A stretch of DNA of 64,000 nucleotides from Bacteroidia bacterium (GTDB lineage: Bacteria > Bacteroidota > Bacteroidia > Cytophagales > Flammeovirgaceae). A program made the position numbers and the translations under genes. The DNA lies in assembly GCA_030425505.1 (NCBI GenBank), contig JAUIAB010000008.1, positions 1 through 64,000 of the forward strand. The letters are read 5' to 3'. This document shows, piece after piece, positions 1-64,000 of the stretch; position 1 is the stretch's first letter, and every line of letters begins with the position of its first letter. The notes below the pieces were generated by a model. That model made no database searches. It was not told the DNA's origin and saw nothing but the letters and a program-made list of their open reading frames with translations.

Positions 1-1785
1 TTCTAATCGCTCCTGTGGATCGTTTACACTTATACCTAACCTCCCTGCATTGTTATCAGAGGCAAAATCTCCATATATTAAAGGCGTATTTGTACCAGAG
101 TTAGCAATATATAATTTATTAGAGCCTAACTCATCAACGCCAGCTTGACGTCCTATAAATACATTATAACCTCCATTTACATTATTCATACCAGCTTGAC
201 GTCCTATAAATACATTATTATCACCAGTAGTATTACTCAAACCTGAGGCAAAGCCTAAAAAGGTATTGTATGTTCCATCAGTAAGGGAACTTCCGCTTTC
301 GTCTCCTATAAGAACATTTGCATCACCTACTGTTACATCATTACCTGCTAGTTGACCTATAAATACATTGTTATCTCCAGTACTATTATTTTCTCCAGCT
401 CGGTAACCAATAAATGTATTATTAATACCTTCCGTATTACTATACCCTGATCTGCTTCCTAAAAATACATTAGCTACTCCAATAGTATTTCTAAAGCCTG
501 AGTACAAGCCTATAAATGTATTATTTCCACCTGTTGAATTGGTAAGTCCAGCTCCTCTTCCAATAAAAATATTAGAAGAGCCTGATGTGTTATTTACACC
601 GGATCCAGCTCCTAAAAACACATTATCGTTTCCATTAATATTTGCTGCACCTGCACTTCTCCCAATGAAAGTATTAAGTTCTCCTGTAGTAGTAGACTCT
701 CCTGCCCCATTTCCCACGAATGTATTATCCTCTCCATCCGTTATTTGAGCTCCCGCATTTCTACCCGCCAAATAGTTTACTGCATTAGGATCATTAGCTC
801 CACCTGTTAAAGAAACCCATCCATTAACTGTGCGACCTTCAAAATCTTGTCCTGTCCAGCGAATTGTACCAGTATTTTCATTTGCATTGTTACCTATACG
901 TATTGCACCTGAAGTTTGGAAGCTCTCTGAAGGATTAGTAACATCTATTCCTACTCTCCCAAGAGCAAAATCTCCATAAATAAGATCTCTATTATTAATG
1001 TTTCCAATATATAGTTTATCAGAGCCTACTCCATTTGACCCAACAGAATGTCCAATTAAAACATTATCTGAGCCAGCTCCATTTCCTAATCCAGCATTTA
1101 ATCCAACAAAAACATTCCGTTGACCAGTAGTATTTCCTGAACCAGCAGAACGACCTAAAAAAGTATTTTGACTACCTGTTGTATTATCATCACCAGAATG
1201 CATGCCAACAAATACATTAAGCTCACCTGTTGTATTATTATTTCCTGCTGAGTAGCCAACAAATGTATTATCACTTCCAGTATCATTATCATGTCCTGCC
1301 CGAGCTCCTAAAAATGTATTGAAGTTACCACTTACATTTTGGTTACCAGAGATGTATCCCAAAAATGTATTTTGGCTACCTGAATCATTACTTCTACCAG
1401 AATTCATTCCTACAAATGTGTTTAGTCCTCCGTCTCTGTTACTACTACCAGTTAAACTTCCAATAAACACATTATAGTCACCAGAGTTTCCACCATCACC
1501 TGCTGCATGACCAATAAATACATTGTGATCTCCGACATTGCCCTGACCATTAGCAAACCCAGCATTATGTCCTAAAAACACATTTCTATTTCCATTATTA
1601 TCCCAACCAGCTTCCGTTCCAATAATGGTATTCCTATCTCCTACACTACTAAACCCCGCATTTTGACCTGCAGTATAGTTTTGGGCATTTAAAAAAAGAG
1701 GCCAGAGCCCCAAAAAAGCACTAAAAAGGAAAGTTTTTTTAAAGTTTTGCCTTAGAATGTGAACAGTTTGTTTTTTTCTTTTCAT
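1..1785 (-). CDS. Secreted protein of 17-residue glycine/asparagine repeats (3' end outside the window)
   Basis: The minus-strand frame is open from an ATG at 1785 to the window edge (595 codons visible). An N-terminal hydrophobic signal peptide ends near residue 35 (LFLNAQ). Residues about 36-255 are a 17-residue repeat of the form NTFxGxxSGxxNxTGxx. Residues about 256-300 form a cap (KLYIGN, LIYGDFA, GIDVTNPSE). A second repeat block covers about 335-555, followed by a second copy of the cap. Such repeats occur in Bacteroidota surface proteins that resemble trimeric adhesin heads or tail-fibre proteins. A surface or adhesin role is inference. The C-terminus, where an anchoring or sorting domain would lie, is not visible. 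Confidence 0.85.
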   Translation of the reverse strand, partial: MKRKKQTVHILRQNFKKTFLFSAFLGLWPLFLNAQNYTAGQNAGFSSVGDRNTIIGTEAGWDNNGNRNVFLGHNAGFANGQGNVGDHNVFIGHAAGDGGNSGDYNVFIGSLTGSSNRDGGLNTFVGMNSGRSNDSGSQNTFLGYISGNQNVSGNFNTFLGARAGHDNDTGSDNTFVGYSAGNNNTTGELNVFVGMHSGDDNTTGSQNTFLGRSAGSGNTTGQRNVFVGLNAGLGNGAGSDNVLIGHSVGSNGVGSDKLYIGNINNRDLIYGDFALGRVGIDVTNPSESFQTSGAIRIGNNANENTGTIRWTGQDFEGRTVNGWVSLTGGANDPNAVNYLAGRNAGAQITDGEDNTFVGNGAGESTTTGELNTFIGRSAGAANINGNDNVFLGAGSGVNNTSGSSNIFIGRGAGLTNSTGGNNTFIGLYSGFRNTIGVANVFLGSRSGYSNTEGINNTFIGYRAGENNSTGDNNVFIGQLAGNDVTVGDANVLIGDESGSSLTDGTYNTFLGFASGLSNTTGDNNVFIGRQAGMNNVNGGYNVFIGRQAGVDELGSNKLYIANSGTNTPLIYGDFASDNNAGRLGISVNDPQERLE

Positions 1786-2037
1786 GTTGTGGTATTTAAA
1801 GTTGAACATATAGTTTTATTAAACCTTGATTGTTGGTAGACTTTTAGGAAGGCTGGTAACCAGTATTTTACTTTTTATTCAATAGGTTACACACTAACAT
1901 TGTGTGTTAAACACATATCTATAAGGCAGTATATTTTTAAAAACACTAAAAATTAATCCTAATTTATTCTAGTGCAGATAGCTTCTGTAATAAATGTTAA
2001 TTAGATTTACAGAGATTTTATCAAATAATTAATCCAA

Positions 2038-2565
2038 ATGAAAAAACTAATTCTAATTGTAACAACGTTCTCTATAGCCCTACTCTTTTCCTGTGGTACT
2101 AATAACACTTCAGATGACAAAAAAAACTCTGATACGGACACCAAAAAAATGGAAAGCAAAGGAGTAAATTTAGCTAGCAAGGGGATTCCTATTACTCTTG
2201 ATGCACCTGAAGATTCTGAAATACGAAAAGGCCTAATGATTGATGATACTAATGTCGCCTATGAAATTGTTAAAGGGAAGTTTCATATGGAAGTTCAAAT
2301 GTATAAAGAAGATGTTAGTAGAAGTATAGCGGAATACATTGCTGACGAAAAGGATATAATCTCTGATGAAAATCCTGTGTTTGTAAAAGAAGAACCAAAC
2401 GGATTTATTTATAAGACAGAAATCGATGGGGATGAAGATTACGATTTTTACTATGTAACAGTAAAAAACAATAAAGCTATTGAGTTTAGAACTGGTATAG
2501 GCATTGACTTATTTACCTTGGAGGATATTCAAAAAATGTATGAAATAGCTAAAAAAGCAAGATAG
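2038..2565 (+). CDS. Putative lipoprotein of unknown function
   Basis: This is a 175-residue protein with a lipoprotein signal peptide: the basic start MKK, a hydrophobic stretch, and the lipobox LFSC with the lipidated cysteine near residue 19. A short low-complexity Asp/Lys/Asn linker follows (about residues 20-45), typical of Bacteroidota lipoproteins. The mature domain (about 45-175) is a small acidic alpha/beta domain that I do not recognise. It stands alone and is followed by a clear terminator at 2590-2628. Membrane attachment is well supported. No function is proposed. Confidence 0.8.
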   Translation: MKKLILIVTTFSIALLFSCGTNNTSDDKKNSDTDTKKMESKGVNLASKGIPITLDAPEDSEIRKGLMIDDTNVAYEIVKGKFHMEVQMYKEDVSRSIAEYIADEKDIISDENPVFVKEEPNGFIYKTEIDGDEDYDFYYVTVKNNKAIEFRTGIGIDLFTLEDIQKMYEIAKKAR

Positions 2566-2589
2566 TAAAAATTAAGACTCATTTACATA

Positions 2590-2628
2590 AACCTCAGTAA
2601 GACTTAAAATCTAGCTGAGGTTTTTTTG
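2590..2628 (+). terminator. Intrinsic terminator after the lipoprotein gene
   Basis: The arms AACCTCAG and CTGAGGTT are separated by a 16-base loop and followed by a run of seven T. It lies 25 bases after the stop codon of the upstream lipoprotein gene. Confidence 0.75.
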
Positions 2629-2732
2629 TAATATAAAATTCATGAGATAGTTTTATATGCAGCATTTATATCATTGATTATCAGTAGTGTGACATACTTT
2701 TTCATAAAGAAGTTTAAATAGATAGTATATAA

Positions 2733-3563
2733 ATGAATACTTTGACAGAAATAGAAATTAAAACACTTGAAGCTATTTCATTCCTTTCTTCTCAATATGA
2801 ACTGAAACCTGAAGTTGGAATAATTCTAGGAACTGGACTCAACAACTTAATTGAAGAGGTTAAAATTGAGTTTGAAGTTTCTTACAAAGAAGTCCCCCAT
2901 TTTGGTGAATCTACTTTACAATTTCATAAGGGAAAACTTGTTTATGGAAAGATAGGAGGAAAGTATGCCATAATTATGCAAGGCCGATTTCATTTTTATG
3001 AAGGCTTTACTATGAAAGAAGTTACTTTTCCAGTAAGGGTTCTTAAGCAATTGGGAATTAAAGTACTGCTTATCTCAAATGCTGCTGGAGGACTTAACTC
3101 TTCCTTCAAAAAAAGTGATTTAATGATTATTAATGACCATATTAATCTTTTTCCAGAAAACCCTTTAGTAGGAAAAAATGCAGATACTCAAGGAGACAGA
3201 TTTCCTGATATGAGTGAACCATATGACCTAACACTTATTGAAGTAGCAAAAAATATTGCAAAAAAGAAAGAAATAAAAATCAAAGAAGGCGTTTATGTTG
3301 GAGTTTCAGGACCTAACTTAGAAACAAAAGCAGAGTATAATTTTCTAAGAATCATTGGAGCTGATGCTGTTGGTATGTCTACTATTCCCGAAGTAATAGT
3401 TGCAAGGCATCTAAGTTTACCTGTTTTTGCAACATCTGTAATAACAGATTTGTGCTACCCTGGTGTAATAGAAAAAGTTGATATAAGCAAAATAATTGAA
3501 GCTGCCGCTAATGCAGAACCAAGTTTAACATCTCTCTTTTGTGGTTTAGTCGAAGAAATTTAA
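2733..3563 (+). CDS. punA: Purine-nucleoside phosphorylase (trimeric PNP family)
   Basis: This 276-residue protein has the usual length of the trimeric PNP family, which phosphorolyses inosine, guanosine and deoxy forms to free base plus (deoxy)ribose-1-phosphate in purine salvage. Visible motifs are an N-terminal GTGLN phosphate-binding loop, QGRFHFYEG, SNAAGGLN, the GPNLETKAEY segment and the VGMSTIPEVIVARH signature. The start ATG at 2733 is the only reasonable one. It converges on a minus-strand DUF697 gene and the two coding ends overlap by 4 bases. Confidence 0.93.
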   Translation: MNTLTEIEIKTLEAISFLSSQYELKPEVGIILGTGLNNLIEEVKIEFEVSYKEVPHFGESTLQFHKGKLVYGKIGGKYAIIMQGRFHFYEGFTMKEVTFPVRVLKQLGIKVLLISNAAGGLNSSFKKSDLMIINDHINLFPENPLVGKNADTQGDRFPDMSEPYDLTLIEVAKNIAKKKEIKIKEGVYVGVSGPNLETKAEYNFLRIIGADAVGMSTIPEVIVARHLSLPVFATSVITDLCYPGVIEKVDISKIIEAAANAEPSLTSLFCGLVEEI

Positions 3564-4045
3564 CTCTTACTTTTCTCTTTTTTCTTCTTTTTAACTTCTT
3601 CAGCCATTGTTTTTCCATCTTCAAATTTACTTTTATAGTAGTCCTTAAAGTTTTCAGCTTTAAAATTACTCAAATCGCCTCCAGCTCTAAAATGAGATGC
3701 AAAAACTTCTCCTAAAGCATATGTAGATGCACCCGAAAGTATAGGCATAGAAACTGCTCCTGCAACTGTACCAATACCAGGTATTGCCTTTACAATAGAA
3801 GATGCAAACCTTGCTGTTGCTGTTCCTGTTAAAGCTGAAATGATAGCTTTCACGCTATTTTTAGAAAAGTTAATTTTGTAATTTTTACATAACTCACTTA
3901 TCATATCTAGTTGAATAGCTGTTACAGCTGCAAAATCAATTAACGGGATTGGCACAAGCCCTCCAACTACAGACCAATACATATGTCTTTTTATTATCTT
4001 ACTATCCTCTTCTTTCAATTTTTGAATAACTACCTTAGTTTCCAT
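3560..4045 (-). CDS. DUF697 family protein
   Basis: This 161-residue protein has the core of the DUF697 family: a hydrophobic segment VGGLVPIPLIDFAAVTAIQLD (about residues 29-50), a basic helix, and a second Gly/Ala-rich hydrophobic segment around residues 80-110. The C-terminus is a run of lysines and glutamates (about 145-161). DUF697 domains are often found attached to or beside small GTPases. Here the domain stands alone and no GTPase gene is adjacent. The protein probably associates with the membrane. Its biochemical role is unknown. Confidence 0.75.
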   Translation of the reverse strand: METKVVIQKLKEEDSKIIKRHMYWSVVGGLVPIPLIDFAAVTAIQLDMISELCKNYKINFSKNSVKAIISALTGTATARFASSIVKAIPGIGTVAGAVSMPILSGASTYALGEVFASHFRAGGDLSNFKAENFKDYYKSKFEDGKTMAEEVKKKKKEKSKS

Positions 4046-4195
4046 AAAATTCTGTAAAATACCTTTCTAAATATACATGATTCATCGCTAAAAGACATTG
4101 TTAAAATTACTTAATACCAAGCAACTGCAACTATTATTTATGAGAGTTAACTTATAATTCTTTAATTTAAGCTGAATACTTTAGCATATTTGAGG

Positions 4196-6700
4196 ATGAA
4201 ATGTTTTTTTTTCATTTTTACCATCTTTTTAAGCTTGCTTGGCTTTTTATCCAAAGCCCAGGAAATAACCATTTATGGAAGGGTTAAATCCGTTACTGGC
4301 AAATCACTTTCGGATGTTACAGTAACTATCAACAACTCAATTGAAACTAAAGCAAACAAAAAAGGAGTATTTATATTAAAGCTATATAAGGAAGATATCC
4401 CTCCAGAATTAGTAAGTGCAACAAAACAAGGGTTTAAACTCAATACTTGGGATTATGATAGTAGCAAAAAAATTATTGAGATTAAAATGTCTCCGATTAA
4501 AGGTACAGAAGATAACAATGATGATAAAGTTGAAGAAAAAAAGCTGAACACTAAAGAAATTAACACAAAAACTATAAAGGACGAAAAACAGTCGATAAAG
4601 CTGAATAAAGCTAAAAAAAACGACTCAAATAATTCAATTGAAAAGGTTAAAAAGGATACAGTAAAGAAAAAGTCTTCACTGCCCAAAAAGATAAAGTCTA
4701 ACTTTGTAGTTGTCATTACTAATGCCAGAAATAATATACCGCTAGAAGACGTAGCAGTTATTTATAATAATAAAAGATATTTATCCAACTCTGAGGGAGA
4801 GATTATAGTTCAAGCAGATTCTTTGTCTGAAAACTCACTAAAAGTACCTGGATATCAAGTTTCGGAAAGCAAGGTTTCTAGAAAAAATAAATATCTTCTA
4901 TTACACCTAAAAGATACCTCTGAAGCTAGCATATCTCTTTATGATAGTTCCAAATTTGAAATTTCTTTTAATCAACTAGAGTTTGACAAGCAGGCTCTTT
5001 TTAGAAATGGAATCAAGTTAAATAACACTATTGAAGAGTTATATAATGAGTTAAATAATGCTAGATATAAAAATCAAAAAACAAGCATCTCTAATAATAT
5101 TGAGAGGCTTAAACAAGAGCTGATAGACAACGAATTAGCCTTTCAGGAGGCCAAGCTTGAAACGTTTAAGCTTTTAGAAAAAATGAAAGAGCAAATCACT
5201 CTTGACAATAAGGCAATCCACAAAATAGAGTTCGAAAAGGAGAAAGAGCATAAAGAAAAAATACTTTTTTCAATACTATTAATTCTTGCAGTAGTCCTTT
5301 TATTCGCATTTATCTTTTTTTATAGAAAAATTAAACAGCAAAAAATAAGACTTGAGGAAACTTATAAAGATCTGGAACTAGCTAATAAAAAAGCTTTGAC
5401 CGCAGCTAAAGAAATTTCTGCAGCAAGAGATATGGGGCAGTACTTTACATCACATCTTGACTTTGAAAACCATATGCAAGAAATGGCTAAAAACGTTTAT
5501 AAAGTATTTGGTTGTGAAGCGTTTGGAATTGGCATATTCAATTCAGAAAACCGATCATTAGAGTTTAAAAATTTTGTAATAAATGGTGTAGTTCAGCCAA
5601 AAAAGAAACACTCGATTGATGATAAGAGTAAACTGTCATCGTTTTGCTATAGAAAAGCAAAGGACGTTATTATCAATAATATTCATGAAGACCACTCCAA
5701 GTACACCATAAATTATGATATTGATAATAGTGATCTTGTATCTCAAATTTATTTACCATTAATTATAGAAGATGAACCTATTGGAGTATTAACCCTACAA
5801 AGTTCTAAACAAAATGCTTTCTCTGATGTTAATCTATCTATCTTTAAAACTCTGGCAGCTTATGCTGCTATAGCTGTTTCAAATTCTAATGCTTTTAGCA
5901 TTATAAAAGAAAAAAATGAAAATATTACTAATAGCTTAAGATATGCCAAGAGGATTCAGGAAGTTATTCTACCTTCAGAAGTGAGTTTAAAGCAATCTTT
6001 TACTGATTACTTTAGCATATATCTCCCTAAAGATATTGTGTCTGGAGATTTTTATTGGTTTACAGCTCTTTCTTCTTCTGATGCGACTGAAACTCTTTTC
6101 ATAGCAGTAGTAGATTGTACAGGTCATGGTGTTCCTGGTGCATTAATGTCTATGATCGGAAATACTCTTTTGAATGAAATAATAAATCAAAAAAGAATTA
6201 ATAACACAGCAGAAATTTTAAACTTATTAGATGAAAGGGTAAAAACCGTACTTAAACAGGAAAGTAACGCAAGTGATGAAGGAATGGATGTATGTTTATG
6301 CAAAATCGAAAAGAATTCTTTAACTAATAAAATACTAGTGAGTTTTACTGGTGCTAAAAGACCTCTTTATTTTAAAAGAAAAGGCGTAGATAATGAAATT
6401 CAGATCCTAAGCGGAGACAAAAAGTCTATCGGAAGTATGTTCAAAAGCAAAAATGAATTTAGCGTGCAAAACCTTGAGTTAAATAAAGGAGATCTATTGT
6501 ATTTGACTTCTGACGGGTATGTAGATCAACATAATGATTTGAGGAAAAAAATCGGCAGTAAAAGGTTTCTTGAATTACTGAACAATATATCAAGCTTAGG
6601 TTTGGATGAACAAAAAAACACTTTGTTAGATGAATTATATAAACATAAAGGCTTTGCTTCGCAACGAGACGATATAGCTATTTTGGGAATAAAAATCTAA
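4196..6700 (+). CDS. Membrane-anchored GAF / SpoIIE-type PP2C phosphatase with carboxypeptidase-like N-terminus
   Basis: The ATG at 4196 gives 834 residues; an in-frame TTG six bases upstream is less likely. In order: a signal peptide (about 1-22); a carboxypeptidase regulatory-like beta domain (about 23-95, GRVKSVTGKSLSDVTVTI); a Lys/Asp/Asn-rich linker; a second beta domain (about 165-235); a coiled coil (about 270-350); one transmembrane helix (about 355-377); a short coiled coil; a GAF domain (about 412-560); and a SpoIIE/RsbU-like PP2C domain from about 590. The PP2C metal motifs SGDFYWF, VVDCTGHGVPGALM and LTSDGYVDQ are intact. The likely job is serine/threonine dephosphorylation, perhaps of an anti-anti-sigma factor, in response to an envelope or small-molecule signal. 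The partner is not nearby. Confidence 0.85.
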   Translation: MKCFFFIFTIFLSLLGFLSKAQEITIYGRVKSVTGKSLSDVTVTINNSIETKANKKGVFILKLYKEDIPPELVSATKQGFKLNTWDYDSSKKIIEIKMSPIKGTEDNNDDKVEEKKLNTKEINTKTIKDEKQSIKLNKAKKNDSNNSIEKVKKDTVKKKSSLPKKIKSNFVVVITNARNNIPLEDVAVIYNNKRYLSNSEGEIIVQADSLSENSLKVPGYQVSESKVSRKNKYLLLHLKDTSEASISLYDSSKFEISFNQLEFDKQALFRNGIKLNNTIEELYNELNNARYKNQKTSISNNIERLKQELIDNELAFQEAKLETFKLLEKMKEQITLDNKAIHKIEFEKEKEHKEKILFSILLILAVVLLFAFIFFYRKIKQQKIRLEETYKDLELANKKALTAAKEISAARDMGQYFTSHLDFENHMQEMAKNVYKVFGCEAFGIGIFNSENRSLEFKNFVINGVVQPKKKHSIDDKSKLSSFCYRKAKDVIINNIHEDHSKYTINYDIDNSDLVSQIYLPLIIEDEPIGVLTLQSSKQNAFSDVNLSIFKTLAAYAAIAVSNSNAFSIIKEKNENITNSLRYAKRIQEVILPSEVSLKQSFTDYFSIYLPKDIVSGDFYWFTALSSSDATETLFIAVVDCTGHGVPGALMSMIGNTLLNEIINQKRINNTAEILNLLDERVKTVLKQESNASDEGMDVCLCKIEKNSLTNKILVSFTGAKRPLYFKRKGVDNEIQILSGDKKSIGSMFKSKNEFSVQNLELNKGDLLYLTSDGYVDQHNDLRKKIGSKRFLELLNNISSLGLDEQKNTLLDELYKHKGFASQRDDIAILGIKI

Positions 6701-6813
6701 AAAAACTTAATTTTTAATATACGTATTTTGTTTATTATTTTTTGACTAACTTTACAGTCATTTATGCTTCTTCTTTTAGGTGATTCTTAACTTTTTTCAT
6801 AAGTATTTTGTTT

Positions 6814-6844
6814 AAAAGCACAGGTTTATTCTGTGCTTTTTTTA
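6814..6844. terminator. Bidirectional intrinsic terminator
   Basis: A perfect 10-bp stem AAAAGCACAG/CTGTGCTTTT with a 7-base loop is followed by T on the plus strand and by T on the minus strand (run of A on the left). It sits between two converging genes, the SpoIIE-type phosphatase and the DUF2061 gene, and serves both. Confidence 0.8.
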
Positions 6845-7096
6845 TTTTAAATGAGTAATTTTTCTTATTTGGCCTCTTGGCACCATCTGCCACCCTCTTT
6901 CATGTAAATAATACAGCCCTAATTTTATAACCAATTCTAACCCTGCAGCAATAGAAGATTTTTCAATTGCATTTTTATCATCGTGAAAAACTAAGAGGGT
7001 AAGACAAAAAGTAGTAGTAGTTGCAATTATTCTCCAAGAGATAGTTTTTAAAATACTTCGCAAACGCGATTCTCTATATTCCTTTTTTTCACTCAT
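6842..7096 (-). CDS. DUF2061 small membrane protein
   Basis: This 84-residue protein matches the DUF2061 family: SRLRSILKTISWRIIATTTT leads into a first membrane helix, then a second hydrophobic segment SIAAGLELVIKLGLYYLHERGW. DUF2061 genes are repeatedly seen near sulfate-assimilation genes, and here the gene lies behind the AraC regulator that faces cysCDN (6-base gap, same strand). Involvement in sulfate or sulfite metabolism, perhaps as a small transport or accessory membrane protein, is inference from that context. The coding end abuts the terminator hairpin. Confidence 0.8.
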   Translation of the reverse strand: MSEKKEYRESRLRSILKTISWRIIATTTTFCLTLLVFHDDKNAIEKSSIAAGLELVIKLGLYYLHERGWQMVPRGQIRKITHLK

Positions 7097-7102
7097 TTTT
7101 TT

Positions 7103-7912
7103 CTATTTAAAATTATTTTGATATTGCTTTGGTGTTATTTTTTTTACCTTAAAAAATTGACGGTAAAAATTACTTTTATTTCTATATCCTACTTTTATTC
7201 TTATTTCATCAATAGATAAGCTTGTACTTTCTAGTAGCTCACATGCCCTTTGTATTCTTAAGGTTTTAATGTAACTACCTAAGGTTTTATTAGTTTTCAG
7301 TTTAAAGTATCGAGATAAGGTTTGATCTTTAATATCAAGTTTACTAGATACTTCCTTTAGAGTAATTGACTTAGCCAGATTTTCAGATACATACTTTAAC
7401 ACTTCATTCATTTTTATATAATCTACCTCCTTTTCTAATGAAATCTCTGCATTTTCAGAGACGATAACTTCTTTCGATTCTGAAAGCCTATTCAATAACT
7501 GTAAAAAAAACTCTACCCTATAGAGACCGTCTTTATTAAGTACTTTTTCTACTAATTCTATTTCGCTCCACTTAAGAAGCCTCATACCCTTAGCAGCACA
7601 TTTAATTAAATAGTGCAAATAATTAGAGTCTGGATATATATTTACTAACCATGACTCTTTAAAATAAAGGGATATCCTTTCGATAGGCACACCTTCTTTT
7701 CCTGTAAAAACATGTGGAAGGTTACTTCCTAAAACAATTAGATCTCTAGGGCTGAAGGGAAAGGAATTAGCTCCGCATAACAAAACGCCTTCTCCTTTTT
7801 TAATTAATGTTAACTGGATTTCATCATGAACATGAAGTTTTTTGTATCCCATTTCAGAGTAGGAGTACTCTGCATGAATTGGATGCTTGTTTATTTTGGG
7901 TATTTTAAACAA
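7103..7912 (-). CDS. AraC-family transcriptional regulator
   Basis: This protein of about 269 residues has a cupin-like sensor half (about 15-95: HVHDEIQLTLIKKGEGVLL, FSPRDLIVLGSNLPHVF) and a C-terminal double helix-turn-helix of the AraC type (about 168-268: LKEVSSKLDIKDQTLSRYFKLKTNKTLG and SIDEIRIKVGYRNKSNFYRQFFKVKKITPKQY). The most upstream start is a TTG at 7912. No good ATG lies nearby, so the start is uncertain. It is divergent from cysC across a 131-base gap that holds a long inverted repeat. Regulation of cysCDN, or of itself, is a reasonable inference that is not demonstrated. AraC regulators with cupin domains usually bind small organic effectors. Confidence 0.85.
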   Translation of the reverse strand: MFKIPKINKHPIHAEYSYSEMGYKKLHVHDEIQLTLIKKGEGVLLCGANSFPFSPRDLIVLGSNLPHVFTGKEGVPIERISLYFKESWLVNIYPDSNYLHYLIKCAAKGMRLLKWSEIELVEKVLNKDGLYRVEFFLQLLNRLSESKEVIVSENAEISLEKEVDYIKMNEVLKYVSENLAKSITLKEVSSKLDIKDQTLSRYFKLKTNKTLGSYIKTLRIQRACELLESTSLSIDEIRIKVGYRNKSNFYRQFFKVKKITPKQYQNNFK

Positions 7913-7979
7913 AAAGTATATTTTTTTGTAACTAATATAAAAACAACAAACGTATATATAACAAATTAGTATACTTTTA
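7911..7979. promoter_or_regulatory. Inverted repeat in the araC/cysC divergent promoter region
   Basis: Two 19-base arms (7911-7929 and the reverse complement of 7961-7979) match at 15 of 19 positions. They share AAAAGTATA and TTTGT and are separated by 31 bases. The left arm overlaps the probable start of the araC gene. The spacing and symmetry fit a regulator-binding site shared by the two divergent transcripts, although AraC-type sites are more often direct repeats. AT-rich sequence raises the chance of coincidence. Confidence 0.4.
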
Positions 7980-8043
7980 AAGCATTTTATTTTTTACTTC
8001 CCAGGTAACCCTTAGATTTGTTCATATTATTTATGTGTATTAA

Positions 8044-8643
8044 ATGAGCTCAAAAAATATTTATCCTATACTCAATGAAACTCTTTCTAAAGAGGACAAG
8101 GAACTACAGTTAAATCAAAAAGCTTTAGTCATCTGGATGATAGGTCTTAGTGGCTCTGGAAAAAGCACTCTTGCAAAGGGTTTAGAAAAAAAACTCTATC
8201 AAAATGGTTTTTTCACTCAACTATTAGATGGAGACAATTTAAGGTCTGGGTTGAATAGCAATTTAGAGTTCTCGAAAGATGATCGCAAGGAAAATATTAG
8301 AAGGGCAGCAGAGGTAGCTAATATTTTTTATAATTCAGGCATTATAACTATATGTTCGTTTATTACGCCAACTGAAGAAATCAAAAAAATAGTAAAGCAA
8401 ATTCTTGGAAATGCCTATATTGAAGTATATGTAAATACATCTTTAGATGAGTGCAAGAAGAGAGATGTAAAAGGTTTATATAAAAAGGCTGAAGATGGTT
8501 TAATTAACGATTTTACTGGAGTTAGCTCTCCCTTTGAAGTACCTCAAAATCCTGATATCGAAGTTAATACTGAATCAATGAGTATAGAGGAATCTATCGA
8601 TAAAATATACAATACAATTTTACCTGATATTAAAAACCAATAA
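8044..8643 (+). CDS. cysC: Adenylyl-sulfate (APS) kinase
   Basis: This 199-residue protein phosphorylates adenosine 5'-phosphosulfate to PAPS using ATP. The P-loop GLSGSGKST is at residues 34-42, followed by the APS-kinase segments LDGDNLRSGLN, FSKDDRKENIRR, ICSFITPTEE and the KGLYKKAEDG lid. It is the first gene of a cysC-cysD-cysN run on the same strand with gaps of about 22 bases. No PAPS/APS reductase (cysH) or sulfite reductase is in the window, so the locus makes activated sulfate. Whether that is for assimilation or for sulfation cannot be told here. Confidence 0.95.
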   Translation: MSSKNIYPILNETLSKEDKELQLNQKALVIWMIGLSGSGKSTLAKGLEKKLYQNGFFTQLLDGDNLRSGLNSNLEFSKDDRKENIRRAAEVANIFYNSGIITICSFITPTEEIKKIVKQILGNAYIEVYVNTSLDECKKRDVKGLYKKAEDGLINDFTGVSSPFEVPQNPDIEVNTESMSIEESIDKIYNTILPDIKNQ

Positions 8644-8665
8644 TTTAAATCAAATTTTTATTCAC

Positions 8666-9571
8666 ATGAGTTCTTTTAACTTAACTCATCTCAAACAATT
8701 AGAAGCAGAAGCCATTTTTGTAATAAGGGAAGTTGTCGCCAACCTGGAAAAACCAGTTTTACTTTTTTCTGGAGGGAAAGACTCTATTACCCTGGTACAC
8801 CTAGCAAAAAAAGCTTTTTATCCAGGGAAAATTCCCTTTCCCCTACTCCACATAGATACAGGTCATAATTTTGAAGAAACAATAGCATTTAGAGATAGCC
8901 TTGTGCAAGAAATAGGTGCTAAACTAATAGTGGGTTCTGTACAAGATGCTATTGATCAAGGCTTGGTAAAAGAAGAAACAGGATACAATGCTAGCAGAAA
9001 TGCTTTGCAAACTGCTGTACTTCTTAAAGAACTGGAAGAGGGAAAATTTGATGCTGCTTTTGGAGGAGCTAGAAGAGATGAGGAAAAAGCAAGAGCAAAA
9101 GAAAGGTTCTTTTCTCATAGAGATGAGTTTAGTCAATGGGATCCAAAAAACCAGAGACCTGAGCTTTGGAATTTATTCAACACAAAAAAAGAAATAGGTG
9201 AGCACTTTCGGATATTTCCCATTTCAAACTGGACGGAAATGGATGTCTGGCAATATATAGCATTAGAAAAAATTAAAATCCCAAACCTATACTTTTCGCA
9301 TAAAAGAAAAGTTTTCAGTAGAGATGGAGTGTTGCTTTCTGATTCTGAGTTTTTTAATAAAAGAGAAAGTGAAACTGGTACCGAAAAAATCATACGCTTT
9401 AGAACTATAGGGGATGTTACTTGTACTGGAGCAATAGAATCTAATGCATCTACTCTGGAAGAAATAATTAATGAAGTAGCGGCTGCTAAGATTACAGAAA
9501 GAGGAGGAAGAGCTGATGATAAAAGATCAGAAGCAGCAATGGAAGAAAGAAAGAAACAAGGCTATTTTTAA
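8666..9571 (+). CDS. cysD: Sulfate adenylyltransferase, small subunit
   Basis: This 301-residue PP-loop ATP pyrophosphatase forms the catalytic half of the CysD-CysN ATP sulfurylase that makes APS from sulfate and ATP. The PP-loop LLFSGGKDSITLVHLA lies near residues 32-47. Further family motifs are HIDTGHNFEET, AFGGARRDEEKARAKER, FPISNWTEMDVWQYI and RFRTIGDVTCTGA, and the C-terminus ends in the usual RGGRADDKRSEAAMEERK tail. It is translated 22 bases after cysC and 23 bases before cysN. Confidence 0.97.
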   Translation: MSSFNLTHLKQLEAEAIFVIREVVANLEKPVLLFSGGKDSITLVHLAKKAFYPGKIPFPLLHIDTGHNFEETIAFRDSLVQEIGAKLIVGSVQDAIDQGLVKEETGYNASRNALQTAVLLKELEEGKFDAAFGGARRDEEKARAKERFFSHRDEFSQWDPKNQRPELWNLFNTKKEIGEHFRIFPISNWTEMDVWQYIALEKIKIPNLYFSHKRKVFSRDGVLLSDSEFFNKRESETGTEKIIRFRTIGDVTCTGAIESNASTLEEIINEVAAAKITERGGRADDKRSEAAMEERKKQGYF

Positions 9572-9594
9572 TCAACTTCACTAAGACAGAAATC

Positions 9595-10887
9595 ATGAGC
9601 AATCAATCAACAATAGAAACAGTAGATACTAAAGCATATTTAGATATGGATCTCCTTCGTTTTACAACGGCGGGATCTGTAGATGATGGAAAAAGTACAT
9701 TAATTGGTAGATTAATGTATGATACCAAGCAGATATTTGAAGATCAGATGGATGCAATTGAGGAAAGCAGTAAAAAAAGAGGAGATGAAAACATAAACTT
9801 AGCCCTTCTCACTGATGGGCTTAAAGCAGAAAGAGAGCAAGGTATTACTATTGATGTTGCCTATAGATATTTTGCAACGCCCAAAAGAAAATTTATAATA
9901 GCTGATACCCCAGGGCATATTCAGTATACCCGTAATATGATCACAGGAGCTTCAACTGCTAACCTTGCTATTATTTTAGTAGATGCAAGACATGGAATTA
10001 TAGAACAAACGAAAAGACATTCATTTATAGCTTCATTACTTGGGATAAAACATCTGGTTTTGTGTGTGAATAAAATGGATCTAGTTGGCTATGAGGAATC
10101 TATCTTCGAAGATATAAAAAAGCAGTTTGATGAATTCTCCTCCAGATTGGAAATTGCAGATATTCACTACATCCCAATCTCTGCTTTAAAAGGTGATAAT
10201 GTGGTAGATAAATCCTCTAACATGGAATGGTATGCTGGTGGAACTCTACTTTACACGTTAGAAAATGTCCACATAAGTAGTGACATGAATCATATAGATT
10301 CAAGATTTCCTGTACAATGGGTTATCAGACCGCATAGCGACCAGTTTCATGATTATAGAGGCTTCAGTGGAAGAGTAGAAAGTGGTGTTTTTAAACCAGG
10401 AGATGAAGTTATGGCGCTACCTTCAGGTTTTACTTCAACTATTAAATCCATTCATAATTACACAGAACAGTTGGAAGAAGCTTTTGCTCCGATGTCTGTT
10501 TCTATAACTCTCAACGATGAGATAGACATTAGCAAAGGAGACATGCTTGTCAAGCCTAATAATGTACCTCAACAGGGTCAGGATATAGAGCTTATGGTTT
10601 GCTGGATGAGTCCCAAAAAACTACAACCTAATGGAAAATATACAATAAAACATACTACCAAAAATGCCAGGTGTATTATAAAAGAAGTGTACTACAAGGT
10701 TGATATTAATACTCTTCACAGAATTGAGGATAATCTAGAAATTGGAATGAATGATATCGGTAGAATCAGGATTAGAACAACAGAGCCCTTATTTTATGAT
10801 ACCTATAAGAAAAATAGAGCTACAGGATCTCTAATAATTGTAGATGAATTCACCAATGAAACAGCAGGTGCTGGAATGATAATCTAA
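9595..10887 (+). CDS. cysN: Sulfate adenylyltransferase, GTPase large subunit
   Basis: This 430-residue EF-Tu-like GTPase couples GTP hydrolysis to APS synthesis by CysD. GTPase motifs are intact: G1 GSVDDGKSTLIGRL (about 28-41), the switch region EREQGITIDVAYRYF, G3 DTPGHIQYTRNM and G4 NKMD. Elongation-factor-like beta domains follow. It ends at about 430 residues with no fused APS-kinase domain, consistent with the separate cysC upstream. The stop is followed by an apparently unrelated gene with a GTG start. Confidence 0.97.
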   Translation: MSNQSTIETVDTKAYLDMDLLRFTTAGSVDDGKSTLIGRLMYDTKQIFEDQMDAIEESSKKRGDENINLALLTDGLKAEREQGITIDVAYRYFATPKRKFIIADTPGHIQYTRNMITGASTANLAIILVDARHGIIEQTKRHSFIASLLGIKHLVLCVNKMDLVGYEESIFEDIKKQFDEFSSRLEIADIHYIPISALKGDNVVDKSSNMEWYAGGTLLYTLENVHISSDMNHIDSRFPVQWVIRPHSDQFHDYRGFSGRVESGVFKPGDEVMALPSGFTSTIKSIHNYTEQLEEAFAPMSVSITLNDEIDISKGDMLVKPNNVPQQGQDIELMVCWMSPKKLQPNGKYTIKHTTKNARCIIKEVYYKVDINTLHRIEDNLEIGMNDIGRIRIRTTEPLFYDTYKKNRATGSLIIVDEFTNETAGAGMII

Positions 10888-10933
10888 GTGTCGATGATCA
10901 TTCATCTTTTATCAATAATATATTCCTAAAAAA

Positions 10934-11476
10934 GTGAAAACAGATTGGGAAAGGTTAGGGCTAAAACTTGGATCCATAAAATACAAAGATGGATCTTATG
11001 AAGGAGAGACTGGAAGCTCAGAACTTGCAAAAGAAGCCATAGAAGAGGTACTTGGCGATAATTGGATAAAAGAAACTACTGAGTATGCTATTAGCTTCAA
11101 ACCTGGAGCTGAGCTAGCAATGAACTGCTTAAGGCTTATATCATCCTACAAAGCAGCTGAACATGCATACAATCTTTATAAAAATTCAACCAATCAAAAT
11201 GAAAAAAATAATGCTGTCTGGCTAATAAAACACCTTCGAGCCAAAAAGAGCTATGGGTGGATTGAAGAGTTTATAAATGATGACAATGTTGCAACATGGG
11301 GTCTAGGACTTTTAGACCAACTACTATGGAATGAAATAATTGATTATGAAGAAGAAAAAAAGCATGTAGACTATCTTATTGATCTAGCCTCTAAAAAAGA
11401 TAGCCCTGAACTTAATGAAAGTATTTCCTTTATCCGAAGCTATCTGAAAGAAAGATATAGTTCTTCAAAAAGCTAA
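10934..11476 (+). CDS. Hypothetical alpha-helical protein
   Basis: This 180-residue protein starts with GTG at 10934, 47 bases after cysN on the same strand, so it may be co-transcribed with the sulfate genes. There is no signal peptide or membrane segment. The sequence is predicted to be a chain of amphipathic helices (about 25-175), with segments such as AMNCLRLISSYKAAEHAYNL and NNAVWLIKHLRAKKS that resemble HEAT or TPR-type repeats. I do not recognise a family. A scaffold or protein-binding role is the most that the composition suggests. Confidence 0.6.
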   Translation: MKTDWERLGLKLGSIKYKDGSYEGETGSSELAKEAIEEVLGDNWIKETTEYAISFKPGAELAMNCLRLISSYKAAEHAYNLYKNSTNQNEKNNAVWLIKHLRAKKSYGWIEEFINDDNVATWGLGLLDQLLWNEIIDYEEEKKHVDYLIDLASKKDSPELNESISFIRSYLKERYSSSKS

Positions 11477-11610
11477 AATAGGGAGCAATAATTCAAAACC
11501 TTTTTGCGATAATTTTATTACCTTTCTAGGATGAGTTTATAACTCTTGTCATAAGTTTATACTAACTGCTAGTAGCGAAAAATAAGGTAATGAAAATGAA
11601 ATAGATTATG

Positions 11611-11671
11611 TCTAATTTAAAATTGAGGCACATAAAAAGCAATGATTGAGATGTGCGCAAAACAAATTAGA
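11611..11671 (+). promoter_or_regulatory. Two-helix leader element, copy 1 (upstream of the GH13 gene)
   Basis: The outer helix TCTAATTT (11611-11618) pairs perfectly with AAATTAGA (11664-11671). The inner helix GCACAT (11628-11633) pairs with ATGTGC (11651-11656) and closes a 17-base loop. The asymmetric internal loop has AAAATTGAG on the 5' side and GCAAAAC on the 3' side. A second copy with the same loops but different stem bases is at 42164-42222. The element ends 22 bases before the ATG of the GH13 gene. Confidence 0.55.
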
Positions 11672-11693
11672 TAGGTCACAAATATCTAAACAG

Positions 11694-14600
11694 ATGAAAA
11701 ATATATACTCCTTATTGTTAGCACTTTTTTTAACAATAATCACTTTAAACTCTTTTTCTCAGAGAGTATGGATAGAGCCACAAATAGCCTCCACTGATGA
11801 TGAAATAACCATTTATTTAGATATAAATGGGACTAATTTTTGGGATCAGGGAGAGTTGGGAGTTTTTATGCATGCAGGAGTTATTTTAGAAGATCCGAAT
11901 AATGAAGAATGGGGTGCCGTAAATGGAGAATGGGATGATATAGATGATGGGAACAGCAGGCAAATGCAAAAAGAAGGAAACCTCTGGGTTAAAACGATAA
12001 CTCCAAGGACATACTTTAACCTCGCTGAAGATGCCCAAGCCTATAGACTTGAATTTGTTTTCAGAAACCAATACGACACAAATCAGCCAAATAATGTCTT
12101 AAACAATAATGGCGAAAATTTTAAAATAGACTTATTAGTTCCTGGGGAATCTATGGTGGAACTCAACCCACCCTACCCTACAACAGATGAAGAAGTAACC
12201 ATTACATTTAGAGCTACTAAGGCTCAAAACCCGCAATTAATTGATGCAGAACAAGTTTACTTGCACTCTGCTGCTGTTATTTCAGGAATTGACGCTTTTC
12301 AATGGGATGTAACCACGGGTAACTGGGGTCAGGAGGATGGGTTAGGTCAAATGATAGAAGTACAAGAAAATGTATGGGAAATAACCATAACTCCTGAAGA
12401 ATATTATCAAGGCATTGACTTTACAAAAGATAATATTTTCAAACTAGCTATGGTGTTTAGAAATGGAGATGGCTCTTCACAGCAAAAAGGAAATGATGGA
12501 AATGATATATTTTGGCCAATTGATCCAGGGTTTTATTTAGAAGTCAATTCTCCAGACAATAACCCTTTCCTTGTTGAGCAAAGTGTAGACTTTGATATAA
12601 TAGCTAACACCCCTGAAACAGCTAATTACACCCTAGAAATTGATGGTGTAGAAGTTTATAATGAAAATAATACAACTAATATTGACTTTCAATACAGTTT
12701 CGGAGACATTTCTACAAGGGAGCTATCCATTTCAGCAACTGATGGAGAAACGATAAAAACCAAAACGTATCAGATAAGCTCATATAGCGGAGTAGATATT
12801 GCTGAAGTTCCTGAAGGGTTAAAGTATGGTCCCAACTATAATGACAATGACTTAACAGAGGTAACATTAGTATTGCCAACTCCTACTACCAATAAAGAGG
12901 TTATTCATGTTATTGGCTCATTCAATAACTGGCAAATTTCTGAAACGTATAAAATGAAAAAAACTCCAGATGGTACTAAGTGGTGGTTGACAATTACTGA
13001 TCTTGAACCGAGGAGAGAATACAGATATCAATATTTAATTGATGGAGCTGTTAGAGTTGGAGACCCCTACGCTGATAAGGTAAGTGACCCTGATGATATT
13101 CACATTGAAGAATACAGATATCCTGACCTTATCTCCTACCCTTCTATGAGCACTACTCGAAGAGCCACAGTTTTTCAAACAGGACAATTTGACTTTTTAT
13201 GGGAAGGAAGTGTTGGGTTTAAGAGACCTGCATCTAACAAGCTAAACATTTATGAACTTCACATTAGAGACTTTACGGAAGAAGGAACTTATAATGCAGC
13301 ATTAGAAAAATTAGATTATATAGAGAATTTAGGAGTTAACTGCATACATATCATGCCAGTAAATGAGTTTGAAGGTAATAGTAGCTGGGGATATAATCCA
13401 AACTTCTACTTTGCTCCTGATAAGTATTATGGAACCAAGAATGATCTAAAAGCTTTTATTGACGAATGTCACGCAAGAGATATAGCAGTTGTAAATGACC
13501 TTGTTTTAAATCATTCTTTCTACTCCAGCCCATTAGCTCAGATGTATTGGAACAAAGAAGATAATAGACCCGCTGATGACAACCCTTGGTATAATGCATT
13601 CCATAATTTTGCTAACCCAGCGGCTCAATGGGGAGCAGATTTAAACCATGAAAGTCTTCATACTCAGGCACTCATAGATAGTGTGATTAATTACTGGATC
13701 ACAGAATATAAGTTTGATGGAATCCGGTTTGACTTTACTAAAGGCTTTAGTAATACTGCCTGGCCTCTGCAAGGCGACACATGGGGAAGTGGTCCTGACT
13801 GGAGGAGAGCAGAACTTCTTGAAAGGATGGTAGATGTGATGTGGAGCAAAAACCCTGGCACTTATGCTATTTTTGAGCACTTAGCCTCACCAGAAGAAGA
13901 AAGAAGACTAGCAAATCATGGAGTTTTAATGTGGGGAGGTAATGGGATAACTCAACTTTACGAAGAAATTGCCTTAGGACATAATAACCAAAACCTAAGT
14001 AGAGTTGTTCATAATGACCCATCCAATGACTTTGCCTTTGCTAACCTCATAAGCTATATGGAAAGCCATGATGAAGAAAGGGTAGCGTATAAAATACAGC
14101 AACATGCTAAAGATGTGATTAAAGACAATCCTCAAAGGTGGTATAGTCGTCTTAAGCTTAATGCAGCTTTCAACTTAATTGTTCCAGGTCCTAAAATGAT
14201 ATGGCAATTTGGTGAGCTAGGCTACGATTTTAGTATTAATGAAAATGGAAGAACAGGAGAAAAACCTGTTCGATGGGATTACTACGAAGACCCTGATAGA
14301 AGAGGGCTTTATGATTTCTATTCCTTTTTATTGAAGCTAAGAAATACACACGAAGTATTTCACTACCTAGTTGCCTACAGACTAGATGAAAATGCCTGGG
14401 TAAAGTGGCTTTATTTCAGTTTCAATGGAATAGATGTTATCGTAATTGGCAACTTCAATCCAGACCAAGTCTTTAGCATAAACATTACTGATATTTTACC
14501 TTTCGAAGGAGATTGGAATGAACTAGTCACACAACAAAGGTACAATTTCAACAACCTATCTCAAGATATATACGGTCCTGATGAAGTGAAAATTTATTCT

Positions 14601-16613
14601 AATGTTGATATCTTAAACCAAAAATCTTATGAAATTGAAAATCACAGCTGGTTAGTCAACTGGGATGATGTAAACCTAAACTTCACCATTACGAATGCCA
14701 ACCCGAATGAAGCAGCGGTAATATATATTGACCACAACCCTATTGTACCAGTGAATGGCGGAGATGCTACAAACGGACTTTTAGATGGTTTCAATTATGA
14801 TGGTTTAGTATTAAATCCTTCTATGAGGGCAGACTATGTTATATATGCAAAAAATGACTACCAGGAACAACGCATTATCCAACTAAATGGAACATGGTCA
14901 GATCCAGATATTCAGCAAATTGAGTTTTCAGCTCTTACGGGTGAAAACATAAGAAAAATCACAATTCCTTGGCAAAAAATTACTGGCGGAGCTAAACCCA
15001 ATTCTTTCAACTGGACTGGATGTATTGTCTATAATAATGGCGGAAATAAAGGAGTTTATGCTTCAGTACCAGTTGGTAATCCTTTAGGAGAGATGCCTGA
15101 TAATGAAGTGAACTTCGTTCGCTATTTTGAGGTAAATACAGAAACTGATAATCCTTTTGAGAAAAACTGCTATGCTTCTTTGAATGACAATTCCAATGAC
15201 TTTGGAGATATAGAAGTTTATTCTTTAACGATAAATAATGGAAATATAGAAGTGCTTGAGAATGTAAATTGGGATATAGATGGTACTCTCACACTCGTCG
15301 GAAATGGATCTCTTGACTTAAATAATAGCATTATAAGCATAGGTAACGGTATTAATTGCCCAGACAATACTTTTACAGTTAATACTCAAAATAGCACCAT
15401 ACATCTGGACGGTAAAGATGCTACTTCTATTACTGGAGAAATTGATTTTAACAATCTGATAATCAACACTCCTTCTACTGTCCAGCTTTATAGCCCAATA
15501 GACGTTAGCAATGAGCTGTCTCTTGTCTCTGGAAGGGTAGAAAGTACCATAGATAACATCATAACAATACAAAATGGTGCAACAATAAATAGCACAATTG
15601 GTACTGGAAGCTTTATAGATGGCCCATTAAGAAAAATTGGTAACACCTCATTCCTATTCCCTGTAGGCAATGGCGTGAAATATGCTCCAGTTACTTTAGA
15701 GGATTTTGAGAATGTACAGGTAGATGATTCTTTTACCACAGAATATATATTTGAGGGGTATGAAAATACTAGGGATATTCTAGTAATAGAAGATGTTTTT
15801 GAAGAAGTAAGTGATAAAGAACACTGGCTAATTGACAAAGAAGGCAACGGGTCTACTCGTATTAGATTGCATTGGGACAATGGCACACAAAGTGGTATAG
15901 CAGATCCAGAACAAATTGTAGTCGCTCATTTCAATGAAGCGGAAAGCCATTGGGAGAGCATGGGAGGCACTCACTCAGGCACTTTTGCTAAAGGAAGTAT
16001 TTTATCTGATAGAATAAACAACTTCTCCCCTTTTAGCTACGGAGGAACCTCCGAACAACTACTTCCAGTAAAGTTTATCTATTTCAAAGGAAAGTATGAA
16101 AGTGATAAAGTAATACTAGAATGGAAAACAGGGGAAGAAGTTAATAATAGCCATTTTGAAATATTCAAATCGTTTGATGGAGTAGACTTTACCTCTATCG
16201 ATCAGGTAAAAGGGACTAATAATTATTCTGGAAGCAGTTATTCATTCTTTGACCACAATAACTCTTTTGGTAAAATATACTATAAGCTTAAGCAAGTAGA
16301 CTTTGACTTGAAATATATGTGGAGTAAAATCATTGAGATCAATGCCGAAAATTATCAAAAGAAGAGTCAACTATTTTCTATTTACCCTAACCCAGTTAAG
16401 GGCAATGAGTTTGTAATTAACAAAAGCTCATCTAGTAACTTTGGCTCAACACCCATTTTAAATATCAAAGACATAACTGGAAAAACCATTGAAATAGTAC
16501 CAATAGCAGATGAAACTACTTCTAGAATAGAGTTAAAGACTAACATAATGCCAGGTCTTTATTTTATTCAAATAATGCCTCAAAATGAAACTCAGAAGAT
16601 CTTATTTGAATGA
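11694..16613 (+). CDS. T9SS-exported GH13 (alpha-amylase family) glycoside hydrolase, multi-domain
   Basis: The ATG at 11694 (MKNIYSLLLALFL) begins a signal peptide and gives 1639 residues; an in-frame TTG 48 bases upstream would spoil the signal. Two related beta domains of about 120 residues follow (about 25-145 and 150-290), then an Ig-like stretch, a CBM48-like domain (about 395-475, VIHVIGSFNNWQ) and the GH13 barrel (about 520-930). Catalytic residues are visible: D680 (GIRFDF), E728 (AIFEHL) and H792-D793 (ESHDEE), with VVNDLVLNH at about 600-607. C-terminal beta domains end in a T9SS type A sorting signal (IYPNPVKGNEF ... GLYFIQ). It probably attacks alpha-glucans at the cell surface or outside the cell. 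A conserved leader element precedes it. Confidence 0.9.
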   Translation: MKNIYSLLLALFLTIITLNSFSQRVWIEPQIASTDDEITIYLDINGTNFWDQGELGVFMHAGVILEDPNNEEWGAVNGEWDDIDDGNSRQMQKEGNLWVKTITPRTYFNLAEDAQAYRLEFVFRNQYDTNQPNNVLNNNGENFKIDLLVPGESMVELNPPYPTTDEEVTITFRATKAQNPQLIDAEQVYLHSAAVISGIDAFQWDVTTGNWGQEDGLGQMIEVQENVWEITITPEEYYQGIDFTKDNIFKLAMVFRNGDGSSQQKGNDGNDIFWPIDPGFYLEVNSPDNNPFLVEQSVDFDIIANTPETANYTLEIDGVEVYNENNTTNIDFQYSFGDISTRELSISATDGETIKTKTYQISSYSGVDIAEVPEGLKYGPNYNDNDLTEVTLVLPTPTTNKEVIHVIGSFNNWQISETYKMKKTPDGTKWWLTITDLEPRREYRYQYLIDGAVRVGDPYADKVSDPDDIHIEEYRYPDLISYPSMSTTRRATVFQTGQFDFLWEGSVGFKRPASNKLNIYELHIRDFTEEGTYNAALEKLDYIENLGVNCIHIMPVNEFEGNSSWGYNPNFYFAPDKYYGTKNDLKAFIDECHARDIAVVNDLVLNHSFYSSPLAQMYWNKEDNRPADDNPWYNAFHNFANPAAQWGADLNHESLHTQALIDSVINYWITEYKFDGIRFDFTKGFSNTAWPLQGDTWGSGPDWRRAELLERMVDVMWSKNPGTYAIFEHLASPEEERRLANHGVLMWGGNGITQLYEEIALGHNNQNLSRVVHNDPSNDFAFANLISYMESHDEERVAYKIQQHAKDVIKDNPQRWYSRLKLNAAFNLIVPGPKMIWQFGELGYDFSINENGRTGEKPVRWDYYEDPDRRGLYDFYSFLLKLRNTHEVFHYLVAYRLDENAWVKWLYFSFNGIDVIVIGNFNPDQVFSINITDILPFEGDWNELVTQQRYNFNNLSQDIYGPDEVKIYSNVDILNQKSYEIENHSWLVNWDDVNLNFTITNANPNEAAVIYIDHNPIVPVNGGDATNGLLDGFNYDGLVLNPSMRADYVIYAKNDYQEQRIIQLNGTWSDPDIQQIEFSALTGENIRKITIPWQKITGGAKPNSFNWTGCIVYNNGGNKGVYASVPVGNPLGEMPDNEVNFVRYFEVNTETDNPFEKNCYASLNDNSNDFGDIEVYSLTINNGNIEVLENVNWDIDGTLTLVGNGSLDLNNSIISIGNGINCPDNTFTVNTQNSTIHLDGKDATSITGEIDFNNLIINTPSTVQLYSPIDVSNELSLVSGRVESTIDNIITIQNGATINSTIGTGSFIDGPLRKIGNTSFLFPVGNGVKYAPVTLEDFENVQVDDSFTTEYIFEGYENTRDILVIEDVFEEVSDKEHWLIDKEGNGSTRIRLHWDNGTQSGIADPEQIVVAHFNEAESHWESMGGTHSGTFAKGSILSDRINNFSPFSYGGTSEQLLPVKFIYFKGKYESDKVILEWKTGEEVNNSHFEIFKSFDGVDFTSIDQVKGTNNYSGSSYSFFDHNNSFGKIYYKLKQVDFDLKYMWSKIIEINAENYQKKSQLFSIYPNPVKGNEFVINKSSSSNFGSTPILNIKDITGKTIEIVPIADETTSRIELKTNIMPGLYFIQIMPQNETQKILFE

Positions 16614-16702
16614 TAAAAGATTGACCTTCTTAAGAAAATATTGGTATAAAAATCAAAGAGTATATATCATTAATTACTGATAGTTTTACAAAAAAAATTA
16701 TC

Positions 16703-17461
16703 ATGGAATTATTCACTAAAATTGTTGGAGACGGAAAGCCGTTGATCATATTGCATGGCTTACTTGGCTCTTCGGATAACTGGCTGCCGATTGCAAGAAA
16801 ACTAGAAGATCAATTCAAAATATATCTTGTTGATTTAAGAAATCATGGAAAGTCCCCTCATAGCGATGAATGGAGTTTAGATTCTATGTCTAAAGATGTC
16901 TATGAATTAATATCTAATCACAATTTAGAGAGTCCCGCATTACTAGGACACTCCATGGGAGGGAAAGTTGCTATGCAATTAGCTACCGAAAAGCCAGATC
17001 TTTTATCTAAACTCATAGTTGTTGACATAGCACCTAAATACTATCCCATTCATCACCAAGATATATTAAAAGGGCTAAATGCAATCCCAATAAGTGAAAT
17101 TGATAAAAGAAGTGATGCGGATAAAGCATTAGCAGACTATGTGCCACAACCTGGAGTTAGACAGTTTTTGTTAAAAAACCTAACCAGAACGGAAAATGGT
17201 TTTAAATGGAAAATGAACCTAAAAACAATAACTGAAAAAATTGAAAATGTAGGGAAAGAAATATCTGGAGAAACACAATTCTTAAAACCCTCCCTTTTTA
17301 TTAGAGGAGAAAAATCAGATTATGTGCTGGACAGTGATATTTCATTGATTAACAAGTACTTCCCTAACAATACTATTCAAAGCGTAAATAATGCAGGACA
17401 TTGGGTACACGCAGAAAAACCCGAAGAAGTAGTAAATTCTATTCGATCATTTTTAAGTTAG
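16703..17461 (+). CDS. Alpha/beta-hydrolase (YbfF-like esterase family)
   Basis: This 252-residue cytoplasmic alpha/beta hydrolase has an oxyanion segment LHGLLGSSDNW (about 17-27), the nucleophile elbow GHSMGGK (Ser near residue 82), an acidic residue in the RGEKSDYV region and the catalytic His in NAGHWVHAEKPEEV. The DLRNHGKSPHSDEWS motif resembles the YbfF acyl-thioesterase/esterase group. It lies 89 bases after the GH13 gene and 22 bases before aguB. The substrate cannot be inferred from sequence. Confidence 0.85.
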   Translation: MELFTKIVGDGKPLIILHGLLGSSDNWLPIARKLEDQFKIYLVDLRNHGKSPHSDEWSLDSMSKDVYELISNHNLESPALLGHSMGGKVAMQLATEKPDLLSKLIVVDIAPKYYPIHHQDILKGLNAIPISEIDKRSDADKALADYVPQPGVRQFLLKNLTRTENGFKWKMNLKTITEKIENVGKEISGETQFLKPSLFIRGEKSDYVLDSDISLINKYFPNNTIQSVNNAGHWVHAEKPEEVVNSIRSFLS

Positions 17462-17483
17462 AAATACATTAACTTATTACACT

Positions 17484-18371
17484 ATGAAAACCTTAAAAGT
17501 CGGCATCATTCAACAAAGTTACTCGTCTGATCTTAAAGAGAATATAAACAAAAATGAAGCTTGCATCAAAAAATGTGCTGCTGAAGGAGCTGAACTAATT
17601 GTTTTTTCAGAGCTTCATAATAGCCTTTATTTTTGCCAAACAGAAGACATTAAAAACTTCGAGCTTGCCGAAACAATTCCTGGAGAGACTACTAACCATT
17701 TTCAAAAGTTAGCTAAAGAGCTTGAAGTAGTAATCGTTCTTTCTCTCTTTGAAAAGCGAATGCAAGGTATCTATCACAATACAGCTGTGGTAATAGAAAA
17801 AGATGGAACTATTGCTGGTAAATATAGAAAGATGCATATCCCTGATGATCCAGGTTATTATGAAAAATTTTACTTCACTCCTGGTGATCTTGGGTTTGAG
17901 CCAATAAATACTTCTGTTGGTAAACTAGGAGTACAGGTTTGCTGGGATCAGTGGTACCCTGAAGGTGCTAGATTGATGTCCCTTGCGGGTGCTGATGTAC
18001 TTATCTACCCTACAGCTATTGGATTTGAGCCTACAGATAATGATGATGAAAAAAAAAGACAGTTAGATGCATGGATTACCATTCAAAAGTCGCATGCTAT
18101 AGCCAATGGATTACCCGTAATAAGTGTTAATAGAGTTGGTTTTGAAGAAGATCCAACAAAATCTACCAACGGTATTGATTTTTGGGGAAATAGTTTTGTT
18201 GCTGATGCTCAGGGAGAAGTCATTCATAAGTTTTCAACCGAGAAAGAAGAAATTCAAGTGGTAACTATAGATTTAGAAAAGTCTGAAAAAACAAGGCAGC
18301 TTTGGCCATTTTTGAGAGATCGAAGAGTAGATTCTTACAATGACATAACCAAGAGAGCAATTGACAATTAA
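17484..18371 (+). CDS. aguB: N-carbamoylputrescine amidase (carbon-nitrogen hydrolase)
   Basis: This 295-residue nitrilase-superfamily protein has the Glu-Lys-Cys triad: Glu in FSELHN (about residue 43), Lys in KYRKMHIPDDPGYYEKFYFTPGD, and Cys in VQVCWDQWYPEGARLM. The last two signatures are typical of AguB, which hydrolyses N-carbamoylputrescine to putrescine, CO2 and ammonia. The usual partner agmatine deiminase (aguA) is not in the window. Its last 11 bases overlap the next gene. Confidence 0.9.
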   Translation: MKTLKVGIIQQSYSSDLKENINKNEACIKKCAAEGAELIVFSELHNSLYFCQTEDIKNFELAETIPGETTNHFQKLAKELEVVIVLSLFEKRMQGIYHNTAVVIEKDGTIAGKYRKMHIPDDPGYYEKFYFTPGDLGFEPINTSVGKLGVQVCWDQWYPEGARLMSLAGADVLIYPTAIGFEPTDNDDEKKRQLDAWITIQKSHAIANGLPVISVNRVGFEEDPTKSTNGIDFWGNSFVADAQGEVIHKFSTEKEEIQVVTIDLEKSEKTRQLWPFLRDRRVDSYNDITKRAIDN

Positions 18372-18705
18372 TAAAGAGAAAATATGTCCAAAATGCCACC
18401 AATCATTCATTTGCAAAGTAAATGACATTTCAAATTGCCAGTGTAGTGATATCCAAATCTCACTAAAAACCAGAGAATTCTTAAAGCAAAACTTCAGCAA
18501 TTGTTTGTGCCTTGAATGCTTGAAAAATTTCAATAGGTTAAGCCAAGAGGCTAAAAAATACTCTTTTTCTAATCAGAAATTAATCAAAAACGTTCACTAC
18601 TACCTAGAAAATGGTAATTATGTTTTCACAGAACTTTATCATTTTATAAGAGGTCATTGCTGTGAAAGTGGATGCAGACATTGTGCATATGGGTTTGAAA
18701 AATAA
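18361..18705 (+). CDS. Small cysteine-rich protein, CWC-type plus DUF5522-type halves
   Basis: This 114-residue protein starts at a TTG (18361) inside the aguB 3' end, in a different frame, with no ATG available. The N-terminal half has cysteine pairs CPKCHQSFIC and CQCSD and a CLCLEC, resembling the cysteine-rich CWC family (probable zinc binding). The C-terminal 30 residues (YVFTELYHFIRGHCCESGCRHCAYGF) match the pattern of the DUF5522 family. The two families are usually separate small proteins, so this is a fusion. The 11-base overlap suggests translational coupling to aguB. The function is unknown. Confidence 0.7.
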   Translation: MTINKEKICPKCHQSFICKVNDISNCQCSDIQISLKTREFLKQNFSNCLCLECLKNFNRLSQEAKKYSFSNQKLIKNVHYYLENGNYVFTELYHFIRGHCCESGCRHCAYGFEK

Positions 18706-18707
18706 GT

Positions 18708-18740
18708 AACCCCTATAAATAATTTATTTAGATGGGGTTT
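18708..18740 (+). terminator. Probable terminator hairpin
   Basis: AACCCC (18708-18713) pairs with GGGGTT (18734-18739). The AT-rich inner sequence is also self-complementary (TAAATAA/TTATTTA). It begins three bases after the stop codon of the cysteine-rich protein. The T tail is short, so termination strength is uncertain. Confidence 0.45.
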
Positions 18741-18938
18741 GTGAGTTTTATCATAAAAATACCTCTAGTTACAGAGTCAACTCTATTCATCTTTATAGCT
18801 CTGCATTTTCTTTTGAATTTAAAGTATACTGAAGTACCTGAATTTTATTTTTTAAATCCACTACAAAAGTCTGTAAACCCTCAGTGACGGATGCATGAAA
18901 TACGGTAATTTATAGATTATATGACATAAAACTTCATG

Positions 18939-20258
18939 CTACTCCTTTTGCTCTCTATTGATATTGTACCAATCTATTTTTCTAGAGTAATACATTACCA
19001 ATGCCAGGATGATGAAAATACCTATGCTTCCAATCAACAGAGAGTAATCTTGCAATTGGATGATCGTAAAGATAAACCCATATAACACCAATAAAATCCC
19101 TGAAATGAGAAGTGTTAGGTTTTTAGATTTTAGTATGGCTTTTACATAACCTGCAACAAGAGATAATGTGGCTAAAGCAGAAAGGATAAAAGCCAGGTTA
19201 AACTTAAGATGCTCAGAAACTGCAATCAGTAGTGAAAAGAAGACTACCAATGCCAAGCCTACCAATAAGTATTGAAATGGATGGATAAAAACTCCATTGA
19301 GGACTTCAACAAAGAAAAATACCATAAAGGTAAGTGCTATAAACAAAATTGCATACTTTACTGTCCGCATAGACTTTTGGTAACTATCTACAGGGAGTAA
19401 TAGGTCTACCCCAAAAATAGATGGGTAAAAATTATACCCTCCTGTAAAAGATTGGGGAATGTTTCTATTCAAATGAAGAATATTCCAGTTAGCAGTAAAC
19501 CCATTTTCTGTAATTTCCCTAGAATCTGGCAAATACGCTCCATTAAAACTAGGATTGCTCCACGGTGAGCTTACAGATACATCTGTAATTTTGCCTAAAG
19601 GAGTAAAGTACAGTTGCTTGCTGCCTTTTAGATCTAGGCTAAAGGAAAATTGATAAGAAGTACTATCATAGTCTATAGTAGGCACTCTGGTATTGATACC
19701 GCTACGAAGAACGTCATCGGTGACAGTCCCTGGGTTGAAGGAGTGCGTTCCATTATTCCACTTTAAGTCTACTTGTTTTTCCAAACCGCGCAAATCACTA
19801 ATGCCAATGGATATGAAAGCTTTATCTAACTGAATATTCGTTTTGGGTATATCAAAGTCTTTGAAGTTTAAGGAGTTGAAACTACCACTGAGTTCAATTT
19901 TAGAATTGTAAACTACTACTTCGTAAATGCCTCTGTATCTCTTCTCTGGGTTAACTTTTCCATCAATTTTTAGCATATCTGGCAAAAAGTGCAAATGGTC
20001 TTTCACCTTTACAACCTTTTCTGTTGAATCTCTTGATGAGAACTGTTTTACAAATTTGTAATAGGGAATGGTAAGAATGGGGCCACCGATAGTCTGCTCT
20101 CTTGCCCACTTTGAACTCACCTCGCTAATCGCTCTAAGTTGAGTGTTTTCTCTCTCATAGATTAGATCTTCTATCATGGTAGTAGGAATTAAAAGTAGCA
20201 ATGCTATTGCTATAATGATACTTACTTTAAAGAAGATGCTACTTTTAAGAGATTTCAT
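18939..20258 (-). CDS. creD: CreD-like inner-membrane protein
   Basis: This 439-residue protein has an N-terminal membrane helix (about 8-28, followed by the family motif MIEDLIYERENTQ near 28-40), a long periplasmic domain (about 45-295), and a cluster of five or six membrane helices in the C-terminal 140 residues. This layout and the segments GGPILTIPYYKF, RGIYEVVVY and LLPVDSYQKSMRTVKYAILFI are typical of CreD (cell envelope integrity protein). No creBC two-component genes are adjacent, so regulation by CreBC is not supported here. It is a single-gene unit. Confidence 0.92.
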   Translation of the reverse strand: MKSLKSSIFFKVSIIIAIALLLLIPTTMIEDLIYERENTQLRAISEVSSKWAREQTIGGPILTIPYYKFVKQFSSRDSTEKVVKVKDHLHFLPDMLKIDGKVNPEKRYRGIYEVVVYNSKIELSGSFNSLNFKDFDIPKTNIQLDKAFISIGISDLRGLEKQVDLKWNNGTHSFNPGTVTDDVLRSGINTRVPTIDYDSTSYQFSFSLDLKGSKQLYFTPLGKITDVSVSSPWSNPSFNGAYLPDSREITENGFTANWNILHLNRNIPQSFTGGYNFYPSIFGVDLLLPVDSYQKSMRTVKYAILFIALTFMVFFFVEVLNGVFIHPFQYLLVGLALVVFFSLLIAVSEHLKFNLAFILSALATLSLVAGYVKAILKSKNLTLLISGILLVLYGFIFTIIQLQDYSLLIGSIGIFIILALVMYYSRKIDWYNINREQKE

Positions 20259-20425
20259 TTTGCATGGGATTTATGTAGTAGCTAAAAATAGGGATTTATA
20301 GCATGTTATCAGTCATTTAACCTCTTTATTAAGAAATATTAAGTTTTATTAACATTATACAAATCTATTTTTACTTACCTTCGTAAAATATACCGTGTAA
20401 ACATTCATAAATAATTTAACAATAT

Positions 20426-21367
20426 ATGAAAAATTTAAAATTCAACCTTTTTAGTTTAATTACTTTAGTAGTACTTTTTTAAGTAGTTGTACTCTTAATG
20501 ATCTAGAAGATCTGGCAGGAGAACCATTAGATGTCAATGCTGGTAACCCTCCAGTAAATAATACAAATCAACTAATTGATAAAATAGAATTTCCGCAGCG
20601 AGAAAATGGTACTCGGTTTGCTTTTGGGTTCGAGTATGATAATAATGAAAGGTTAGTTAGGATATTTCAAGGTAATATTCTAAATGATGGTTTTCATCAA
20701 GATGAAAGAACTGTTTCAGAGTATGAATATTCTGGCTTAGGTAATGGTGGGCAAAGAATTACCATTACGAATACCCCTCAAGGCGAAGATCCAATTATAG
20801 TAAAACTTGACTATAATTCTTTAAATAAGCTAACAAATGCCACATACGATTATATCGACTTCAGAGGAGAAAGGGTACATATGTGTAGAACCTATATATC
20901 ACTCTGAAGGAGCTCTTATTAACATTTTAGAGAATAATGGAAGAGATACAATGTATGACATTGAAATCCGATCGCAGCAAAATGGAGATTTTACTTTAGT
21001 AAAGAAAAGAAACGCTGCTTTCAATCAGGATTTAGGATATAGTGCTATATACAGATATGCTTATACGATAGATATGTTGAACCCATTTTATAACTCAAAG
21101 GTTTTAAATAACTTTACATTAGCAGGAATATCTAAATTATCCACGCATCTAAACAGTGATATTCTAACTAATTTTTTCTCCACTAAAATGCCTATTAATG
21201 TATCTCTGATGAATCCTAATACATTTGAAACAACACTTTTAACAAGTTTTAATTTCACAACTTTGGCAAGAAGAGATCAAATTTTTTCTTTCACCATTTC
21301 AAAACACGATAGGAACGGTAATGTAGATTATACTACTCCAGAGTTTTTTATAATGTATAGAGACTAA
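20426..21367 (+). pseudogene. Lipoprotein gene interrupted by two compensating frameshifts
   Basis: An ATG at 20426 opens a lipoprotein signal but runs into TAA at 20480 in a run of six T. One more T would give VVLFLSSCTLND, a perfect lipobox. That shifted frame (from 20482) is then open with good protein-like sequence until TGA at 20905. Near 20865-20890 (GAAAGGG) one extra base returns the reading to the original frame, which continues to 21367 (residues from ICVEPIYHSEGALIN). The restored product is about 313 residues. It is either a recent pseudogene or two homopolymer sequencing errors. The family is not recognised. Confidence 0.7.
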
Positions 21368-21387
21368 CCTCTTTTAATTTCTCGAGT

Positions 21388-21426
21388 AAAAGCTATCTTC
21401 TAAAATTTAGAAGGTAGCTTTTTTAT
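21388..21426. terminator. Strong bidirectional terminator
   Basis: The hairpin pairs AAAGCTA, CTTCTAAA with TTTAGAAG, TAGCTTT (one bulge) and is followed by six T. It lies between the broken lipoprotein gene and the converging photolyase gene. Confidence 0.8.
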
Positions 21427-22736
21427 TTCCCCAAAGCCTTTTTAAAAGTCCTCAATGCTCTTTCCCGAGCTTCTTTGTGTTCCACAATTGGCTTAGGGTA
21501 AGAAGTTTTTTCAAACTCTGGAATCCATCTTTTTATGTACTTCTTTTGAGGGTCGAATTTTTCTGTTTGTGAGTAAGGGTTGAAAATCCTAAAATAAGGT
21601 TGGGCATCTGTTCCCGTTCCTGCAGCCCACTGCCATCCCCCATTGTTAGAAGCAAGCTCATAGTCTAAAAGTTTTTTCGCAAAGTAAGCCTCTCCCCAAC
21701 GCCAGTCTATAAGTAAGTGCTTCGTCAAAAAACTAGCAGTAATCATTCGCACCCTATTGTGCATAAAGCCAGTCTCATTTAACTCTCGCATACCTGCATC
21801 TACTATAGGGTATCCTGTTTTACCATTACACCAAGCCTCAAATTCTTCTTCACTATTTCTCCACTTTAAATTATCGTACTTCTTGTGAAAATTTTTATCT
21901 ACTACATGAGGGAAGTGATGCAAGATCATCATATAAAAATCTCTCCATATCAGCTCATTGAGCCAAGTATTGCTTTTTTCTCTACCAAGCGCAGCCATCT
22001 GCCGGATACTTACTGTCCCAAAACGCAGGTGTATCCCAATTCTTGTAGTAGACTTTTTGGCTGGCAGGTTTCTTTCATCAGAGTACTTCTTCAAAATGTC
22101 TTCATCCACTTCACTGGAAGGAAAAGAAACTTCATCGTCTTTAAAGTCCATTTCTTTATGGGAAGGAATGCCTTCTTTATCCTCTTTTTTAAAAAGGTTA
22201 TCCAAATACTTCTCCGTTGGATAGGGTTTTAAGTAAAAATCGTTGTCTTTGCTTTTCAGCTTTTCTTTCCACACTTTGGAGTAAGGAGTAAAAACGGTAT
22301 AAGGATCTCCGTCTTTCTTTAGTACCTCATCCATTTCGAAAATGCATTGATCTTTGTAGGAATGGAAAGAAATTCCTTCCGACTGTAGATATTCAGCTAT
22401 AGTAGCATCCCTTTCTTTGGCGTAAGGTTCGTAGTCTTTATTCGTATAGACTTCTGCTATATCGTATTTCGCTAAAATATCTTTCCAAACTTGGATAGGG
22501 TCGCCATACTTTACCAACAATGTGCTTCCTTCTTCGCCTAGGCTTTTATTAAGTTTCTCAATGTATCTATGAATAAAAATGACCCGTTTGTCCAATTTAT
22601 CTTCAAGATCATCTAAAATGTTTTTATCAAATATGAATAGAGGCAATACCGAATACTTACCTCTTAAAGCATAATAAAAACCTGCATTGTCTTCAAATCT
22701 TAGATCTCTTCTAAACCAAAAAATAGAAATTTTCAT
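21423..22736 (-). CDS. phrB: Deoxyribodipyrimidine photolyase / cryptochrome family
   Basis: This 437-residue protein begins with the antenna-domain signature FWFRRDLRFEDNAG and carries the FAD-binding C-terminal half: WLNELIWRDFYMMIL, TGYPIVDAGMREL, GFMHNRVRMITASFL, LLIDWRWGE and NNGGWQWAAGTGTDAQPYFR. The tryptophans of the electron-transfer chain are present in WQWAAGTGTD and neighbouring positions, so CPD photorepair by a class I enzyme is likely. A cryptochrome-like sensory role cannot be excluded. The stop codon lies in the terminator T tract shared with the opposite gene. Confidence 0.92.
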   Translation of the reverse strand: MKISIFWFRRDLRFEDNAGFYYALRGKYSVLPLFIFDKNILDDLEDKLDKRVIFIHRYIEKLNKSLGEEGSTLLVKYGDPIQVWKDILAKYDIAEVYTNKDYEPYAKERDATIAEYLQSEGISFHSYKDQCIFEMDEVLKKDGDPYTVFTPYSKVWKEKLKSKDNDFYLKPYPTEKYLDNLFKKEDKEGIPSHKEMDFKDDEVSFPSSEVDEDILKKYSDERNLPAKKSTTRIGIHLRFGTVSIRQMAALGREKSNTWLNELIWRDFYMMILHHFPHVVDKNFHKKYDNLKWRNSEEEFEAWCNGKTGYPIVDAGMRELNETGFMHNRVRMITASFLTKHLLIDWRWGEAYFAKKLLDYELASNNGGWQWAAGTGTDAQPYFRIFNPYSQTEKFDPQKKYIKRWIPEFEKTSYPKPIVEHKEARERALRTFKKALGK

Positions 22737-22814
22737 AAATAGTGACGTAATATATTCTAATAAGCTGTTTGAGAATATTTTGTTTAGAGTTCAAACTAAT
22801 ATAGCAGACCTGCA

Positions 22815-23897
22815 CTAGTCACAATATCTCTTCAAAGCACTTTTAGCCTTCACAACACCAAAATCAGATGATTTTTGCCATAGTTGACAAGCAGCTAACG
22901 TATCCATTTCGTATTCCATTTTCTGAAAAGCCTGGTAAAACCAAATAACACTATTAAAACTCCCTGTAGTAAATTCCGCCTGACTGAAATAAACACCTGC
23001 CGAATCGTATAGTTTATTTTGTTGATGCGCAATACCGATACCAAGTAAAGCCTCTTGTTTTAAGCTATCATAACTTGAAGCAATTCTATAATAGTCAATA
23101 GCCTGTTTATTAGAGTTTTTTTGGTAGAGAAAAATATCTCCCAGCTTAATATAGGGAGGCATAAATTTATTATCTAGGTAAGCAGCATAATGATAGTCTT
23201 CAATAGCAGCATCATACTCTTCGAGCTTGTGGTTAGCTAAGCCTCTCAGAAAGAAATAGTCTCTATTTTTTTGCTTTGCATTTTTTATCGCTTCATTAAA
23301 TCGTATTAATGCAACCTGAGGTTGATCAAAATACTCCAATGCAAGTTTCCCCAAAAAAAAATGCGCTTCATGCAAAGACGGATCTTTGCTTATTGCTATG
23401 CGTAAACTCTGATCTGCATTTACATAATCTCCTATATTAAAAAGATACTTTCCCTGGATGAGTCTTTTTTTTGCCGTCTGCTTTTCCATAGAGTAATGAA
23501 ACCAAATACTGCCTACCAGAATTACTGCAAGACAGGAAAGTACCAGCTTTTTGATCAGTTTCCTACTACTATCAGAAGGAGGCGCATAGGAAGTTCTAGA
23601 AATTGTAGTTTTTTGCCCAAAAGGTCTATTATGATCAGTAAAAGTAGTCCCTGAGGAAAAGGTAGTCGCTATCGTTGTATTTTTCTTTGCTATTAAAAAC
23701 TGGTCTAATACTGCTTTTTTATCCTCATCTTTCAAAAACTGAAATGCTTCATTTATAGCTTTAAATTTCTTTTCAGCATCCTTTACTCCTACATTTTTAT
23801 CTGGATGGTACTTCTTAGCTAGCTCAATATATCTTTTCTTTATTCTTTCTGGCGAAGAGAAATCGGAAAGGCCTAAAACTGTATAATAATTGATCAA
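22815..23897 (-). CDS. DnaJ-domain protein with transmembrane helix and TPR repeats
   Basis: This 360-residue protein starts at a TTG (MINYYTVLGL), which is correct for a J domain. The J domain covers residues 1-65 with an intact HPD in KYHPDKNVG. A Ser/Thr linker and one membrane helix (about 115-135, KLVLSCLAVILVGSIWFHYS) follow, then about five TPR repeats (about 140-350). The J domain would face the cytoplasm and the TPR domain the periplasm, or the reverse; charges near the helix favour a cytoplasmic J domain. It would recruit DnaK to a membrane site. It is 20 bases after rdgB on the same strand. Confidence 0.85.
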   Translation of the reverse strand: MINYYTVLGLSDFSSPERIKKRYIELAKKYHPDKNVGVKDAEKKFKAINEAFQFLKDEDKKAVLDQFLIAKKNTTIATTFSSGTTFTDHNRPFGQKTTISRTSYAPPSDSSRKLIKKLVLSCLAVILVGSIWFHYSMEKQTAKKRLIQGKYLFNIGDYVNADQSLRIAISKDPSLHEAHFFLGKLALEYFDQPQVALIRFNEAIKNAKQKNRDYFFLRGLANHKLEEYDAAIEDYHYAAYLDNKFMPPYIKLGDIFLYQKNSNKQAIDYYRIASSYDSLKQEALLGIGIAHQQNKLYDSAGVYFSQAEFTTGSFNSVIWFYQAFQKMEYEMDTLAACQLWQKSSDFGVVKAKSALKRYCD

Positions 23898-23917
23898 AAG
23901 AGATAAGATTTGAACAT

Positions 23918-24505
23918 TTACGAAAGATAATCACAGAATTTTTGTAGTGCTAATGCTCTATGGCTAATTCTATTTTTTTCTTTAGGGTCTATTTCTGCTA
24001 ACGTTTTTGTGTAACCTTCAGGCTCAAAAATAGGGTCATAACCAAAGCCATAGTTTCCAGAAGGGTTTTCTGCTATTTTTCCTTTTAAAACTCCTTCAAA
24101 AACCTCAATACCTCTCTCATCTATGTAGGTCATTACTGTTTTGAACTGTGCTTTTCTAATAGGCCCATTTATAAGAAGAGATAATACCAAGTCTATATTA
24201 CTCAACTCAGAGCCTTTCCTTTGAGAAAATCTTGCAGAAAAAACACCAGGCTCTCCCCCTAAGGCTTCTATTTCTAAGCCAGTATCATCCGCAAAGCAAG
24301 GAACATTAAACTTTTCCCAGATCGTTTTTGCTTTTATGAGTGAATTTTCTTCTATCGTTTTTCCTGACTCCTCAATTTCCTGATGAAACCCTAAATCATT
24401 CAAGCTTAGTACATCGAATTTGGCTGATAAAATAAATCGTACTTCTTTGAGCTTGTTTTGGTTATGTGTTGCAAAGCAAATTTGCCTTTTTGTCATTACA
24501 GCCAT
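23918..24505 (-). CDS. rdgB: XTP/dITP pyrophosphatase (RdgB/HAM1)
   Basis: This protein of about 195 residues cleaves non-canonical purine triphosphates (ITP, dITP, XTP) to monophosphates, keeping them out of DNA and RNA. HAM1 motifs are the N-terminal FATHNQNKLKEV, the substrate/metal segment CFADDTGLEIEALGGEPGVFSARF, the glycine-rich YGFGYDPIFEPEG and the C-terminal NRISHRALALQKF. An ATG nine bases inside (24496) is an equally good start (MTKRQICFATHN). It is followed by the DnaJ/TPR gene. Confidence 0.93.
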   Translation of the reverse strand: MAVMTKRQICFATHNQNKLKEVRFILSAKFDVLSLNDLGFHQEIEESGKTIEENSLIKAKTIWEKFNVPCFADDTGLEIEALGGEPGVFSARFSQRKGSELSNIDLVLSLLINGPIRKAQFKTVMTYIDERGIEVFEGVLKGKIAENPSGNYGFGYDPIFEPEGYTKTLAEIDPKEKNRISHRALALQKFCDYLS

Positions 24506-24535
24506 AATTGTTATTATTCAAAAGTAGAATATGGT

Positions 24536-24862
24536 TTATTTTATTTTTAAGCCAAAGAACTTTTTTTGGATTGTTTTGCATAATACTCCTCTAGCAAAAT
24601 CGTTTTTTATAACTCTTGCAACTCTTAATAGAGTAGACTGGTGTTTTTTGGAAAAATCATTTGAATAATAATCAAAGCTAGGGTAATAATCTATAACCTC
24701 CTCTCCACTACTTTTTATTGTGACCCATATTCGAGTCATTGCATCTATTCCAGACTCTCCTTCTTCCAAGTCCCAAAACCACCTTTCATTATCTGTTGCA
24801 TGAACTGTGATTACCTCTTCATCAAAGGTTATGCAATTTATTACCAAATATTTTTTGCTCAT
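24536..24862 (-). CDS. Hypothetical protein
   Basis: This 108-residue soluble protein has no signal peptide and no membrane helix. It is rich in acidic and aromatic residues in the first half (FDEEVITVHATDNERWFWDLEEGESGIDAMTRIWV) and basic at the C-terminus (KKFFGLKIK). It lies 30 bases upstream of rdgB on the same strand and may share its transcript. I do not recognise a family. Confidence 0.6.
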   Translation of the reverse strand: MSKKYLVINCITFDEEVITVHATDNERWFWDLEEGESGIDAMTRIWVTIKSSGEEVIDYYPSFDYYSNDFSKKHQSTLLRVARVIKNDFARGVLCKTIQKKFFGLKIK

Positions 24863-24984
24863 TCTTTAGCCAACTACCACTTTTAATTTGATCGTAACAC
24901 TCCTCTTTACTCCCTAGTTCTAGGTATATTCGAAAATATCCTAACAAATTATAAATTTACTGATATTTACAATTATCATAAGGC

Positions 24985-25284
24985 ATGAAATTCAGCAATA
25001 CTACTAATACAAAACAATTAAAAGACCTAATTAATGAAATTGTGAATAGCAGCTCTTTCAAAAAGAAGTACGATAATATACGAATTATAAATACCTGGAA
25101 ATCTTTCTTTGGCTCTTCTGTAGAAAAAAGGACGGAAAAGATTTATGTGAAAGAAAGAAAGCTGTTTGTAAAAATATCTTCTCCCCCTTTAAAAAATGAA
25201 TTGAGCATGATGAAATCTAAAATTTTAGAAAGGCTCAATACAGAACTAAGCGAAAAACTGCTTGATGAAATTATTTTTTTGTAG
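24985..25284 (+). CDS. DUF721 / DciA-like protein
   Basis: This 99-residue protein has the DUF721 pattern: an N-terminal helix with LKDLINEIVNS, a central WKSFFGSSVEKRTEKIYVKERKLFVKI beta segment and a final helix LERLNTELSEKLLDEIIFL. DUF721 domains include DciA, the predicted loader or regulator of the DnaB replicative helicase in bacteria without DnaC. Whether this short form does that job is inference. The two downstream bases of coding sequence overlap a converging gene by 14 bases. Confidence 0.75.
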   Translation: MKFSNTTNTKQLKDLINEIVNSSSFKKKYDNIRIINTWKSFFGSSVEKRTEKIYVKERKLFVKISSPPLKNELSMMKSKILERLNTELSEKLLDEIIFL

Positions 25285-25936
25285 TTGGCTTATTTTTCTT
25301 TTTTTTCAACAGTTCTACCTGAACTTTATACTCTCCATTTAAGGAGCAATCTCCAATATTTATTGGCATTCGACCTGACCCGTAAAATCTAAAGACCTTC
25401 TTCATCCACTTTCCTTCTTTTGTTTTTAAAAATAAACTTATTTTAACTGGCTCGCCGTTAGGAGTAAATACCTCCCCCTCTTTAAAGAAAAACCCTTTCC
25501 CTTCAGTACAATCAATTTCCTCTTTATCTGTCACTCTGAATTTTGGCTCGCTACCTCGTTTGTCATGTATTTTTTGGATGGTAGCAACTGATGGAAACTC
25601 ACAATTCTTAGAGTACAAAAAACAAGCATAGGTGTAAATATTCCCTGTGTAATCGCAAGAATTAGCATGTAGCCTCACAGCTCCCCCACCCTTTCTTTTA
25701 ACTGTTTTTACCTCCCACCCTTCATTGTATTTCTGAAGAAAAACTTTACCAACTACGTAGTTGTCTACATCTAAGCTTTGTATAACAGCTTCTGTTACTA
25801 CCAAACCCTTTCCTTTACACTTTTTTGGCTTACTCTGATCCGTAATTTCAATGGGCAAATTCAGCTTTTGAGAAAAACCCATTCTAAAAATTGCAAGAAA
25901 AAGCATCAAAAAGCCTGCTATTTGTAATAATTTCAT
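25271..25936 (-). CDS. Secreted hypothetical protein
   Basis: This 221-residue protein has a signal peptide (about 1-22, LLQIAGFLMLFLAIFRMGFSQ). The mature part contains several cysteines (SCDYTGN, CEFPS, DCTEGKGFF, DCSLNGEY) and is beta-rich. The last dozen residues are mostly lysine. Its ATG overlaps the stop codon of kynU by one base (TAATG), so translation is coupled to kynureninase, although the product shows no enzymatic motif. No family was recognised. Confidence 0.65.
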   Translation of the reverse strand: MKLLQIAGFLMLFLAIFRMGFSQKLNLPIEITDQSKPKKCKGKGLVVTEAVIQSLDVDNYVVGKVFLQKYNEGWEVKTVKRKGGGAVRLHANSCDYTGNIYTYACFLYSKNCEFPSVATIQKIHDKRGSEPKFRVTDKEEIDCTEGKGFFFKEGEVFTPNGEPVKISLFLKTKEGKWMKKVFRFYGSGRMPINIGDCSLNGEYKVQVELLKKKKNKPTTKK

Positions 25937-27234
25937 TACTGCTTAAATCTTATATCCTTCAATACCTTTTCAAGGATTGAATAAAAAATGTATACTTCTT
26001 CAAATGTATTGTATAAAGGTACTGGAGCAACTCGTATCACATCAGGCTCTCTCCAATCTACCACTACATTATTGTTATAAAGAGCATCAAATACCTTCTT
26101 CCCATCTTTAGGAATTATTAAAGAAATCTGACATCCTCTTTCATCTGGATTGGAAGGTGTAATTATCTTTATAGCCTCAGTGCCATATTTATCAATCAAT
26201 AGATTCATTAAATAGAAGAGATAACCAGTAAGTAATCGACTTTTCTCAACCAAATTATTAAACCCTGCTTTTTCAAAAATTTCTAGAGAAGCTCTGTGTA
26301 CAGCCATTGGCAAAACTTGAGAGCAACTTAGCTGCCATCCATCTGCACCAATCATTGGATCAAAATTTGAGTTCATCAAAAATCTTTCTTCTTCGTTATG
26401 CCCCCACCATCCTGCAAAGCGAGGAATATCCTTTTCATTAGCGTGCTTTTCATGTACAAAAACACCTGAAGTCCCTCCAGGACCAGAATTCATATATTTA
26501 TAGGTACACCATACTGCAAAGTCAACATCCCAATCATGTAACTGAAGAGGCACATTTCCTGCAGCATGCGCCAAATCGTATCCAGCAAAAGCTCCAACCT
26601 GATGAGCAGCTTTAGCAATCTTCTCTAAGTCAAAAAACTGACCTGTATAATAGTTAATCCCTCCCAGCATAACTAGTGCTACCTTATCCCCTTCTTCTTC
26701 AATTTCACCAATTATATCTTCTGTACGAAGAGTATACTCCCCTTCTCTAGGCTTAAGCTCTATCAAATCTTGTTCAGGGTCAAAACCATGAAATTTGATT
26801 TGAGATTCCACTGCATATTGATCTGAAGGGAAAGCCCCTGATTCAATGATAATCTTTCTTCTCTGCCCTTTAGGTCTATAAAAGCTAACCATCATCAAAT
26901 GAAGGTTAACCGTTAGGTTATTCATTATTACCACTTCTAGAGGTTTTGCTCCGAAAATTTCGGCAGTCGTCTTTTTCATGGTATGATGGTACTTAAACCA
27001 AGGGTCATTACCTTCAAAATGTCCGTCCACTCCCTTCTCCGCCCATTTTTTCAACTCCTTCTCCAAAGCTACCCTGGCATTTTTAGGTTGCAACCCTAAA
27101 GAGTTACCACAGAGGTAAATCACCTCTTTCCCTTTTTTCACCGGATGATGAAACTCTCTTTTGAAAGAAGCTAGCTTATCTTGCTGATCTAGTTCTTGGG
27201 CATAGGTGATAGTATCTTGGTAATTAATCCTCAT
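25936..27234 (-). CDS. kynU: Kynureninase
   Basis: This 432-residue PLP-dependent enzyme cleaves kynurenine to anthranilate and alanine (and 3-hydroxykynurenine to 3-hydroxyanthranilate) in tryptophan degradation or NAD synthesis. Signatures are YLCGNSLGLQP near the N-terminus, GYDLAHAAGNVPLQLHDW and the PLP-lysine region VWCTYKYMNSGPGG, followed by FAGWWGHN and RGCQISL. Other kynurenine-pathway genes are absent from the window. It is the first gene of a two-gene unit with the secreted protein below. Confidence 0.95.
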   Translation of the reverse strand: MRINYQDTITYAQELDQQDKLASFKREFHHPVKKGKEVIYLCGNSLGLQPKNARVALEKELKKWAEKGVDGHFEGNDPWFKYHHTMKKTTAEIFGAKPLEVVIMNNLTVNLHLMMVSFYRPKGQRRKIIIESGAFPSDQYAVESQIKFHGFDPEQDLIELKPREGEYTLRTEDIIGEIEEEGDKVALVMLGGINYYTGQFFDLEKIAKAAHQVGAFAGYDLAHAAGNVPLQLHDWDVDFAVWCTYKYMNSGPGGTSGVFVHEKHANEKDIPRFAGWWGHNEEERFLMNSNFDPMIGADGWQLSCSQVLPMAVHRASLEIFEKAGFNNLVEKSRLLTGYLFYLMNLLIDKYGTEAIKIITPSNPDERGCQISLIIPKDGKKVFDALYNNNVVVDWREPDVIRVAPVPLYNTFEEVYIFYSILEKVLKDIRFKQ

Positions 27235-27339
27235 TTTTAACTTAAATTAAAAAGAAATGACAATATTACTTAGAATACTTCAAATAACTTAGGAGCAAAC
27301 TTGCTTTACACTTACTCAATTTCTTTCAATCACCTTATG

Positions 27340-28389
27340 TTATAAACCCTTCAGCTTATACTGCCCAATTAAGGGATAGTGATCCGTATACTCAATATCT
27401 GTTCTGGTTTCTAAATTCAGAATATCTAGCTCATCAGAAAAAAACTGATTATCAATTCTTAAAAAAGGTATTTTTCCATTAAAAGTAAATCCAAATCCGC
27501 TACCTGCTTCTTCAAAGCTATTTTCCAGCACACTATTTAACTTTTGATAGACATACGTGTAAGGAGGCTCATTCAAATCTCCACAAAACAGAACCGGAAG
27601 CTCACTCTTTTCAATAAACTCAATTAGCTTATCTACCTGCTTACTTCTTTTTACCATCCCTTCTTTCCATTTAGATAAATTACTATTTAAGCGTTCCTTT
27701 TTCTCATCATCGCTTATAGAAACTTCCTCGAAACTCATTGACTCTAAGTGACAATTAATTACTCGTATAACCTTCATTCCTATCTTAATATCTGCGTATA
27801 TCGCAGCATTCATCGTCTTGCTCCCGATGTGTATTTCTCCTTTATTAACAATGGGATATTTTGTAAGTATAGCTAACCCAAATTCTGCCCCTATCCTATT
27901 CGTAGACTTTGGCTTAACAAAGATATTTTCTCCATAAATTTCACTTGCCTGAGCAGTAATATTAAAAGTAGAATCATTATCTGAGTTGTAGTACTCTTGA
28001 ATGCATTTAATGTCTGAATCGTTACCTAAAACCCACTTAATCACCTGTTTTGACTCTTCATTATCGTGGTTTAGGTGCTTGTATACATTAAAAACTCTGG
28101 CATTGTAAGACAGCACCTTAATACTATCGAAACCAACATAACTTTTATTGCTGTGGTTAAAAGTAGATTGCAAAAAAGGGTAACCTATTAGTAAGGTTAT
28201 TAAAGAGTAAGAAAACCGAAAATTAAACTTCTTAATCCAATAAAAAACATAAAAGAAGTTAATCAATAAGAACAAAGGGATAGAAATAGTAACAAACCCT
28301 ATCCAACTTATTTTCTCTGGAGAGATAAATACGGTAAGGTATACCAGGAAAGTTACTATGCAAATAAATTGATTTAACCTCTTTGCCAC
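27340..28389 (-). CDS. Membrane-anchored endonuclease/exonuclease/phosphatase (EEP) family protein
   Basis: This 349-residue protein starts at GTG. Three hydrophobic helices occupy residues about 5-90. An EEP fold follows: KVLSYNARVFN, IKCIQEYY, VINCHLES, FCGDLNEPPYTYVYQKL and the terminal TDHYPLIGQY. These carry the Asn, Glu, His, Asp-Asn and Asp-His residues expected for an active metal-dependent phosphodiesterase. The catalytic domain should lie outside the cytoplasmic membrane. Substrates of this group vary (nucleic acid, phospholipid, phosphoinositide), so none is assigned. Confidence 0.85.
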   Translation of the reverse strand: MAKRLNQFICIVTFLVYLTVFISPEKISWIGFVTISIPLFLLINFFYVFYWIKKFNFRFSYSLITLLIGYPFLQSTFNHSNKSYVGFDSIKVLSYNARVFNVYKHLNHDNEESKQVIKWVLGNDSDIKCIQEYYNSDNDSTFNITAQASEIYGENIFVKPKSTNRIGAEFGLAILTKYPIVNKGEIHIGSKTMNAAIYADIKIGMKVIRVINCHLESMSFEEVSISDDEKKERLNSNLSKWKEGMVKRSKQVDKLIEFIEKSELPVLFCGDLNEPPYTYVYQKLNSVLENSFEEAGSGFGFTFNGKIPFLRIDNQFFSDELDILNLETRTDIEYTDHYPLIGQYKLKGL

Positions 28390-28464
28390 AATTACAAATA
28401 CTTACCCTTCTAAATTAGAACTTTTTGCTCAGTTTTAGAGAGGTCAATTGAGAAAATAAATCGG

Positions 28465-28602
28465 GCACCCTCCACGATGCCTATCCCGGCTGCCAAAGCT
28501 AGACCTAGCCCACAAAGCTATTCGATCTTTGGCTTAGCCTCTTGCCCCAGGGTGCTAATTTAACCTCAGACCTAACAGGTCTAAAACCTGTTAGGTCTGA
28601 GG
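28465..28602 (+). repeat. Composite dispersed repeat, copy 1: structured module plus palindrome
   Basis: Positions 28465-28555 form a module whose ends pair (GCACCCT 28465-28471 with AGGGTGC 28549-28555) and which contains a second pairing GCCAAAG/CTTTGGC (28492-28498, 28527-28533). It is followed by a palindrome with perfect 17-base arms (28564-28580 and 28586-28602) and a 5-base loop. The module resembles the reverse complement of 51722-51793. The palindrome shares ACCTAACAGG/CCTGTTAGGT with the two others at the neighbouring transposase gene. Confidence 0.7.
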
Positions 28603-28612
28603 CAAGCTTTAA

Positions 28613-29206
28613 TTACTCTAGCAAAAACTGCTCTTTCAAATACATATTTATCTCTTCTTTATGAAATTTCATAAATACTTTCCTACCTCCAAACCATTCT
28701 AGAACATACTTCCTTTCCAAAGCAGTAGGTTTATCACTTAAAATAGCTCGATAAGAACTAAAAGGATAATCCTCAAAGTTCTTTGTAATCTTATAATGCA
28801 AAGGGTTGCGGTGGATATAGGAGATTATAATTGTAAAATAATCATCATCTGTAACTTCAACTCTTTTAAAAGGTAGTTGAAATAATTTCCCACTCCTATT
28901 TTGTTCCCGATTAAAAGCTTTAGCATACGCATTAAAGAAATCACTAAAGGGCTTTGATAAAGAAAACCTAACAGGTTTCAAAAACCTGTTAGGTCTCTGT
29001 ATAAACTCTTTTTCTTTGATCTTGATCAGAAAATGGAAATGGTTTGGTAGTAGACAATAAGCATATGTATCAGCTATTGGATTTATATAGTGTGTGTATT
29101 TCTCAAGAAAATATAAATAATTGCTTTTGCTTTTAAAGAGTACCTCATTGCCATTTGCTCGGTTATAAATATGATAAAAGCTTCCATGTTCAAGTATGGG
29201 TTGCAT
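28613..29206 (-). CDS. REP-associated tyrosine transposase (RAYT, Y1_Tnp family)
   Basis: This 197-residue single-strand DNA transposase-like protein has an N-terminal FYHIYNRANGNEVLF, the HUH metal site in LLPNHFHFLIKI (HFH, about residues 56-58) and the catalytic tyrosine region in SYIHRNPLHY (about 139-148). RAYTs are domesticated relatives of IS200/IS605 enzymes that act on REP palindromes. Matching palindromes flank the gene on both sides, and a third lies inside the coding sequence (28966-28994), encoding RPNRFLKPVRF between the HUH and Tyr motifs without breaking the frame. It is intact and possibly active. Confidence 0.88.
   Translation of the reverse strand: MQPILEHGSFYHIYNRANGNEVLFKSKSNYLYFLEKYTHYINPIADTYAYCLLPNHFHFLIKIKEKEFIQRPNRFLKPVRFSLSKPFSDFFNAYAKAFNREQNRSGKLFQLPFKRVEVTDDDYFTIIISYIHRNPLHYKITKNFEDYPFSSYRAILSDKPTALERKYVLEWFGGRKVFMKFHKEEINMYLKEQFLLE
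28966..28994. repeat. REP-like palindrome inside the RAYT coding sequence
   Basis: Perfect 13-base arms ACCTAACAGGTTT (28966-28978) and AAACCTGTTAGGT (28982-28994) flank a 3-base spacer. It has the same core as the palindromes downstream and upstream of the gene. It is read through in frame. Confidence 0.85.
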
Positions 29207-29256
29207 ATTTTATATAAATCTTTACCTTAAGATTTAACTTTCTAAAAAAGATTAAC

Positions 29257-29289
29257 ATACCTAACAGGTTTTGAAAACCTGTTAGGTAT
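29257..29289. repeat. REP-like palindrome upstream of the RAYT
   Basis: Perfect 16-base arms (29257-29272 and 29274-29289) surround a single G. The core ACCTAACAGGTTTT/AAAACCTGTTAGGT is the same as at 28966-28994. It lies between the RAYT start and the stop of the next lipoprotein gene. Confidence 0.85.
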
Positions 29290-29297
29290 TAACTCTA

Positions 29298-29750
29298 TTA
29301 ATCAACATTTACCAATACGGTGTAAACTCCTCTTTCCTGATCATAAATATAGTCAGCTGCATCAATAAGCACTTCATTGTATCGTATAGAAGCACAGCAT
29401 TCTCCTTCAAGCTTTGTAGCATCTACATAAAAACTAAAAAGTAATTGATCTAAAACAGTCACTTCATAGTTTACTATCCCTGTCTCAAAGCTAGTATGAT
29501 ATACTTGAATATAAGTACTTTCTTCTAACTCGATAAAGCGAAAGTTTCTGGTAGGGTTTTCCGTTTCCCCGTTTACTCTAAAGTCATTCTTGTCATAATA
29601 ACCTGTAGCTATAAGATCATCGCCAGTTGTTTTACTCACCAAATCAAAAACGAAAGGGTCAGCAGGAGTAAAACAGTCAACATCTTTACACTTATCACAG
29701 CTCGAAAAGCTTAGAAAGATGAGTAATAATAATGCAATTACTCTTTTCAT
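29298..29750 (-). CDS. Small lipoprotein of unknown function
   Basis: The ATG at 29750 (MKRVIALLLLIFLSFSSC) gives a clean lipoprotein signal with the lipid-carrying Cys after FSS, 150 residues in all. A start nine codons upstream would precede it with a basic stretch and is less likely. The mature part begins CDKCKDVDCF and is a compact beta-rich domain with a further CC pair (GECCASIRY). No family was recognised. It is transcribed towards the RAYT locus. Confidence 0.75.
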   Translation of the reverse strand: MKRVIALLLLIFLSFSSCDKCKDVDCFTPADPFVFDLVSKTTGDDLIATGYYDKNDFRVNGETENPTRNFRFIELEESTYIQVYHTSFETGIVNYEVTVLDQLLFSFYVDATKLEGECCASIRYNEVLIDAADYIYDQERGVYTVLVNVD

Positions 29751-29893
29751 AAATTTAGATTTTAGTCTAGTTTTCATTTAACATTTAAACTGTACCTACT
29801 CTTTTGAAAAGGATTTTTGGTTTCCTCCTTTTATCACTGCAGCAATAATTTGATACCAAATCAATAGAGATGCCAGAGGTTTTCAAAATAAAG

Positions 29894-29942
29894 GTGGTTG
29901 ATATTTATAAATGACAACTTGAAATTTATAAATATCAACCAC
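29894..29942. repeat. Perfect 19-bp inverted repeat in a gene-free stretch
   Basis: The arm GTGGTTGATATTTATAAAT (29894-29912) has its exact reverse complement at 29924-29942, with an 11-base loop. TATTTTTTC follows on the plus strand. It lies in the 464-base divergent gap (29751-30214) upstream of both flanking genes, so it is not an end-of-gene terminator for either. Nothing else was recognised in that gap. Confidence 0.7.
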
Positions 29943-30214
29943 TATTTTTTCAAAATTTTCCAATTGCTGTTTACATTTTAATAAACTGAAAATGAAGTTA
30001 TTAAATCAACAAAAATCATTAAGAACTTAGGGACTTAAGAAGAAATAGGACAGCATTTTCACAAATACTAACTATACACTTTTCTAAAGTGCTTAAAGCA
30101 GAGGATTCAACATAGAACTGGCTTGTAGCTTAAGGTTAATAACTCACCAATTAAAGCTTTTTTTCCCAGTTACAAGAATACTCCTTATTTTCAACCTCAA
30201 GAAAACTCAATGCA

Positions 30215-33001
30215 ATGGAATCCGATAAAAAGCTTTTTCTTTTAGATGCTATGGCTCTGATTTACAGGGCACATTTTGCTTTTAGCAAAAACCCGCGAAT
30301 TAACTCTAAAGGCTTAAATACTGGTGCAGCTCTTGGCTTCACTAATTCTTTAGTAGAAATCTTAAAAAAAGAAAAACCTACCCACATAGCAGTTGCTTTT
30401 GATACCCCTGCTCCTACTTTCAGGCATAAGCAGTTCGTAGAATACAAAGCCAACCGGCAAGAACAACCAGAAGACATCAGAACTGCGATTCCATACGTAA
30501 AAAAGATCTTAAAAGCGTGGCAAATCCCTGTACTGGAGCTAGATGGGTACGAAGCAGATGATGTAATTGGTACTATAGCAAAAAAATGCTCTAAAAAGGG
30601 TTATGAAGTCTATATGATGACCCCAGATAAAGACTATAGTCAGCTAGTTGAGGATACCATTTTCCTATATAAACCAGCCTTTATGGGTAATGGAGTTGAT
30701 ATTTTAGGAATACCTGAGGTTTTAGCAAAGTGGAATATTGAAAGAGTAGACCAGGTAACTGATGTGCTTGGTTTACAAGGAGATAGTGTCGATAATATTC
30801 CAGGAATCCCAGGGATAGGACCAAAGACTGCTTCTAAGCTGTTGAAAAAATTTGGTTCAGTAGAAAACATTGTAAAGAATGCTCATCAACTTGTTGGCAA
30901 ACAAAAAACGCAAGTAGAAACTTTTGGAGATCAGGGTATTCTATCAAAAGAACTTGCTACCATCGATATAGATGTCCCCATAGAAATCTCTGATGAAGAT
31001 CTCAAATATACCGGCTACAATAAAGAGGAGTTAAATGCAATCTTTATAGAACTAGAGTTTAGAACTCTTGCAAAAAGAATTTTTGGAGAAGCAATCACTT
31101 CTGAAAAGCCTCAAGGGAAGCAAAAGTCAATGTTTGAGGGCACAAATGAAGAAATTACTATTTCAGTAGCACCAGAAGAAAGCACGATCAAAACTATCAC
31201 TGATATTAGACACAATTACCATCTAGTTGAAAAAGAAAAAGATTTGAAAGAGCTAGCTAAGTTTCTAAGCCTACAAACTAGTGTTTGCTTTGATACCGAA
31301 ACTACTTCTTTAAACCCATTAGAAGCTGAACTGGTGGGAATTTCATTTTGCTATGTAAAAAATGAAGCCTACTATATTCCCATTCCAGAAGAAGAGAATT
31401 CTGCAAAAAAAGTTCTTGCCCATTTCCAATCTTTCTTCGAAAATGAAAAAGTAGAGAAAATAGGGCAAAATATTAAATACGACATACTGGTACTTAGGCA
31501 GTATGGGATTAATGTAAAAGGTAAATTATTTGATACCATGCTAGCCCATTACTTAATCGAACCAGACACCAGGCACAATATGGATATTTTATCCGAAAAA
31601 TATCTTAGCTATAAGCCGATTTCCATTGAAACTTTAATTGGAAAAAAAGGAAAAAAACAAAAGAGTATGCGCTCAGTGCCTTTACATTTACAAGTAGAAT
31701 ATGCAGCAGAAGATGCTGATATTACTTACCAACTAAAAGAAAAACTTAGTCCACAGTTGGATACGTACGGGGTAAGAAAACTTTTTGAAGAAATTGAAAT
31801 TCCATTAATAAATGTTCTTGCAGATATTGAATCAACAGGAGTAAAAATTGATACGGAAGCTCTTCACAAATACTCTGGAGAACTCAATGATGATATAAAG
31901 CTATTAGAAAATAAGATCCACTCAGAGGCTGGAACTACTTTTAATATTGCCTCGCCTAAGCAGCTTGGAGAAATTTTATTTGACAAGCTCAAACTGGTTG
32001 AAAAACCAAAAAAAACTAAATCTGGGCAATACGCTACTGGAGAGGAAATATTAGTCCAATTAGCTTCTAAGCATGAGATCATCCAAAATATTCTGGATTA
32101 CAGACAGTTACAAAAACTAAAAAATACCTATGTAGATGCATTACCAACTCTAATTAGCCCAAAAGACGGGTTAATACACACCTCGTTTAACCAAGCCGTA
32201 GCCGCTACAGGAAGATTAAGCTCTACCAATCCTAATCTTCAAAACATCCCTATAAAAACAGATAAAGGTAGAGAAATACGAAAGTCTTTTACTCCTAGAA
32301 GCAATGAAAATGTGATCTTTTCTGCTGACTATTCACAAGTAGAGTTAAGAATAATGGCTGCATTTAGCAAAGATCAAACTATGATAGATGCTTTTAAAAA
32401 TGAGAGAGATATTCATGCTACCACTGCAGCCAAAATATTTAAAGTAGATGTTGAAGATGTAACTTCTGATATGAGAAGGAAAGCAAAAACGGCAAACTTT
32501 GGTATTATCTACGGAATTTCTGCCTTTGGGCTTTCACAACGATTAAATATTCCAAGAAAAGAAGCAGCAAGTATAATAGATGCTTATTTTGAAGAGTTTC
32601 CTTCTGTAAAAGAATATATGGATAACATCATTGAGTTTGCTCGTGAAAATGAATATGTAGAAACTATTTTGGGCAGAAGAAGGTATCTGAGGGATATAAA
32701 CTCGAGGAATTACACTTTAAGAGGTATGGCAGAAAGAAATGCCATCAATGCCCCCATTCAAGGAACTGCGGCAGATATAATCAAAAAAGCAATGATAAAT
32801 GTACAGAAGTGGATGCAAAAGGAAAAACTAGAATCTACTATGATTCTTCAAGTGCATGACGAGCTTGTTTTTGATACCAGAAACTCTGAAATAGAAATCC
32901 TTGAAGAGAAGATTCCATACTTAATGGAAAATGCAGTAGATATAGGAATCAAACTTAAAGTAGAAACTGGTTTAGGAAAAGATTGGCTTGAGGCTCATTA
33001 A
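30215..33001 (+). CDS. polA: DNA polymerase I
   Basis: This 928-residue protein has all three domains. The 5'-3' nuclease covers about 1-290 (LLDAMALIYRAHFAF, DTPAPTFRH, GYEADDVIGT, GDSVDNIPGIPGIGPKTA). The 3'-5' proofreading exonuclease covers about 325-510 and has intact acidic motifs (CFDTETTSLNP, GQNIKYD, YAAEDADITYQ). The polymerase covers about 530-928 (SADYSQVELRIMAAF, RRKAKTANFGIIYGISAFGLS, LQVHDELVF). It works in Okazaki fragment processing and repair synthesis. It is transcribed alone after a long divergent intergenic region. Confidence 0.97.
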   Translation: MESDKKLFLLDAMALIYRAHFAFSKNPRINSKGLNTGAALGFTNSLVEILKKEKPTHIAVAFDTPAPTFRHKQFVEYKANRQEQPEDIRTAIPYVKKILKAWQIPVLELDGYEADDVIGTIAKKCSKKGYEVYMMTPDKDYSQLVEDTIFLYKPAFMGNGVDILGIPEVLAKWNIERVDQVTDVLGLQGDSVDNIPGIPGIGPKTASKLLKKFGSVENIVKNAHQLVGKQKTQVETFGDQGILSKELATIDIDVPIEISDEDLKYTGYNKEELNAIFIELEFRTLAKRIFGEAITSEKPQGKQKSMFEGTNEEITISVAPEESTIKTITDIRHNYHLVEKEKDLKELAKFLSLQTSVCFDTETTSLNPLEAELVGISFCYVKNEAYYIPIPEEENSAKKVLAHFQSFFENEKVEKIGQNIKYDILVLRQYGINVKGKLFDTMLAHYLIEPDTRHNMDILSEKYLSYKPISIETLIGKKGKKQKSMRSVPLHLQVEYAAEDADITYQLKEKLSPQLDTYGVRKLFEEIEIPLINVLADIESTGVKIDTEALHKYSGELNDDIKLLENKIHSEAGTTFNIASPKQLGEILFDKLKLVEKPKKTKSGQYATGEEILVQLASKHEIIQNILDYRQLQKLKNTYVDALPTLISPKDGLIHTSFNQAVAATGRLSSTNPNLQNIPIKTDKGREIRKSFTPRSNENVIFSADYSQVELRIMAAFSKDQTMIDAFKNERDIHATTAAKIFKVDVEDVTSDMRRKAKTANFGIIYGISAFGLSQRLNIPRKEAASIIDAYFEEFPSVKEYMDNIIEFARENEYVETILGRRRYLRDINSRNYTLRGMAERNAINAPIQGTAADIIKKAMINVQKWMQKEKLESTMILQVHDELVFDTRNSEIEILEEKIPYLMENAVDIGIKLKVETGLGKDWLEAH

Positions 33002-33011
33002 AAGCCTCAAG
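32987..33011. terminator. Hairpin at the polA stop codon
   Basis: CTTGAGGCT (32987-32995) pairs perfectly with AGCCTCAAG (33003-33011), and the loop contains the polA TAA. No T run follows, so it may only stall or stabilise convergent transcripts. Confidence 0.4.
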
Positions 33012-33027
33012 CTCAAAATAGCTTTGC

Positions 33028-33660
33028 TTATTCAATTAAGCCTTCATTTTGCCACCCTTGTAGTAAACCAACTTCTTCAGCAGAAAGCGGTTCTCCTCTC
33101 ATTGGCATAAAACCTCCTTCATCTGGCGACCTTTGCACACGATCTAAAATAGCCTCAATAGCCTGACTAGCATTGGCATAATCCAGATAATATGGCAATC
33201 CTCCTTCAGGATTAGTATGACATGGAGCACATTTTGATTGCAGAAGAGGCTGAATATCATTACTAAATGTAGGAGGTGATTCTAGTTTATTAACTACCAA
33301 AGCTCTTCTAAAAACCTGAGAAGCAACTTCATTTACTGCAGTTACATCTATTTCATAAAACCCTGGGCTGAGAGTAGAACGAAAAATTATCTCTCCTGTT
33401 GAATTATCTATTGCCATATCACCCTCATGATATGGTCGGGAAGTAAAAGAAAAGCTAATTACAGTATCTCCTAATATACTAGCTGGTCCAGAAGTTGCTT
33501 CTTCAAAAAAGCCTATTGTTACTGTATCCGATGGATGATTAGGATAATCTAAATTGGAAGGAGGTACAGTTGGCACAAAAGGCTCATTATCATCATCACA
33601 AGATGCAATAAAAAACAGTGCTGATGCCAACGCAAGAATGATTAATCGTGTGGTCTTCAT
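33028..33660 (-). CDS. Lipoprotein with a c-type cytochrome-like haem motif
   Basis: This 210-residue protein has a lipoprotein signal (FIASC, Cys near residue 21), an Ig/cadherin-like beta domain (about 45-125) and a C-terminal segment with a single CAPCH haem-binding motif (about residue 145), a later PMRGEPLS with a possible axial Met, and a final helix. This resembles the cytochrome c-like domains found in Bacteroidota surface lipoproteins. Electron transfer or peroxidase-like partnering is inference. Confidence 0.75.
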   Translation of the reverse strand: MKTTRLIILALASALFFIASCDDDNEPFVPTVPPSNLDYPNHPSDTVTIGFFEEATSGPASILGDTVISFSFTSRPYHEGDMAIDNSTGEIIFRSTLSPGFYEIDVTAVNEVASQVFRRALVVNKLESPPTFSNDIQPLLQSKCAPCHTNPEGGLPYYLDYANASQAIEAILDRVQRSPDEGGFMPMRGEPLSAEEVGLLQGWQNEGLIE

Positions 33661-33712
33661 TTTTTAGTTTTTATTCTTATTATTTTTCTAAAATAGTGAT
33701 TTACTGATCATA

Positions 33713-33741
33713 AAATAAATTATTTATTAAATAATTTATTT
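33713..33741. promoter_or_regulatory. AT-rich 13-bp palindrome in a divergent promoter region
   Basis: AAATAAATTATTT (33713-33725) is exactly complementary to 33729-33741 with a 3-base spacer. It lies between the divergent cytochrome-like lipoprotein and DUF6702 genes. It could be an operator. The composition is pure A/T, so chance is not negligible. Confidence 0.3.
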
Positions 33742-33790
33742 CTATTGATCGTTATAAAGTAATATTACAGCTTTGTAAGCTACTAAAATT

Positions 33791-34273
33791 TTGAATATTT
33801 CAGCTATAAAAATATTAGCTCCATTACTATTTTTCTTTTTTCATTTTTCTCATCCAGTGCATATTAGTACAACAGAGATTCTTTTTAATAGTAAAGAAAG
33901 TAGACTAGAATGCACACATCGCTTTTTTATAGATGATATAGAAATGACTATTGGTATTGATGAGCAAAATATCAAGTTTGATTCTATTTTTAGTCTGTAT
34001 TTGAATAAAAACTTTCAAGTCTCTCTTAATGGACATAATACAAAGATTAAGTATTTGGGTCATGAACCAGAAGAAGATATTATTTGGGTTTATCAATATG
34101 TTAATACCAATATTGATACAATAAACAGTATTAAGATCCAAAATGCCTGTATACTAGATCAGTACTCTGATCAAAAAAACATTGTGAATATTAAAATACT
34201 AGAACTCAAAAAAAGCTTCTTATTAGAAGAAGGAAATACTTCTGAATCTCTAGAGATAAAGGAAGACGATTAA
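33791..34273 (+). CDS. DUF6702 family exported protein
   Basis: This protein of about 160 residues starts with TTG at 33791 (no closer ATG). A hydrophobic signal segment (ILAPLLFFFFHFS) is followed by the family hallmark HPVHISTTEILFN at its end, then a beta-rich domain ending in an acidic tail. DUF6702 members are small exported proteins of unknown function known from Bacteroidota. It lies upstream of pdxH on the same strand, with 33 bases between stop and the pdxH ATG, so co-transcription is likely. Confidence 0.75.
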   Translation: MNISAIKILAPLLFFFFHFSHPVHISTTEILFNSKESRLECTHRFFIDDIEMTIGIDEQNIKFDSIFSLYLNKNFQVSLNGHNTKIKYLGHEPEEDIIWVYQYVNTNIDTINSIKIQNACILDQYSDQKNIVNIKILELKKSFLLEEGNTSESLEIKEDD

Positions 34274-34306
34274 TTACGCTTAAATTTGCTTTTCAATAAA
34301 GACTCT

Positions 34307-34963
34307 ATGGAAAATAAACCAAAACTTTCAGAAATAAGAAAAGAATATTCTTCTCAGCCACTTATTGAAGATGATATAGTTAAAGACCCAATTAAGCTTT
34401 TTAAAAACTGGTTTAACCAAGTATTAAAAGGAAATATTCCTGAACCAAATGCAATGAGCTTATCAACAGTTGACTCTAGTAATAAACCATCTACAAGAGT
34501 AGTTTTATTAAAAGGAATAGAGAAACAGAGCTTTGTGTTCTACACAAATTATAATAGCAGAAAGGGTAAAGAAATAAATATAAACCCTAATGTTTGTCTT
34601 AACTTTTTTTGGCTTGAACTAGCAAAACAAGTAAGAATAGAAGGTGTTGCTGAAAAAATTTCTAAAAAAGAGTCAGACGAATACTTCCATTCAAGGCCTT
34701 TTGGAAGCAAAATTGGAGCATTGGTTTCTAAGCAAAGTCAAATAATAAATGGAAGAAAAGAGTTAGATAAAAAATTTGAAGCTTTAAGCAAACAGTTTGA
34801 AAAAAAGGAAGATCAGATAGAAAAACCTGAGCATTGGGGTGGATATGCTGTTAAGCCCAATAAAATAGAGTTTTGGCAAGGACGAGAAAACAGACTACAT
34901 GACAGAATTTTATATACAAAAGAAGAATCATCTTCTTGGTCTATTTCCAGGCTATCTCCTTAG
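34307..34963 (+). CDS. pdxH: Pyridoxine/pyridoxamine 5'-phosphate oxidase
   Basis: The ATG at 34307 (MENKPKLSEIRKEY) gives 218 residues, the family length; a TTG seven codons upstream is rejected. PdxH oxidises PNP or PMP to PLP with FMN. Motifs are PNAMSLSTVDSSNKPSTRVVLLKG, FVFYTNYNSRKGKE, the FMN contact region VRIEGVAEKIS, SRPFGSKIGA and the C-terminal signature FWQGRENRLHDRI ... W.ISRLSP. PLP made by this enzyme would serve the several PLP enzymes in the window. Confidence 0.95.
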   Translation: MENKPKLSEIRKEYSSQPLIEDDIVKDPIKLFKNWFNQVLKGNIPEPNAMSLSTVDSSNKPSTRVVLLKGIEKQSFVFYTNYNSRKGKEININPNVCLNFFWLELAKQVRIEGVAEKISKKESDEYFHSRPFGSKIGALVSKQSQIINGRKELDKKFEALSKQFEKKEDQIEKPEHWGGYAVKPNKIEFWQGRENRLHDRILYTKEESSSWSISRLSP

Positions 34964-35060
34964 CCCAAACAATTCTGAACTTATTCAACAGAAATGAGTA
35001 ACCCATTGATTGCAAGGCAATTGACTATGAAAGACTTGGGCTAATTGATCTAATGCCTTT

Positions 35061-36248
35061 TCAACTAATTTCATCAAAAATATCACAAAGTGTATGGCAT
35101 ACTTTAAATGCCGTTTTTTCCTCCATAATTAATGGAGGAGCTATACGTATAGCAGTATCACAATACAGAAACCAGTCTGTCATAATACCTTTATCCAAAG
35201 CAATTTTTATGGCATTTTGAACTTTCTCAGCATCCCCAAGTTCTACTGCAATCATCAATCCCTTACTCCTAACTTCTCTAACCAAACCATGCTTAATGTT
35301 TTCTTTAAAAATGGTTTCTAACTTTAGAGCATTAACTGCTAGGTTATTTTTTTGTATAACTTTTAAAGTAGCTAAAGATGCTGCGCAACTAAGAGGATGC
35401 CCCCCAAAGGTTGTAATATGTCCTAAGAAAGGGTTATTTTTCAGCACCTCCATTATTTCAGCAGAAGAAATAAATGCCCCTAAGGGCAGCCCACCTCCCA
35501 TTCCTTTCGCTGCAACAAGTATATCTGGCTCTACCTCAAAGTTTTCAAATCCCCAAAAAGTACCTGTTCGGCCAAAGCCTGTTTGAATCTCATCTAAGAT
35601 AAGAAGCACACCTTGTTCCACACACCTTTGCTTTAACTCTTTCAAATAATTCTTTTTTGGAACAACTATGCCTGCCTCGCCCTGTACGGTTTCTACTATT
35701 ACGCATGCAGTCTTTGTGGTAATTTTATCAAGGTCCTCAAAGCAGTTGTAATTTATTTGCCTAATATCAGGCAGCAAAGGTCGATATGTATTTTTAAAGT
35801 ATTCACCTCCACCTATAGATAAAGCTCCATGTGTAGAACCATGATATGCATTTTTAGCACTTATTATCTCTGTTTTTCCAGTATATCTTTTTGCAAGTTT
35901 AAGAGCTCCCTCTACGGCTTCGCTACCTGAGTTTACAAAAAAAGTCTGATTCAGTTTTTCGGGCAAGGTCGCGCTAATAGCTTTTGCCAGTTTTACCTGA
36001 GGAGATTGTATCAACTCCCCATAAACCATAAGGTGCAAGTATCTTTTGAGCTGCTTCTTTATTGCCTTAATAACCTTCGGGTGATTATGCCCAAGGTTGC
36101 TAACGGATATACCAGATATCAAATCCAGATATTTCTCATCATTTTTCCCATATAGATATACCCCTTTAGCTTTTTGTATCTCTACCGCTAAAGGTTTATC
36201 ACTTGTTTGAGCTACATGCCTTAAAAAAAGGTCTCGATAGGAAAGCAT
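35061..36248 (-). CDS. Class III (ArgD-like) PLP-dependent aminotransferase
   Basis: This 395-residue class III aminotransferase has FVNSGSEAVEGALKLAKRYTG, the TEIISAKNAYHGSTHGALS segment, ILDEIQTGFGRTGTFWGFENF and the PLP-lysine region LVAAKGMGGGLPLGAF, with TFGGHPLSCAASLATL after it. Acetylornithine, succinylornithine, ornithine and other omega-aminotransferases share these motifs, and no arginine-biosynthesis gene is adjacent. The substrate is therefore left open. It is 28 bases downstream of the DUF4290 gene. Confidence 0.85.
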   Translation of the reverse strand: MLSYRDLFLRHVAQTSDKPLAVEIQKAKGVYLYGKNDEKYLDLISGISVSNLGHNHPKVIKAIKKQLKRYLHLMVYGELIQSPQVKLAKAISATLPEKLNQTFFVNSGSEAVEGALKLAKRYTGKTEIISAKNAYHGSTHGALSIGGGEYFKNTYRPLLPDIRQINYNCFEDLDKITTKTACVIVETVQGEAGIVVPKKNYLKELKQRCVEQGVLLILDEIQTGFGRTGTFWGFENFEVEPDILVAAKGMGGGLPLGAFISSAEIMEVLKNNPFLGHITTFGGHPLSCAASLATLKVIQKNNLAVNALKLETIFKENIKHGLVREVRSKGLMIAVELGDAEKVQNAIKIALDKGIMTDWFLYCDTAIRIAPPLIMEEKTAFKVCHTLCDIFDEIS

Positions 36249-36276
36249 TTAATCAAAATAAACTACAAAGAAGAGA

Positions 36277-36927
36277 TTATCTTCTTTTCCACCTTCTCTT
36301 ATTACTCGAGTTATTACTATTATTATTTCTCGAATTATTACTGCTATTATTTCTCGAATTATTGTTATTTTGGGATTCTACTCTAATAAGATTTGGATTT
36401 TCAGCCACTAGTTTTTCTATAGGAATATCTTCTCCAGCAATATGCTTTATGTTATTGATTATGATTTTGTCATCAATTAACTCTCTATTCCATGATGCAT
36501 AAAACCCTTTCATCAATTTGGCTATATGTATATAGGCGCCTATTTGTTTCTCCTTATCTTCCATCTTTTTTGCCTCCTGAATCATTATTTCTATATTTCT
36601 TCCGTAATGCCTGTATTTCATATTTGAATTTTTGTACTTAAGTGGTTCAGGCTTATTAATTAAAATATCTTCATTAGGTTTTGGATAGGGAGAGTCTACT
36701 TCTAATTTAAAATCTGACATTATAAACAAATGATCCCACAACCTTTGCTGCAAATCCAAATTTTCTTTAATACTAGGGTTTAACTGTTTCATCAACTGTA
36801 TCAACCCATAAGCATATGCATTCTTTTTTTCTCTATCTTCAATGTCTATTACAAATTCTACTATTTTCTGGACGTTTCTTCCGTATTCTTTGAGCTTCAA
36901 ATCCGACCGTTGCGTGTTATATTCCAT
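36277..36927 (-). CDS. DUF4290 family protein with Asn/Ser repeat tail
   Basis: This 216-residue protein matches DUF4290, a Bacteroidota family: MEYNTQRSDLKLKEYGRNVQKIVEF, QLMKQLNPSIKENLDLQQRLWDHLFIMS and PEPLKYKNSNMKYRHYGRNIEIMI. The last 35 residues are a low-complexity Asn/Ser/Arg tail (NNNSRNNSSNNSRNN) ending KRRWKRR, encoded by a degenerate 24-base tandem repeat (36303-36370). The family function is unknown. The basic tail could bind nucleic acid. Confidence 0.85.
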   Translation of the reverse strand: MEYNTQRSDLKLKEYGRNVQKIVEFVIDIEDREKKNAYAYGLIQLMKQLNPSIKENLDLQQRLWDHLFIMSDFKLEVDSPYPKPNEDILINKPEPLKYKNSNMKYRHYGRNIEIMIQEAKKMEDKEKQIGAYIHIAKLMKGFYASWNRELIDDKIIINNIKHIAGEDIPIEKLVAENPNLIRVESQNNNNSRNNSSNNSRNNNSNNSSNKRRWKRR

Positions 36928-37014
36928 GTTTTATATTTATTCAATCACTATAAGTAAAAAAAGGCAATCCTTCTATTTTATTGTTGCCTGTTAATATTGA
37001 GAAGTAATATACTA

Positions 37015-39273
37015 TTATTCTGCAACCTTAAGCTTAGCAAAGCTAAGAATCAATGTCTTATCACCAAATTCTTCAAAATTAACTTTGGCTCTTTTATCGT
37101 TACCAAACTTTTCAATATTCAAAATTTCTCCAAAGCCAAACTTAATATGCTCAACTCGCTGCCCCTCTTTCAGGCACTCAACTGGTGAAGATTTGAAGTT
37201 AGTAGATGGCTTCGATTTCCTAATTTGTAACGTAGATGTAGGCTTTGAAGATTTAGCTTTTCCAAAGTTTTTCAATGAGTTTACATAATTTGAATTTGAG
37301 GTAGCTGTAGACTTTTGAACTATATTTTTTCTATCACCAAGTTCTAAATATACTGGATCTAGTTCATTTAAAAAGCGACTTGGCTCACATATTAAAAGCT
37401 TTCCAAAGCGATATCTCTGTAAAGCATAGTGCAAAAACAGTCTACGCTTAGCTCTTGTAATAGCTACATAAAACAGTCTCCTCTCCTCCTCTAAATCTGC
37501 CCTACTCTCCAGCATCATTTGAGAAGGGAAAAGATTCTCTTCCAGTCCTGCGATATAAACATTTTGAAACTCTAAACCCTTCGACATATGTATGGTCATA
37601 AGTGTTACTGCATCTTCTACTTTTTCCTGATCAGAAGAAGTCAGCAATGAAATCTCTTGTAAAAAGGTAGAAAGCGACTTTTCTTCTACCTCAGGATTAT
37701 CAACAAATGCTTTGATTCCGTTCAAAAGTTCCTGAAGGTTCTCATATCTCACTCTTCCTTCTACTGTTTTATCATCATATAGCTCTCTAAGCAAGCCCGA
37801 ATGCTTCGCTATAAAAGAAGCTGCATCGTAGGCGTCTTTTTCTTCTATCTGTATTCTACAAGATTTAATAAACTGGACAAAATCAAGTATTGCTGTTAAT
37901 ATCTTCCCAGGTCGCATCATGGAAGAAATATTTTCCAGTATATCCCATAGGGGCATTTCGTTTTCGTAGGAATAGACGATTATTTTCTCTACGGTAGTAG
38001 CTCCTATTCCTCTTTTGGGATAGTTTATTATTCTCCTAAATGCTTCGACATCATTAATGTTGGTTGCAAACCTAAAGTATGCCAGCATATCTTTGATTTC
38101 TTTTCGCTGATAGAAAGATAGCCCTCCAATTATTCTGTAAGGAATACCTTTTCTACGCAAAGACTCTTCTATAGCTCTTGATTGGGCATTTGTTCTGTAT
38201 AAAATAGCAAAATCATTGTTCTTCAATCCATTTGCTAGCCTTTCTTCAAAAACAGACTCTGCTATCAGGCGACCTTCTTCTGCATCTGTATTAGACTTGA
38301 GTACAGAAACTTTGTAGCCACTATCATTAGATGTCCAGACCTTTTTAGGTAGCTGTGCCTTATTGTGCTTTATGAGAGAGTTAGCTGCCTGAACGATATT
38401 GTCTGTAGATCTGTAGTTTTGTTCGAGCTTAAAGATCTTCAGGTCATCATAATCTCTCTCGAAGTTTAATATATTCTGGATATTGGCGCCTCTGAATGCG
38501 TAGATACTTTGAGCATCATCTCCAACTACGCAAATATTTTGATGCAGCGATGCCAACTTCTTGGTAATGCTGTACTGCACGAGGTTGGTATCCTGAAACT
38601 CATCAATAAGTATGTATTCAAATTTGTACTGGTACTTATTCAGTACATCCAGGTGATTGTCTAATAATTTATTGGTGTTTAGCAATAGGTCATCAAAATC
38701 CATTGCATTTGCCTGAAAGCACCTCTGGGAATATATTTTGTAGATTTCGGCAAACCTTGGTCGTCCAGAATTCTCATCTTCAAGCCTTAGATCCAAGTTT
38801 TCACCATATAGCTGCCAGGTTATCAGGTTGTTTTTAGCATTGGATATTTTTGAGTAAAGTACATTGGGCTTGTAGAGTTTGTCGTTCAAACCCAGCTCTT
38901 TTACAATATTCTTGAGTAACGATTTTACATCATCAGTATCGTAAATAGTAAAATTGGATTGATACCCTATTTTTTCAGCTTCAAACCTCAAAATTTTAGC
39001 AAATACGGAGTGAAATGTACCCATCCATAGGTTTCTTGCCTCTGTACCAACTATTTGCTCTATCCTTTCGCGCATCTCCCGAGCCGCTTTGTTGGTAAAT
39101 GTCAATGCTAATATTCTAAAGGGCTCTACTCCTTGTTGTATTAGGTGAGCTATTCTGTAGGTTAACACTCTTGTCTTACCCGATCCAGCACCAGCTATTA
39201 TCATCACTGGTCCCTTCTCTTGTAATACTGCAGATTGTTGTACCTCGTTTAGGTTTTCCAAAATTAAGCTCAT
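37015..39273 (-). CDS. UvrD/PcrA-type superfamily 1 DNA helicase
   Basis: This 752-residue 3'-5' helicase has the motif set Q (LNEVQQSAV), I GAGSGKTRVLTYRI, Ia ALTFTNKAAREMRERI, II ILIDEFQDTN, III CVVGDDAQSIYAFRGA, IV LEQNYRST, V VTLMTIHMSKGLEF and VI RRLFYVAITRAKRRL. The C-terminal VEHIKFGFGEILNIEKFGND segment is the Tudor-like RNA-polymerase-binding domain of PcrA. It acts in excision repair and in clearing stalled polymerases. It is a single transcription unit. Confidence 0.95.
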   Translation of the reverse strand: MSLILENLNEVQQSAVLQEKGPVMIIAGAGSGKTRVLTYRIAHLIQQGVEPFRILALTFTNKAAREMRERIEQIVGTEARNLWMGTFHSVFAKILRFEAEKIGYQSNFTIYDTDDVKSLLKNIVKELGLNDKLYKPNVLYSKISNAKNNLITWQLYGENLDLRLEDENSGRPRFAEIYKIYSQRCFQANAMDFDDLLLNTNKLLDNHLDVLNKYQYKFEYILIDEFQDTNLVQYSITKKLASLHQNICVVGDDAQSIYAFRGANIQNILNFERDYDDLKIFKLEQNYRSTDNIVQAANSLIKHNKAQLPKKVWTSNDSGYKVSVLKSNTDAEEGRLIAESVFEERLANGLKNNDFAILYRTNAQSRAIEESLRRKGIPYRIIGGLSFYQRKEIKDMLAYFRFATNINDVEAFRRIINYPKRGIGATTVEKIIVYSYENEMPLWDILENISSMMRPGKILTAILDFVQFIKSCRIQIEEKDAYDAASFIAKHSGLLRELYDDKTVEGRVRYENLQELLNGIKAFVDNPEVEEKSLSTFLQEISLLTSSDQEKVEDAVTLMTIHMSKGLEFQNVYIAGLEENLFPSQMMLESRADLEEERRLFYVAITRAKRRLFLHYALQRYRFGKLLICEPSRFLNELDPVYLELGDRKNIVQKSTATSNSNYVNSLKNFGKAKSSKPTSTLQIRKSKPSTNFKSSPVECLKEGQRVEHIKFGFGEILNIEKFGNDKRAKVNFEEFGDKTLILSFAKLKVAE

Positions 39274-39437
39274 GGTATAGGTAGATTATCTGTAAACTAA
39301 ATTAGCCCATTAATAACTCAAAAAATAATTCTTTATAATTTAATTATTGGGAATCTCTACAATAGTTTCATGAGAGCTATTTGCATGTATTTGGTTATCA
39401 GAGAAAAGCTGCAAATAAAAGAATTTCTGTTATTTAG

Positions 39438-39500
39438 ATCCCGAAACAAGTTCGGGATGACAGTTTCAGTGGAAACCCCTACGCAAAGCGTTGAGGAATT
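39438..39500. repeat. Intergenic REP-like element
   Basis: A perfect 8-bp hairpin ATCCCGAA (39438-39445) / TTCGGGAT (39451-39458) is followed by a second imperfect hairpin around ACGCAAAGCGT (39480-39490). The GC content is higher than in its surroundings. It sits in the 527-base gap between the uvrD-like and M1 peptidase genes. The sequence type is familiar as a dispersed element in Bacteroidota, which is memory and not a search result. Confidence 0.5.
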
Positions 39501-39514
39501 CTTTCCGATTAGAG

Positions 39515-39640
39515 CTATTTCTTATCCTTTCCTTTCTTGAAAAGCTTTTTTTTGTGTCGATAATCTAAATAGTAGCCTATTAAAGGAAATATTGTACTTG
39601 CTGTGATGATGAATATTATTGTAGCAACTTTTGAGTTCAC
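39515..39640 (-). CDS. Possible 41-residue membrane microprotein
   Basis: A GTG at 39640 opens 41 codons: a hydrophobic helix (VATIIFIITASTIFPLIGYYL, about 5-25) followed by a strongly basic tail (DYRHKKKLFKKGKDKK) and TAG. This is the shape of a small inner-membrane protein with its tail in the cytoplasm. No strong ribosome-binding site is visible, but few genes in this window have one. It is the only coding candidate in the 527-base gap between the helicase and peptidase genes. Confidence 0.5.
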   Translation of the reverse strand: MNSKVATIIFIITASTIFPLIGYYLDYRHKKKLFKKGKDKK

Positions 39641-39800
39641 AAGGTTTTAATCTTTATTGTTCTAATTTAACTAAGGTTGTTAAGAATTGTTGAGTGATAT
39701 TCCGTTAAGGTAAAAGGTAAAATAGTTTAAACATGATACTTTTAGATTAAGAACCATTTTACCTTTACTCACTCCTTCAATTTTATGATTTATTTTCCAA

Positions 39801-41939
39801 CTAATTATTCCTATAAAACTTCTCAAATCTGGATGGCATTTCCTGACGTGGCCAAAAGTTATTTGCGATATTAGTATCTGCTGTCAGCATTTCAGGGTCT
39901 AGCACTACTCTTTTTACTTTCTTTTCCCTAGCAAAGGTTTTAACAACCATTTCATCATTTCTTGTCCAGATTTCAGCAGGTAGTTTTACTTTTTCTTTTG
40001 TACCGTCTTCATATTCAAACTCAAAAAGAATTGGAGTTAGTAAACCACCAATGTTTTCAAAAGTCAACTCATAATAATTCATATCTTCACGCTCTTCTCC
40101 AGAGGTTGTATAAAACTGTTTAACATCCTGAGGATCATTACTTTCATCTGAAAAATTTTCATCCATAGTTTTTGGAAGACCTTCTTCCATTTTAAAAACT
40201 CTAACTTTTCCTAAAGATACGTCTACGTGGTCTACTGTGTAGAACCAACCTCTCCAAAACCAGTCCAAATCTACTGCCGATGCATCTTCCATAGTTCTAA
40301 AGAAATCACTTGGTGTTGGATGCTTAAATGCCCATCTCTGGCTGTATTCTTTAAATGCATAATCAAATAGTTCTCTACCCATCACTACTTCACGCAATAT
40401 ATTCAATGCTGTTGCGGGCTTTCCGTATGCATTTGGCCCTAGGTTTTGAACCTGCTCAGAGTTTGTCATTATAGGACTCAGTAATTTTTTATCCATACTC
40501 ATGTAAGGGATAATTTTATGTGCTGGTCCTCTTCTTGCAGGGAACTTTTCTCCAAACTCTTCTTCGAATGCTTCTTCTGCTAAGAATTCTGTAAAAGTAT
40601 TTAAACCTTCGTCCATCCAAGTCCACTGTCTTTCATCTGAGTTGATAATCATTGGGAAGAAATTGTGTCCTACCTCATGTATTATGACGCCTGCCATTCC
40701 ATATTTTACCTTATCTGAGTATGTTCCATCTTCGTTTGGTCTTCCATAGTTGAAGCAAATCATAGGATACTCCATTCCTATTCTGGCCGTATGCACAGAA
40801 ATTGCTTTGTGGTAAGGATAATCTATGGTATGTTTTGAATAAACTCTAAGTGTGTGTGCCACTACTCTTGTGGAGTATTCTTCCCACAGAGGATTTCCCT
40901 CTTTGGGATAATAAGACATTGCCATCACCCTTCTATCTCCTATCTTAACTGCCATTGCATCCCAAATAAATTTTCTGGAAGTGGCAAAAGCAAAGTCTCT
41001 TACGTTATCCGCATGAAAAACCCATGTTTTAGTTCCTTTCCTTTTCTTTTTTTCTGCTTTTTCTGCTTCTTTTTGCGTTACAATTAGTACTGGTTTATCA
41101 AATGACTCCATTGCTTTTTCTAGCCTTTCTATATGCTCATCTGCTAATACTTCTCTTGGGTTTTGTAGCTTCCCTGTTGCTCCTAATATGTGATCTTCAG
41201 GTACTGTAATTTTCACTTTGTAGTCACCAAATGGAAGTGAAAACTCTCCTGAACCTAAAAACTGCTTGTTTTGCCAGCCATCATAATCGTTGTACACACA
41301 CATTCGAGGGAAAAACTGTGCTATGGTGTAAAGTCTATTGTCATCTTTTGCAAAGTACTCGTAACCTGACCTTCCTCCTAGTTCCATTCTATCGTTGATG
41401 TTATACGACCACTTTACTTTAAATGAAAAGGATTGGGTTGTATTCAACCTTTCTGGTAAGTCAATTCGCATCATTGTTTTATTGATGATATAGGATAATT
41501 TATTTCCTTTTTCATCGGTTACTTCTCCTATTTTAAACCCTCCATCAAAATCTGGAGAAGAGATTTTTTTAAGGTTCTGTTTAGACATCACTTCATTGAC
41601 TTCCGAAGTCTGAATTTCGTAGGATTCAGAATCTTTTGCTCTTACATTTTGGTCTAATTGAAGCCATAAATAACTCAAAGGGTCTGGAGAGTTATTTGTG
41701 TATGTAATGGTTTCTTCTCCAGTTATGCTTGCTTTCTCATCATCTAAAGTTATTGCTATATCATAATCGGCAGTATTTTGCCAATAGAAAGGCCCAGGAG
41801 CTCCTGAAGCTGACCTGTAGTCATTAGGTGACCTCAACTCAAACCAAAGTTGCTCAAATTTATTGGTATGTTTTTTTTGTTGTGAAAATGCATTTACTGC
41901 TAAAACTAATCCGACAATTGTTATTGTTAATGATTTCAT
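39801..41939 (-). CDS. M1 family metallopeptidase (exported)
   Basis: This 712-residue protein has a signal peptide (about 1-19, ending AFSQ). Its N-terminal beta domain (about 45-260) resembles that of M1 aminopeptidases. The zinc site IIHEVGHNFFPMIINSDERQWTWMDEGLNTFTE matches HExxH-x18-E, preceded by MEYPMICFNYGRP, which stands in the position of the GAMEN exopeptidase motif but is not canonical. The likely role is periplasmic or surface peptide breakdown. The gene is transcribed divergently from the M48 peptidase. Confidence 0.9.
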   Translation of the reverse strand: MKSLTITIVGLVLAVNAFSQQKKHTNKFEQLWFELRSPNDYRSASGAPGPFYWQNTADYDIAITLDDEKASITGEETITYTNNSPDPLSYLWLQLDQNVRAKDSESYEIQTSEVNEVMSKQNLKKISSPDFDGGFKIGEVTDEKGNKLSYIINKTMMRIDLPERLNTTQSFSFKVKWSYNINDRMELGGRSGYEYFAKDDNRLYTIAQFFPRMCVYNDYDGWQNKQFLGSGEFSLPFGDYKVKITVPEDHILGATGKLQNPREVLADEHIERLEKAMESFDKPVLIVTQKEAEKAEKKKRKGTKTWVFHADNVRDFAFATSRKFIWDAMAVKIGDRRVMAMSYYPKEGNPLWEEYSTRVVAHTLRVYSKHTIDYPYHKAISVHTARIGMEYPMICFNYGRPNEDGTYSDKVKYGMAGVIIHEVGHNFFPMIINSDERQWTWMDEGLNTFTEFLAEEAFEEEFGEKFPARRGPAHKIIPYMSMDKKLLSPIMTNSEQVQNLGPNAYGKPATALNILREVVMGRELFDYAFKEYSQRWAFKHPTPSDFFRTMEDASAVDLDWFWRGWFYTVDHVDVSLGKVRVFKMEEGLPKTMDENFSDESNDPQDVKQFYTTSGEEREDMNYYELTFENIGGLLTPILFEFEYEDGTKEKVKLPAEIWTRNDEMVVKTFAREKKVKRVVLDPEMLTADTNIANNFWPRQEMPSRFEKFYRNN

Positions 41940-42105
41940 GCTTGTTCTTTTAAAAGAAAATATCCTTAAAGATAAAAACGATATTTTTAATATTTTAATT
42001 ATGAGAGGGGAAATAGCCGTTACACGTAATGAATTTGATTTACAAAATCTTTTTAAGAGAAGAAAAACTTTTGATTGTAACTCTTTTGGAGTAATGAGTG
42101 TCTAA

Positions 42106-42135
42106 TTTGGTATATTGTTACAAATCGTACTTTAG
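42106..42135 (+). promoter_or_regulatory. Bacteroidota-type promoter for the M48 peptidase gene
   Basis: TTTG at 42106-42109 and TACTTTAG at 42128-42135 are separated by 18 bases, fitting the TTTG-N19-TAnnTTTG consensus with one mismatch in the -7 box. Transcription from about 42143 would include the leader element at 42164-42222. Confidence 0.5.
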
Positions 42136-42163
42136 TCATTATTATTTTTATGAAACAGACATA

Positions 42164-42222
42164 TCTGATTTAAAATTGAGATACACAGAGATATGATTAA
42201 ACTGTGTACCAAATAAATTAGG
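42164..42222 (+). promoter_or_regulatory. Two-helix leader element, copy 2 (upstream of the M48 gene)
   Basis: The outer helix TCTGATTT (42164-42171) pairs with AAATTAGG (42215-42222), with two G-U pairs. The inner helix TACACAG (42182-42188) pairs perfectly with CTGTGTA (42202-42208). The internal loop repeats the AAAATTGAG of copy 1 on the 5' side and a CAAA on the 3' side. It ends 21 bases before the ATG at 42244. Confidence 0.55.
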
Positions 42223-42243
42223 TGAATCTTAAATTTTAAACAC

Positions 42244-43239
42244 ATGAAGAAAGAAGATAAAAAAAAGTCTTATAAGAGTTTTAAAGGTATCCACCCTACT
42301 GCTTGGGAGCATCCTGCCGATAGAGTTGCTTTAAATGCATTAAAGAAAGTACCGGGGCTAAGTACTCTTATCAAGGTAGTTTTTGGATCTACTACTGAAA
42401 AATCTCTTCGATTGTTTACTATCGCTTCTGCTGTTAGGGTAAACAAAAAGCAGTTCCCCAAAGTCCACAAAATGTACCTTGAGGTTTGTAAAACCTTTGA
42501 TGTGAAAGAAGCTCCTGAGCTTTTTGTTACGCAAAGTCCTATTCTTAATGCAGGTGCAATCGGCATGAACAATCCTTTTATCACTCTTAATTCCAGCATG
42601 CTGGATATGCTTAACGATAATGAGCTGAGAGCTGTTCTAGGGCATGAACTTGGTCACATTTTGAGTGGACATGTATTGTATAAAACTCTTTTAGCTATTT
42701 TGCTTCAGCTATCTGTTTTTGCATTTAACATCCCTCTTTCAGGAATGGCTCTTTTCGGTATTATAGCAGCTCTTAAAGAATGGGATAGAAAAAGTGAGTT
42801 AAGTGCTGATAGAGCTGGTCTTATTGCTTGCCAAGACCCTGAGGTTTCTGTTCATCTATTGATGAAAATGGCTGGTGGAGGAAAGATCAAAGAAATGGAT
42901 TTGGGTGAGTTTATTAAGCAGGCAGAGGAATACAAAAATGCTAAGTCCTTAACGGATAATATTTATAAGGTAATCAATGCTATAAGCCAAACACATCCTT
43001 TCCCTATCACTCGAACGTCAGAGCTTTTAGAGTGGGTACAAAACGGTGATTACGAAGCTATTATTAATGGTTCTTATCCTCAGGAAGAAAAAGCTTTTAC
43101 CGAAGATATGAAAGAGGCAACGAATGTCTATCAGAAAAAATTTGAGGATACTCTTAACCCAATTTTTGATGATATGAAAAAGAATACAGAAAATATTTCT
43201 CAGCAATTTAAAAGCTTCTTTGAAGGCTTTTATAAATAG
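42244..43239 (+). CDS. M48 family zinc metallopeptidase
   Basis: This 331-residue protein has the zinc site AVLGHELGHILSGHV (HExxH) and the downstream glutamate in SELSADRAGLIACQD, the M48 arrangement seen in HtpX and related membrane proteases. A hydrophobic segment (about 140-180) gives one or two membrane helices, and the C-terminus is a coiled coil. There is no signal peptide, so the active site is probably cytoplasmic at the membrane. A quality-control role is inference from the family. A conserved structured leader and its own promoter precede it. Confidence 0.9.
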   Translation: MKKEDKKKSYKSFKGIHPTAWEHPADRVALNALKKVPGLSTLIKVVFGSTTEKSLRLFTIASAVRVNKKQFPKVHKMYLEVCKTFDVKEAPELFVTQSPILNAGAIGMNNPFITLNSSMLDMLNDNELRAVLGHELGHILSGHVLYKTLLAILLQLSVFAFNIPLSGMALFGIIAALKEWDRKSELSADRAGLIACQDPEVSVHLLMKMAGGGKIKEMDLGEFIKQAEEYKNAKSLTDNIYKVINAISQTHPFPITRTSELLEWVQNGDYEAIINGSYPQEEKAFTEDMKEATNVYQKKFEDTLNPIFDDMKKNTENISQQFKSFFEGFYK

Positions 43240-43244
43240 TAAGT

Positions 43245-43544
43245 TTACTCTTGTATTTGAACTCCACAAACCGGGCAGTATTTTGAAATATCTCTGCCCA
43301 TGTATTTCCTGCAATTTGGGCATCTAGAAGCCTCAATGTATCGAGGTATGGCAACAATAAGTGGTAAAGCTACTATTAATGTAATTAGCGCAGCAAAATC
43401 TCTCCTATAATCAAAGAAAGAAACTGCTACTGGATAAGAAATAAGCGCTAAAAGCAAATCAATAGCTATGACTATAGCCCATGGGCGAAATTTTGCTTTT
43501 TGAGCTTTAAATTCTTCGATGAAAGAGCTTTTATTTCTCTTCAC
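43245..43544 (-). CDS. Small membrane protein with C-terminal zinc ribbon
   Basis: This 99-residue protein starts at a GTG that overlaps the stop codon of the DEAD-box helicase (TAGTG), implying translational coupling. Two hydrophobic helices (about 21-41 and 50-68) are followed by a zinc ribbon CPNCRKYMG ... KYCPVCGV (about 75-95). The function is unknown. It converges on the M48 gene with only five bases between them. Confidence 0.7.
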   Translation of the reverse strand: MKRNKSSFIEEFKAQKAKFRPWAIVIAIDLLLALISYPVAVSFFDYRRDFAALITLIVALPLIVAIPRYIEASRCPNCRKYMGRDISKYCPVCGVQIQE

Positions 43545-45277
43545 TAATTTCTTCTAAATCGATTCCTCTTTTTATCTTTTCTAAAAAACCCTCTGCCTTT
43601 TTCTGAAAAATCATCTTCCTTTTTTGGCTTGGATACTTCTACTCTAATAGAATAGTTATTAAACATAGTATCATTTAATGAATTTACAACTTCCTGCTCG
43701 TAGTTTTTATCTACCTCAAAAAAAGAAAAGTTATTGAGAACTTCTATTTTTCCTATTTCTACGTTTTGCTGAGTAATATTATCGTTTATTATTCCAATGA
43801 GATTTGTAGCCTTTAATTTATGCTTTTTCCCTAGATTGATAAATAGCCTTGAGAAGTTAGTATCTCTCCCACCCTTTCTTGATCTATCCGCTTTCTCTCT
43901 TTTATCTAAACTAACATTAATGTCTTTAGCTGTTTTGTAATATTCTAAGTACGAGTTGAATTCGACAGATACAAATCTTTTTATTAGCTCTTCTCTTTCT
44001 AACCACTCAAGTTTCTTATAAATTGACGGAAGAAAAGAATGAATCTGATCTTCATCTACATCTACATTTTCAACTTTATCTATTAAGCTATATAATCTTT
44101 TCTCACAAATTTCTTTTCCTCCTGGGATTTGTTTGTGTTCAAATTTTTTCCCTACAACTTTTTCTATATCCCTTAGTTTTCTAGCCTCTCTAGAATGTAC
44201 TATAGCTATTGAAACCCCTGTTTTTCCAGCTCTTCCAGTCCTACCACTTCTATGCACATATACCTCAGGATCTTCTGGTAAGCTGTAATTAATTACATGG
44301 GTTAAATCATTAACATCTATTCCTCTGGCAGCTACATCTGTAGCAACTAATAGTTGAAGGTGTTTTGTTCGGAACTTTCGCATTACCTGGTCTCTCTGCG
44401 CTTGAGATAAGTCTCCATGTAGTGCATCCGCATTATAACCATCCTGTATTAGTTTATCGGCTATTTCTTTTGCTTCCCTCCTAGTTCTACAGAATACTAT
44501 TCCATATACATCTGGGTGAACATCTGCCAGTCTTTTCAAAGCAAGGTACTTATCAGACGCTTTAACAGTGAAGCATTGATGTTCAACAGTTTTTGCTCCT
44601 TCATTTTTTTTACCTACCGAAATTTCAGCCGGATTCTCCATGTAGTTTTGAGCAATTTTCCGAACGTCTTTAGGCATTGTTGCCGAAAACAACAAGGTTT
44701 GCTTATCTCCTGGAAGAGTCGAAAGAATGGAGTCTAAGTCTTCCTTAAAGCCCATGTTTAGCATTTCATCCGCTTCATCTAGCACAAGCCACTGCACTGT
44801 TTGAAGTTTTAATGCCTTTCGTCGGATTAAATCCAATGTTCTTCCTGGAGTTCCAACAACTACCTGAACTCCTTTTTTTAGGGATTTTATCTGTGGTTCT
44901 ATACTCGCACCACCATATACTGCTAGTATTTGTATCCCTTTCACATATTTTGAATAATCTTTAAGATCGTTTGCTATTTGCAAACATAATTCTCTTGTAG
45001 GGCTAAGTATTAAGGCTTGCACATTTTTACTTTTCACATCTACCTTTTGAACAATTGGTAAACCAAAGCCTGCTGTCTTTCCTGTTCCCGTTTGGGCTAA
45101 CGCAATTATATCTTGTCTAGAATCTAGTAAAGATGGTATTGTTTGCGCTTGTATTGGTGTTGGACTGGCGTAACCTAACTCACCAATAGCTTTAAGAATC
45201 TCTTCGTTAAGTCCACTCTCTTTAAAATCATTCATTTTTTTGCAATCTTTTATGTCTTCGTTCTTTTCCTTCATCAA
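43544..45277 (-). CDS. DEAD-box RNA helicase (DeaD/CsdA-like)
   Basis: This 577-residue ATP-dependent RNA helicase has the motifs Q (FKESGLNEEILKAIGELGYASPTPIQAQ), I AQTGTGKT, II VLDEADEM, III FSATMP, V ATDVAARGIDV and VI HRSGRTGRAG. After the helicase core (about 1-380), a linker leads to a DbpA-type RNA-binding domain (about 465-545), with a basic Lys/Arg/Phe tail. This is the layout of DeaD/CsdA, which unwinds structured RNA in ribosome assembly and mRNA decay. A start 14 codons downstream (MNDFKESGL) is possible. Confidence 0.93.
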   Translation of the reverse strand: MMKEKNEDIKDCKKMNDFKESGLNEEILKAIGELGYASPTPIQAQTIPSLLDSRQDIIALAQTGTGKTAGFGLPIVQKVDVKSKNVQALILSPTRELCLQIANDLKDYSKYVKGIQILAVYGGASIEPQIKSLKKGVQVVVGTPGRTLDLIRRKALKLQTVQWLVLDEADEMLNMGFKEDLDSILSTLPGDKQTLLFSATMPKDVRKIAQNYMENPAEISVGKKNEGAKTVEHQCFTVKASDKYLALKRLADVHPDVYGIVFCRTRREAKEIADKLIQDGYNADALHGDLSQAQRDQVMRKFRTKHLQLLVATDVAARGIDVNDLTHVINYSLPEDPEVYVHRSGRTGRAGKTGVSIAIVHSREARKLRDIEKVVGKKFEHKQIPGGKEICEKRLYSLIDKVENVDVDEDQIHSFLPSIYKKLEWLEREELIKRFVSVEFNSYLEYYKTAKDINVSLDKREKADRSRKGGRDTNFSRLFINLGKKHKLKATNLIGIINDNITQQNVEIGKIEVLNNFSFFEVDKNYEQEVVNSLNDTMFNNYSIRVEVSKPKKEDDFSEKGRGFFRKDKKRNRFRRN

Positions 45278-45410
45278 TTCTCAATCATTCCCTGGATTGC
45301 AAGATGCTAGAAAAGGCTAAACCTCATTTTGAAGTTTTAATAATGCAAAAGTATCTCTTTATCAGGTATTAAACTAGCATAAAAGAGATTGTTTTAGAAT
45401 AACTTAGCTT

Positions 45411-45731
45411 TTATGTCAATTTCATATTTTGATTTTCTAGAGTAATACTAAAATGAATCTCAGCTTTAAGAGCTTTAAAAACTTTGATTATTGTATCTAT
45501 AGTTGCACTATTAAGTCCTTTCTCTAGTTTTGAAATTTGTGCTTTTTTAACTCCGACTAGCTCTCCAAGTTGTTCCTGAGTTAGATTTCTCTCTTTCCTT
45601 GCTGATTTAATCACTCTACTAATGGCTTCCATTCGCAATTCTTGTTCGTAGTCATCCCTCTCAGGAGTACCTTTTTTGCCAAGATACTTATCCTCCATTT
45701 GATCTAGAGTAAGGTAGATTATTTTGCTCAT
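45411..45731 (-). CDS. HTH (XRE-family) antitoxin, HigA-like
   Basis: This 106-residue DNA-binding protein has an N-terminal region with the substrate-contact segment YLGKKGTPERDDYEQELR and a C-terminal XRE helix-turn-helix (NLTQEQLGELVGVKKAQISKLEKGLNSATIDTIIKVFKAL, about 48-88). It is the downstream gene of a toxin-antitoxin-type pair (toxin first, as in HigBA) with an 89-base gap. HigA-like proteins neutralise the toxin and repress their own operon. Confidence 0.85.
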   Translation of the reverse strand: MSKIIYLTLDQMEDKYLGKKGTPERDDYEQELRMEAISRVIKSARKERNLTQEQLGELVGVKKAQISKLEKGLNSATIDTIIKVFKALKAEIHFSITLENQNMKLT

Positions 45732-45820
45732 TATATTTCATATATTTAAAAGTATATTAAAAAAAATAGTTAGTTAAATTATATGTAAGTAAAGAAAATT
45801 AAATGATTGTAATATTTTTA

Positions 45821-46060
45821 TTACTGTTTATTATCAAAATACAGCTCACGAAGTGAATGAGCCTTTTGAATTTCTTTTTTCGGAATTTTAGACTGCTTTT
45901 TCACAAAGCCACTTGCTGCAACTACCAATGTTTCAGTAGTTTTTCTTTTATCCCAAAATGCTAAAACTCTAATTTGAGTACGATTATATCGTATTCTAAA
46001 CTCCCAAACTTTATCATCTAATTTTTTAAACAAGCTATTATCTATTTCTTGTTTCTGCAT
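45821..46060 (-). CDS. Short HigB/RelE-type (phage Gp49-like) toxin, possibly truncated
   Basis: This 79-residue protein covers the C-terminal two thirds of the Gp49-like/HigB family: LFKKLDDKVWEFRIRYNRTQIRVLAFWDKR, then a core strand and the FVKKQSKIPKKEIQKAHSLRELYF end that is typical of the family. Members are usually about 100-120 residues. Here a TAG immediately precedes the ATG, so roughly 30 N-terminal residues are missing. Only 34 bases separate it from the divergent aminotransferase start, which leaves no room for them. The ribonuclease may be inactive. Confidence 0.7.
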   Translation of the reverse strand: MQKQEIDNSLFKKLDDKVWEFRIRYNRTQIRVLAFWDKRKTTETLVVAASGFVKKQSKIPKKEIQKAHSLRELYFDNKQ

Positions 46061-46094
46061 CTATTATTTTTACAAAAAAATTTTGTTAGTATAG

Positions 46095-47153
46095 ATGATT
46101 AACTTTTTTCCTGGACCCTCAAAGGTATATCCACAATTAAAGGAGTATTTGGCAGAAGCTTATGAATTGGAAGTTCTGAGCTACCACCATAGAAGTGATG
46201 CTTTTATGAATCTGTCAAAAAGTACGATGGATCTTTTGAGAAAGAAACTTGATGTTCCTAAATCATATTCTATCTTTTTCACTTCATCCGCTACGGAAGG
46301 CTGGGAAATTTTATCGCAATCTTTTTTAGACCAGAGCAGTCTTCATCTTTTTTCTGGCGCTTTTGGGGAAAAATGGTTTTCCTATAAAAAGAAGATCATG
46401 CCCAATGCCTTTGGCTATAAATCTCCTCTTCATAGACAAATTGGAGTCACTAAAATAGAGGCTTTTAAGCAAATGAATACTGTATGCATCACACAAAACG
46501 AAACCTCTAATGGCAGTCAGGTAAGCAATAGAACTATTCAAAAAGTTAAAAAGCAGTTTAGCTCTTCTCTTGTTTTTGTAGATGCTACTTCTTCTATGGC
46601 AGGAATTCATTTGGACTGGCTTAGTGCTGACGCATGGATAGCTTCTGTACAAAAATGCTTTGGTCTTCCCTCAGGTTTAGGGCTTTTGGTTTGCTCGCCA
46701 AAAGCTATTGAAAGAGCCTATCAACTGAATTTTAAATCGCATTATAATAGTTTAGTACTATTAGATGAGAAACGAAAGATTTATCAAACTACTTATACAC
46801 CAAATACTCTTGGTATTTTCTTACTAAACAAGGTTTTGAATAATGTAAAGCATATTAAAGAAACGGATAGAAAAATAAAAGATAGAGCCTCAAAGTTGTA
46901 TTCTTTCTTAATTAAAAATAAATACGAATTATTGATTCCTTATGATAGGTTGCGATCAAAGACAGTAATTGCTATAAAAGATAAACCTGAAGCAATCAAA
47001 AAAATAAAATCTACTGCCCTGAAAGAAAATATTAAACTTGGAGATGGTTATGGATTATGGAAGGAATCTACATTTAGAATTGCCAACTTTCCTGCTATTA
47101 CTGATGAAGAAATGGATACTTTAATATCTTTTTTGAAAGAATATAGGCGATAG
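46095..47153 (+). CDS. Class V aminotransferase, SerC-like (phosphoserine aminotransferase family)
   Basis: This 352-residue PLP enzyme begins INFFPGPSKVYP, the usual start of phosphoserine aminotransferases and their relatives, and has FTSSATEGWEILSQ, VFVDATSSMAGIHLDW and the PLP-lysine region WIASVQKCFGLPSGLGLLV. It is most like SerC-type enzymes (3-phosphohydroxypyruvate to phosphoserine) or alanine-glyoxylate aminotransferases. No serA is adjacent, so I leave the substrate open. Its start is 34 bases from the divergent toxin gene. Confidence 0.85.
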   Translation: MINFFPGPSKVYPQLKEYLAEAYELEVLSYHHRSDAFMNLSKSTMDLLRKKLDVPKSYSIFFTSSATEGWEILSQSFLDQSSLHLFSGAFGEKWFSYKKKIMPNAFGYKSPLHRQIGVTKIEAFKQMNTVCITQNETSNGSQVSNRTIQKVKKQFSSSLVFVDATSSMAGIHLDWLSADAWIASVQKCFGLPSGLGLLVCSPKAIERAYQLNFKSHYNSLVLLDEKRKIYQTTYTPNTLGIFLLNKVLNNVKHIKETDRKIKDRASKLYSFLIKNKYELLIPYDRLRSKTVIAIKDKPEAIKKIKSTALKENIKLGDGYGLWKESTFRIANFPAITDEEMDTLISFLKEYRR

Positions 47154-47160
47154 TTTTGAC

Positions 47161-48291
47161 TTACTGTGCCTGAAAAGGTGTAGGCGAAAAGCAAAGGATA
47201 AAAACGATTAAAGCTAGTACTCCTACCAATTTTCGTTTTGTATCTAGCTTGGTGTTTATTGTAGCTGGAGGATGAAATATCCCAATAAATCTACCTATTA
47301 TGAATGCAAAGGCTAGCCACCCAGTAAAACCTTGCACATTTTTAAAATTGTAATAGGTGAAATACTGTATAGTTACTATAATCAGTGATAACAACAGTGG
47401 CTTAAGCTTATTTTGAAACGACTTTTCTAATAAGAAAAAGATAAAGATTAGATATATAATACTTGGTATTCCAAAACTGGAAACACTTTCATAGTCTTGA
47501 AATACACCTAATCCCCCAAAGTAAAGTAATAATAAATAAAAGCTTAAGGCAACATATTTATGCACTTTTTCTCCCAATAAAGCGTAGGTTATATGCCCTC
47601 CATCTAATTGCCCAATTGGAAGTAAGTTTAGTGCTGTAAAGAAACATGCTAGAAAAGTAGCCAATAGCAAAGGGTAATGAAAAATTTCATGGCTATTTGG
47701 AATCAAGGAGGGGTCGCTTACAAACCATTCTTTTGCCAATTCAAAAAACAGGTTTGTTCCCATTGTAAAGTTTAAACCATCAGGTATATCACTATACACA
47801 TGCTCTGCATAATTTTTTCCATATTGTGCATATTCTGGATGAATGCTAAAAATGTATTCAACAGGGGGGAGTGTAGTAAAGGCAACCATCAGAATAGGTA
47901 TAATTAATAAGAATCCCCCCAAAGGCCCTGAAACTCCTACATCAAAGTATTCTTTTCGTGTTTCTATTTTGTCCTTTATCCTAATAAAAGCTCCAAATGT
48001 TCCTATACTAGGAATTAGACCAAATAACCAAAATGGAATGTACTTAGGTAAACTTACTTTGAGTTTATGGTATTTTGCTGTAAAGTAATGACTAAACTCA
48101 TGCGCACTTAGTATTGCTAAAAAGGCGACAGAAAAAGTTAAGCCTCTCAGTATTTCTTTAAAGGTTAGACTTTCAGAATAAATAGTTTTTAAAGAAGTCC
48201 ATTCTACACCTGCAAACGTTGTAGTTAAAAAAGTTAACAGGAACAGAAATAAGTACTGGTACTGAGCTTTAAGTTTTTGGAAAGTATTCAT
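47161..48291 (-). CDS. Site-2 protease family (M50) membrane metalloprotease
   Basis: This 376-residue polytopic protein has about eight to ten membrane segments. The zinc motif is LSAHEFSHYF (HExxH), and the third ligand lies in LLPIGQLDGGHITYALLG (LDGGH). A KYHKLKVSLPKYIPFWLFG segment follows the first motif. It resembles the S2P/FtsH-independent intramembrane proteases of the M50B group, which cut anti-sigma factors or signal peptides. The ATG lies seven bases after the ribosomal operon terminator, so expression must come from read-through or a promoter that overlaps the hairpin. Confidence 0.88.
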   Translation of the reverse strand: MNTFQKLKAQYQYLFLFLLTFLTTTFAGVEWTSLKTIYSESLTFKEILRGLTFSVAFLAILSAHEFSHYFTAKYHKLKVSLPKYIPFWLFGLIPSIGTFGAFIRIKDKIETRKEYFDVGVSGPLGGFLLIIPILMVAFTTLPPVEYIFSIHPEYAQYGKNYAEHVYSDIPDGLNFTMGTNLFFELAKEWFVSDPSLIPNSHEIFHYPLLLATFLACFFTALNLLPIGQLDGGHITYALLGEKVHKYVALSFYLLLLYFGGLGVFQDYESVSSFGIPSIIYLIFIFFLLEKSFQNKLKPLLLSLIIVTIQYFTYYNFKNVQGFTGWLAFAFIIGRFIGIFHPPATINTKLDTKRKLVGVLALIVFILCFSPTPFQAQ

Positions 48292-48297
48292 TTATCA

Positions 48298-48340
48298 ATA
48301 AAAAAACCTTGAATATCATTGAATGATGTTCCAAGGTTTT
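48298..48340 (-). terminator. Terminator of the secE-nusG-rplKAJL operon
   Basis: On the minus strand the arms AAAACCTTG and CAAGGTTTT, with an inner ATCATT/AATGAT pairing, are followed by a run of seven T. It lies between rplL and the S2P-type protease gene, whose start is seven bases further on. Confidence 0.85.
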
Positions 48341-48365
48341 AATATACGTATAAAATACGGAAATA

Positions 48366-48749
48366 CTACTTTAACTCTACTTCAGCACCAAGCTCTTCTA
48401 GAGTCTTTTTGATGTTCTCAGCTTCGTCTTTTGGCACTCCAGTTTTTAAAGTAGCTGGAGCTCCATCAGCCATAGCTTTAGCTTCTGTTAACCCAAGACC
48501 TAGTAGTGACTTAAGTTCTTTTACAACTTTAAGTTTTGCACCTCCAGCTGCTTTAAGTACTACTTCAAAATCTGTTTTTTCCTCAGCTGCATCACCACCA
48601 TCTCCTCCAGCTGGCCCCGCCATCATTACTGGCGCTGCTGCTGCAGCAGGCTCTATATTATACTCATCCTTAAGTATTGTTGCCAACTCATTTACGTCTT
48701 TCACAGAAAGGTTTACTAAATCTTCTGCTAACTTTTTTAAATCTGCCAT
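48366..48749 (-). CDS. rplL: Ribosomal protein L7/L12
   Basis: This 127-residue stalk protein of the large subunit binds elongation factors and dimerises on L10. It has an N-terminal helical dimerisation part (about 1-35), the Ala/Gly-rich hinge ([23 protein letters not shown]) and the C-terminal factor-binding domain ([41 protein letters not shown]). It is the last gene before a strong terminator. rpoB does not follow it in this window. Confidence 0.98.
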
Positions 48750-48836
48750 TTTTCTTTTTTTGGTTTTGTTTTACTTCTATTTCAAATTAAAAAGGAAGCG
48801 TGCATTTAAAATGCGTTTGTAACAATTTATATATAT

Positions 48837-49373
48837 TTAATTTTCTCTTTCACTAAGTGTTTTTACTAAACCTGCTATTGTATCTCCACCGCTTTTAAGA
48901 GATGAGATAACATTTTTCATAGGCGACTGTAATAGGCTTATTACTTCACCTACTAGCTCTTGCTTAGATTTCAGATTACTAAGTGCTTCTAAATTTTCTT
49001 CTCCAATAAATACATCTCCATCAATTGAAGCTCCTTTAAAAAAGGGCTTAGCATCTTTTCCATGCTTCTTTCTATGCTCTTTTATTACTTTAGCTGGTAA
49101 GTTCCCTGCCTCAGAGGTAAACATAATACCAGAAAAACCTTTAAGAACGTTATCTGAGAAGCTTGTATAGTCGTTATCTAAACTTTCTAATGCTTTTTTT
49201 ATGAGTGTGTTTTTTACTACCTGGTACTCTATACCTTTTTTAAAGCATATTCTTCTAAAATCGTTTGTTTCAGCAACACTCATTCCTGAGCCATCTGCTA
49301 CATAAAAGAAGTCGTTATTTTGAAACTTCTGACTTAGATTATCTACGAGTTCTTTTTTTTCTTCTTTAGTCAT
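48837..49373 (-). CDS. rplJ: Ribosomal protein L10
   Basis: This 178-residue protein forms the base of the L7/L12 stalk. It has the N-terminal rRNA-binding domain (KKELVDNLSQKFQNNDFFYVADGSGMSVAETNDFRRICFKKGIEYQVVKNTLIKKAL) and a C-terminal helix that carries L7/L12 dimers (KNVISSLKSGGDTIAGLVKTLSE). The gap to rplL is 87 bases, large for this operon, and may hold a site for extra rplL expression. L10-L12 complexes commonly repress their own messenger. I did not identify that site. Confidence 0.97.
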   Translation of the reverse strand: MTKEEKKELVDNLSQKFQNNDFFYVADGSGMSVAETNDFRRICFKKGIEYQVVKNTLIKKALESLDNDYTSFSDNVLKGFSGIMFTSEAGNLPAKVIKEHRKKHGKDAKPFFKGASIDGDVFIGEENLEALSNLKSKQELVGEVISLLQSPMKNVISSLKSGGDTIAGLVKTLSEREN

Positions 49374-49393
49374 TTCCCTAATTCCTTAATATG

Positions 49394-50092
49394 TTAAATT
49401 CCAGCAATAGAAGATTTATCCAATTTTATACCTGGACTCATCGTACTAGATATAGTTATACTTTGTAAATATGTTCCTTTAGCTGAAGATGGTTTTAGCT
49501 TTGATATTGTTTGTACAAGTTCAGCTACGTTATCTTTTATCTGCTCAGGAGTGAAGGATACTCTTGCTACACCTGCGTGTATTATTCCAAATTTGTCTAC
49601 TTTGAAATCTATTTTACCAGCTTTTACTTCTTTTACAGCTTTTGCTACATCTGGAGTAACTGTACCCGCTTTTGGGTTTGGCATTAACCCTCTAGGTCCA
49701 AGAACTCTACCCAGCTTACCTACTTTAGCCATTACCGCAGGCATTGTAATGATAACATCGATATCTGTCCATCCTCCCTCTATCTTTTTCACATATTCAT
49801 CTAAACCAACGTGATCTGCCCCTGCTGCCTTTGCTTCTTCTTCTTTATCTGGAGTACACAATACTAAAACTCTTACTTCTTTTCCTGTACCATGTGGCAG
49901 GGCAACAACCCCTCTCACCATTTGATCTGCTTTTCGAGGATCAACCCCTAATTTTATATCTAAATCTACAGAAGCATCAAATTTAGCATAGTTGGTTTCC
50001 TTAACTAGCTTACTGGCTTCATCTAAAGTATATTCTTTATTAATATCTACTTTTTCTAATGCAGCTTTTTGATTTTTTGTTAGCTTTCCCAT
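49394..50092 (-). CDS. rplA: Ribosomal protein L1
   Basis: This 232-residue protein binds 23S rRNA at the L1 stalk and aids release of deacylated tRNA. The L1 signature appears as [35 protein letters not shown], with [30 protein letters not shown] earlier. It also can repress the rplK-rplA messenger in other bacteria. It lies 40 bases after rplK and 20 bases before rplJ. Confidence 0.98.
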
Positions 50093-50132
50093 TTTAAAAT
50101 CTTCTTAAATAATCTTAACCTAATGCCTGTTT

Positions 50133-50579
50133 TTATTCACCATCCCAAGGGGCTTTGCCCTCAACAGTAAGCCCCATACTTCTAGCTGTACCTGCAACCA
50201 TTTTCATAGCAGACTCTATTTTAAATGCATTCAAGTCTGGCATTTTTGTCTCAGCTATTTCTTTCACCTGATCCCAAGTTACGCTACCTACTTTCTTTCT
50301 ATTAGGCTCTGGAGATCCATTTTTAACTTTAGCTGCATCTTTTAGAAGAACTGCTGCTGGAGGAGTTTTAATTACAAACTCAAACGATTTATCACTATAA
50401 ATAGTAATTAATACTGGCAGTAATGTTCCCGCTTTGTCCTGTGTTCTTGCATTAAACTGCTTACAGAACTCCATGATATTAAGACCTTTACTACCTAATG
50501 CAGGTCCAACTGGTGGAGAAGGGTTTGCTGCTCCCCCCTTGATTTGCAATTTTAAATAACCTTGTATTTCTTTAGCCAT
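50133..50579 (-). CDS. rplK: Ribosomal protein L11
   Basis: This 148-residue protein of the GTPase-associated centre begins [34 protein letters not shown], the conserved L11 N-terminal domain that contacts EF-G and thiostrepton. The C-terminal RNA-binding domain ends with [16 protein letters not shown]. It is 21 bases after nusG in the same operon. Confidence 0.98.
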
Positions 50580-50600
50580 TTTAGCTTATAATTATATTAT

Positions 50601-51173
50601 CTAACTTATTTTTTCAACCTGGACAAAGCTAAGCTCTACAGGTGCATTTCTACCAAATATTTTTACAACTACGTTTAGTTTTTTCTTCTCTTCAAACACT
50701 TCTTCTATAATTCCATCAAACCCGCTAAACGGTCCATCTATTACTTTCACAGACTCGCCTTCTGAGAAGGTCGCATTCATTTTGATTTCATGCTCATCTG
50801 TATCTCCAACCTTGCCTAGTATTCTATTCACTTCCGACTCCCTCATTGGCTTTGGTATTGCCGCTGCATCGTTTTTCTCTACGTTCAAAAAGCCAATTAC
50901 CCCAGGTATTTTATTTACAAAGTGTATTGTTTCAACATTGGTTAGATCAGCATTTATCATCACGTAACCTGGGAAAAAGTTCCTCTCTACAGCTATCTTT
51001 TTTTGCTTTCCATCACGCATTTTTCTCAACTGATACACTTTTTCAGTTGGAGTCAGCACTTCAGGAATCTGATCTTCCATCTTGTTTTTTGATATCTCTT
51101 TTTCAAGGTATGTCTTCACCTTCTTCTCCTGCCCACTAACGACCCTGATTACATACCAATTGAGATTATCCAT
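50601..51173 (-). CDS. nusG: Transcription termination/antitermination factor NusG
   Basis: The ATG at 51173 (MDNLNWYVIRVVSGQEKK) gives 190 residues and fits the family; a GTG eight codons upstream is rejected. The NGN domain (about 1-115, ending PGYVMINADL and PGVIGFLN) binds the RNA polymerase clamp. The KOW domain (about 140-190, SVKVIDGPFSGFDGIIEEVFEEKKKLNVVVKIFGRNAPVELSF) recruits Rho or S10. It lies next to secE, as in most bacteria. Confidence 0.97.
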   Translation of the reverse strand: MDNLNWYVIRVVSGQEKKVKTYLEKEISKNKMEDQIPEVLTPTEKVYQLRKMRDGKQKKIAVERNFFPGYVMINADLTNVETIHFVNKIPGVIGFLNVEKNDAAAIPKPMRESEVNRILGKVGDTDEHEIKMNATFSEGESVKVIDGPFSGFDGIIEEVFEEKKKLNVVVKIFGRNAPVELSFVQVEKIS

Positions 51174-51197
51174 TTTTTTAGTTATTAAACTTTCCAC

Positions 51198-51392
51198 TTA
51201 AAAAAGTTTATATATAGCATCCATCATGTTTCTAAATGCCAAGTCAAAAACACCCAATACTGCTGAGAAAATGACAGAAGCTATTATTACTAGCACCGCA
51301 CTCTCCTGAATAGATGAGTATGAAGGCCAAGTGACATGCTCAACCATTTCTGTATATGAGTTTTTTATGAATGCTCCTATTTTTTTAAACAT
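51198..51392 (-). CDS. secE: Preprotein translocase subunit SecE
   Basis: The ATG at 51392 (MFKKIGAFIKNSY) gives 64 residues with one membrane helix (about 32-54), the short single-helix SecE form. The amphipathic SYTEMVEHVTWPSYSSIQES stretch before the helix is the conserved SecY-clamping region. A start 15 codons upstream would run into the tRNA gene and is rejected. It is placed between tRNA-Trp and nusG. Confidence 0.93.
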   Translation of the reverse strand: MFKKIGAFIKNSYTEMVEHVTWPSYSSIQESAVLVIIASVIFSAVLGVFDLAFRNMMDAIYKLF

Positions 51393-51406
51393 CTTACCAA
51401 TTTTAG

Positions 51407-51479
51407 CACGGGTGGAGAGACTCGAACTCCCAGCCAACGGTTTTGGAGACCGCTACTCTACCAATTGAGCTACACCCGT
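51407..51479 (-). tRNA. trnW: tRNA-Trp (anticodon CCA)
   Basis: A 73-base cloverleaf was found. The acceptor ACGGGTG pairs with CACCCGT and the discriminator is G. The D arm is GCTC...GAGT, the anticodon loop CTCCAAA contains CCA, and the T arm GGGAG...CTCTC encloses TTCGAGT. The gene carries no CCA tail. It begins 14 bases upstream of the secE ATG and is probably processed from the same transcript. Confidence 0.96.
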
Positions 51480-51497
51480 TTTTTACGAAAACGGATG

Positions 51498-51528
51498 CAA
51501 ATTTATGATTTTAATTATAGAATTCAAA
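51498..51528 (-). promoter_or_regulatory. Consensus Bacteroidota promoter of the tRNA-Trp/secE/nusG/rpl operon
   Basis: On the minus strand TTTG (51528-51525) and TAAATTTG (51505-51498) are separated by exactly 19 bases, an exact match to TTTG-N19-TAnnTTTG. The expected start is about 51490, roughly ten bases before the tRNA. No other promoter of this quality was noticed. Confidence 0.85.
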
Positions 51529-51630
51529 TGATAATAAATGTTTTATTTTCAACTCGATGCGTAATTATTTTTCAAAGGGTTTAAAGCGCTCTTCATTCGT
51601 TTAATTTAACCCTATGTTTTTGATCATTAC

Positions 51631-51793
51631 ATTAAACCCGTTAGGTTTTTAAAATCTAACGGGTTTAATACTATAAGAGCCTTTCATTACTCCTCCATCT
51701 TATAATCTGGATGACCTTTTTGCCAAAGACCGAAAAGATCTGTAGGGTTGGTTCTGGCTTTGTCACCCGGGATGAGCCTTGCGAAAGGATGCC
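51631..51793 (-). repeat. Composite dispersed repeat, copy 2
   Basis: Read on the minus strand, 51793-51722 aligns along its length with 28465-28533 of copy 1. It shares ATCCCGG, CAAAGC, CCTACA/CCCACA and TTCGGTCTTTGGC-like blocks and the internal CAAAG/CTTTG pairing. About 50 bases further on is a palindrome with 19-base arms (51669-51651 and 51649-51631) and one mismatch, with a core AAACCCGTTAGGT related to AAACCTGTTAGGT of copy 1. It fills much of the 348-base gap between tRNA-Trp and recG. No gene is seen there. Confidence 0.65.
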
Positions 51794-51827
51794 TTAGTTT
51801 TATTATTTTGTCTAATCAGTTTTTTCC

Positions 51828-53924
51828 TCAACTCACTCTTGCCCATTGAGCTTTAGCACTATACATTTTTTTTAGTTTTTCCTTAAGGTTTTTATTGTCT
51901 TTAGTCTCCAATTTAGGGTCTTCTTGGATTATTTTTATGGAAGCTTTTCTGGCTGCTTTAAGTATTTTCTCGTCTTTGCTTATGTTGGCTATTTTGAAAT
52001 CTAATATTCCGCTCTGCTGCGTTCCTCCAATATCTCCTGGCCCTCTCAGCTCTAAATCTTTTTCTGCTATTACAAAGCCATCGTTTGTTTTTACCATGGT
52101 CATGAGCCTTTGTCTGGCATTTTTTGAAATTTCGCTTTTGCTCATAAGGATGCAATAGGACTGGTGTTCTCCCCTACCCACTCTTCCCCTAAGCTGGTGC
52201 AGTTGTGATAAACCAAATTTTTCTGCATCTTCTATGACTATTGTAGTGGCGTTTGGTACATCTATTCCCACTTCTATGACTGTTGTAGCTACCAGTATTT
52301 TTGTTTTTTTGTTTTTAAACTGGTTCATCTCATAGTCTTTGTCCTGCGGCTTCATTTTTCCATGGATTATGCCGATTGGAATTTTGGGGAATGCTCTTTG
52401 TATGCTTTCGTACCCTTCCATTACGTTTTTATAGTCTAATTTCTCTGATTCTTCTACTAGCGGATAGATGATGTATGCCTGTCTACCTATTTTTATTTGC
52501 TCTGATATAAAGCCAAAAAGCCTTAGTCTTTTGCTCTCATCCCACAAGGCTGTTTTTATCTCTTTTCTTCCTTTGGGCATTTCATCTATTACAGATACGT
52601 CGAGGTCTCCATATAAGGTCATTGCCAGGGTTCTGGGTATTGGGGTAGCAGTCATAACCAAGACGTGAGGGAAAAAATTATCGGAGGTTTTATTCCAAAG
52701 CTTTGCTCTTTGTGCAACTCCAAATCTATGCTGTTCATCTATGACTGCCAACCCAAGGTTTTTGAACTGTACAATCTCTTCTATTAGAGCGTGTGTACCT
52801 ACCATTATATCTATTTCTCCATCTACTAATTGCTGGTGAATTTCTGTTCTCTTTTTTTTAGTAGTTGAGCCTGTAAGTATTTCTATTTGAATATTTAATG
52901 CCCTTGCAAATTTTGCTAAACCCTGAAAGTGCTGCTCTGCTAAAACTTCGGTCGGAGCCATTATACATGTTTGATATCCGTTACTAATTGCTATTAGCAT
53001 GGAAACAAATGCTACGAGCGTTTTACCACTTCCTACATCTCCCTGCAAAAGTCTATTCATTTGATTCCCATAGTTGAGATCAGAGAATATTTCTTTTATT
53101 ACTCTTTTTTGAGCATTGGTAAGGTCAAATGGCAATACTTTCTTGTAGAAGTCATGGACTATCTGCGTTTTTGGAAGTAATATTCCTTTATGCTTAGAAA
53201 GTCGCAACCTCTTAATTTTCATCAGGTATAGCTGTACATATAGAAGTTCTTCAAACTTGAGTCGAACCTCAGCTTTTTTCATTTCTTGCTCACCTTCCGG
53301 AAAATGGATGTCTCGTAAAGCCTGATTTATTGATTGTAAATTATATTCTGAAATAAGCCATTTTGGTAAGGCTTCTTTGAAGTTGCCTGCTACCTCAGCT
53401 AACAATGTTTGGATAAGTTTCGATATTCCTTTACTATCTAATCTCGCATTTCGGAGTTTATCCGTAGTATAATATACTGGGTTGAAGTTGCTTCTAGTTT
53501 CTTGTTGGTCTTTTTCTTGTATTATTTCTGGGTGAGATATGGAGAGTCCATATTTACTGAAGGTAGGACGACCAAAGAAAATGTATGTTCCTCCTAATGA
53601 GAGTTGTTGCGAAAACCAGCTGATGTTTTTGAACCATTTTAACTCTACAGATCCAGTTTCATCTCTTACTAAAACGTTAAGCCACTTTTTTCTTGCATAT
53701 CCTTTTGGTTCTATTTTTACTACTTCGGCTTTGATCTGGTAGTTGATACTAGCTGAGCTGATTTCTCTAATTTTGTGGATTTTAGATCTATCTTCATACC
53801 TAAATGGGAAATGATATAATAAGTCCTCGTAGGTGTGTATTTCAAGCTCCTTATTTAGCAACTCCGCCCTCTTAGGTCCTACTCCTTTTAGATAAGTTAT
53901 TTCCTTGCTCAGAAGGTCATCCAC
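51828..53924 (-). CDS. recG: ATP-dependent DNA helicase RecG
   Basis: This 698-residue protein starts at GTG. It has the wedge/OB domain (about 1-250, with TYLKGVGPKRAELLNKE and LLYHFPFRYEDRS at the start) and the helicase core: NRLLQGDVGSGKTLVAF, APTEVLAEQHF, VIDEQHRFGVAQR, VMTATPIPRTLAM, VATTVIEVGIDVPNA and QLHQLRGRVGRG. The C-terminal GPGDIGGTQQSG is also a RecG hallmark. It rewinds stalled replication forks and processes recombination intermediates. Confidence 0.97.
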   Translation of the reverse strand: MDDLLSKEITYLKGVGPKRAELLNKELEIHTYEDLLYHFPFRYEDRSKIHKIREISSASINYQIKAEVVKIEPKGYARKKWLNVLVRDETGSVELKWFKNISWFSQQLSLGGTYIFFGRPTFSKYGLSISHPEIIQEKDQQETRSNFNPVYYTTDKLRNARLDSKGISKLIQTLLAEVAGNFKEALPKWLISEYNLQSINQALRDIHFPEGEQEMKKAEVRLKFEELLYVQLYLMKIKRLRLSKHKGILLPKTQIVHDFYKKVLPFDLTNAQKRVIKEIFSDLNYGNQMNRLLQGDVGSGKTLVAFVSMLIAISNGYQTCIMAPTEVLAEQHFQGLAKFARALNIQIEILTGSTTKKKRTEIHQQLVDGEIDIMVGTHALIEEIVQFKNLGLAVIDEQHRFGVAQRAKLWNKTSDNFFPHVLVMTATPIPRTLAMTLYGDLDVSVIDEMPKGRKEIKTALWDESKRLRLFGFISEQIKIGRQAYIIYPLVEESEKLDYKNVMEGYESIQRAFPKIPIGIIHGKMKPQDKDYEMNQFKNKKTKILVATTVIEVGIDVPNATTIVIEDAEKFGLSQLHQLRGRVGRGEHQSYCILMSKSEISKNARQRLMTMVKTNDGFVIAEKDLELRGPGDIGGTQQSGILDFKIANISKDEKILKAARKASIKIIQEDPKLETKDNKNLKEKLKKMYSAKAQWARVS

Positions 53925-54019
53925 TGTTTGTGCTTATTATTATTTGAACTACTTCGGTATAGATAAAAGAATATTTATTATACTGAAAATCAAAATTTTA
54001 TACTACTTTATTTAATATT

Positions 54020-54913
54020 TTATACTTCTACTAAGCTATCCGATTTCTTTATGTAATCCGCAACTTTTTCCATTAGCCACATTGGGGTAGATGTAGCACC
54101 ACTTATCCCTATTTTATCCTCTTTTCTAAACCAGTCAAGGTCAATATCATTTTCATCTTCTATAAAATAGGATCTATCATTGTGCTTTTCACAAACACTG
54201 TAGAGGGATTTTCCATTGGAGCTTTTTTTACCACTTACAAATATTATAACATCACATTCACCAGAAAAAGTAACCATTTGTGGCTCTCGATTAGAGACCT
54301 GCCTACAAATACTATCATTTGCATCTAACATCTCTTTTCCTTCTTCTCCGTTGTATTCTACTAGTCTTTTTTCAATTTTTTCTTTTAACTCGTAAAATCC
54401 TTTAGTGCTTTTAGTAGTCTGACTGTACAAGGTGATTGGCTTAGTATAATCTAATTTTTCTAAATCATCTTCTATCGTTACAACTATTGCTTCATTTTTT
54501 GTTTGTCCTAGTAGTCCTAAAACTTCGGCATGCCCCTGCTTTCCGTAAATCACCAATTGCCCGTTGCTGTTATTGGACTTATCGTATGAGTTTTTCACTC
54601 TATTTTGTAGCTTCAGTACTACAGGGCAGGATGCATCTATTAGTGTTATGTTATTCTTCAGTGCCAACTTATAGGTTTCAGGAGGTTCTCCATGTGCCCG
54701 TATAAGAACCTGGCAATTTTTTAGGTTCTTTAGATCTTCTCTTTCTATTATCTTTAACCCGAGGGAGGTAAGTCTTTTTACCTCTTTGTCATTATGAACT
54801 ATATCCCCTAAGCAATAGAGTTGGCTGGACTCTTTCATCGCTTCTTCTGCCATCTGAATAGCATACTCTACTCCAAAGCAATACCCTGCTTTAGAGTCTA
54901 TTACAACTTCCAT
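54020..54913 (-). CDS. ispH: 4-hydroxy-3-methylbut-2-enyl diphosphate reductase
   Basis: This 297-residue iron-sulfur enzyme performs the last step of the MEP isoprenoid pathway, giving IPP and DMAPP. The three conserved cysteines lie in GYCFGVEYAI (Cys12 region), DASCPVVLKLQ and NDSICRQVSNRE. Also visible are VLIRAHGEPPE and GKKSSNGKSLY. It follows cmk by two bases, so the two genes are co-transcribed, a pairing common in this phylum. Confidence 0.97.
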   Translation of the reverse strand: MEVVIDSKAGYCFGVEYAIQMAEEAMKESSQLYCLGDIVHNDKEVKRLTSLGLKIIEREDLKNLKNCQVLIRAHGEPPETYKLALKNNITLIDASCPVVLKLQNRVKNSYDKSNNSNGQLVIYGKQGHAEVLGLLGQTKNEAIVVTIEDDLEKLDYTKPITLYSQTTKSTKGFYELKEKIEKRLVEYNGEEGKEMLDANDSICRQVSNREPQMVTFSGECDVIIFVSGKKSSNGKSLYSVCEKHNDRSYFIEDENDIDLDWFRKEDKIGISGATSTPMWLMEKVADYIKKSDSLVEV

Positions 54914-54915
54914 TT

Positions 54916-55608
54916 TTATTTTTGGTTTTGTACTGCAGATACTTCCTGAAATAACTCATATACTCTATTAACCTGATCTTTTATGGTTAAGTTTGTAGTA
55001 TCTATTTCTACTGCGTCTTTTGCTTTTTTTAAGGCTCCTTCTTTTCTTGTAGAATCTAGGTAGTCTCTATGTGCAAGATTATCTAAGACTACTTGATAAT
55101 CAATTACTTCATTCTTTTCTTTCAATTCTATTTGCCTCCTACTAGCTCTTACTTTTAAGTCAGCTGTCATGAAAATTTTCAGTTCGGCATCAGGAAAAAC
55201 GACTGTTCCAATATCTCTGCCATCCATTACAATCTCTTTCTCCTTCCCCATACGCCTCTGCTCTTCAACTAAAAAACTTCTAACCTCACTAATTCTACTT
55301 ACTTCACTTACATGCTGTGTGATTTGAAGTGTTCGAATTTTATCTTCTACATTTTTACCATTAAGTAGTGTTAGGTTTTCTTTAGTGGTCGGATCAATAA
55401 TAAAGTTTATTTCTATTTGCTCGAGTGCTTGGTTTATTTCGTCTTTATCCTCAATATTTATGTGATTTTTTATAAAGAAAAGAGTTACTGCTCTGTACAT
55501 AGCTCCAGAGTCTATATATCTGTAGCTAAGCCTTTTAGCTATCATTTTAGCGGTTGTACTCTTGCCACAGCCAGAGTTCCCATCTATGGCTATTATAATT
55601 TTCTTCAT
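54916..55608 (-). CDS. cmk: Cytidylate kinase
   Basis: This 230-residue protein phosphorylates CMP and dCMP. The P-loop GNSGCGKSTTAKMIA is at about residues 10-24. Further Cmk motifs are YRYIDSGAMYRAVTLF, VMDGRDIGTVVFPDAELKIF (NMP binding) and the DYLDSTRKEGALKKAKDAVEIDTTN region. It is the first gene of the cmk-ispH pair. A possible -7 element (TATATTTG, minus strand 55640-55633) lies upstream. Confidence 0.95.
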   Translation of the reverse strand: MKKIIIAIDGNSGCGKSTTAKMIAKRLSYRYIDSGAMYRAVTLFFIKNHINIEDKDEINQALEQIEINFIIDPTTKENLTLLNGKNVEDKIRTLQITQHVSEVSRISEVRSFLVEEQRRMGKEKEIVMDGRDIGTVVFPDAELKIFMTADLKVRASRRQIELKEKNEVIDYQVVLDNLAHRDYLDSTRKEGALKKAKDAVEIDTTNLTIKDQVNRVYELFQEVSAVQNQK

Positions 55609-55748
55609 TGATTAATCCGCAGATTATTCTTTCAAATATAGAGGAAATATCGGAGGGAGTCCAACACAACACTGGTCAAATTTTTATTTTTTTAACATTT
55701 CAATTAGCCTTATATATATCGTTCTTTCTATTTAAAGAAATTGCAAAG

Positions 55749-55777
55749 TTTGAAATCGTTTTAGGTAACTAGTTTTT
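55749..55777 (+). promoter_or_regulatory. Possible promoter for trpS
   Basis: TTTG (55749-55752) and TAGTTTTT (55770-55777) are separated by 17 bases, with one mismatch in the -7 box. It lies 41 bases before the trpS ATG. Confidence 0.35.
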
Positions 55778-55818
55778 AATATGATAAATGCAGCTATTTT
55801 TACACAAAATTGTCGGAA

Positions 55819-56787
55819 ATGCCTAGGATTTTAACTGGAATACAAAGCTCAGGAAGACCCCATTTGGGAAATATTCTTGGAGCTATTTTGCCTGCTATTG
55901 AGCTATCAAAGGATGCAAAGAATGAATGTTTTTATTTTATTGCGGATTTGCACTCTTTAACCTCTCTTAAAAATGCTGAAGACAGGAAAGAACATACCTA
56001 TGCTACCGCTGCAGCATGGCTAGCTTTGGGCTTAGATACGGGAAGTAGTATTTTTTATAGGCAGTCTATGGTTAGTGAGGTATGTGAACTTGCCTGGTAT
56101 CTCAACTGCTTTACTCCTTACCCCATGCTAGCTAATTCTCATTCTTTTAAAGATAAGTCTGATAAGCTTTCTGATGTAAATGCTGGCCTTTTTACTTATC
56201 CTGTACTTATGGCTGCAGATATTATTTTGTATGATGCCAACCTGGTACCTGTGGGGAAAGATCAAAAGCAACATTTGGAAATTACCAGAGACATAGCTAC
56301 AAACTTTAATAGGGAGTATGGTGAAGTATTTATTGTTCCTGATGCTCTAATTGATGATAAGGTAATGACAATCCCAGGTGTTGATGGCAAAAAAATGAGT
56401 AAATCTTATGGAAATATCATTGATATTTTCCTACCTGAGAAGAAGTTGCGAAAGCAAATCATGAAGATTGTAACAGATAGCACTCCAGTAGAAGAACCTA
56501 AAAACCCCGATAGCTGTATCGTATTTCAACTGTATTCTGTTCTTGCTAATAAAGATAGGATTGTTAGTATGAGAGAAAAGTATGAAAATGGCAATTATGG
56601 CTATGGACAGGCAAAGCAAGAGTTATTTGAACTTGTTTTAGAAAAATTCGAGACTGCAAGAGAAAAGTTTAACTTTTGGATGGAAAATAAATCTGATATT
56701 GACAGTCAGCTTATTAAAGGAGAAAAAAAAGCTAAAGAGATTGCTAGCAGTAAGCTTTCTTTGGTAAGAAAAAAACTTGGCTATTGA
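55819..56787 (+). CDS. trpS: Tryptophanyl-tRNA synthetase
   Basis: The ATG at 55819 (MPRILTGIQSSGRPHLGN) gives 322 residues; a TTG three codons upstream is rejected. This class I synthetase has the HIGH-type motif in SGRPHLGNILGA and the KMSKS loop GKKMSKSYGNI, with YPVLMAADIILYDANLVPVGKDQKQHLE between them. It charges tRNA-Trp, whose gene is 4.3 kb away on the other strand. No attenuator-like leader was recognised upstream. Confidence 0.96.
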   Translation: MPRILTGIQSSGRPHLGNILGAILPAIELSKDAKNECFYFIADLHSLTSLKNAEDRKEHTYATAAAWLALGLDTGSSIFYRQSMVSEVCELAWYLNCFTPYPMLANSHSFKDKSDKLSDVNAGLFTYPVLMAADIILYDANLVPVGKDQKQHLEITRDIATNFNREYGEVFIVPDALIDDKVMTIPGVDGKKMSKSYGNIIDIFLPEKKLRKQIMKIVTDSTPVEEPKNPDSCIVFQLYSVLANKDRIVSMREKYENGNYGYGQAKQELFELVLEKFETAREKFNFWMENKSDIDSQLIKGEKKAKEIASSKLSLVRKKLGY

Positions 56788-56792
56788 TAAGG

Positions 56793-56821
56793 TCTTGATA
56801 AATAGATTTTCACTAAATTTG
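56793..56821 (+). promoter_or_regulatory. Possible promoter for dnaN
   Basis: A perfect -7 box TAAATTTG (56814-56821) is preceded at 16 bases by TCTTG, a weak match to the -33 TTTG. It lies 41 bases before the dnaN ATG. Confidence 0.4.
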
Positions 56822-56861
56822 AATATAATTATTTGTATCTAAAATTCAATTGTAATATAAA

Positions 56862-57986
56862 ATGAAGTTCATCGTCCCTTCTGGAACAATTTTAAAAAAG
56901 TTATCTTCTATCAGTTCTGTTGTTCCAAGCAGCCCAATGGTTCCAATTCTAGAGAACTTTTTGTTTGAGATTGAAGCTAATGTGCTAAATATAACTGCCT
57001 CTGATTTGCAAAACTCTGTTGTTGTCAGCATGGAGGTTGAAGCTGAAGAAAATGGAAGTTTAGCTGTTCCTGCCAAGATGCTTATCGATACTTTAAGAAA
57101 TTTGCCAGAGCAACCGGTTACTTTTTCGTTCAATTTAGAAAATTATACCATTGAAATTAGCTCTGAGAACGGAAGATATAAGCTTGCAGGAGAGAATGCT
57201 TCGGACTTTCCTAAGCTACCTGATTTGGGAAGGGTCGATAAATTAGAAATACCAAGCGATGTTTTAGCAGATGCAATTCATTATACTCTATTTGCAACTA
57301 GCGCTGACGAGATGAAGCCTTCGATGAATGGGGTTTTTCTTTCCCTAGACTCAAATGGAGCTCATTTTGTATCCACTGATACACATAGACTAATCAAATA
57401 TAAGAGAGAGGATTTAACATCGGATTTTGACACTTCTATTATTGTCCATAAAAGAGCTTTACAAATTCTAAAAACTTCCCTTCCTTCTGAAAGAGAAATT
57501 GTAAACATTGAGTTTAACCCTTCGAATATAATCTTTTCGTTCAGTAACTATCAGCTAACCAGTAGGTTAATTGATGAACGGTTTCCCGATTATGAAAAAG
57601 CTATACCAGTAGATAATGATAATGTAGTTACTATTGACAGACAGGAACTTATCAATTGTTTGAAAAGGATTTTGATTTATGCGAATAAAACTACTAATCA
57701 AGTTAGGTTAAAACTTACAGGTGGAGAGTTAGCTGTTTCTGCGGAAGATTTAGATTTTTCCAACGAAGCCAATGAGCGTTTGTTTTGTGAGCATCACGGA
57801 GGAGATATTGAGATTGGTTTTAATGCTAAGTTTTTCTTAGAGGTACTGAATCACATACATACAGATAAAGTATTGATTAAGTTATCTGAGCCTAATGTAG
57901 CTGGTCTAGTATTTCCGGAGTCTCAAAATCAGGACGAAGATATTTTAATGCTGATAATGCCTTTTGTGTTATATAACTATGCTTAA
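56862..57986 (+). CDS. dnaN: DNA polymerase III beta sliding clamp
   Basis: This 374-residue protein has the three-domain clamp fold. It begins MKFIVPSGTILKKLSSISSVVPSSPMVPILENF and includes ITASDLQNSVVVSMEVEA, LPDLGRVDKLEIPSDVLADAI, FVSTDTHRLIKYKR and the clamp end LMLIMPFVLYNYA. It encircles DNA and tethers polymerase III. It stands apart from dnaA and recF, whereas in many bacteria dnaN sits beside dnaA. The stop overlaps the converging monooxygenase gene by 4 bases. Confidence 0.97.
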   Translation: MKFIVPSGTILKKLSSISSVVPSSPMVPILENFLFEIEANVLNITASDLQNSVVVSMEVEAEENGSLAVPAKMLIDTLRNLPEQPVTFSFNLENYTIEISSENGRYKLAGENASDFPKLPDLGRVDKLEIPSDVLADAIHYTLFATSADEMKPSMNGVFLSLDSNGAHFVSTDTHRLIKYKREDLTSDFDTSIIVHKRALQILKTSLPSEREIVNIEFNPSNIIFSFSNYQLTSRLIDERFPDYEKAIPVDNDNVVTIDRQELINCLKRILIYANKTTNQVRLKLTGGELAVSAEDLDFSNEANERLFCEHHGGDIEIGFNAKFFLEVLNHIHTDKVLIKLSEPNVAGLVFPESQNQDEDILMLIMPFVLYNYA

Positions 57987-59680
57987 TAGTTGCTTTCTGC
58001 GATAAATATATCTTTCTGAGGCTGTGAGCTATGGTTTACATTTATTGTCTTTCCTTGCAATTTGTCGAGGAGTTCATCTGGATTATTTGGAGCTTGATCT
58101 GATCTCCAGGCTATAAACTGGTCGGGTCTGATTAATGTCAGTTTAGTTAAATATACTTTTTGTAAAATACTTTCATTGAGGCTTAATATTTTAAATTTCA
58201 AACCTCTCTTTTTTGCAGTTTCTTCAAAAGGTTTAGTGTCAACTTCATCTCCATAAACTTTAAGTAAAGTATATTCTTTTCCTAAAATATCATGAAGGTT
58301 TTTCCCTATTGATAACCATTTATTTGGAGCTCTGCTACCAACTCTATTGGTTTCGCTAAAAGAAGACTCTTCTCTATCAGAAATACTATCACTTATACAT
58401 ATGGGGGATTTTATATAAGAAAAGCCTAGCTGCATATCTTCAGAATGAAACTCTTTGTATGTTTTTTTTCTAATTATGTTACCCGCAATCTTTCTTGTAA
58501 CCCATCCAAGCACTCCTTTTTGCTCGATTACTTTTAGTCCTTTACTAACTTTAAGCAGCTTTTTGGCATTATCTCCTGATTCTCTTACTCCTAGCATACC
58601 AATAGGTCTTCGCTCTAGCTCATATGTCTCTAATATTTTTGGGTCTGCTTTTTTCTGAAGAACAAGTGCTAGCTTCCAACCAAGGTTTATGGCATCTTCA
58701 ACCCCAGTATTCATACCTAGGCCTCCTGTCGGGGTAAATAAATGTACTGCATCTCCTACTAAAAAAGCTCTATCTTTTTTATATCTCCTTGCCACCATCA
58801 AAGAAGTATCCCATTTATTGACTTCTAAAATTTTATATTTAATATCAAATCCTATTGCTTCTGTTAAAACCTTTTTTGCAACTTCAACTTTAACGGAAGC
58901 AGTAAAACTCTCTTTTTGTAATGGAGTTTGATAAACCCACAAATCTTTTTTAGGGTCATAGGGAATTAGTACTCCTTTTGTTCTGGGATTAGCAATAAAA
59001 TACATTATCGCATCTCCATTTTTATGAGCATACCTTAAATTAGGAGCATGAAACTGAATCCCTAGCATGCTTTTTATTGACTTTGCTCCGTCCATTTTTA
59101 TGTTGAGGTGATTCCTTACAAAGCTTGAAGCTCCATCACAGCCAACTAAGTAGGATCCTTTTACTCTTTTTTCTTCTAATCTTTTTTTATCGAAAAAGGT
59201 TACTTCTATGCTGCTATCCACTTCATTAAACCCTGTTACTTCGCAGTTGAACAAAATATTTAAAACTGACTCTTTATCAACTTTTTGCCTCAATATTCTT
59301 TCTGTATATATTTGAGAAATTCGTTGAGGTAGTGTTGTTGCTTTTTTGCAACCAAAAGCCGTAATTTTTTTCTGCTCTACTGCCTCATTAAAAGAAGGGA
59401 ATTTGAATTCCGTAATTTTTTTACCTCCTAGAGAAGTTAAAAATTTTATTGAAGTAGAATAATTGGATGGAATACCCTGTTTTCTAAATTCTTCTTCTAA
59501 CCCCAAACGCCTCATATGTTCCATAGACCTTGCATTTACCAGATTACATTTGGGTTGCGTGGATGTTGACTCTCTTTTTTCTAGTATTAAGCATGGAATA
59601 CCTCTATTAGACAATTCTAAAGCTAATGTCAACCCGACTGATCCTGCTCCAACTATTATAACAGGGTATTTTTCACGCAT
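57983..59680 (-). CDS. FAD-dependent aromatic-ring monooxygenase-like protein
   Basis: This 565-residue flavoprotein of the PheA/TfdB/MhpA group has the Rossmann IIVGAGSVGLTLALELSNRG near the start, LILEKRES, the middle CDGASSFVRNHL (DG motif) and FLVGDAVHLFTPTGGLGMNTGVEDAINLGWKLAL (GD motif). A C-terminal thioredoxin-like region (about 440-565) follows, as in the larger phenol hydroxylase relatives. Such enzymes add hydroxyl groups to aromatic substrates with NAD(P)H. The substrate is unknown. Its start overlaps the symporter stop by 8 bases. Confidence 0.85.
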   Translation of the reverse strand: MREKYPVIIVGAGSVGLTLALELSNRGIPCLILEKRESTSTQPKCNLVNARSMEHMRRLGLEEEFRKQGIPSNYSTSIKFLTSLGGKKITEFKFPSFNEAVEQKKITAFGCKKATTLPQRISQIYTERILRQKVDKESVLNILFNCEVTGFNEVDSSIEVTFFDKKRLEEKRVKGSYLVGCDGASSFVRNHLNIKMDGAKSIKSMLGIQFHAPNLRYAHKNGDAIMYFIANPRTKGVLIPYDPKKDLWVYQTPLQKESFTASVKVEVAKKVLTEAIGFDIKYKILEVNKWDTSLMVARRYKKDRAFLVGDAVHLFTPTGGLGMNTGVEDAINLGWKLALVLQKKADPKILETYELERRPIGMLGVRESGDNAKKLLKVSKGLKVIEQKGVLGWVTRKIAGNIIRKKTYKEFHSEDMQLGFSYIKSPICISDSISDREESSFSETNRVGSRAPNKWLSIGKNLHDILGKEYTLLKVYGDEVDTKPFEETAKKRGLKFKILSLNESILQKVYLTKLTLIRPDQFIAWRSDQAPNNPDELLDKLQGKTINVNHSSQPQKDIFIAESNY

Positions 59681-60548
59681 AAAAAATATTTGCTATAGTT
59701 GAAGTTACATTCCGCAAGTATCTGTAGTAAATAATTCCTAAAACTCCTGCTGTGATAAACATGATGCTGCTGTAAAGTATTGCAGGAATAGCAAAAAGTA
59801 TATTTTCTAAGGTTACTGTGCCAATGATAAAAGCAAGGACAACATTTTGTATCCCCACTTCAACAGCTATTGTTACTCCTTTTTTGTCACTCAAAAGAAG
59901 TGTTTTAGCTAGTAAATATCCCACAAGCATTCCTCCGACGTTTAGAATTAGAACCGCTGGAAATATTAGATCAGCGAAATACTGTAGTTTATCTATCTCT
60001 CGAATAAATACGGTTATGATTACAATTGCTAACCATAACAGTATTACTATTTTAAATGGGTTTCTTAATTTTTTAGAGATGACTGGAAAACGATTATGAA
60101 AAATTAATCCTATTGCCAGTGGTATGGTCGTTAATGTGGATACTTCTAATACTACACCCCCAAACCCAATTCCAATTAAGCTTTTTATGGATGTAAAACT
60201 AATACCTAGCTGTAGCCAAAATGGCATAACCAAGAATGCTAATATTGTAGAAAATGCTGTTAAAGATATGGAAAGCACTCTGCTTCCATTAAAAACATGA
60301 ACTAAAGCATTAGAATATACCCCCCCAGGACATGCAGCTAATAATATTAAGCCGAAAGCAAACTCATTTTTTAGAGGCAGTATATTAGTTATTCCTATTG
60401 CTAATAAAGGTGGAATAATCACTTGACATGCTATTCCCAGACATAAAGCCAAAGGTTCTTTAAACAAGTGAATAAAATCTCTTTTGTGAATGCTTAGCCC
60501 CATGCTAAACATAATAAAAAACATAGAGATTTTTAATACGATTTGCAT
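59673..60548 (-). CDS. Bile acid:sodium symporter (BASS) family transporter
   Basis: This 291-residue protein has about nine to ten membrane helices. The BASS signature is visible in FGLILLAACPGGVYSNALVHVFNGSRVLSISLTAFST and in ALAVEVGIQNVVLAFIIG-like sequence near residue 230 (GVTIAVEVGIQNVVLAF). Members import organic acids such as bile acids, pantoate or pyruvate with Na+. The gene is translationally coupled to the downstream FAD monooxygenase (8-base overlap), which suggests import and oxidation of one compound. Confidence 0.88.
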   Translation of the reverse strand: MQIVLKISMFFIMFSMGLSIHKRDFIHLFKEPLALCLGIACQVIIPPLLAIGITNILPLKNEFAFGLILLAACPGGVYSNALVHVFNGSRVLSISLTAFSTILAFLVMPFWLQLGISFTSIKSLIGIGFGGVVLEVSTLTTIPLAIGLIFHNRFPVISKKLRNPFKIVILLWLAIVIITVFIREIDKLQYFADLIFPAVLILNVGGMLVGYLLAKTLLLSDKKGVTIAVEVGIQNVVLAFIIGTVTLENILFAIPAILYSSIMFITAGVLGIIYYRYLRNVTSTIANIFYA

Positions 60549-61042
60549 TTACGTTATTATAAATAGTGATTATCTCTTGTTTTTACGAAACTGCTAAGAG
60601 TTTAGTTTGTAGAGTTTCGTGCATTTCCTTACGTCAGACAGGTAACATTTGATATTTCAAAGATGCCTAGAGTTTTAGTTTTACGCTAATTTCAATACCA
60701 GCTCAACATATATTCGAGCAGTGTTTGAAAAAAGGATAACTTTAGAATTTGTTAACATGAATAATTCAAAACTTACTCATGATAATACAGGCTTACTTAT
60801 TTATAACTCTATCTAGCTCTAATTATCTACATTATGCATAAACCTCATATCTTCTAGAAATTAAGATCGCTAAAAACTCTAGAATCCGTAGAAGAAAATT
60901 ATAGATAAAACAATTTCTTATATCAAATTATTCAACCTATAGTTAATAAGTTTGAAAGCTGCTTTTATATTTGCAGTAAGTAAGCCTAGTTTAACTTTAT
61001 TAGGGTTTAATCTATTATAAAAATTAATTAGATAAGGAGATC
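60549..61042. other. Gene-free stretch between the symporter and nqrF
   Basis: This AT-rich stretch of 494 bases is divergently flanked. I see no convincing coding sequence, repeat or RNA gene. A perfect -7 box TATATTTG at 60966-60973 (plus strand) could serve nqrF, but no good -33 TTTG lies at the right distance. An AAGGAG lies eight bases before the nqrF ATG (61034-61039 region), which is an unusually good ribosome-binding site for this window. Confidence 0.5.
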
Positions 61043-62359
61043 ATGTTATTAAGCGTTTCTACGATAGTTCCTGCAGCAATTATAGCTTTCACCATTGTTA
61101 TTCTTTTGTTAGTGTTTTTATTGCTATTTGCGCAATCTAAACTAGTTCAAAGTGGTGATGTTAAAATTACAGTTAATGGGGATACGGATAACCCAATTGT
61201 TGCTCAGGCTGGTTCCACTCTTCTTACAACTCTTTCTGGGCAAAAGATTTTTTTACCATCTGCTTGTGGTGGCGGTGGTACTTGTGCTATGTGCAAATGC
61301 CAAGTACTTGAAGGAGGTGGTGAAGTGCTTCCTACTGAAGTCGGTCACTTAAGTAGACAAGAGCAGAAAGAGAATGTTAGACTTTCATGCCAGGTTAAGG
61401 TAAAAGGAGACATGGATATTAAGATTCCAGAAGAAATTTTTGGAATCAAAAAATGGGAATGTGAAGTTGTATCTAACTACAATGTAGCTTCCTTTATAAA
61501 AGAGTTTGTCGTAAAGTTACCTGAAGGAGAAACTTTAGATTTTGAGTCGGGAGGGTACATTCAAATTGATGTCCCTGAGTGTGAAGTTGACTTCAAGGAC
61601 TTTGATATTGCTCCTCACCCTGATGACCCTGCTGGTAAAGATAAGTTTAAAACGGAGTGGGATAAGTTTAAGCTTTGGGGTCTTAAAATGAAAAATGATG
61701 AGCCAATCTTTAGAGCTTACTCTATGGCTAATCACCCAGCTGAGGGAAATATAGTTATGTTGAATATTAGGATTGCAACTCCACCTTGGGATAGAGCTAA
61801 AAACCAATGGATGGATGTAAACCCTGGTATTTGTTCATCGTATGTTTTCTCTAAAAAACCTGGGGATAAAATTACTATCTCAGGTCCTTACGGTGAATTC
61901 TTTATTAAAGAGACTGATAAAGAAATGATCTATGTTGGTGGAGGTGCTGGTATGGCTCCACTCAGATCTCACATTTTCCATTTATTTCATACACTCAAAA
62001 GTGGCAGAAAAGTATCTTATTGGTATGGTGGAAGATCTAAAAGAGAGCTTTTTTACACTGAGCATTTCAGAGAAATAGAAAAAGAATTTCCAAACTTTAG
62101 CTATCATATTGCATTATCTGAGCCATTACCAGAAGATAACTGGAAAGTAAAGAAAGATATTAATGACAAAGAAGGTGATGGCTTTGTAGGATTTATTCAT
62201 CAGGTGCTTATAGATAATTACTTAAAAGATCATCCTGAGCCTGAAGAAGTTGAGTTTTATTTCTGTGGTCCTCCAATGATGAATGCTGCTGTGATTAAGA
62301 TGTGTGATGACTTTGGTGTTCCTGATGAAAATGTATCTTTCGATGACTTTGGTGGGTAA
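61043..62359 (+). CDS. nqrF: Na+-translocating NADH:quinone reductase subunit F
   Basis: This 438-residue protein has one N-terminal membrane helix (about 6-30). A [2Fe-2S] ferredoxin domain (about 35-130) carries the cysteines in [16 protein letters not shown] and the later SCQVK. The FAD/NADH reductase half includes the flavin motif [33 protein letters not shown] and [13 protein letters not shown]. It is the NADH-oxidising subunit of the respiratory sodium pump. The gene stands alone: nqrA-E are not in the window. It has its own terminator. Confidence 0.97.
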
Positions 62360-62391
62360 AGAGGTTCTTTACCTTTTTCTTTTTCTTTTTC
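62355..62391 (+). terminator. Intrinsic terminator of nqrF
   Basis: GGTAAAGA (62355-62362) pairs with TCTTTACC (62366-62373) across a 3-base loop. A T-rich tract (TTTTTCTTTTTCTTTTTC) follows. The left arm includes the nqrF stop codon. Confidence 0.75.
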
Positions 62392-62476
62392 TTGATCAAT
62401 AAAGTAGAATTTGAGATTTTATAGGTTAAATCATTTTCTAATAGTACTATACTGCTATAGCAAAAAGTTAATCTAA

Positions 62477-62830
62477 ACTCTAGGAAAGCAGCTTCAAAAG
62501 ATTATTACACAGAAATACAGTTTGACGTATATCAAAGAAAAAATTATTGTACCTATATTTATTGAAGGAGTAAAGTATAAGTTTTTATTTGATACTGGAG
62601 CTCCGAATATAGTTTCTACTGAAATTAGCAAACCTATACAAAGCAAAAAAGAAGGTGAAATATCAATCAAAGATGTAACTAACAAAAAAGACAGCCTAGA
62701 TGTAGCTCAAGTCACTTCACTAATTGAGACCTTTGCAAAATTGGCTGGTTTAATAATTGAGAGTATTTTTGGTTTTTTTCTGCTGGTTTGTAGGATCATT
62801 TGTTTCGTTGTTTTTCAGGAAACTGCTTGA
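62477..62830 (+). pseudogene. Fragment of a retropepsin-like aspartic protease
   Basis: An open frame runs from 62477 to TGA at 62830, with no good start codon (TTG at 62522 at best). It contains KIIVPIFIEGVKYKFLFDTGAPNIVS, with the DTGA catalytic motif of retropepsin-like proteases, plus about 40 more plausible residues. The sequence from about 62750 becomes hydrophobic and unrelated. Loss of both ends fits a decayed gene. An IS5-type remnant follows directly. Confidence 0.55.
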
Positions 62831-62853
62831 ATTTCTTGATTTTCTCTTCCATT

Positions 62854-63054
62854 TCAGCCTTTTTGTATTGCATTGGACACAATTATCCCAGGAGCTCTCT
62901 TTAAGTTATAAGCTATAGCCTCTAATACATGCTGAGTATGCGTTTTAGCAATGCCTTTAACCTGGCGCACCTGCTCTAAACCATTTCATTTCTTAATTCC
63001 CACAAAAGTTCTCTCCACCACATAGCGCTTCGTACCAATGTGTTTATTGAACAT
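62854..63054 (-). pseudogene. Remnant of an IS5-family-like transposase
   Basis: The minus strand from about 63054 encodes NKHIGTKRYVVERTFVGIKK, an in-frame TGA, then NGLEQVRQVKGIAKTHTQHVLEAIAYNLKRAPGIIVS before the stop at 62854. The VERTF motif (the catalytic Glu of the DDE triad) and the AKTHTQHVLEAIAYNL tail are typical of IS5-type transposase C-termini. The rest of the transposase is missing and the frame is broken, so it is dead. Confidence 0.7.
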
Positions 63055-63111
63055 TACTTCTCAGGTCGATTCCTACAGGCTTTATGCTGTAACCTGTTCT
63101 TTAAATTTAGC

Positions 63112-63273
63112 TCCTCTTGGAATACCTACAAAGTCTTTGCTATTGGTGCTTACTTCCTAAAATCTAAAAACACTATAAAACTAAATGTAGCTCTACATAA
63201 AAAACGAAGAAAATGGTTTATGGGTATATGGGATTACCCGATAGATTTTACCCTTGAATTTCCTAATGCATAA
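63112..63273 (+). pseudogene. Unassigned coding fragment
   Basis: About 54 codons after the IS remnant read plausibly as protein (SWNTYKVFAIGAYFLKSKN ... WDYPIDFTLEFPNA, then stop), in a frame that begins with implausible sequence upstream at 63040. It may be the 3' part of a gene broken by the insertion. I do not recognise it and cannot join it to the retropepsin fragment. Confidence 0.3.
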
Positions 63274-63415
63274 TTTGGGTTAAATAGCCTTAGTGATCAA
63301 TCTTAAAAGTAAAAATTATTACTTCACTATTTTATATGTAAACGAAACCTAAATCTAATTTTAATACTCTAAATCTTTTAAAACCTTACTACTTTTGTAA
63401 ATTCAAATTTAAAGC

Positions 63416-64000
63416 ATGTCTACTGAGTTAGTCCCTATATCTAAAAATTTAACTACTGAAATTCCCTACTCGATTCTGTCAAAGCTTCCTGAAATGCCAG
63501 AAGAAGCTCAGAGAGAGTTTATTGACATTTATCAGTCAAATAGAAAATCTACTGTTTTAGGCTATATTTTTCACCTTTTTGCTTATGGGTCTTCCTACGG
63601 GTATTTGAATAGATGGGGAATGCAAATTCTTTATTGGCTAACTTTTGGTGGATTAGGCATTTGGTGGTTTATCAGATTGTTTACTTTACCCTCAAGCATA
63701 AAAAAACACAATAAGTCAAAAGCAGAAAACATATTCAAAGATATTATTTTAAAGTGGGGGGCTTCTTTTCGAAGAAAAGAAAAAGTTGGATCTTTATCAC
63801 AAAAAATAACTAACCTAAAACCTAGACCCCTAAAAATATCCTTTGACCCTTCCAATTTATCTATCAAAAATTTGAAGAAAGGATATTTGATAGATTTTGA
63901 TTTGAAAACATGGGAGGTAAAAAATGAGTATCAGATTGACTGGTTGAAAAAAACTTCTAGTAAAGAATTAGTGATTATTAATGATCTTAAAGAGCTTATA
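63416..64000 (+). CDS. TM2 and DUF4178 domain protein (5' part)
   Basis: The ATG at 63416 opens 195 codons that run off the window. Residues about 45-95 form a TM2-type membrane domain (STVLGYIFHLFAYGSSYGYLNRWGMQILYWLTFGGLGIWWFIRLF). Residues about 150-180 (GYLIDFDLKTWEVKNEYQIDW) match the start of a DUF4178 domain, a family of unknown role found near membrane-remodelling and stress genes. The end is outside the window. Confidence 0.8.
   Translation, partial: MSTELVPISKNLTTEIPYSILSKLPEMPEEAQREFIDIYQSNRKSTVLGYIFHLFAYGSSYGYLNRWGMQILYWLTFGGLGIWWFIRLFTLPSSIKKHNKSKAENIFKDIILKWGASFRRKEKVGSLSQKITNLKPRPLKISFDPSNLSIKNLKKGYLIDFDLKTWEVKNEYQIDWLKKTSSKELVIINDLKELI

Follow-up and report, generated by a model that had tools for sequence, protein, structure and literature searches.

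The 64-kb stretch of DNA analysed here (the window) carries, at 28613-29206 on the minus strand, an open reading frame for a REP-associated tyrosine transposase (RAYT) of 197 amino acids, with a palindrome on either side of it and a third one inside it. Sequence and conservation identify two motifs in the protein, the HUH motif NHFH (aa 55-58; 29033-29044, minus strand) and the catalytic tyrosine motif YIHRNP (aa 130-135; 28802-28819, minus strand). N55, H58, Y130 and N134 are invariant among 59 aligned sequences, in which H56 is at least 90% conserved, and NHFH recurs in 108 of the 128 RAYT ORFs of the homologue sample described below. The functional role of the tyrosine and the asparagine in the catalytic motif is taken from Quentin et al. 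(2018; PMC6006769).

The NCBIfam model NF047646 (REP_Tyr_transpos) matches the window protein with 51.3 bits (E 1.1e-13), below its curated cut-off of 80, and all 59 aligned family members at E ≤ 0.001, and the match to Pfam Y1_Tnp is weak (14.6 bits, E 0.037, cut-off 23). A direct search of the window protein against PDB sequences gave no match, and the structure 4er8 (E. coli TnpAREP) was reached through the 59-row family profile only (E 4e-8). With the AlphaFold model (mean pLDDT 91.8) as a Foldseek query, 4er8 is again the best fold (E 2.1e-8; TM 0.59 by query and 0.69 by target). The characters of RAYT/TnpAREP proteins found here are an HUH motif combined with a single tyrosine motif of the form Y---NP (NHFH and YIHRNP), a Y1 transposase fold like that of E. 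coli TnpAREP in the predicted structure, and two REP-like flanking palindromes with five remote genomic copies. The product is thus a RAYT, as the original prediction had it, and its family is represented among the sampled relatives from Bacteroidota and Chloroflexota.

The downstream palindrome (28564-28602; the palindromes are given without strand) spans 39 bp with perfect arms of 17 bp and lies about 10 nt past the stop codon. The upstream one (29257-29289; 33 bp, perfect 15-bp arms) lies about 50 nt before the start. The internal palindrome (28964-28996) has the same 33-bp length, with 15-bp arms that contain one mismatched pair and enclose a 3-nt loop; its perfect part is 28966-28994. The RNA of each palindrome folds as a single long hairpin (-34 kcal/mol downstream, -20.6 kcal/mol upstream and -21 kcal/mol, z -5.8, for the internal copy), and all three share the core ACCTAACAGGT. 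The six exact occurrences of ACCTAACAGG in the window all lie within the three palindromes; with up to one mismatch there are eight matches, against a mean of 2.75 in shuffled sequence, where 1 of 100 shuffles reached eight. The internal copy corresponds exactly to codons 71-81, in frame, and encodes RPNRFLKPVRF between NHFH and YIHRNP; because it measures 33 bp (15-3-15), it adds exactly 11 codons. The original prediction had described the three positions, the common core and the in-frame peptide between the two motifs, and all were found as claimed. Elsewhere in the window, a 49-bp perfect inverted repeat unrelated to the REP (29894-29942; 19-bp arms, 11-nt loop) sits in the gap between a 159-aa ORF and a DNA polymerase I-like gene (named by eye) that starts at 30215.

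The original prediction had also proposed a genome-wide count of the palindrome. In the draft genome (2.95 Mb, 41 contigs) an exact pattern with 10-nt arms finds six copies, three of them at the RAYT locus, and a looser arm pattern finds eight among the matches listed; a reversed control pattern has no match in the whole draft genome. By a simple rule, none of the five remote copies lies within an ORF, so that the RAYT-internal palindrome is the only coding copy found in the window's genome.

A variable loop after the HUH strand

In the AlphaFold model the internal palindrome encodes part of a disordered loop: residues 71-80 have a mean pLDDT of 64, in a coil (69-84) between a strand (56-63) and a helix (85-101), which we take to be beta3 and alphaC, respectively. 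The linker of the window protein is 38 aa long, and without the 11 added residues it would measure 27 aa, the length seen in the palindrome-free relatives L045 and L048. The low-confidence coil, together with this match in length, makes the loop look permissive, and its disorder lends good support to the proposal in the original prediction of a tolerated insertion that is now translated with the enzyme. The same prediction had tied a reading as ancestral coding sequence to the presence of these residues in homologues; this check does not refute the prediction, as RPNRFLKPVRF occurs in none of the other 124 linkers compared. From one relative to another the linker is free to differ in length and in residues. 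The median length is 46 aa with a palindrome and 40 aa without (p 0.0018), a difference that is weak evidence by itself given the wide overlap, with palindrome-free linkers reaching 112 aa. The linker of that length, in L095 (genome G019), contains eight TCATCNGATGA-type repeats encoding SSDD/SSDE, as if multiplied in tandem. In the palindrome-free linkers of L063, L081 and L110, inspection by eye gave the impression of residues resembling decayed repeats.

The homologue sample comprises 129 loci, a part of the homologue matches in which partial and weak matches are least represented. It holds 128 RAYT ORFs in 126 loci: L049, L134 and L135 have no RAYT ORF, the gene of L048 is in two pieces and L101 has two genes. 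Three of the 128 ORFs did not align at the linker anchors, leaving 125 for comparison. A palindrome lies inside 38 of the 128 ORFs, and in 35 of the 125 alignable homologues it is in the linker, from the HUH motif to the next helix; the other 90 have no intact one there. As the genomes were drawn from the order and class of the window, with 12 named loci added, 35/125 is not a census. The palindromes of L021 (aa 124-135), L106 (aa 19-28) and L120 (aa 202-212) lie outside the linker, and L061, L074 and L101 have a second, more distal internal palindrome. On the count of 35 in 125 we rejected the view that the feature is unique to the window gene. The internal copy, which the original prediction had called unusual, is not so for this family: apart from the 35 homologues, an arrangement of the same kind was published in 2018 (PMC6006769). 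The observation itself is true, as one case of a recurring arrangement with published precedent.

The commonest palindrome span is 33 bp (20 of 35 internal and 72 of 167 flanking palindromes), and the 15-nt arm is often a 6-3-6 hairpin in itself, with at least 5 of 6 pairs formed (24/35 internal, 78/167 flanking, versus about 3% of shuffled arms). Their density is 0.54 per kb inside the genes versus 1.39 per kb in the flanks. When the best 15-pair complementarity in the linker is scored, 14-15 pairs are found in 32 of 127 genes, 13 in one, 12 in none and 11 or fewer in 94; among stretches of equal length elsewhere in the same genes, 14-15 pairs occur in 0.3% of 635 draws. This count covers fused palindromes whose centre measures 1, 3 or 5 nt, and it places the split elements of Chloroflexota described below in the background class. 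A neutral, slowly lost repeat would be expected to leave many half-decayed copies, and such copies are nearly absent.

Relation to published RAYT subclasses and intragenic repeats

Quentin et al. (2018; PMC6006769) describe in-frame REPs between the HuH and Y motifs in one RAYT subclass (TnpAY1 2.4, RAYT group 4). The window family resembles this subclass: Bacteroidetes are among the hosts, REPs flank the gene, and a further REP lies in frame in the variable region that separates the HuH strand from the following helix. Judged by its sequences, however, the family appears as a departure from the published subclass 2.4 in both REP foot and protein motifs. The REPs of subclass 2.4 are described there with a GT[AG]G or C[TC]AC foot (PMC6006769), whereas the palindromes of the window family lack a GT[AG]G foot: it is absent from the ends of all three window palindromes and occurs in 12 of 202 family palindromes versus 12.1% of control windows, and thus is not enriched. 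In place of the WQ given for the subclass, Phe replaces Trp in 119 of 128 ORFs (FQ at aa 109-110 in the window protein). The tyrosine motif is mostly YIHxNP and not YIxNNP, although the published motifs are consensus sequences from which members may deviate; YIHQNP is the commonest form (29 of 128 ORFs), with YIHRNP in the window. Also unlike subclass 2.4, an SSY serine motif follows the tyrosine motif (aa 150-152 in the window protein), and PMC6006769 assigns a serine motif to subclasses 2.1, 2.2, 2.3 and 2.6. We considered membership of subclass 2.4 and did not assign it, since the foot and the WQ and YIxNNP motifs differ.

Subclass 2.6 (RAYT group 5; PMC6006769) appears to share with the window family the Bacteroidetes hosts, a YIH[QN]NP-like motif, the lack of GT[AG]G and the serine motif, with YIHRNP in the window protein itself. 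It is described there with WQ and with an insertion of 21 aa that lies between alphaC and beta4, whereas here the variable insertion comes immediately after the HUH strand. In the window model, 12 residues separate the helix at 85-101 from the strand at 114-118. The accessible text of the paper reports no internal REP for subclass 2.6 genes.

Short palindromes in frame within unrelated protein-coding genes, tRNA synthetases included, are known from intragenic GTAG/CGTC REPs and Rickettsia palindromic elements, as described in PMC3733652. The elements studied here are similar in this respect, but those of PMC3733652 carry GTAG/CGTC tags and sit in host genes, whereas here the GTAG tag is absent and the RAYT gene itself is a frequent site. 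PMC8266576 deals in part with guide sequences and cleavage. Within the accessible portions of the literature on RAYTs, REPs and intragenic palindromes, and among the titles listed, we found no work on the nucleotide-level upkeep of an internal REP.

By the simple rule, 13 of 76 remote copies in seven genomes, a part of the copies of those genomes, lie within an ORF, and seven of the 13 were checked with Pfam. In five of the seven, the insert is inside or between the domains of a genuine gene: a class I tRNA synthetase, a MiaB-like radical SAM protein, a MeaB/mutase, an MG2-domain protein and an Eco57I-type methylase. The synthetase is presumably of the Ile type, and the radical SAM protein is MiaB-like by our own reading. 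The other two inserts (L146 and L190) are so placed, close to the N-terminal end of the open frame, that they may precede the true start. In-frame copies in five genuine genes indicate that palindromes of the RAYT type can enter unrelated proteins. The synthetase gene (L174, genome G245) and the MiaB-like gene (L154, genome G299) each hold such a palindrome in frame.

Gain, loss and agreement with the flanking copies

On a tree built without the linker, the presence of a linker palindrome requires 19 changes, at least eight of which are forced by well-supported branches. Shuffled labels need 31 changes on average, so presence is clustered and is not a single event. A single ancestral insertion is therefore unsupported, with the proviso that this is a quick tree in which 56 of 122 inner branches are open; it omits L047, a near-copy of L046, and both pieces of L048. 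With so many open forks the gain in the window gene cannot be dated; the gene stands beside a group of 55 rows, six of which have a linker palindrome. The homologues L111 and L115, 65% identical, hold closely similar palindromes in different reading frames. In the 33 internal palindromes whose length is odd, the central base occupies codon position 1 in 25 cases, position 2 in 6 and position 3 in 2. The pattern of tree and frames fits repeated insertion with selection for an open frame.

The arms vary widely between loci and mostly agree within a locus. In 18 of the 23 loci that allow the comparison, an exact 10-mer is common to the internal copy and its own flanks, versus 12% for the flanks of other loci, and the mean similarity to the own flank is 0.88, versus a maximum of 0.72 in 10,000 permutations (p ≤ 1e-4). 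In only 15 loci does the own flank match better than those of all the other loci, and in five of the 23 the internal palindrome has no 10-mer in common with its flanks. The remaining 12 of the 35 genes with a linker palindrome have no scored flanking palindrome within 500 nt.

REPINs consist of two inverted REPs around a spacer. In four Chloroflexota genes (L039, L040, L042 and L043) a pair of inverted REP ends occupies the linker, each pair spanning 91 bp, and such REPIN-like elements, seen in these loci and in genomes G498-G501, have fixed ends and variable spacers of near-constant length. The window and most of its relatives differ from REPINs in that the two halves have merged into one palindrome, about 33 bp long and short in the centre. 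Neither repeat end is present in L041, of the same Chloroflexota group. Elements of the 91-bp type occur 21 times, exact internal copies included, in four of five genomes, several of them near the RAYT gene. Pairwise identity at third codon positions, in six pairs drawn from only four sequences, is 55/57 for the REP ends; the spacer gives 62/132 and the remainder of the gene 574/1149. The internal spacers are 0.51-0.61 alike between genomes, and shuffled ones 0.51 on average with a maximum of 0.63; since the spacers are no more alike than shuffles, one old insertion and repeated insertion are indistinguishable in these Chloroflexota genes.

Probable upkeep of the internal repeat

We consider it probable that a cognate REP has been inserted repeatedly into a permissive loop, and that the intact repeat was then kept by homogenisation or selection. 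A cognate REP-like palindrome would enter the disordered coil that connects the HUH strand to the helix after it, a place where extra residues are tolerated; internal copies were gained and lost many times, and resident copies mostly remain near-perfect and matched to the flanks, whether through copying or conversion by the RAYT system or through selection. The insertion site, the preserved frame, the recurrence, the agreement with the own flanks in most testable loci and the lack of decayed intermediates are direct observations. That RAYT activity did the inserting, and what causes the upkeep, we infer from them; ordinary gene conversion without RAYT could also homogenise flanking and internal copies. 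The idea that the stretch is ancestral coding sequence merely resembling the repeat, by chance or convergence, draws only on its being translated, and it is extremely improbable for a near-perfect 33-bp palindrome with a core identical to both flanks, in a linker whose length and residues are free to vary; we rejected it on the shuffles, the flank identity, the linker variation and the scarcity of 14-15 pairs in the draws from elsewhere in the genes. A purely selfish, tolerated insertion with fast turnover, in which the loop is often hit and copies are deleted before they decay, would require no upkeep. It would account for the many gains and losses on the tree, for similar in-frame insertions in unrelated genes and for the lower density inside than in the flanks, which is expected if nearby sites are often hit. 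We nevertheless regard it as rather unlikely, as the four Chloroflexota genes keep a 91-bp element in the same place while their third positions elsewhere are 50% identical, although re-insertion is possible there.

The upkeep may instead reflect selection on a cis-acting element, with the RAYT, a nuclease or the ribosome meeting the hairpin in the mRNA or the single-stranded gene and thereby regulating expression or mobility. Apart from the third positions in Chloroflexota and the near absence of decayed palindromes from linkers, this explanation is favoured by six disjoint pairs of genes that share palindrome and frame: at identical residues, codons are identical in 51/60 cases inside the palindrome versus 474/769 outside, a result that is suggestive only, because the pairs were picked for their common palindrome and frame, which biases it upward. 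It also agrees with genome G137, where the internal copy is the sole one by the looser pattern among the matches listed. In genomes G445 and G274 the RAYT gene holds the single exact-type copy, with five by the looser pattern among the matches listed, and five other genomes have copies elsewhere as well, or only elsewhere. However, homogenisation or re-insertion of the same family would yield an identical pattern, the third-position counts come from four sequences, and the element is not required, given that 90 of 125 relatives do without an intact linker palindrome; we judge a cis-acting role to be quite unlikely. It is also possible, as the original prediction suggested, that the messenger or the single-stranded gene may be a substrate of its own product.

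RAYTs are associated with their own REPs. We tentatively raise the idea, doubtful at present, that the internal palindrome is a maintained self-recognition element in a family outside the published REP-carrying subclass, an intact copy of the enzyme's own substrate kept by selection or by RAYT-driven conversion. If so, gene, mRNA and substrate specificity would remain coupled even with few or no other copies in the genome. Given the published precedent, the significance of the window itself is modest. An enzyme family with a recurring, intact internal repeat that tracks its flanks nevertheless offers a natural record in which insertion, choice of frame and homogenisation can be counted.

The window's genome encodes a second RAYT (contig C19), 47% identical to the first. 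Its gene contains a different palindrome in the same linker, in frame and partly like the palindrome upstream of it. Within L008:1489-3347 this gene lies directly upstream of type II cas1 and cas2. The ORF before it (L008:5-1366) has no NCBIfam or Pfam match and, by eye, may be the end of a cas9-like gene.
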